DNA of 24,062 nucleotides from a virus: the IMG/VR virus record IMGVR_UViG_3300021962_000643, positions 1 to 24,062 of that record; one strand, 5' to 3'. Positions 1-24,062 of this stretch are shown here, piece by piece. A program made the translations under genes and the position numbers. Position 1 is the first letter of the stretch, and each line of letters begins with the position of its first letter. The notes under the pieces were generated by a model. It did not search any database and was not told where the DNA came from. It saw only the letters and a program-made list of their open reading frames with translations.

Positions 1-1634
1 GCAATCTTATACTCATTGAACAACTGCTCATTTGTTTTTTGAAGTTTTGTTGTTAAAACATCTACCTCCGCTTTTGATGATTCTACGATTTCAATTTGGT
101 AGTTGTTTATCAACTTCTGAGCATTACCAACGAGCATTTTTACATCGTAATCTATGTTTCTGTTTACTTTTTCAACCTCATCTTCGAATACATTTATTTT
201 TGCAAGTCTTTGCTCGACAATAGTACTTTCTAAATTTTGTTCTGCTGAAATAGTAGCCAAACGCAATACACGAGGCTTGATGATTTTAGCTATGTCTTCC
301 TTTGTGTATTCATCTAAGCCTGAGGCTTTTCTTTTCATGTTGAAAGCGTCAACAACTTGCTGACTTACAATACCACCCGGCAAGGTCAACATACGCTCAA
401 CGTAGTTATCCAAATAAATAGGGTTGACTTTTGGATTTCCTGCATCATCGAGCATATAAATTCCATTGTCTGTAGTCAACTTTCTATTTGGGTTAACTTT
501 ACTTTCAACAACAGTTCTTACCGTTCCTGTTCTCCCATCAATTACCTCTGTTGAATTTTTAACAATGGCATCGTTATCAAAGAAGTTTGCAGGTAAGTTA
601 TAAATAGCATTGCCAAGCATATTGTTGACATCGTTTTGGAACGTCTTATCAAAAACTTGCTCCTGCGAAGTCAAATAACCTTCTTTAAATTCAGAACTCA
701 TTTCATAACCTAGGTCCTGATTATTACCCATCAACATTTGAACATCATAGTCAAAAGCATTCTGTTGCTCATCGTAACTACTCAAATAACTTATGACAGC
801 CTTAGATTTTTCATCCAAAGGCTTGGGTGTATTCAACTCATCAATTTGTTGCTGTATAGGCTTCTGAATGAAAGGTGCTCCGGGTTGTTTTGGAAACAAA
901 GTAGGAGTATTTTCTCTACGAGCAGCCAATAAAACTTGTGGTTTTGCTCCAACAGGGTTCAACAAACCAAATTTTGTCAGTCCATCTTGAAACTGCTTAT
1001 CACTAAATGCCATTGGCTTTTTAGCGTATACATCAGCAATCACAGCGTTTAGCTGATCATATTGATTTTTGAATTGACCTTCTTTGGCGTACTGAGAATA
1101 CTTAGGATCAAGTTGAAACTGACCAATTGATTTCAATACATTTGTTACTGCTGCTAAGTCACCTTTTGCTCTTGCATCTTTTGCCAATAACTCCAATGCC
1201 CCTATGTATTGTGCTACAGCAGGGTCAACTTTTTTTGTTGGCTGAGGCCCACCCTCCGCAGATTTACCAATACCCAAAGGAGGCAAGCCAAGTGCCTGCA
1301 AACCATAAGGATCTTCTACAGCTCCCAAGTTTTGGTCACCACCCTCTTGGGGTTGGCCCACCATTGCTTGAGGGTCTTGGGGAACTGGCTCAGTCTGTCC
1401 AACCGAAAGAGATTGAGAAAAAGAATTTTCTTCTCCGAGGTTTTGGATGATCGATTGGTCTTTTTTTTTTAAATATTCAGAAGCCGATCTGACACCGAAT
1501 AACTCTTCGATGTCAGCATCTGCGGTTGGTTCATTTTCTAAATACTGAACAAAATCTGATTGACTTGGATACAAAGATTTAAATCTTTCGTCCTGCACTA
1601 AATCATTGTAAACTTCATCTATATTTTGAGCCAT
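1..1634 (-). CDS. Large virion-associated protein, C-terminus cut by window edge
   Basis: An open frame runs without a stop from an ATG at 1634 leftward to the window edge, giving at least 544 codons; I checked the frame triplet by triplet. It starts 4 bases after the stop of the preceding gene (1639-3177), and an in-frame stop at 1653-1655 limits upstream extension. The N-terminal 20-60 residues are acidic, followed by a Q/P/G-rich linker (about residues 70-130), then a mostly helical, charged region with predicted coiled-coil character after about residue 400. No enzyme motif was recognised in the visible part. Its position at the end of the virion operon, after two other Q/A-rich helical proteins, fits a large internal virion or DNA-ejection protein; this is inference from context only. 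The invisible C-terminus could hold a lytic or other domain. Confidence 0.8.
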   Translation of the reverse strand, partial: MAQNIDEVYNDLVQDERFKSLYPSQSDFVQYLENEPTADADIEELFGVRSASEYLKKKDQSIIQNLGEENSFSQSLSVGQTEPVPQDPQAMVGQPQEGGDQNLGAVEDPYGLQALGLPPLGIGKSAEGGPQPTKKVDPAVAQYIGALELLAKDARAKGDLAAVTNVLKSIGQFQLDPKYSQYAKEGQFKNQYDQLNAVIADVYAKKPMAFSDKQFQDGLTKFGLLNPVGAKPQVLLAARRENTPTLFPKQPGAPFIQKPIQQQIDELNTPKPLDEKSKAVISYLSSYDEQQNAFDYDVQMLMGNNQDLGYEMSSEFKEGYLTSQEQVFDKTFQNDVNNMLGNAIYNLPANFFDNDAIVKNSTEVIDGRTGTVRTVVESKVNPNRKLTTDNGIYMLDDAGNPKVNPIYLDNYVERMLTLPGGIVSQQVVDAFNMKRKASGLDEYTKEDIAKIIKPRVLRLATISAEQNLESTIVEQRLAKINVFEDEVEKVNRNIDYDVKMLVGNAQKLINNYQIEIVESSKAEVDVLTTKLQKTNEQLFNEYKI

Positions 1635-1638
1635 CGTA

Positions 1639-3177
1639 TTATTTTGGTAGTGTTAAAAGTGGTTGGGCAAAGGTATTAAACTCTTGCTGAGTTTTGAATT
1701 TTTTTCCTGACATCGCATTATTTACTTTGTCTTGCAATTTATAAAACTGCATGAATATTTTTGTCCATTCTCCTGACTTGTACTTAGTTCCAGCAAAGGC
1801 AGCAGGATTTGCATAGTTAGCAAGTGTTGTGTAGTACTGACTAGATTTGTTATTGAATTGTACAAACGGAGCAACACCAGCAATTTTACTTGCATCGTCA
1901 TATCTTGCAATAACTTTAACCCCATTAACTAATTTGTAAGGCATCAATCGAACGGCAGTTATTTCTCCTGTGAAATTACCTGTCAATTTATTACCAAACT
2001 CGTCTGTTACTTGATCGCTCGCTTGTACAAAAGCATCTGGTGTACCAACAACAATGCTTGCCAAAGACTCTGCTTTTTTCGGAGTTTTTTGATTTTCGGC
2101 TATTTTAACATTATCAACCAAGTCACCAGGTGTTTTCAAATCAAGTGCTTCCAATCCAACAGAAATATCTCCGGGAGAAGCAGCATTATCAGGCATATAT
2201 ACGTTAGTCCCTTTTTGGTCCTGAGCCAACTTACCTTTCAACTCTGGATTAGAGAACTGAGACATATAAAGAACAAGAGCGTCTGTTACTTTCTTTTTAT
2301 CTTGCTCTGTGTAGCCCTGAGGCCCTCTCTTTATACCCAAATTAAATTTAGTAGAAGCCTGTCTAATCACATCTTCTCCGTAAAGAATCATGTAATCGTC
2401 TACCTCATCTTCCAAAGACTTTGGTGGTTTACCATCAGGATATAGTTGAGGATTATTCTGGAATGCTCGCTTGGCATCGTCTTTATACAAAGGTTTACCC
2501 ATTACATCACGAAGTTCTTTCGTGGCAGATAAACCAGGAACACTAACTACATCTCTGTATTGAATAACACTATTCAAGTTTTTAGCCGCCCTTGCCAAAT
2601 CTTCTGTGATTGGCAAAGCAGTTTCTTCGGCCAAAGTTGGAATACCATTTGGATCAATCCTAAAGTTTGCATCTTGAAAATCAGGGTTTTCATTTGCAAA
2701 TTTCTTCAAATCATCTAATGATGTGGCTTTACGATATGTATCCAAGAAAGGAGAAATCGCATCACCATAATACTTTCTTTTTTCGTCTCTAAATTTAATT
2801 TGTTGGTCAAATCCTTCAAGTTGTCTTGAGTATGAAGTCAACTCAATTAACTTGCCTCGCAAATTTCTTTCAATCTGAGCATACTGATTACTTGCATATG
2901 GATTTTCAGAACTTTTTATTTTCTCCATATCAGTTAATGTCTGATCGAAGATTTTATCCATTTCTCCCAAAACCAAAGGGTGCAGCTTGCCTCTTTCTCT
3001 AAATAAACCCTTAATATCCTCTTGCTGTTTTTGATCCTCTAAATCTTTCCTAGCCTGTTTTTTTTCATCCATGGCAGCCTTCCGAGCAAATGCTTGCCCG
3101 GCAGTTTGTGCCATTCTCAAAGTATTATTGGTTTGGCCTTGTAATGATATCGCCTCTCCTATTGATGGTTCTGCCAT
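1639..3177 (-). CDS. Putative internal virion (ejection) protein, 512 aa
   Basis: A complete 512-aa frame that starts at an ATG 5 bases after the preceding gene stops and ends 4 bases before the next gene. The first 70 residues are Q/A/K-rich and helical, with a basic-acidic coiled-coil-like stretch (residues about 30-60); the rest is mixed helical with no signal peptide, membrane segment or catalytic motif that I recognise. In podovirus-like phages the genes after the tail tube genes commonly encode helical internal core proteins injected with the DNA; the size, composition and position fit that role. The assignment is by context and composition, not by homology. Confidence 0.6.
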   Translation of the reverse strand: MAEPSIGEAISLQGQTNNTLRMAQTAGQAFARKAAMDEKKQARKDLEDQKQQEDIKGLFRERGKLHPLVLGEMDKIFDQTLTDMEKIKSSENPYASNQYAQIERNLRGKLIELTSYSRQLEGFDQQIKFRDEKRKYYGDAISPFLDTYRKATSLDDLKKFANENPDFQDANFRIDPNGIPTLAEETALPITEDLARAAKNLNSVIQYRDVVSVPGLSATKELRDVMGKPLYKDDAKRAFQNNPQLYPDGKPPKSLEDEVDDYMILYGEDVIRQASTKFNLGIKRGPQGYTEQDKKKVTDALVLYMSQFSNPELKGKLAQDQKGTNVYMPDNAASPGDISVGLEALDLKTPGDLVDNVKIAENQKTPKKAESLASIVVGTPDAFVQASDQVTDEFGNKLTGNFTGEITAVRLMPYKLVNGVKVIARYDDASKIAGVAPFVQFNNKSSQYYTTLANYANPAAFAGTKYKSGEWTKIFMQFYKLQDKVNNAMSGKKFKTQQEFNTFAQPLLTLPK

Positions 3178-3182
3178 GTTTA

Positions 3183-3917
3183 TTAATTATTGCTATTGTA
3201 TCCACGCATACTCAATGGTGTTCCGTATTTTGCGGACAAAGATCGTGGTGGTCTCATTTGCATATATCTCCTTGTCAAGGCATCTGTATCAGCAAATGCT
3301 GAATTGCCACCAAAAGCATCAGCAGCAGCAGCAGCATCGGCACCATCGGAACCAGATTTACTACCATAAATATTTTGATACATCGCAGCCTGACCAACGC
3401 CACTAATAGCATTCAAACCACCCATTATTGATTGTTGTTTCGCAAGACCATAGCCCTGCTCTTTATTCAATCGATTGCTTATGTCTTGCCCAATGTCTCT
3501 TTGTTGCAAACCAGATAATTGTTGGTTAATACCCATCATCTGTTGCATACCACGCTCTCTTGCTGATTGTTCCATACTACCCAACTGAAGACCCATTTGA
3601 TTAACATTGAATGCACCTATCCGACCAATCGCACTACCCAACTGACCACCAGCCAAATCGGTAGCAGCACGAAATTGCCCTGCCATTTGACCAGCTTGTG
3701 TTCCTTTAGCAAGAGCTGTTGCCTGAGGAGACAAACCTTGTGTGTATTGCCTAGTGGCCATGGCTAAATTTTGTTGCAAAGGACCTGCCGCATCCATATA
3801 CTTAGGAAACTTTTGTAATTGAAGTGCCTTGAGCCCTTTGTCAGATTTGATACCACGATAGATGTTGTAACCTAATTCTAAAGCACCTGAAATTGCTGGT
3901 ATTACTAATGGTCCCAT
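3183..3917 (-). CDS. Putative internal virion protein, 244 aa
   Basis: A 244-aa frame rich in Q, G, A and M. The ATG at 3917 is preferred over an in-frame TTG at 3926, because the TTG overlaps the promoter -7 box at 3924-3931. The protein opens with a short hydrophobic stretch (residues about 2-16), followed by helical Q/M-rich sequence with repeated GL-Q/GM-Q patterns, an alanine/glycine/aspartate-rich patch (residues about 190-210) and a basic C-terminus. This resembles small podovirus internal core or pilot proteins (T7 gp14-like in general character) placed between tail genes and larger ejection proteins. It has its own promoter, so its dosage may be set apart from the tail genes. Function is inferred. 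Confidence 0.6.
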   Translation of the reverse strand: MGPLVIPAISGALELGYNIYRGIKSDKGLKALQLQKFPKYMDAAGPLQQNLAMATRQYTQGLSPQATALAKGTQAGQMAGQFRAATDLAGGQLGSAIGRIGAFNVNQMGLQLGSMEQSARERGMQQMMGINQQLSGLQQRDIGQDISNRLNKEQGYGLAKQQSIMGGLNAISGVGQAAMYQNIYGSKSGSDGADAAAAADAFGGNSAFADTDALTRRYMQMRPPRSLSAKYGTPLSMRGYNSNN

Positions 3918-3923
3918 ATTATA

Positions 3924-3955
3924 CAAATATAATTATTTATTATTGGTTATACAAA
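3924..3955 (-). promoter_or_regulatory. Bacteroidota-type promoter for the internal virion protein genes
   Basis: Read on the minus strand: TTTG (complement of 3952-3955), a 20-bp spacer, then TATATTTG (complement of 3924-3931), matching the Bacteroidota -33/-7 consensus TTTG and TAnnTTTG. The -33 box lies inside the end of the preceding CDS. Only 6 bases separate the -7 box from the ATG at 3917, so the transcript should begin at or just before the start codon. Confidence 0.7.
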
Positions 3956-6900
3956 CGAGGCATTACTCTAAACTTGATAATGAAGTTAATAAGCCTCTGA
4001 TTGTTGTTTGTTCCTTCAAGGTATAATTTTACTTTTAACCACTTACCCCATAGTCTTGTGGTATTTTCTATCGGAGTCCCAGACGGAGCGGTCAAGATAT
4101 CATTTTTTATAGGACTGTAGAAATATCCTTCACGAGCGTCAAATTCGGTCTCATCTAAATAAGACTGATGATTTTTTGTAAAGAAATCAGCAAAAGACGG
4201 AGAAATTTCTGAGTTCACTTGAATGGCTTCGAAATTCTTAGAGATGTTAGGTTCGATATTCATTACACCTGTTATGCTTGGAATATACGCTGCTCCATAA
4301 TAAGTCTGAGTCCCATTCTCATCGTGCAAGAACAACGTGTTCTTAGCGTTTGGATTAGGACTCCAGAATGTGTTTTGGTATGGCATATATATATCGGACC
4401 AATAAGAATGAGTAGCGATAAATCCATTTTTCAATTCATCATAAACCAAAGTCAAGCAAGTATGTGAATAAGCATCTGTACCCGGCTCTATCTTTGTCCA
4501 GTTTGCTTGCCAATTCGCACCTGTTTCAGGCTTAGTTGCAGCAGCAGAAGTATGGTTTGTCTTTGCCTTGTATACATAAGGCAAACCAGAGGAATGAACA
4601 TAGGTAGAACTTGGTGTTATAAACACATAGGTACCAATTGTGTAACTTGTAGAAGTAACCCAAGCAGGAATATTTGGATTTAATGCCTTTAGTGTGAATA
4701 TCGCCTCGTTATATTTATCATTCCAAACACCATGAATACCAGTGCCTGTCAACGGATACTTCTTGTCCAACAACCAATTGGTGTTTTTTTGCAACAATGT
4801 GATGACACCTCTGTCGCTGATAGGTCGAACACCATCCGCACCAAATCGCATTATCTTTTTTAAGCGATTGTTGTACCAATAGAATGATTCTTTACCACCT
4901 TCTGTTTGACCCTTGAACTGACTCCATTTGTACTCCGTACCAATAGATGTTAACTCTTGGCCAGGAGAACCAAGTATTGATCCGCTTCCAACAACAACAT
5001 CTGTACCTTCTTGAGCACCGATGAGAGAAGCATCTCTGAAGTATTGTCTTTGAAATGAGAATGGCTGCAAAGTATAAAACGAATTGTTTATTACCTCATG
5101 ATGTATAATTGGTCCATAACTCAAATCTAATTCTGCGAATTCAGTAGGTCCGAAGCCCAATCTGTAACTATCTCTAGCGGACCCTGTAGCCTTTTTAGCC
5201 GACCAAACTATTTTAGTTGGAGACTCGCCTGTAAACCTTTCATTTTTGAAATAGCCTCGCTCTGTCAAAGAACGATCGTTGTAATCATATGAACGATTAT
5301 AAAATCTTTGGGGTGGTAATGTCTGAGCAAAAAAGTTTGCCAAAGCACTCCAAATATTATTTTGGGAATTCCAAGAATTTCTATAAACCAACGGCCAAAT
5401 AAAATAAAATGTTGTGCTTGTTTTGTTATTATAAACAGGCCAACGATACCCAACAGAATTGTCTCCGGGATCTTCTTCAACAGAAAGCATTTGAGTGTTT
5501 ACTACGTTTTGAGAATAACACCCAATCATATTTGATATTGTAGTAGGCAAGTGAGTTTTTTGAGTATAAACATCACCACCAAACACTTCAACATTATTCT
5601 TAACTCCGCTGTCACTATCTGTGAGATAGTAGAAGTGACCCGTACTCTGATAAACTGTATTTTCTTTGTTTACTGGGTACTTTTCATTGGCACCCAAATC
5701 AACAAAAATCTGTCCGTAAAAAACTCCCTCTGCCTCTGAATTTGCCAACCCAGCAGAAAAATAACTTCCGGTTGTTGGACGCAAAGGATTATTTAAACCA
5801 AACACATCACACAATAAACTACCTAAACTCGAAGCAACAACTCCACCTGTAGGTAATGTTTTTGTAGTTGAATAATCCAACAAAGCATAATCTTCTAGCA
5901 AAGGTGTTGTTGAATCATCTATTGTTAAATACTCTCTTTTTGCAGAAGAAAAATAACCACTAAAATCAGAATAAATACCAGTTTTAGAGTTTGTCCCAAC
6001 TTCAACCATTAGGGTATTTTTACTAGGTCCTAAAATTTTTAATTTGTGAACACTAGTATCAAAAATATAATCTCTATCTATATAATAATGATCAGGAGAG
6101 TGAAAAAATAACACATCAGAACCATTAGAAGGAGTTATTGAGTGTGTCTTGATTTGATAACCACGCAAAAAACCATAACTACCAACCGAAACGCTCGTAA
6201 AGTCAATAAGAGGGCCATTTGGGGTTGCCTTTAATTTTATGGTGTTAGCATCTACAATACTAACATAATAATACATACTATCCTGCAAACCTCCAATTAT
6301 TGTACTACTCGATCCTTGAGCATACAAAAGTGGTTCGTTTTCACTTAATCCATGAGCAGTTAGTGTAATAGTATCTAAAGTAGTATTTACATCTGTGTTT
6401 GTAAATGCTTTGTTTCCCAAACCTGATCCACGCAAAAGCGTAAATGACTTTCTGCCGTTTGTTCCATAGGTATCACCCAAAAAGAAATAACCCGTTGCTA
6501 AAACTTCAGGAATTCTTTCTGCTCTAGTAAATCTAAATCCTTCGATTAAATTTCTTAATGGAATACCACTAACTAGATAGTCTAAATCAATGTTAGAAAA
6601 TTTAACATAGTTTATGTAAACATTCTCATTAGTAGAGTCTGTCAAGTTACTAGTTATGTTATTTGCGGTTCTTCTTGCGCCTACAACATTGGCAGAAAGA
6701 CTATCAAAACGAATATCATCTACCCAATAAGGAGCACTCCATTTACCTGTTGCTTTCCACTTTACCTGAATACCAAATCTATATGTATCATTAAACATAT
6801 AGGACGTGTTGCTCAAAGTATTTAATGGGTTGATAAACTCATCTAATCCATACTGCAATGCTTGTAATGCTGTGGATGGCTGAGGAGATTTGGTTGCGTC

Positions 6901-8475
6901 ATCCAAGAAGTCATGATAACTTTCAACAACATTGCCTAAAGCAGGTATTGTTTTTGATTCTAAACTATGTGTAATCTGAGCCGCCCAAGTTTGCAAATCT
7001 ATATCAACTTGTTCTTTGAGGTTACTCAAAACTACCCTATTGTCATGGATACGAATACTTTCAGCAGCAATATAACGAGTATAAATAGCTAGTAGTTCGT
7101 TTGCTCCCAAAGGAACATTATCCTGTCCTCTTCCAACGTGCTTAACAGACAATTCAGTATCACCATCCCTTAATGTATATCGTTGAACAACTGTGGATGT
7201 AAACGCATCGTCCACATACTCAATAACGGCTAATTCAAAGTACTTATAAATATTTGGAGTGATGTTTTTGACAACCATACTTACCGATTTAGTTGTAATC
7301 ACATCTGATTCATCTCCATATATAAGGGATGGAGTAATTGTGTCTTTGGTGTAAATATTTATCGGATTTGTAGGATACAAAAATTCTGTAGTTACCAAAT
7401 CTTCAGATAAGAAACGACCAGTGTATCTTTTGTTTCCTGCCGTAAGAGCACCACCCTCGTTTACAATTTCGATGTTGTCAATATACGCCTTAGAAACCTT
7501 AGCAAAAAACGCAGTCTCATCATCAATAGTGTTGTGTTCGTATCTACCGCCTTCCCAATACATGAAACCATTCTGAGTTGTTACCTTAGAATAGTCTAAG
7601 TACATCGCTCTTGGTTTTTCGTTACCGTCTGTCCAATAGAAGTTAATCTGAGACCCAGCCTTTTCAACCTGAGGATCTATTCTACGCTCCTTGAACAAGC
7701 CTAGGTTTCTACTTCTACAAAGAGTTTTGTACTGATAACTAACACCCTGATTTGTACTATAGACAACGCCTATTTCAGAAACATTCGATTTGGTTCCAGA
7801 ACTTAATTCACTTGCCGACCAAATAAATAAGTAGTCTTCTAATTGAACGGAGCCAACTGGTCTCAAAGTAGTTGCAGTTGCAATATACTCATCAACCAAA
7901 ACAACCTGAGCCCATTTTGTATTAGCGTCAGCCAAATCAATTCTAACCTCAAAATCATTCTCCCCTGTAGTTGCCATTGTAAAATACCCTGTTCCTGTTC
8001 CTGTAGAAGTGTAGAATGGAGTACTTCCGGGAGTCATAGTAAAACTACCAGGAGCAAAAGAAGCATGGAGAGCGTTAAATACAGTACGAATCTGAATCGC
8101 CAAATCTTCTAGGTCATTACCTGAAATATGTGTGTATGTACTTGTACTTTTTAATACAGCACCTGTAGATGGTCTAATGACAACAAATGTTGCCGTGTAT
8201 GCATTGGTAGAACCATTTGTGATGTATGAATAATCTAAGTAAACTCGATAGAGTTTTGTTGTGGTACCAATAGCAGGAAGTGTAGTACCAGCCGAGCCAT
8301 TGACCGTGGTAATTAAATTCAAATTACCATTGGTACCCATAATACCCCCAAAGTTATTTCCAACGCTTTGGCGATGACGAATATCATTTGCGTCTACATA
8401 GTTACCATTACTGATGTAGCTTAATTCTCCGTCCTTATCTAAATTACCGCTAGGTGTTACTCGTACCTGTGCCAT
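3940..8475 (-). CDS. Large tail/stabilization-like structural protein, 1511 aa
   Basis: The largest gene of the window, 1511 aa, starting in a TAATG overlap with the preceding gene. The sequence is rich in T, S, N, Y and G and depleted in charged runs, as is typical of beta-rich tail proteins. The N-terminus carries the motif 'NGNYVDANDIRHRQS' (about residues 23-37), which I associate from memory with the large tail nozzle or stabilization proteins of Bacteroidota podoviruses and crAss-like phages (comparable in role to T7 gp12 or P22 gp10 but much longer). Its place right after three small connector-like genes supports a tail tube or nozzle protein. No receptor-binding domain, collagen repeat or protease motif was recognised; part of the chain could form fibres. 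Confidence 0.65.
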   Translation of the reverse strand: MAQVRVTPSGNLDKDGELSYISNGNYVDANDIRHRQSVGNNFGGIMGTNGNLNLITTVNGSAGTTLPAIGTTTKLYRVYLDYSYITNGSTNAYTATFVVIRPSTGAVLKSTSTYTHISGNDLEDLAIQIRTVFNALHASFAPGSFTMTPGSTPFYTSTGTGTGYFTMATTGENDFEVRIDLADANTKWAQVVLVDEYIATATTLRPVGSVQLEDYLFIWSASELSSGTKSNVSEIGVVYSTNQGVSYQYKTLCRSRNLGLFKERRIDPQVEKAGSQINFYWTDGNEKPRAMYLDYSKVTTQNGFMYWEGGRYEHNTIDDETAFFAKVSKAYIDNIEIVNEGGALTAGNKRYTGRFLSEDLVTTEFLYPTNPINIYTKDTITPSLIYGDESDVITTKSVSMVVKNITPNIYKYFELAVIEYVDDAFTSTVVQRYTLRDGDTELSVKHVGRGQDNVPLGANELLAIYTRYIAAESIRIHDNRVVLSNLKEQVDIDLQTWAAQITHSLESKTIPALGNVVESYHDFLDDATKSPQPSTALQALQYGLDEFINPLNTLSNTSYMFNDTYRFGIQVKWKATGKWSAPYWVDDIRFDSLSANVVGARRTANNITSNLTDSTNENVYINYVKFSNIDLDYLVSGIPLRNLIEGFRFTRAERIPEVLATGYFFLGDTYGTNGRKSFTLLRGSGLGNKAFTNTDVNTTLDTITLTAHGLSENEPLLYAQGSSSTIIGGLQDSMYYYVSIVDANTIKLKATPNGPLIDFTSVSVGSYGFLRGYQIKTHSITPSNGSDVLFFHSPDHYYIDRDYIFDTSVHKLKILGPSKNTLMVEVGTNSKTGIYSDFSGYFSSAKREYLTIDDSTTPLLEDYALLDYSTTKTLPTGGVVASSLGSLLCDVFGLNNPLRPTTGSYFSAGLANSEAEGVFYGQIFVDLGANEKYPVNKENTVYQSTGHFYYLTDSDSGVKNNVEVFGGDVYTQKTHLPTTISNMIGCYSQNVVNTQMLSVEEDPGDNSVGYRWPVYNNKTSTTFYFIWPLVYRNSWNSQNNIWSALANFFAQTLPPQRFYNRSYDYNDRSLTERGYFKNERFTGESPTKIVWSAKKATGSARDSYRLGFGPTEFAELDLSYGPIIHHEVINNSFYTLQPFSFQRQYFRDASLIGAQEGTDVVVGSGSILGSPGQELTSIGTEYKWSQFKGQTEGGKESFYWYNNRLKKIMRFGADGVRPISDRGVITLLQKNTNWLLDKKYPLTGTGIHGVWNDKYNEAIFTLKALNPNIPAWVTSTSYTIGTYVFITPSSTYVHSSGLPYVYKAKTNHTSAAATKPETGANWQANWTKIEPGTDAYSHTCLTLVYDELKNGFIATHSYWSDIYMPYQNTFWSPNPNAKNTLFLHDENGTQTYYGAAYIPSITGVMNIEPNISKNFEAIQVNSEISPSFADFFTKNHQSYLDETEFDAREGYFYSPIKNDILTAPSGTPIENTTRLWGKWLKVKLYLEGTNNNQRLINFIIKFRVMPRLYNQ

Positions 8476-8972
8476 TATATATTTGCTAATTTTTGGGTTT
8501 GATATTCACGCTGATAATTCTGCATAATAGCAACTCCAAAGTCTTTAGCATATCTTCTGGTATACTTCCATCCGATGTAGGCAACAAGCATTCGCTCCCA
8601 ATCATTGGGAATAATAAACACGCCATCCTCATCGGTATTTAATCCATAGTATTCTAATTGAACTTTGGTGTTATCATCAAGAGCCTTAAAAAAGATTATG
8701 ACATCGCCTTGGATAGTGTAATCAACCTCAAGACAATAGTATTCATTTACTTGACCTCCACAAAAATACACTCTGACCAACTTAGTGAAGTCACTAGGTA
8801 TAGTTGCTTTTCTATCTGCAAGTGTAAGCTCAACAGTTTTCAAAATCAACTTATGGGTTGTTTTATGAGACCGTATCGCTTGGTTAATCAATACCTCAAA
8901 CCACAAAGCATTGTTCTCGTATGAAGTATTTAACTCCTCACAAGCCGCTGCAATTATATCATCCATTTTCAT
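8475..8972 (-). CDS. Connector/ring-like head-tail joining protein, 165 aa
   Basis: A 165-aa protein joined by TAATG overlaps to the genes on both sides. It has an N-terminal helical part, a central beta-rich part containing 'IPSDFTKLVRVYFCGG', a 'LEYYGLNTDEDGVFIIP' segment, and a C-terminal helix. This helix-beta-helix arrangement and the 'P.DF.KLV.V' and 'Y.G...DEDG' patterns are typical, from memory, of podovirus head-tail connectors (tail tubular protein A or crAss-like ring protein type). It is the last of three consecutive small genes of this kind, which supports a stacked-ring neck. The specific ring position cannot be assigned. Confidence 0.55.
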   Translation of the reverse strand: MKMDDIIAAACEELNTSYENNALWFEVLINQAIRSHKTTHKLILKTVELTLADRKATIPSDFTKLVRVYFCGGQVNEYYCLEVDYTIQGDVIIFFKALDDNTKVQLEYYGLNTDEDGVFIIPNDWERMLVAYIGWKYTRRYAKDFGVAIMQNYQREYQTQKLANI

Positions 8973-9610
8973 TATCTAGGTATTTCGGTTTGAGTAGTTT
9001 GAGAAATTTCAACAGGACGCTGAGTTTTTCTAATCAGGTCATTTGTGACAAGGTCTACTATCTCCCTTTTGAGATTAGAATCAACTGGGTAGTGATCAAT
9101 GGTCTTATCAAAATTAGGAATCAAAATAGGATTGTTGAACATACCTCTAACCGTTACATATTGTAACTTGTTGGTGTTGTAAAACTGCAAGAGCATTCTG
9201 TTCTGCTCCAAGTGTTTGTAGTCCCACATAATCTCTTTCTTTTTCGCAAAAAGAGAATGCCTAGTCAATGTGCTGTAGCCTTTTCTGATTCTTGGGAAAG
9301 GCTTGAATCCATTAACGTGACCCACATATACAAATCCATCATTATGACCATCGATAGAAATCACATTAGGACATTCGAAAGTTACAAAACTGCAATCTTT
9401 TTCGTAGTCCTCAAAACTGATATCCAATGTCTGAACCCAAGAATCATTGATGAACTTACCCATCTTGACCATGTACTGACCAATAAGCGTAGCTCTCGCA
9501 CTATGGATTTTAGACTCAATGTATTCATCGTCCCAACGACTATCGTTGTACGTCATTCCGCTGTTTAAGTCGTTACGGATTTCTTCTACTATTTCTGACA
9601 ATAAAATCAT
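8972..9610 (-). CDS. Putative neck/ring protein, 212 aa
   Basis: A 212-aa protein, coupled by TAATG overlaps to the genes before (stop at 9610) and after (start at 8972). The N-terminus is helical ('LLSEIVEEIRNDL', 'ESKIHSARATLIGQYM'), as in small head-completion proteins; the centre is beta-rich and aromatic, and the last 40 residues are helical and polar. No catalytic motif was seen. The operon position between two connector-like genes suggests a ring or adaptor of the neck. Identity is inferred from context and overall architecture. Confidence 0.5.
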   Translation of the reverse strand: MILLSEIVEEIRNDLNSGMTYNDSRWDDEYIESKIHSARATLIGQYMVKMGKFINDSWVQTLDISFEDYEKDCSFVTFECPNVISIDGHNDGFVYVGHVNGFKPFPRIRKGYSTLTRHSLFAKKKEIMWDYKHLEQNRMLLQFYNTNKLQYVTVRGMFNNPILIPNFDKTIDHYPVDSNLKREIVDLVTNDLIRKTQRPVEISQTTQTEIPR

Positions 9611-10401
9611 TAGGGATTTTCAATTATATCTTGTTGAGCCATTTGGCGAGTCATTGGGTCTTTTGTCTGAGTCCCAAAATTTAGCACGCACTCATCCATA
9701 AGACGATAAAGGAACTTACTAGAATAATAATCTTCCAATGTCGTAGTCGTATTCGCAACGTCAATGACGAGGGGTGATGTTCGAACATAATCTACACTTA
9801 TTGTAACTAAATCAGTTGTTGGAGAAATCTTAAATGACTTTGGAGTACTTGTTCCATCAGTCTGAGGTTCGAAACGAGGCGTAACAATGTTTGCCTTGTG
9901 GAAGGGGCTTCCCTTGCGATCAGACTGCATTTGCTTTACGCTACGGACCAAAACTCTTTTGTATGTGCCGGTAGTCAAACCTGCGGTACCCAAATCAAAA
10001 GTATCGTTTTTTACTTTGGTTACAGTGTATGAAGTTGCACCAAACTTAACTATGTCTCCCTTACGCAGGGTGTGATTGGCAGCGGTCAAAGTAGTTCCGC
10101 TAACAGCGGTAACAGTAAAGGACTGCTCGTAGTTTGCCGTCATATACATTATGTGCATATAGTTAGGCAGAAGAGTACTAATCTTTACTACCCCGGCAAC
10201 AGGAGTAACGCTCTGAGCCTTAACCAAAAATGGCATCATCTCATCGGCATCAACTTCCAAAGACTCTTTACGCCAGTACTTATCCACCAAACGCTGCATA
10301 GTCTCTGCAATCAGAGCATTAGCCTTGGCGTTATCTAAGTAAGCAGAGTATGCTTTATCGATTTTCTGTTGTAAATATGACCAAAATTGTGCACCTGTCA
10401 T
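9610..10401 (-). CDS. Putative head-tail adaptor/ring protein, 263 aa
   Basis: A 263-aa protein that opens a four-gene TAATG-coupled cassette. An N-terminal helical region (residues 1-60, 'FWSYLQQKIDKAYSAYL') is followed by a beta-rich insertion (about 90-145) rich in T, V and G with 'LRKGDIVKFGATSYTVTKV', which looks like a small beta-barrel, and a helical C-terminus (about 220-263). A helical adaptor with an inserted beta domain fits phage neck or ring proteins. The gene follows a strong terminator and has its own -7 promoter box directly upstream. Function is inferred. Confidence 0.5.
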   Translation of the reverse strand: MTGAQFWSYLQQKIDKAYSAYLDNAKANALIAETMQRLVDKYWRKESLEVDADEMMPFLVKAQSVTPVAGVVKISTLLPNYMHIMYMTANYEQSFTVTAVSGTTLTAANHTLRKGDIVKFGATSYTVTKVKNDTFDLGTAGLTTGTYKRVLVRSVKQMQSDRKGSPFHKANIVTPRFEPQTDGTSTPKSFKISPTTDLVTISVDYVRTSPLVIDVANTTTTLEDYYSSKFLYRLMDECVLNFGTQTKDPMTRQMAQQDIIENP

Positions 10402-10406
10402 TATAT

Positions 10407-10414
10407 CAAAGATA
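10407..10414 (-). promoter_or_regulatory. Promoter -7 box for the neck/tail cassette
   Basis: On the minus strand this reads TATCTTTG, an exact TAnnTTTG match, 5 bases upstream of the ATG at 10401 and downstream of the terminator at 10432-10457. No exact TTTG -33 element lies 19-20 bp upstream; the nearest sequence is CTTT, so the promoter may be weak or use another factor. Confidence 0.5.
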
Positions 10415-10431
10415 CAAAATTTCAGAGAAAA

Positions 10432-10457
10432 TAAAAAGTGGGGCTTTTGACCCCACT
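10432..10457 (-). terminator. Intrinsic terminator after the 281-aa gene
   Basis: The arms 10437-10443 and 10451-10457 form a perfect 7-bp stem (AGTGGGG/CCCCACT) around a 7-base loop. On the minus strand the stem is followed by TTTTTATTTT. It lies 22 bases after the stop of the gene at 10480-11325 and before the next promoter box. Confidence 0.85.
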
Positions 10458-10479
10458 CTCTAAAATATAAATGAACAGA

Positions 10480-11325
10480 TTACTTGGTTCTAGGAGTATT
10501 CTTTTTTTCCGCTGCTGTAATAGCAGGAATCAAATTCTCTAATCCTTTTGGAAGTTCTAAATCCCCAATGGTTTCGATTTGAGAAAGTTCGTCTTTTTCC
10601 AAACGATCAACTTCCGGCTTGATATAGTTTTCAAACAATTCTGCATCTGCAATAATTGCTGAAACTACAGCATCGATTGTTGTACCTAAGTTTCTACCAC
10701 CAATTTTATAAACAACACCTTCTTGCTTAACGATACCCAATTGTACAGCCTTGTTTGCATAGATAGTCGCAACTCTTTCTTCGCCACGGACTTTTCTAAA
10801 TACAAATACGCTGTCTCTCTTGGCAATGGCAACGCCATTCAATGTCAAACCAATCAAATGAATGTATACCTCTTTTAGTGACATACCACGAGGATCTGAG
10901 CCCAAAGCAAATACCAAGTCTCTTCTTTCTTTGTCGGTCATAGAACTAACAATAGAAACACACTCCAACTTGGACAGCAATACTTCGTATTCTACCTTTA
11001 CTCTTTCTTCTTTGATTTCAAATGTAAATTGCTCTGAAACCAAATTGGGATTAGAGTAACCCTCAGTAAAAACCAAAGGGTGGTTCTTCCAAAAATCAAT
11101 AACACTCTTGTCTTGAAAGTCTTCATCATCAAAACTCAACGTAAGAGGATATCCAGACTCAAAAGAGTATTGGAAAATTCTTTCGTTTTCTTCGATATGA
11201 GAAACTACTTTTTTACCTGTGTGCAATAAGAATAATTCTTTATCATTCTTTTTGTCTCGATAAGAACCTACGATGGAAATGTTTCCACGAGTTCGTTGTG
11301 GGATTAATTGGGCTTTTATACGCAT
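10480..11325 (-). CDS. Uncharacterised protein in virion block, 281 aa
   Basis: A 281-aa protein forming a one-gene transcription unit, with a promoter upstream and terminators on both sides. The first 100 residues are mixed beta and aromatic; residues about 110-210 are helical and contain a possible winged-helix-like stretch ('YEVLLSKLECVSIVSSMTDKERRDLV', split here by prediction only); the C-terminal 70 residues are acidic then end in a basic tail (KKNTPRTK). No catalytic motif or membrane segment was recognised. It may be a minor virion or assembly protein, or a regulator of late genes; the isolated unit leaves this open. Confidence 0.6.
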   Translation of the reverse strand: MRIKAQLIPQRTRGNISIVGSYRDKKNDKELFLLHTGKKVVSHIEENERIFQYSFESGYPLTLSFDDEDFQDKSVIDFWKNHPLVFTEGYSNPNLVSEQFTFEIKEERVKVEYEVLLSKLECVSIVSSMTDKERRDLVFALGSDPRGMSLKEVYIHLIGLTLNGVAIAKRDSVFVFRKVRGEERVATIYANKAVQLGIVKQEGVVYKIGGRNLGTTIDAVVSAIIADAELFENYIKPEVDRLEKDELSQIETIGDLELPKGLENLIPAITAAEKKNTPRTK

Positions 11326-11337
11326 AATACTTTTTTA

Positions 11338-11368
11338 CAAATATAAATTATTTTACTTCTAAAACAAA
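11338..11368 (-). promoter_or_regulatory. Promoter for the 281-aa gene
   Basis: On the minus strand TTTG (complement of 11365-11368) is followed by a 19-bp spacer and TATATTTG (complement of 11338-11345), matching the Bacteroidota -33/-7 pattern. The box ends 12 bases before the ATG at 11325. The -33 element overlaps the T tract of the terminator at 11368-11397. Confidence 0.65.
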
Positions 11369-11397
11369 AAAGAAGGGCCGAGAAAATTCCCGACCCT
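11368..11397 (-). terminator. Intrinsic terminator after the capsid genes
   Basis: The arms 11374-11383 and 11388-11397 form a 10-bp stem with a 4-base loop. Two pairs are G-U only when read as minus-strand RNA, so the structure favours leftward transcription. A T-rich tail (TTCTTTTTT) follows. It lies 19 bases past the stop of the 255-aa capsid-block gene. Confidence 0.85.
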
Positions 11398-11416
11398 CTT
11401 TTCATTGGGGGCTAGA

Positions 11417-12184
11417 TTAGAATCTAGTTGACAACAAAGGTTGCAACAAGCTCAACAAGGTTGAGTTGTTAGCAGCCGAGTTAACATAGATAATGTGTTT
11501 CTCACGGATAGCACCACCCATAGCAGCCTTAGACTCAGCTTCGTAATCGTAAGAGATTACGTTGTAAGTCTGACCAGTTACAGGAAGACCATTTCCGTCA
11601 TCAACAGTTGGGAAAGTACCAGTTGCAAGCAAAGTAGCACCAATACCAACTGAAGGAGAACCAGCAGTAGTAACCACAGTAGCCAACAAAGGACCACCAG
11701 CGGCACTAAAGATAGGGAAACCAGCTTTAGCGGTGATAATCAAAGTAGTGGTACCAGAAGCAACAACACGAGTACTCCAGTAAGGATGTGCGTTGATAGC
11801 AGCACGGAACGCATCACCAATGGTAGTAGCAGTTCCACCTGAAACAGGAGTAGTGTGGTAAAACACAGTCTGTACTTCCTGAGGCAAGTTGTTGTTGAAA
11901 GTTTGACCTTTCTCAGCACTCAATACGACACGATAATCAGTAGAGTTAGCAGCAGTTGGTGTAATAGTAATTACACGCAAAACTTCAGCAGCACCTGCCT
12001 GATACATACCACCAGAAACACCAGCCAATACGAGAGGAAAGCTTCTCAAATTCACAGGCACAACGCCTGTTACGTTTGTATCAGCCAAATCGAAACGCAT
12101 TACACCAGCAGAAGCGGCCACGTCACCGGCAGCAGTAGCACTGGCGGCAGGACCTATTACGAATTGTTTAACAGCAATTGACAT
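11417..12184 (-). CDS. Probable capsid accessory/decoration protein, 255 aa
   Basis: A 255-aa protein located 16 bases after the major capsid gene and before a strong terminator. It is rich in A, T, G, V and S, low in charged residues, and looks almost all-beta, with a helical segment near residue 120 ('AFRAAINAHPYWSTRV') and a leucine-rich C-terminal end. Its richer GC content and codon use resemble the major capsid gene, as expected for an abundant protein. The position and composition fit a head decoration, head fibre or other abundant virion protein. It could also be a tail tube protein; no motif decides. Confidence 0.55.
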   Translation of the reverse strand: MSIAVKQFVIGPAASATAAGDVAASAGVMRFDLADTNVTGVVPVNLRSFPLVLAGVSGGMYQAGAAEVLRVITITPTAANSTDYRVVLSAEKGQTFNNNLPQEVQTVFYHTTPVSGGTATTIGDAFRAAINAHPYWSTRVVASGTTTLIITAKAGFPIFSAAGGPLLATVVTTAGSPSVGIGATLLATGTFPTVDDGNGLPVTGQTYNVISYDYEAESKAAMGGAIREKHIIYVNSAANNSTLLSLLQPLLSTRF

Positions 12185-12200
12185 TTTAGTATATAATTAA

Positions 12201-13550
12201 TTAGATTGCGAATTCAATCAGACCCATTTTGTCTGCAACACAATACAAACCACAATCAGAAAGAATGTGGAAGTCAACTCCGTCAACATCAGAAGTACCC
12301 AAAGATACAGACTGACCACCGCTCAAAGCAGCCTTAATGGTTGAAGGATCGCTAGACTCCAAACCAATCATACCAGGAACGTAGTTGGCAAGCAACTCAT
12401 CTTGGTTGAAGTGGTATTTCTGAAGAGCAGCAATAGTTCCAGAACCATCAGCAGCAGGGATAGGAGTCAAGTCGATGAAGTAAATAGAGTTACTCATACG
12501 AGGCTTACCGTTAACGGCAGACAATTCACCACGGAACATCTCGTCATCCAACAAAGACCAACGAACGAATTCGATTTCCAAACCAGCGTAAGCATACTTC
12601 ATTACGTTCAAACCAGTTACTGAAGTTCCACCCAAGGTGTTAGCAGTACCAGCGTATTTGATGTAGTCACCCAAGATAGTTTGCAAACGAGCCATAGCGG
12701 CAGATCCCATCAAAGCAACCAATTTACGTCCACCTTCAGCAGATACACGAACCATTTGCTCCAAGAAGTCGTTGAATACAGACTGAGTCAACTCAGAAGT
12801 CAAAGACATATAAGAACCACCGTTGTTGATGATTGACCAACGCAAACCACCAGTAGTGAAGTATTCACCATTAGGTCCAGTTTTGATAGCACGCTCAGAG
12901 AAAGCATATTTATACTCCAACTGTTTAGCGAAAGCTTTCAAAGTCAAATCGTCATAAGACCTCCACCAGAAATCGCCATTCCACTTCACGAAAGAAGCGA
13001 TACGATCTCTACGAGATTGGTGTGAACTTTCACGAGTTACCGCAGTCAAAGCAAAATCGGTATCAGGTGTGTAGTTCAAAGTGGTTTTACCAGTTGAGCT
13101 ACGGTTAGCAGAAGCATCAAAGAAACGCTTAGCCTGAGTGTTAGCCACAAAGTGGGTACCAGCAGTCAAAGTTGCAGTTGTGTGAGGAGCAACAAAAATT
13201 TTGTTACCAGAAAAATCCACATCAGTAACCAACGCTTGAATCAAGTTACCATCAGCAACGATATCACCGATACGGAATTTGCTTGCATCTTGTACAGGTA
13301 CAGACATCAAAGATGTACCAGTAACAATTGCACCGTTGGCAGTAATTTTAGAGTAAACACCCAAGTTTCCCAAAGAAGAGATTTCTACTTTTGCCTGAGG
13401 GCTAGAGATAGAACTCGCCAATTTAGAAGTCAACTGGGTCAAGACGTTATAACCAAAGTCTTGGCTATAAACCATTGCCATTTTATTTGGCAAAGAAAGT
13501 CCTTTAAGCAACAAAGATTGGCTTAATGGGAGATTTGAAATGGTTGACAT
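12201..13550 (-). CDS. Major capsid protein
   Basis: A 449-aa protein directly after the scaffold gene and two genes after the portal, the usual place of the major capsid protein. It has a helical N-terminus, a beta-rich region (about residues 55-135), a W/R-rich part around 165-200 ('FVKWNGDFWWRSYDDL') that may be part of the spine and P-domain, and an A/M-rich helical segment ('LVALMGSAAMARLQTIL') followed by beta strands, consistent with an HK97-type fold. Length fits the capsid proteins of crAss-like and related Bacteroidota podoviruses (about 400-500 aa). No protease target site was evident. Assignment rests on gene order, length and predicted fold. Confidence 0.85.
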   Translation of the reverse strand: MSTISNLPLSQSLLLKGLSLPNKMAMVYSQDFGYNVLTQLTSKLASSISSPQAKVEISSLGNLGVYSKITANGAIVTGTSLMSVPVQDASKFRIGDIVADGNLIQALVTDVDFSGNKIFVAPHTTATLTAGTHFVANTQAKRFFDASANRSSTGKTTLNYTPDTDFALTAVTRESSHQSRRDRIASFVKWNGDFWWRSYDDLTLKAFAKQLEYKYAFSERAIKTGPNGEYFTTGGLRWSIINNGGSYMSLTSELTQSVFNDFLEQMVRVSAEGGRKLVALMGSAAMARLQTILGDYIKYAGTANTLGGTSVTGLNVMKYAYAGLEIEFVRWSLLDDEMFRGELSAVNGKPRMSNSIYFIDLTPIPAADGSGTIAALQKYHFNQDELLANYVPGMIGLESSDPSTIKAALSGGQSVSLGTSDVDGVDFHILSDCGLYCVADKMGLIEFAI

Positions 13551-13581
13551 TTTTTATTTTTTTTGTTTTTGTGTCCCTTTT

Positions 13582-14538
13582 TTAGCCAGGGAACATAGCT
13601 ACAAAAGCCTCTTGTGCGGCCTCAAGTCCAGAACCAACAACTCTTCCTCCACCAGTCATATTTTTAGAAGGATTAGTAACCTCTTTGATTATCTGATCCC
13701 TTCCTTCATTTTTGGCTTTGGTGATGTTGGCCCTCATAAGATCCTTTCCATACTTCAGCCATAGGCCAATGGAATACATCTTTTCAACGTCAAACGAACC
13801 ATCGGCTCTCTGAAGGGTAAACTCTTTGTCAATAAAGCTCTTCAAATCCTTGGACATTTCGTCTGTGATTTTCATGCCATATAACTCTTGACCTACCACT
13901 TGCTGAGAAAATGATTCTAATTCAGCATTGTATTTTTGAGCAACGGCTTGTTCTTGTTCAGCAAATTTATCATTAGAACTAGTCAACTGTTTCAGTTTGT
14001 CTTGGTTCTTCTGATTGTACTGCTGCTTGAAAGATTCAGCCCATTGTTTCTTTTGGAAAATGGAAGCGTTTTCGTACTCATAGATTGCTTGGTCAAGTTG
14101 TTCACCTTCCAAGCCCATGAATTCTTTGATTCCATTTTTGATAATCTGTTCTTCGCTCCAAGTACTGATGTCTTCAACTTTATAGTCGTTCACAAAGTCC
14201 TTTAGAGTTTTTCCAGATTTTTTATACTCCATCAACAACTTCAAGTCTTCATCCAAATCAGGTTGAGCTTGTAGTTGCTGAGGTTCGTTTTTATCTGTTG
14301 GCTTTGGATCAGCAGGAGCTGGTTCATCGCTATCCCACCATTCTTTAGCAACTGCGGTTACGCTATCGGTAATCTGAGGATTAACCGGAGCAGCAACAAC
14401 AGGCTCAGCAGGTGTGGGTTCTGCTGGTACAGGAGCAGGCGTAGGCTCTGCTGGTGTTGGCTCTACTGCTGTAGGAGCCACAGGGGGAGTCTGATTTCTC
14501 AATTGATCAGCAATGTCCGCTAAGAAGTTTTCACTCAT
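13582..14538 (-). CDS. Capsid scaffolding protein
   Basis: A 318-aa protein between portal and major capsid genes, the classic place for a scaffold. Residues about 17-60 are a low-complexity P/A/E/T/V region with repeated PAEPTPA-like units; residues about 90-290 are charged, Q/E/K-rich and helical, suitable for coiled coils; the C-terminus ends in a G-rich linker and a short amphipathic helix (ending 'AFVAMFPG') that could bind capsid subunits. It would act inside the procapsid and be released or degraded on maturation. The promoter directly upstream suggests it drives the scaffold-capsid-accessory set. Confidence 0.8.
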   Translation of the reverse strand: MSENFLADIADQLRNQTPPVAPTAVEPTPAEPTPAPVPAEPTPAEPVVAAPVNPQITDSVTAVAKEWWDSDEPAPADPKPTDKNEPQQLQAQPDLDEDLKLLMEYKKSGKTLKDFVNDYKVEDISTWSEEQIIKNGIKEFMGLEGEQLDQAIYEYENASIFQKKQWAESFKQQYNQKNQDKLKQLTSSNDKFAEQEQAVAQKYNAELESFSQQVVGQELYGMKITDEMSKDLKSFIDKEFTLQRADGSFDVEKMYSIGLWLKYGKDLMRANITKAKNEGRDQIIKEVTNPSKNMTGGGRVVGSGLEAAQEAFVAMFPG

Positions 14539-14546
14539 ATCTTTTT

Positions 14547-14578
14547 CAAATTTAGTATATTGTATACAAATTTACAAA
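14547..14578 (-). promoter_or_regulatory. Promoter for scaffold and capsid genes
   Basis: On the minus strand TTTG (complement of 14575-14578), a 20-bp spacer and TAAATTTG (complement of 14547-14554) match the Bacteroidota consensus. The -7 box ends 8 bases before the scaffold ATG. A second TAAATTTG lies at 14567-14574, 20 bp further upstream, so a tandem start is possible. Confidence 0.7.
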
Positions 14579-14587
14579 TATTTTATA

Positions 14588-16843
14588 TTATTGCATTCCT
14601 TGTCCTTGAGCCATCATTTGCTGCATAGCTTGTTCTTGCATGGCTTGGTCTTGCATTTCTTGTTCTGCTAACATTCCTTCTTCAGGACTTCCTTCAGAAG
14701 CGAGACCTGCCTTTAGTGATTCTTTTGCCACTCCAGCCTGAGCCCCAAGTTCAGCACGATAGTTCGCACCTTCTTCTTTCATTCCGGCAAGTGATTGCTG
14801 CTGAGCCATTTGCTGTTCCATCTGTGCTTGCTGCATCATTTGCATCATGGCCTGTTGTTTTTCAGCGTCACGCTTTTTCTTATTCATGGCGTATTTCAAA
14901 TCGTTCAAGAGTTCTGTATAAGAACGGGCCTGTTCGATTTTGATGTAGTCCATCATATCAATCAATTGGTTCTGCATTGCTGCTTGAGCCAAAGAAAGCA
15001 AACGCTCACGAGCCTGATCATCCATGAAGTCTTTTACCTTGATGTACACGCCAAGTTCTTCCATTTGGAAATCTTTGGTGATTTTCAACCACTCTTTGCC
15101 ACGAGACCCAACAACAGGTATTTCCTCTTCGGACTCAGACATCAAAGAAACTTTGTATTGATTCAAAGCAAACGCCAAGTTCTTTTGGAAGAACTCCACA
15201 AATCCTTGGTACAGATATGAAACACCCAAGTTAGACTGAGCAATGGTACCTGCCTGTGTTTTAGCACCGACATAACCTTGCTGTTGTCCGAGAGCCACTT
15301 TCGGAATATTAACAATCTCTTCCATGATACGCTCTTCTTCTCTACGCAAATTCACCAATTGGTTTACGTTGGGATCAAGAGTCATGTCTACCACTTCTAC
15401 CAAACGAGCGTCTTGACCTGCAACAAAGTCTTCACCTGTAGCGGAGCCATCGGTGATGTGGATACCCAAACGCTCAAAGTCATTGATGACTTCTTTTGCA
15501 GAAGAGGTTCCTAATTTTTGTTTGTTGATTAGATAAACCTTACCCTTGGCACGATTCATCATTTTGGTTATTTCGTTTGTGATGTAATCGATACGATCTT
15601 GGTGTTGGTGCAAGCGAGCAACAATAGAACGATTCTCTCCCATTACCATGTTGGGGATGAACACCTTCAAAGGAAGTTCTACGTCTCCAGGGTTGTCATG
15701 TTTACGAACCTGGTTTGTAACCTCCTCCCACTCAACAACATATTTGTTTCCGATGAGAGTACCCTTGTAGACAGTCTTTGTCCAAAACTTACTCTTGCGT
15801 CCGTTTCTGATTTTAGAAATATGGGTGTTGCCAAATTTATCTTTTGACTCTTCGTAACCCAAATCTTTCATACCAATCCAATAGCCGGTTACACAGGCCA
15901 AAGTTGGAAGGTTGTTAAAGTTAAACGCCCAGTTCGTTGCGTATGGATGTGTAGTCAAATCCAACAACTGATACAGGTTGTTCATTGTGATTTCTTTGAT
16001 TTCCTTTTGCTCCTCTGCACTCAACCAATCTTGGTAACGCTCAATCACGTCAGTAGTATTCATCCAGTCTACTTTACCAACGAATCGGGCCTCAGAATTA
16101 AAGTCATCATCTTTAGCAGAATCGACAATAAGATTGTGAGGAAGAACAACCTCAAAATATTGCTTTCCATTTTCTACACGATTTTCCAAACCAACTCTAC
16201 CTCCAAGAAGGGTATACAAGAAGGCTTGCTTCAGTTTGTTGCGGTAATCGTTTCTGTTGAGAATGTCTTCGGCCATGCGGATACCTAGTACCTCGCTGTA
16301 CTGCCGGTAGTCATACTCCATGTAGCGATGGACATCTTCAGGGATTTCCATGTTCGGAGTCGCATTCCCAAGGGGTTGGTAGTCAAAACCAAACTCCGCA
16401 AAAGTTTCAAATATCTCCGGGGCCTCAAACATCAAAAGTGCTTTTTCAAGCAAACGAGTTTTTTTGTTGACAGCCGATTTGCTTTGTGCCTTTACCGATG
16501 GTTCGATATTCTCAATCATCTTGATGGCATTACCCACCATGAAGTCAACCAAAGAGGTAATCTTTTGTCCGTTGATCCATACAGTTGGTAAATCACAAGC
16601 ATCTTGGTCTTGGTTCGTGTAGTAGTAATCCTTGTTAAATTGTCTACCGAGGTAGTAGGTATACATACGCACGATTTCGTCAATAGGGTTCTCCAAGTCT
16701 ACAGATTGGCGTACTCTTGAAATACGATCATTTCTTTTGTTGAAATGACTCATTACGAATTGAAGATTCTCCTTGTACCAAATTTTAGTTTTCTCACTTT
16801 CTGACAAAAACTGCTTTGGTTGATTTGTTATAGTAAACGCCAT
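14588..16843 (-). CDS. Portal protein
   Basis: A 751-aa protein at the head of the virion block. It forms the dodecameric ring through which DNA is packaged and ejected. It has the layout of P22/crAss-like portals: a mixed N-terminal wing region (about 1-400), a stem/clip region, a conserved-looking crown helix segment ('GAKTQAGTIAQSNLGVSYLY', about residues 545-565) followed by a long helix, and a C-terminal M/Q-rich barrel-like tail (about 660-751, many QQ and MM pairs). Length is in the usual 650-850 range. The promoter box is 6 bases before the ATG. A terminase gene would normally be nearby but is not in the window. Confidence 0.85.
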   Translation of the reverse strand: MAFTITNQPKQFLSESEKTKIWYKENLQFVMSHFNKRNDRISRVRQSVDLENPIDEIVRMYTYYLGRQFNKDYYYTNQDQDACDLPTVWINGQKITSLVDFMVGNAIKMIENIEPSVKAQSKSAVNKKTRLLEKALLMFEAPEIFETFAEFGFDYQPLGNATPNMEIPEDVHRYMEYDYRQYSEVLGIRMAEDILNRNDYRNKLKQAFLYTLLGGRVGLENRVENGKQYFEVVLPHNLIVDSAKDDDFNSEARFVGKVDWMNTTDVIERYQDWLSAEEQKEIKEITMNNLYQLLDLTTHPYATNWAFNFNNLPTLACVTGYWIGMKDLGYEESKDKFGNTHISKIRNGRKSKFWTKTVYKGTLIGNKYVVEWEEVTNQVRKHDNPGDVELPLKVFIPNMVMGENRSIVARLHQHQDRIDYITNEITKMMNRAKGKVYLINKQKLGTSSAKEVINDFERLGIHITDGSATGEDFVAGQDARLVEVVDMTLDPNVNQLVNLRREEERIMEEIVNIPKVALGQQQGYVGAKTQAGTIAQSNLGVSYLYQGFVEFFQKNLAFALNQYKVSLMSESEEEIPVVGSRGKEWLKITKDFQMEELGVYIKVKDFMDDQARERLLSLAQAAMQNQLIDMMDYIKIEQARSYTELLNDLKYAMNKKKRDAEKQQAMMQMMQQAQMEQQMAQQQSLAGMKEEGANYRAELGAQAGVAKESLKAGLASEGSPEEGMLAEQEMQDQAMQEQAMQQMMAQGQGMQ

Positions 16844-16849
16844 TGATTA

Positions 16850-16857
16850 CAAATTTA
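16850..16857 (-). promoter_or_regulatory. Promoter -7 box for the portal gene
   Basis: Minus strand TAAATTTG, an exact TAnnTTTG match, 6 bases upstream of the portal ATG at 16843. A TTTC (one mismatch to TTTG) lies 20 bp upstream. The terminator at 16871-16903 insulates it from the regulator operon. Confidence 0.55.
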
Positions 16858-16870
16858 TGCAAAAACAATA

Positions 16871-16903
16871 AAAAAAAGAAATGCCCTTTTATGAAAAGAG
16901 CAT
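16871..16903 (-). terminator. Intrinsic terminator of the regulator/rusA operon
   Basis: The arms 16881-16890 and 16894-16903 form a 10-bp stem with a 3-base loop; one position is a G-U pair on the minus-strand RNA but a C-A mismatch on the plus strand. The minus-strand RNA continues with TTTCTTTTTTTT. It stops leftward transcription from the rusA operon just before the portal promoter. Confidence 0.85.
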
Positions 16904-17121
16904 AGTTAGGTCATTTTAGATAATAAGTTATCCGAGTACTACAATACATTTGCTTACGGAACCAGCAAAAAACCATACCCCCCTTTCCCCCCTTTCCTAA
17001 AAAGCGTGTGCTTTTTTGAAAATTGGTTAAGAGTGGGCTGGTTGATTACGCAAGCTACTTGCTTTACTCACCAGACGGCTTGGAACAATACCCCCATTAC
17101 AAATTCTGCCGTGCTGCAATA
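16904..17121. other. Gap between rusA and its terminator, with C tracts and hairpins
   Basis: I see no gene in these 218 bases. They hold two C6 tracts separated by TTT (16979-16994 area), a perfect 7-bp stem at 16999-17016 (AAAAAGC/GCTTTTT around GTGT, T-flanked on both strands, a possible second terminator), and a 5-bp hairpin GCAAG/CTTGC at 17049-17061. Confidence 0.5.
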
Positions 17122-17529
17122 TTACAACTCGTTTTTCTTTTTGTCAAGAGAAAAAAGTCTTGGGTCACATTTTTTGATGTAGAACTCAATAAACTCAGCC
17201 CCTTTGACCACCAAAACTTTTTCTACGATGAGACGAAAAATGTATTTGTCATTGAAGTTGTATTTCTTCTGAAGGATGTCAATGAATGGTTTTACCACGT
17301 TGTCTGCATCAGATGCAATGTTGCTGACTCCCACAATCAAAGAAAGCTCTAGGGGCTCTTTGGTTTGATTGAAATCGCAGGGTGCTAGGCGAAGTAGCAT
17401 CTCCTTTTCGTAACTCAAATAAGTTTTTGTTTTAAATCGTTTTCCTTGCCAGCATTCGTTGACTGAAAGTGGCTTAATCTCTATTCTGTCGGAAAAGAGC
17501 AGGATAGAGTTGTCTAAATGTTTCAACAT
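17122..17529 (-). CDS. rusA: RusA-family Holliday junction resolvase
   Basis: A 135-aa protein matching RusA resolvases, which dimerise on four-way DNA junctions and cut them with acidic, metal-binding residues. The diagnostic region is residues 72-94: 'SDADNVVKPFIDIL' supplies D74, D76, N77, K80 and D84, and 'NFND' follows at 91-94. The length is typical (about 120-140 aa). The frame starts inside the 3' end of the preceding gene, overlapping it by 56 bases; a shorter start is possible but no later Met is found before the conserved core at residue 16. It probably resolves recombination or replication intermediates before packaging, alongside the exonuclease and SSB on the other strand. Confidence 0.85.
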   Translation of the reverse strand: MLKHLDNSILLFSDRIEIKPLSVNECWQGKRFKTKTYLSYEKEMLLRLAPCDFNQTKEPLELSLIVGVSNIASDADNVVKPFIDILQKKYNFNDKYIFRLIVEKVLVVKGAEFIEFYIKKCDPRLFSLDKKKNEL

Positions 17530-17887
17530 TAGGTTCGATATCTTGGAATAATAAAATTTCTACAGGTACTCCATAGAACTCAGCAATGAGAATTGCGGTT
17601 TTCAATGAAGTCAGGGCAGACTCACCGTATATGACTCTGTGAATATTGGTTTCGACATCCATCCCCATGAACTCCTTGATTTTAGTTGGGGAGATGGTTT
17701 GACCATGTATCTTGGTCATGAATAGTACATTGCGTCTTACTTGGTCAGTAATACGATTCATCTTTCGTTTGAGCAGACCAGTATAGTACTCGCCTCTCAA
17801 ATCGGCAATACGTTCGTTTTCAATCAAAAGGTTAAGACCACGTTTTTTGGTCTCAACAATTTTCTGTTCTAGTTCATCGAGATTCAA
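17474..17887 (-). CDS. Putative helix-turn-helix regulator, 137 aa
   Basis: A 137-aa protein with a helical, charged N-terminal half (residues 1-60, R/K/E-rich) and a C-terminal half (about 65-120) resembling an XRE/Cro-type HTH: 'ISPTKIKEFMGM' followed by 'ALTSLKTAILIAEFYGVPVE', the latter close to the usual 'L.TLLKIA.FFGV..D.L' end of XRE domains. It overlaps the preceding regulator gene by 14 bases and the rusA start by 56. The position next to the divergent promoter region suggests control of that region. The HTH call comes from pattern only. Confidence 0.6.
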   Translation of the reverse strand: MNLDELEQKIVETKKRGLNLLIENERIADLRGEYYTGLLKRKMNRITDQVRRNVLFMTKIHGQTISPTKIKEFMGMDVETNIHRVIYGESALTSLKTAILIAEFYGVPVEILLFQDIEPNVETFRQLYPALFRQNRD

Positions 17888-18128
17888 GGAGAGAGATCTT
17901 CAGTTCAAATTCTTCGAGATATCTTTCATTTTCATCGATGCAGCGTTTTACCTCCTTCATCACCAGGATGAGTTTTTGGTGATCGACTAAACTTTTTCCA
18001 TTGAGGATGTTGTACACATCATATTTCTGTACACCAAACTTGGAAACCCTCTCTACGATACGAGCCATATCGCCACGTTTTAGTTTGCCTTTTAATTCAA
18101 GCACCCGGTCTTTTAATTCGTTATTCAT
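17874..18128 (-). CDS. Small putative DNA-binding regulator, 84 aa
   Basis: An 84-aa protein, first gene of the leftward regulator operon. Residues about 15-50 ('GDMARIVERVSKFGVQKYDVYNILNGKS') have the spacing of a Cro-like HTH (helix, glycine turn, recognition helix, 'V..IL.G' end), followed by a charged C-terminal helix that could dimerise. The size fits phage Cro-type repressors. Its start lies 9 bases from a -7 box whose promoter is interleaved with that of the divergent operon, so autoregulation is likely. Function is inferred. Confidence 0.6.
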   Translation of the reverse strand: MNNELKDRVLELKGKLKRGDMARIVERVSKFGVQKYDVYNILNGKSLVDHQKLILVMKEVKRCIDENERYLEEFELKISLLESR

Positions 18129-18137
18129 AATTTCTTA

Positions 18138-18168
18138 CAATTTTACGAAAAATTCTTGGAATTACAAA
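18138..18168 (-). promoter_or_regulatory. Leftward promoter for the regulator operon
   Basis: On the minus strand TTTG (complement of 18165-18168), a 19-bp spacer and TAAAATTG (complement of 18138-18145, one mismatch to TAnnTTTG). The box ends 9 bases before the ATG at 18128. Confidence 0.55.
18151..18163. promoter_or_regulatory. Operator-like dyad between divergent promoters
   Basis: AATTC-TTG-GAATT, a perfect 5-bp inverted repeat with a 3-bp centre. It covers the -33 element of the rightward promoter (18156-18158) and sits in the spacer of the leftward one, so one bound protein could affect both. The binding protein is not known; the two adjacent regulators are candidates. Confidence 0.4.
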
Positions 18169-18185
18169 GTATTATAGTATATTCG
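18156..18185 (+). promoter_or_regulatory. Rightward promoter for the ssb-exonuclease operon
   Basis: TTG at 18156-18158, a 19-bp spacer, then TATATTCG at 18178-18185 (one mismatch to TAnnTTTG). The predicted start near 18190 leaves a leader of about 15 bases before the ATG at 18206. Confidence 0.55.
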
Positions 18186-18205
18186 CACAACATAATAGAA
18201 AAAAT

Positions 18206-18850
18206 ATGGGTTTAAACAAAGGACTAGGTGCTCGTGAGTACCTGACAATTAGAGAAGGCAAAGTTGCCAAGTATTTAGGTGAGAAGAAGTACGAATTGTA
18301 TGATTCAATTGAGGGTTACATTGTTGGCATGAGTACTCGTGATACGCAGTACGGCCAAGTATTGAACATCGATTTGATGGATGACAAGTTGTACCAATTC
18401 CAAATTAGAATCAAAGGTGAAGAGAAACCAGGACAAGCTGCTAAGCAGACTTCGTATTTCATCGCTTTGGCTCATTGTTCTCCAAACATTGATCCATCGA
18501 AGAAAGTTGAGTTCATTCCATCTTTGAAAGAGATTGATGGTAAGAAGCGTTCTGCTTTGTTCATCAATCAGAATGGTTCGACTTTGAAGTGGGCCTTCAA
18601 GAAAGGTGACGGTATGCCTGATCCCGAAGAAGTGTTCAACAAAAAGGGCGAGTTGATTTCAATCGATTGGAGCGAGGTTGAGGCTTTCCGTATGGATAAG
18701 ATTAACGAATTCAATACTCGTGTACAAGAAGCTGCCGCTGCCAACAAAATGATGGCCGGTGAGGTAGAACAAGATTGGCAAAAGTTAATGCCAGAGCCAA
18801 ATGAAGAGGCTTCAAGTTCTTCATTTGACGATGACGATCTACCATTCTAA
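18206..18850 (+). CDS. Single-stranded DNA-binding protein
   Basis: A 214-aa protein that opens the rightward operon. The N-terminal 150 residues are beta-rich with alternating aromatic and basic residues, suited to an OB fold; the C-terminus ends in a flexible S/E-rich linker and the acidic tip 'DDDDLPF', the hallmark of SSB tails that recruit replication and repair proteins. It is longer than cellular SSB domains, like several phage SSBs. The next gene starts in its stop codon (TAATG), and the exonuclease gene follows, which points to recombination or replication. The OB fold is inferred; the tail is seen directly. Confidence 0.8.
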   Translation: MGLNKGLGAREYLTIREGKVAKYLGEKKYELYDSIEGYIVGMSTRDTQYGQVLNIDLMDDKLYQFQIRIKGEEKPGQAAKQTSYFIALAHCSPNIDPSKKVEFIPSLKEIDGKKRSALFINQNGSTLKWAFKKGDGMPDPEEVFNKKGELISIDWSEVEAFRMDKINEFNTRVQEAAAANKMMAGEVEQDWQKLMPEPNEEASSSSFDDDDLPF

Positions 18851-19116
18851 TGCCAAGGGGAGTTAGTAATACTAATCTTGCTGCAAAAATCGGAAAAAGG
18901 GTTGAACCTGCTCATATGAAACACTATGGGCAGGAACAACTTTCGATTATTCGTCAGTCGAGTTTAAAGGCGGCACTTAATTTCGTTGAGATTATTGCAC
19001 CAAGATTAAACGGAGAATTTGCAGTTAGCGATTTCAAAGAGTTTACTTTTGAGATGGCCGAGGAGTTTGAAAAATGGGTAACACGAGATGAAACTGGAGA
19101 TAGTAAGAATCAGTAA
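18850..19116 (+). CDS. Small protein of unknown function, 88 aa
   Basis: An 88-aa protein translated from a TAATG overlap with ssb and overlapping the exonuclease start by 29 bases. It is mainly helical, basic at the N-terminus (first 25 residues) and acidic at the C-terminus, with no recognised motif. The tight coupling between SSB and exonuclease suggests a small partner of the recombination module. Function unknown. Confidence 0.65.
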   Translation: MPRGVSNTNLAAKIGKRVEPAHMKHYGQEQLSIIRQSSLKAALNFVEIIAPRLNGEFAVSDFKEFTFEMAEEFEKWVTRDETGDSKNQ

Positions 19117-20068
19117 GGACGAGCAATATCAGGAGTGGTTAAACTTCCGTGAAAGGGGTTTGGGTGCTTCTGAAATTGGAACCTTGATGGGTGTAAACTC
19201 GTGGAAGTCTCCAGCAGAGTTGTACTACCAAAAGATTGGTGTAATTCCACAAAAACAGGTGGAAAATATGCCGATGTTTATGGGAACAATCCTTGAGGAA
19301 ACCGTTGCTGATATTTTTGAACATTGGGAAACGGATGAGAAGACAATGATTGAAAATTATCGTAAAGGTGTAAAAGTTCGTCATCTTTATGAACCTACAG
19401 GTTATATTGTGAACCCATTGTTCCCCCATTTGTTCTTTTCTCCTGACCGATTAATTGTAAGTAAGGACATCCGTGTTCGCAATTCTACAATCAATTTGGA
19501 GAACGTGGATGCGATTGCTGAAATCAAGACCATCAGCGGTTGGAGTAGTAAACAATGGGAGGGTGGAATACCGCCATCCTACTACTTGCAGCTTCAGACT
19601 TACATGATGGGTCTTGGTGTATCAAAGGGGTACTTGGTTGTTTTGGAAGATGGAAGAAACTTCAAGGTTCACGAGTACGATGCCGATGAGGAAATCATTA
19701 GCTCAATCATTAATATCACCACGGAGTTTTGGAATCGTGTTCTTTTGGGCCGTGAAGCATTCGCCAATGGGGGTGACTACGATCAGTATGCTCCACCACC
19801 AGATGGTACAGAGGCTTATGCCGAATACTTGAACGAGCGATTCTCCAACCCTGAAGACAAGACAGTTGCTTCTACCCCGGAGATTGACCAACACATTTTG
19901 GACTATTTGGCCATCGGGTCTCAGATTAGTGGCTTGGAAGACGAAAAGAGAGAACAAGCCAATATGATTAAGACACATATGGGCAACTCTTCAATTATCA
20001 ATAGCGAAATAGCCAAAGTAACTTGGAGACCGAATAAGAACGGAACCAGAGTTTTCAGAATCAGTTAA
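19088..20068 (+). CDS. YqaJ/lambda-type recombination exonuclease
   Basis: A 326-aa protein of the YqaJ (lambda exonuclease-like) family, which digests one strand of double-stranded DNA ends to make single-stranded tails for annealing or repair. Visible family features are 'LGASEIGTLMG' (residues 25-35), the acidic residue in 'TILEE' (E70/E71), D120 in 'FSPDR', the E-x-K pair in 'AEIKT' (E145, K147) and the helix with 'YYLQLQTYMMG' (166-175). These form the PD-(D/E)XK nuclease core. The C-terminal 80 residues are outside the core. The gene ends in a TAATG overlap with the HNH-like gene. Confidence 0.9.
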   Translation: MKLEIVRISKDEQYQEWLNFRERGLGASEIGTLMGVNSWKSPAELYYQKIGVIPQKQVENMPMFMGTILEETVADIFEHWETDEKTMIENYRKGVKVRHLYEPTGYIVNPLFPHLFFSPDRLIVSKDIRVRNSTINLENVDAIAEIKTISGWSSKQWEGGIPPSYYLQLQTYMMGLGVSKGYLVVLEDGRNFKVHEYDADEEIISSIINITTEFWNRVLLGREAFANGGDYDQYAPPPDGTEAYAEYLNERFSNPEDKTVASTPEIDQHILDYLAIGSQISGLEDEKREQANMIKTHMGNSSIINSEIAKVTWRPNKNGTRVFRIS

Positions 20069-20352
20069 TGAAAGGCGATCTGCAATGGTACAAGGCTATG
20101 TGGTCAACACGACAGAATCATCAATGCGAAGAGTGTGGACTACGTCTACCTCACTTCAGTCCAGCATTCATCTCACATATCATTACCAAAGGAAGTTATC
20201 CGAGTTTGAGGCAACATCCCGAAAATTGGATGCTATACTGTATGGATTGTCATCAGAAATGGGAATTTGGGAAGAGGACGGAGATGAAGACCCATACGAG
20301 AGCGTTGGAGATTGCTGATCGCCTTAAAAGAGAATATCATGAATCACGGTAG
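20068..20352 (+). CDS. Small HNH-like zinc protein
   Basis: A 94-aa protein with two zinc-type cysteine pairs, C20-x2-C23 and C58-x2-C61, and HNH-like residues between and after them (H37, N53, H62 in 'CHQKWEFG'). The arrangement resembles small HNH endonucleases and the NinG/Rap phage recombination family. In a recombination operon it may nick or cut DNA structures. The catalytic His is not in a typical 'DH' pair, so activity is uncertain and it could be a structural zinc protein. It starts in the exonuclease stop codon and overlaps the methyltransferase start by 14 bases. Confidence 0.7.
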   Translation: MKGDLQWYKAMWSTRQNHQCEECGLRLPHFSPAFISHIITKGSYPSLRQHPENWMLYCMDCHQKWEFGKRTEMKTHTRALEIADRLKREYHESR

Positions 20353-21271
20353 TTTATTTAGTGGGATTGGAGGATTTGATCTAGCAGCGGAGTGGATGGG
20401 ATGGGAGAATAAGTTTCATTGCGACATCAATCCTTTTAGTAGAAAATTATGTAGTTTTTATTGGCCTCAGGCCCAAAGTTATGACAACATCAAGACAACT
20501 GACTTTAGAATTTGGAGAGGAAAAATCGATGTCCTCTCTGGTGGATTTCCTTGCCAGCCCTTCTCCACAGCAGGAAAAAGGATGGGAAAAGAAGATGACC
20601 GCCATCTTTGGCCCGAAATGCTCCGGGCAATCCGAGAAATCAAACCCCGATATGTCGTGGGGGAAAATGTTCGTGGAATCGCTAGTTGGTCGGACGGATT
20701 GGTTTTCGAAGAGGTGTTCGCTGACTTGGAAGGTGCAGGTTACGAAGTCCAAGCGTTTCTTCTTCCAGCTGTCGGCATTAACGCCCCCCACAAAAGGGAC
20801 AGATTTTACTTTGTTGCTAAAGACACCAGCAGCGATGGATGCATACAGCGAGAATCTGAGCAAGAAGGAGCAGCGGTTCGGGAACTCCGGGACCTTAGCA
20901 CAGGAGGTAGCGACAGGGTTCATTTACAAGAGGGGGATATTGCCAACTCCGAACAGTTGCGATTGGAACACGGCAACAAAACCCGAAACGTACATAGCAC
21001 GATCACAGAGGCACAAGGAGAAGAACGTAACTCTCCAAATGACTCTGAGACAGTTGACAATGTTTGTTCCCAACAAGGTGGACCATCCGAAGCTTGGAAC
21101 TGGTTCCCAATTAAATCCCCACTTTGTAGCGGAGATGATGGGCTTCCCAACGAATTGGACGGACTTACCTTTCCTACCTGGAGAAAACAAAGCATAATGG
21201 GGTATGGTAACGCCATTGTTCCACAAATCGCTTATCGTATATTTGCAACTATAGATGAAACAAGCAATTGA
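20339..21271 (+). CDS. DNA cytosine-C5 methyltransferase
   Basis: A 310-aa enzyme that transfers a methyl group from S-adenosylmethionine to C5 of cytosine in a specific DNA site. The ATG at 20339 is preferred to an upstream in-frame TTG at 20312 because motif I begins at residue 5. Motifs in order: I 'SLFSGIGGFD' (5-14), IV 'GGFPCQPFS' with catalytic Cys72, VI 'ENV' (109-111), VIII 'HKRDRFY' (151-157), and X 'YGNAIVPQIAY' near the C-terminus (289-299). The target-recognition region (about 165-270) is short, polar and low in hydrophobics. No restriction enzyme is adjacent, so it probably protects phage DNA from host restriction. It contains an ORF in another frame (20481-21197). Confidence 0.9.
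   Translation: MNHGSLFSGIGGFDLAAEWMGWENKFHCDINPFSRKLCSFYWPQAQSYDNIKTTDFRIWRGKIDVLSGGFPCQPFSTAGKRMGKEDDRHLWPEMLRAIREIKPRYVVGENVRGIASWSDGLVFEEVFADLEGAGYEVQAFLLPAVGINAPHKRDRFYFVAKDTSSDGCIQRESEQEGAAVRELRDLSTGGSDRVHLQEGDIANSEQLRLEHGNKTRNVHSTITEAQGEERNSPNDSETVDNVCSQQGGPSEAWNWFPIKSPLCSGDDGLPNELDGLTFPTWRKQSIMGYGNAIVPQIAYRIFATIDETSN
20481..21197 (+). CDS. Overlapping ORF nested in the methyltransferase gene, 238 aa
   Basis: A 238-codon frame, +1 relative to the methyltransferase, lies entirely inside it. The sequence does not look random: 'RCSLTWKVQVTKSKRFFFQL' (about residues 79-98), 'LLKTP' and 'ILPTP' motifs, and 'SQLNPHFVAEMMGFPTNW' near the C-terminus. From memory, sequences with 'SLTWK', repeated 'LPTP' and 'LNP.FV..MMGFP..W' occur as separate hypothetical proteins beside phage cytosine methyltransferases. 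The alternative is that conserved methyltransferase codons drag a conserved shadow frame. The start is uncertain: ATG at 20481 or 20529. No function is assigned; confidence refers to it being translated. Confidence 0.4.
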   Translation: MTTSRQLTLEFGEEKSMSSLVDFLASPSPQQEKGWEKKMTAIFGPKCSGQSEKSNPDMSWGKMFVESLVGRTDWFSKRCSLTWKVQVTKSKRFFFQLSALTPPTKGTDFTLLLKTPAAMDAYSENLSKKEQRFGNSGTLAQEVATGFIYKRGILPTPNSCDWNTATKPETYIARSQRHKEKNVTLQMTLRQLTMFVPNKVDHPKLGTGSQLNPHFVAEMMGFPTNWTDLPFLPGENKA

Positions 21272-21521
21272 CAAAAAGCGTTATCTCAGGTACATGAAGA
21301 CTTTCGTTTGGGCTTCTAAGAAACCGATGGAGGAACTCCTTGAGATAAACAAAAAAGGTCAAATGGAAAACTATCCTGTGGATGCGAATACGGTAGAAGA
21401 TGCTATCAATTATGTGGAGACAGGGGACGGCCTCAGAACAACCAATATTTCTATGACTGACGTATACGCCATAATGGAAGTAATGAAACACAAACAAGTA
21501 GAACAACCAAATAACAATTAA
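21255..21521 (+). CDS. Small protein of unknown function, 88 aa
   Basis: An 88-aa, mostly helical protein that starts 17 bases inside the methyltransferase 3' end, which suggests coupling. Its first 30 residues are basic (KK, RR-rich), the rest acidic with a 'VDANTVEDAINYVETG' helix. No family recognised. It is part of the continuous rightward operon. Confidence 0.65.
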   Translation: MKQAIDKKRYLRYMKTFVWASKKPMEELLEINKKGQMENYPVDANTVEDAINYVETGDGLRTTNISMTDVYAIMEVMKHKQVEQPNNN

Positions 21522-21525
21522 GAAT

Positions 21526-21744
21526 ATGGCTAAAACCAAAAAAGAAACCACAGGTGCCATTGAGGTAACCTTGGAGAACATGGCTGAATTGTGTGCTACA
21601 ATTCCAACTGCTCGTCCCACAAGCGAGTACTCTGAAAAACCAGGTATCATCTTCAACAAAGAAACTGAAGAAGGTATCACCAAGGTTTATGTTTTCGTAG
21701 GCGAAAGCGTAATCGAAACAGAAGGTACTTGGGAAAAGGCTTAA
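21526..21744 (+). CDS. Small protein of unknown function, 72 aa
   Basis: A 72-aa protein that starts 4 bases after the preceding stop. It is basic at the extreme N-terminus, then acidic and beta-leaning ('GITKVYVFVGESVIETEG'). No recognised motif. The tRNA-Thr gene begins 7 bases after its stop, so the tRNA is probably processed from the operon transcript. Confidence 0.65.
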   Translation: MAKTKKETTGAIEVTLENMAELCATIPTARPTSEYSEKPGIIFNKETEEGITKVYVFVGESVIETEGTWEKA

Positions 21745-21751
21745 TGCCTAC

Positions 21752-21824
21752 GCCACCTTAGCTCAGTTGGTAGAGCTTCTGATTTGTAATCAGATGGTCG
21801 TTGGTTCGAATCCGACAGGTGGCT
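21752..21824 (+). tRNA. tRNA-Thr (anticodon UGU)
   Basis: A full cloverleaf of 73 bases: acceptor GCCACCT (21752-21758) with AGGTGGC (21817-21823), D stem GCTC/GAGC, anticodon stem TCTGA/TCAGA with loop TTTGTAA (anticodon TGT at 21785-21787), and T arm GTTGG/CCGAC with loop TTCGAAT. The discriminator base is T and CCA is not encoded, so it must be added after transcription. It reads ACA. It sits between two protein genes with 7 and 4 base gaps, so it has no promoter of its own visible here. It probably supplements the host pool for ACA codons. Confidence 0.95.
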
Positions 21825-21828
21825 CAAA

Positions 21829-22053
21829 ATGAAAGCAATATTAGAATTTGATTTAAACGAAGAGAGAACTGATTTCGAACTCGTAGTTAACGCCCACAAA
21901 TGGTACTGTGTAGCATGGGACATTGATCAGCACCTGCGTAGTAAAACTAAGTATGCCTCTGATGAAACACCTAGTGAGGTAGTTGAGGCTCTTTATCAAG
22001 CAAGAGAGGAGTTACTTGGCATTATGAACAAGTATGGAGTAAATTTTGACTAA
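21829..22053 (+). CDS. Conserved small phage protein, 74 aa
   Basis: A 74-aa protein beginning 4 bases after the tRNA. The pattern 'MKAILEFDL..E..DFELVVNA.KW.CVAWDIDQHLRS..KY' followed by a C-terminal 'ALYQAREELLGIMNKYGV' helix is familiar from many tailed phages of different hosts, where the protein has no known function. It combines an N-terminal beta strand with helices and has no enzyme motif. The operon context adds no more. Confidence 0.75.
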   Translation: MKAILEFDLNEERTDFELVVNAHKWYCVAWDIDQHLRSKTKYASDETPSEVVEALYQAREELLGIMNKYGVNFD

Positions 22054-22059
22054 AGAATT

Positions 22060-22347
22060 ATGAATAAGTATATCGTCAGGGGCCAGAGAGTACTACTTAC
22101 TCCACCCGAAATTAAGAAGAGTGCTATCGAGGTAAACGCTGCCTTGGAAAAGGAAATTTTGGAAGAGCAGATGAAGAAGTGGAACCAGCTAGAAGTATTC
22201 GCCATAGGTGAAGAAGTAGAAGGCATCGAGGTTGGTGATCGGGTCTCAGTCAACCTTATGTTCCTCAGGAACTCAGAACACATAGATATAGAGGGAGAGG
22301 ATAAGATAATTGTCCGTGCTGCTGATATCTCCGTAGTTTGGAAATAG
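22060..22347 (+). CDS. GroES-like co-chaperonin
   Basis: A 95-aa protein with the GroES layout: 'VRGQRVLLTPPE' at the N-terminus (residues 6-17), a charged helical region (18-43) where the mobile GroEL-binding loop should be, then 'LEVFAIGEEVEGIEVGDRVSV' (44-64), which closely follows the GroES pattern 'V.A.G.....V..GD.V', and a C-terminal 'KIIVRAADISVVW'. Phage GroES-like proteins (T4 gp31 is the known example) replace host GroES so that the capsid protein folds in GroEL. The loop region is longer and more helical than in bacterial GroES, as in divergent phage forms. It is the last gene before the 1.2-kb gene-poor region. Confidence 0.8.
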   Translation: MNKYIVRGQRVLLTPPEIKKSAIEVNAALEKEILEEQMKKWNQLEVFAIGEEVEGIEVGDRVSVNLMFLRNSEHIDIEGEDKIIVRAADISVVWK

Positions 22348-22355
22348 TATCTTTG
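22348..22355 (+). promoter_or_regulatory. Promoter -7 box ahead of candidate small RNA
   Basis: TATCTTTG, an exact TAnnTTTG match starting 1 base after the co-chaperonin stop codon. No convincing TTTG lies 19-20 bp upstream, so the call rests on the -7 box and on the structured sequence just downstream. Confidence 0.4.
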
Positions 22356-22356
22356 T

Positions 22357-22442
22357 AAAAGAACCCCCCTAGGGATAGTATCCTTAGACCGAAAGTCCTC
22401 ACCTGCATACCGTAAGATCTGCTCGTGGGGCTTTTTCTTTTT
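22357..22442 (+). ncRNA. Candidate structured small RNA ending in a U tract
   Basis: The ends pair: AAAAG (22357-22361) and CCCC (22364-22367) with GGGG (22427-22430) and CTTTT (22431-22435), with a 2-base bulge, making a closing stem of 9 pairs. Inside is an 8-bp hairpin (22369-22376 with 22380-22387, loop AGT, one G-U pair) and a weaker stem near 22401-22426. The closing stem is followed by TTTTTCTTTTT, as in an intrinsic terminator. This could be an independent RNA of about 80 bases, or the terminator and 3' end of the long operon. No known RNA family was recognised. The minus strand could fold similarly but has no promoter box. Confidence 0.4.
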
Positions 22443-22489
22443 ACCGAACGGGAGTATAATTGCATTTTAAGGATTTATAGATTGATTTT

Positions 22490-22503
22490 ATACCGAGCGG
22501 TAT
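22490..22503. repeat. Palindrome ATACCG-AG-CGGTAT
   Basis: Perfect 6-bp arms around AG. A related TACCGAACGG occurs at 22442-22451. It is more likely a protein-binding site than a hairpin because the loop is too short. Confidence 0.5.
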
Positions 22504-22676
22504 TATACCACTTCGTACTTTGGCACCTTTTTACTTCCGAAGATGGTACTATGAGCCCATATTGAGACCTTTCGTCCTGTCTTAACTCTTTGTTAAATAA
22601 GTGGTTTAAAGATTTTGTTGAATCTTGTATTTGATTCTTGAGCCCTTTATTCACCGCATTTGCGTAGATTACTAAT

Positions 22677-22706
22677 AAATGCCAGTAAATGGAAAAAGTG
22701 GCATTT
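22677..22706. repeat. 8-bp inverted repeat AAATGCCA/TGGCATTT
   Basis: Perfect 8-bp arms (22677-22684 and 22699-22706) around a 14-base loop. No T tract follows, so it is unlikely to be a terminator. Confidence 0.55.
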
Positions 22707-22748
22707 GTTTGAAAATCCTTATTCCCCTTTTTTGTGATTTTTTAACAA

Positions 22749-22793
22749 TATAATGGTTAAAATACCCCAAAATCGGTGTAATTAACCATTATA
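22749..22793. repeat. Long hairpin with 12-bp perfect arms
   Basis: TATAATGGTTAA (22749-22760) pairs perfectly with TTAACCATTATA (22782-22793). Inner pairs TAC/GTA and CC/GG extend the stem past single mismatches, leaving a loop of 6 bases. It ends 2 bases before the GTGCAAT repeats. Confidence 0.75.
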
Positions 22794-22795
22794 AT

Positions 22796-22822
22796 GTGCA
22801 ATTTGTGCAATTATGGTGCAAT
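22796..22822 (+). repeat. Three iteron-like GTGCAAT repeats
   Basis: GTGCAAT at 22796-22802, 22805-22811 and 22816-22822, all in the same orientation, 9 and 11 bases apart (close to one helical turn). Each is followed by an A/T pair. The arrangement is like initiator-binding iterons. Confidence 0.6.
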
Positions 22823-22874
22823 AATGTCCCTTAAAGCACCCAAAAGGGTATAGAATTGTTCCCTATATGACAAG

Positions 22875-22956
22875 TTATATGCGTTCGGGTATAATATGTA
22901 TGATATTTCCGACATTATATGCGAAAAAATATACTAATGTATGATAACCCCGACAT
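22875..22956 (+). repeat. Tandem duplication of a 40/41-bp unit
   Basis: Both units read TTATATGCG, 12 or 13 variable bases, ATGTATGATA, 3 variable bases, CCGACA. The first unit is 22875-22914, the second 22915-22955, and a trailing T follows. The constant blocks are identical and the linkers diverge, which suggests that the blocks are bound by a protein. Confidence 0.7.
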
Positions 22957-23431
22957 ATGGTATACCAGGGTTTCAAAAAGACCCCCCCCCTACTAAAGTT
23001 GATTTTTGCTTAATAAAGCCAGGCGGTTTATTGTGCAGAAATAGAGTTTGTACGAGTGGTGAAGGTATATACGTTACGATCAGCCAGGCGAACCGTCAAA
23101 AAAAGCTCCCCGCCCTTCTTCGGGCAAATTCGGATCAAAATGTTGATAATCAATGCCTTACAGCCTCATCGACATCAAACCAAAACAAAAAACCGAATCG
23201 GCATCTGTATACCTTCGAGCGATTGTATACATAGGATTCCGCACAGCATCTGCCATCGTACATATATAAACAAAGGAATCATGCATCGCATCTGATGTGT
23301 ATCTGATTCACCATGTTTCATCTGATGCATCATGTGATTCGAAATTGTTTCGCCATGTCCATAAGGTAGGTTATCCATTCACCCATCTCAAAGCATCCAT
23401 TTCACCATCAAAATCATTCTCTACAAATTAT

Positions 23432-23523
23432 TTTCGAAATTTTTTTTTTGTGCGTCATCGCCAGTATTTACGGGGCTTGACGAGTTTTTGACCCACAGAT
23501 TCAGCACATTTCGAAAAAAAAAA
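23432..23523. repeat. T10/A10 tracts and TTTCGAAA repeats
   Basis: TTTCGAAA occurs at 23432-23439 and 23509-23516. T10 (23440-23449) followed by GTGC can pair with GCAC (23504-23507) and A10 (23514-23523), with a 6-base internal loop, enclosing a 50-base segment. The tracts would melt easily or bend the DNA. Confidence 0.5.
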
Positions 23524-23580
23524 TTTGCATATGTCAAATCTGTTTCTGAATCTTTGAAAACCAAACGACAACAAAACGAC

Positions 23581-23742
23581 ATGAATAACCGAATCACTCC
23601 ATCGACCATCGCACTAATCCTTATGCTCATCAGCATTGTAGGTACATTCACTTGCATCATCTGTAAGGATGCCATCATGATGACCTTCATGTTCATCATC
23701 TTCATCCTTTCTGCTCGCATCGTATCAATTGACAACAACTAA
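23581..23742 (+). CDS. Small two-helix membrane protein, 53 aa
   Basis: The ATG at 23581 is chosen over an upstream TTG at 23488, because the longer version would add a basic segment encoded by the A10 tract. The product has two hydrophobic segments, residues about 8-28 and 31-45, separated by a short 'CKD' turn, and a short polar tail. It would sit in the host inner membrane. A possible promoter lies upstream: TTTG at 23524-23527, a 21-bp spacer, AATCTTTG at 23549-23556 (one mismatch). Small phage membrane proteins include holins, spanin parts and superinfection-exclusion proteins; nothing decides among these. Codons rich in ATC and TTC differ from the operon to the left. Confidence 0.55.
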   Translation: MNNRITPSTIALILMLISIVGTFTCIICKDAIMMTFMFIIFILSARIVSIDNN

Positions 23743-23758
23743 TCTAAACCATACAGAC

Positions 23759-24062
23759 ATGACAAACCAAATTCTCGATTTCTATTGGAACGCAAACAAA
23801 AGCAATTGCATTAATGTCCTTAACTACGAACTCCAAGGTAGTGCAATCGCCAAAGACAACACATGGCACAATGATGCTTGTCCATCTGCATCTGTGAGCA
23901 TGACTGACTCAGATGATGTCTTCGAAGTATTCTTCCCTTGCTGTGCATATGACAAGGACATGACATCTCTTGACCAATTCCATGTGTTCATGTTTAGTGG
24001 TGACGAAGAAGAACCCATTGGTAGTTATGCTACCTTAGGTGAAGTTATCACTTTTTTCAAAT
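23759..24062 (+). CDS. Unknown acidic protein, cut by right window edge
   Basis: An open frame of at least 101 codons runs from an ATG at 23759 to the window end without a stop, 16 bases after the small membrane protein gene. The visible sequence is acidic (runs such as 'SDDVFEVFFPCC' and 'SGDEEEPIGS'), has four cysteines including a CC pair and shows alternating beta and polar segments. No family recognised. The close spacing suggests one operon with the membrane protein. Confidence 0.65.
   Translation, partial: MTNQILDFYWNANKSNCINVLNYELQGSAIAKDNTWHNDACPSASVSMTDSDDVFEVFFPCCAYDKDMTSLDQFHVFMFSGDEEEPIGSYATLGEVITFFK

Follow-up and report, generated by a model that had tools for sequence, protein, structure and literature searches.

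A phage C5-cytosine methyltransferase locus that most likely encodes two subunits in superimposed reading frames

A C5-cytosine methyltransferase gene in a 24,062-base virus record (the window; coordinates count from its first letter) contains a second long reading frame nested entirely within it. Judging from sequence comparisons, we consider it highly probable that two superimposed frames of this locus, referred to here as alpha (catalytic) and beta (nested, +1), together specify a heterodimeric C5-cytosine methyltransferase like M.EcoHK31I.

RESULTS

The catalytic frame lacks a recognizable motif IX

The alpha open reading frame (ORF) (20312/20339..21271, + strand) matched PF00145 at 4.8e-39 over residues 2-236 and phrog_363 at 3e-66. 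With a catalytic PCQ at 20549 and ENV at ~20663, it has the hallmarks of a C5-cytosine methyltransferase. Its features are as follows.

20339..21271 (+), alpha, predicted C5-cytosine methyltransferase catalytic subunit, 310 aa (PF00145, phrog_363)
20354..20386 (+), alpha motif I (LFSGIGGFDLA)
20522..20581 (+), alpha motif IV, catalytic region with PCQ, invariant in alignment A4
20654..20680 (+), alpha motif VI (GENVRGI)
20792..20818 (+), alpha motif VIII (KRDRFYFVA)
20819..21100 (+), alpha segment from motif VIII to the motif IX region; polar, predicted to be disordered, and showing no sign of alpha-frame constraint (selection test, pLDDT)
21203..21232 (+), alpha motif X (YGNAIVPQIA)

The alpha profile aligned with M.HhaI and ordinary enzymes over motifs I to VIII only. 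Motif IX was not found in the alpha frame, and motif IX and a recognition domain were thus not found together in this chain. A single-chain model of alpha showed a confident catalytic domain and the motif X helix. The methyltransferase frame had initially been described as polar between motifs VIII and X, and this description held: the interval is 76% polar or glycine residues and is predicted to be disordered (alpha residues 187 to 248; pLDDT of <50), where a recognition domain would be expected to lie. From the selection pattern described below, 20819..21100 appears to encode the recognition region of beta in the +1 frame. Ordinary C5 methyltransferase genes in the bacterial genomes that also carry alpha-type genes have motif IX in frame and +1 runs of just 37 to 88 codons; the alpha-type genes of those genomes have no motif IX in frame and +1 runs of 227 to 368 codons.

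An HNH-type ORF and a gene for a RecE-like exonuclease lie upstream of the methyltransferase gene, and the opposite strand of the window carries portal and virion-structural genes. No restriction enzyme gene adjoining the methyltransferase gene was recognized. A tRNA-Thr (TGT anticodon) is located at 21752-21825, just downstream of the methyltransferase region.

The nested frame ends in a motif IX-like sequence

The initial annotation reported a 238-codon +1-frame ORF lying wholly inside the methyltransferase gene, and we found it (238 codons plus stop) exactly as described, together with the RCSLTWK, LNPHFVAEMMGFPTNW, and two TP motifs (20814-20840 and 20937-20963) attributed to it.

20481..21197 (+), beta, nested +1-frame ORF, 238 aa (phrog_1008), with a putative target-recognition part and motif IX
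20712..20801 (+), beta conserved hairpin RCSLTWKVQVTKSKRFFFQLSALTPPTKGT, overlapping the alpha motif VI-VIII region
20814..20840 (+), beta first TP module (LLKTPAAMD)
20937..20963 (+), beta second TP module (ILPTPNSCD)
21108..21167 (+), beta putative motif IX (QLNPHFVAEMMGFPTNWTDL), overlapping alpha GDDGLPNELDGL

Beta matched phrog_1008 (PHROG 1008, "DNA methyltransferase") at 1.2e-21 over residues 17-229, and 87 of the 87 aligned beta homologues matched the same family. Searches with beta against Pfam, NCBIfam, and PDB sequences yielded nothing significant. The C terminus of beta (LNPxFVxxMMGFPxxWT) resembles motif IX, and in profile-profile comparisons with ordinary methyltransferases, the motif IX of beta was aligned exactly to theirs, although weakly (E values of 0.11 and 0.22); when motif X was added to the beta profile (A9), the alignment moved to the catalytic part instead. 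Modeled alone with AlphaFold, beta was poor (pLDDT of 61, pTM of 0.30) except for the hairpin at residues 80 to 100, where two strands were predicted with a pLDDT of ~89, and two helices. Residue W83 is invariant in alignment A3. A Foldseek search with this poor model found nothing and was uninformative.

Among the phage and viral loci considered below (L001-L088), the betas have 1 to 5 xTP modules and are 175 to 320 aa long. By analogy, this variable number could reflect tandem recognition modules like those of multispecific phage methyltransferases.

The nested frame is open in every related phage locus

A +1 frame might be open by chance or through the codon usage of alpha, with no beta protein being made. 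This one gene leaves some room for such an explanation: when the synonymous codons of alpha were shuffled 20,000 times, 26 shuffles retained an equally long +1 run, and therefore the single locus is unusual but not overwhelmingly so; moreover, strong conservation of alpha can mimic conservation of the +1 frame. Comparison across loci argues otherwise. In 88 phage or viral loci found by the beta sequence, all 88 of which have a nested +1 beta with a matching alpha, we counted 0 stops in the +1 frame versus 567 expected. The +2 frame of the same loci contained 1,548 stops versus 1,656 expected. Stop codons in the +1 frame of homologous genes had been named at the outset as an observation that would speak against dual coding, and none were seen in these 88 loci. 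Since these loci had been selected by beta, we repeated the search using alpha alone. All 80 viral loci so chosen, 35 of which are contigs outside the beta-chosen set, had beta in the +1 frame, a few being cut at contig ends. The same nesting was found in 73 of 73 loci from bacterial genomes, mostly Bacteroidota, a few of them frame broken. In view of these counts, of beta-frame selection that is limited to the ORF with clean controls, and of beta homologues that are in frame with the catalytic motifs or largely separate from them (see below), we regard chance opening as hardly credible.

Two groups of bacterial loci had irregular frames. In seven Bacteroides/Parabacteroides genome loci (L124, L125, L127, L128, L133, L135, and L154), alpha has TGA at conserved tryptophan codons and beta is open; the position affected is W19 of the alpha profile hit in the six loci that reach it, and others, e.g., W281, are affected in several. 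Recent decay, readthrough, and reading of TGA as tryptophan are all possible. In four others (L105, L137, L147, and L156), alpha and beta segments are joined in one ORF. We considered these as alpha-beta fusions and rejected them; since their frames are broken, probably by sequencing errors or decay, they were not used as fusion evidence.

Purifying selection acts on both frames, region by region

Each substitution in 106 related pairs was classed by its effect on both frames (bootstrap intervals are approximate because pairs share sequences). Alpha was strongly constrained between the beta start and motif VIII, and beta was constrained there as well (beta dNN/dNS of 0.72). Over motif IX, both frames were strongly constrained (0.31 for beta and 0.36 for alpha). 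With the same estimator, the beta frame gave control values of 1.16 before the ORF and 1.14 after it, the +2 frame gave dNN/dNS values of 1.55 to 2.11 throughout, and simulated alpha-only evolution gave ~1.0. A +1 frame evolving with no sign of selection would have counted against the initial proposal; instead, purifying selection was found inside the ORF and was absent on either side of it.

The interval between motifs VIII and IX bears on which subunit carries the recognition region. Beta might provide motif IX only, with the recognition domain residing in alpha, which is how M.EcoHK31I has been described (PMC3404938). In this interval, however, alpha was unconstrained (dNN/dSN of 1.39, dNS/dSS of 0.97) and predicted to be disordered, whereas beta was constrained (dNN/dNS of 0.71, dSN/dSS of 0.50). 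We consider a beta limited to motif IX improbable and place the recognition region in beta because the interval is constrained in that frame and not in alpha.

The start of beta is probably downstream of 20481

The initial annotation began the nested gene at 20481. The frame is indeed open from there, but this start is probably too early because constraint in the +1 frame is not seen until ~20595: the nonsynonymous/synonymous ratio in the beta frame was 1.01 to 1.24 upstream of 20595, whereas the four bins that follow this position gave 0.48 to 0.67. Some 38 codons at the beginning of the +1 ORF may therefore be untranslated or unconstrained.

20529..20531 (+), another candidate ATG for beta, having a strong Shine-Dalgarno-like sequence (ggagagg), by duplex energy
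20595..21197 (+), selected portion of beta, 200 aa if begun at ATG 20595; probable minimal beta gene

Shine-Dalgarno-like duplex energies were -2.8 kcal/mol at 20481, -8.6 kcal/mol at 20529, and -8.9 kcal/mol at 20595, and all three positions are possible starts; alpha itself has little Shine-Dalgarno-like pairing. The start position is not conserved between loci. ATG 20595 was dropped as a universal start, 34 of 182 loci having no start codon there, and GAT was not significantly preferred (Fisher P value of 0.15).

Actinophage relatives carry beta fused to, or apart from, the catalytic gene

Natural fusion and separation of beta provide its strongest link to the methyltransferase. In mycobacteriophage Quico gp77, motifs I to VIII, TP-rich repeats, RLAAAFPEWMMGWPAGWVT, and motif X occur in a single frame. 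In Firecracker gp5, Twister gp78, Lilbooboo gp33, and Lymara gp77, a beta-type segment and motif X share one ORF, which follows or partly overlaps the catalytic ORF; the beta-type proteins of Firecracker and Lymara are largely outside the alpha gene. A profile of the nested betas (A8) matched Firecracker gp5 at 1e-20, Quico gp77 at 1e-18, and Lymara gp77 at 2e-17 (E values for a nominal 10,000 sequences). All of these actinophage relatives have an IX-like motif directly before motif X, as ordinary enzymes do. We assigned motif IX to beta because the IX-like motif precedes motif X in the one-frame relatives.

Two other explanations were weighed. Beta might have a role of its own, as a regulator or in anti-restriction, and have nothing in common with the enzyme except the DNA that encodes both; its assembly with alpha is something that we infer, and beta alone has no recognizable fold. 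Nevertheless, alpha has neither motif IX nor a constrained recognition region, and Quico gp77 has a beta-like segment in frame between motifs VIII and X. We therefore judge an independent role to be unlikely. A regulatory or anti-restriction function for the nested product, as initially suggested, is most likely not the case, and beta is probably the part that alpha lacks, i.e., the recognition region and motif IX.

Alternatively, a programmed ribosomal frameshift could join alpha motifs I to VIII to the beta frame in one chain. The tandem actinophage versions raise the same question, and for Corndog gp7/gp6, the choice among two products, a frameshift, a hop, and an intron has been left open (PMC4351075). 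At the present locus, motif IX is closely followed by motif X in the alpha frame, and a shifted chain would be without the latter; moreover, beta is constrained from ~20595, upstream of motif VI and before any useful shift point. Given this loss of motif X and a constraint on beta that sets in long before motif VIII, we regard a single frameshifted chain as very improbable, and two separate subunits remain our preferred reading.

The initial proposal of extended dual coding is thus upheld by conservation of the open frame, by selection in both frames with controls, and by homologues that are in frame or mostly nonoverlapping; by these comparative criteria, dual coding at this locus is real.

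An intermediate split was observed at the loci of Gordonia phage CheeseTouch (L165) and Rabbitrun (L289), where the alpha frame contains both motif IX and motif X and the +1 frame contains a TP-rich segment resembling a recognition region.

Phages of diverse hosts carry nested betas

Nested betas were found in phages of Paenibacillus, Lacticaseibacillus, Porphyromonas, Bacteroides, Escherichia, Klebsiella, Salmonella, Vibrio, Xanthomonas, Synechococcus, and Mycobacterium and also on a Leptospira plasmid. The expectation that relatives sit beside methyltransferase genes as hypothetical proteins did not hold generally, as most of the phages examined nest them at the same +1 position. Annotators had already recorded the overlap as the Shelly "g55 internal gene," K1G ORF30/31, and the fKuEco01 "Mte8-like" gene. 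These records and PHROG 1008 represent the same nested family as beta and give no mechanism; the name of PHROG 1008 says methyltransferase, but beta is without motifs I to VIII. No paper describing the beta family as part of a two-subunit enzyme was found in the literature searched, most subscription journals lying outside it.

DISCUSSION

The locus is most likely, on the comparative data, a nested-subunit C5 methyltransferase. According to our model, alpha would supply the catalytic domain (motifs I to VIII) and a C-terminal helix with motif X, and beta, made in the +1 frame from a separate start within the gene, would supply the small domain, comprising the target-recognition region and motif IX. 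The two would fold together into one enzyme that methylates the phage genome, probably as protection against host restriction. We infer the translation of beta, its physical assembly with alpha, methylation activity, the target site, the start codon, and the anti-restriction role.

We also put forward, as a tentative and rather doubtful extension, the idea that the middle of the alpha frame is functionless and merely carries the +1 frame, such that specificity evolves without touching the catalytic frame and beta is swappable and possibly multispecific. In that reading, site choice, including gain and loss of TP modules (1 to 5 copies), would be able to evolve because the enclosing frame is functionless in midgene. 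If true, this would be a widespread phage gene design in which the same DNA segment serves both catalysis and site choice in superimposed frames.

Large functional overlaps have rarely been proven, and here the selected frame is visible region by region with internal controls. The two-subunit model would explain why many phage methyltransferase genes look incomplete, having no motif IX and what resembles junk in place of a recognition region. It would likewise account for the frequent absence of the nested protein from annotations or its listing as hypothetical. The model also suggests that methylation assays with alpha alone in these phages would yield false negatives, and it makes the question of whether the Corndog methylase consists of two products or a frameshifted one directly testable.

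M.EcoHK31I is the closest known counterpart of the enzyme proposed here, and in it, too, the gene for the large subunit encodes the small one in an alternative frame. This two-polypeptide C5 methyltransferase (YGGCCR) was reportedly described by Lee, Kam and Shaw in 1995. The large subunit of M.EcoHK31I contains motifs I to VIII and X as well as the predicted recognition domain, and the small subunit contains motif IX (PMC3404938). Compared by description rather than by sequence, alpha (I to VIII and X) and beta (IX) share this division of motifs. They differ in the recognition region, which the selection pattern places in beta here, no recognition domain having been found in the alpha frame. 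Moreover, M.EcoHK31I is part of a bacterial restriction-modification system, whereas no restriction gene was recognized beside this locus.

M.AquI is likewise one C5 methyltransferase naturally split into two subunits, but its split is in the variable region, the small subunit containing motif IX as well as motif X, a pattern that fits the tandem actinophage forms (Twister, Firecracker, and Lilbooboo) and not the nested form described here. The cluster O methylases, including Corndog gp7/gp6, also encode catalytic and C-terminal parts in different frames of the same DNA (PMC4351075); in their case, the overlap is partial and motif X is in the second ORF, as seen in the relative Firecracker. 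The nested arrangement, known from one bacterial enzyme, thus appears from the loci compared here to be common in phages, and the value of the present analysis lies in the breadth of nested-subunit C5 methyltransferases and in indicating which frame does what.
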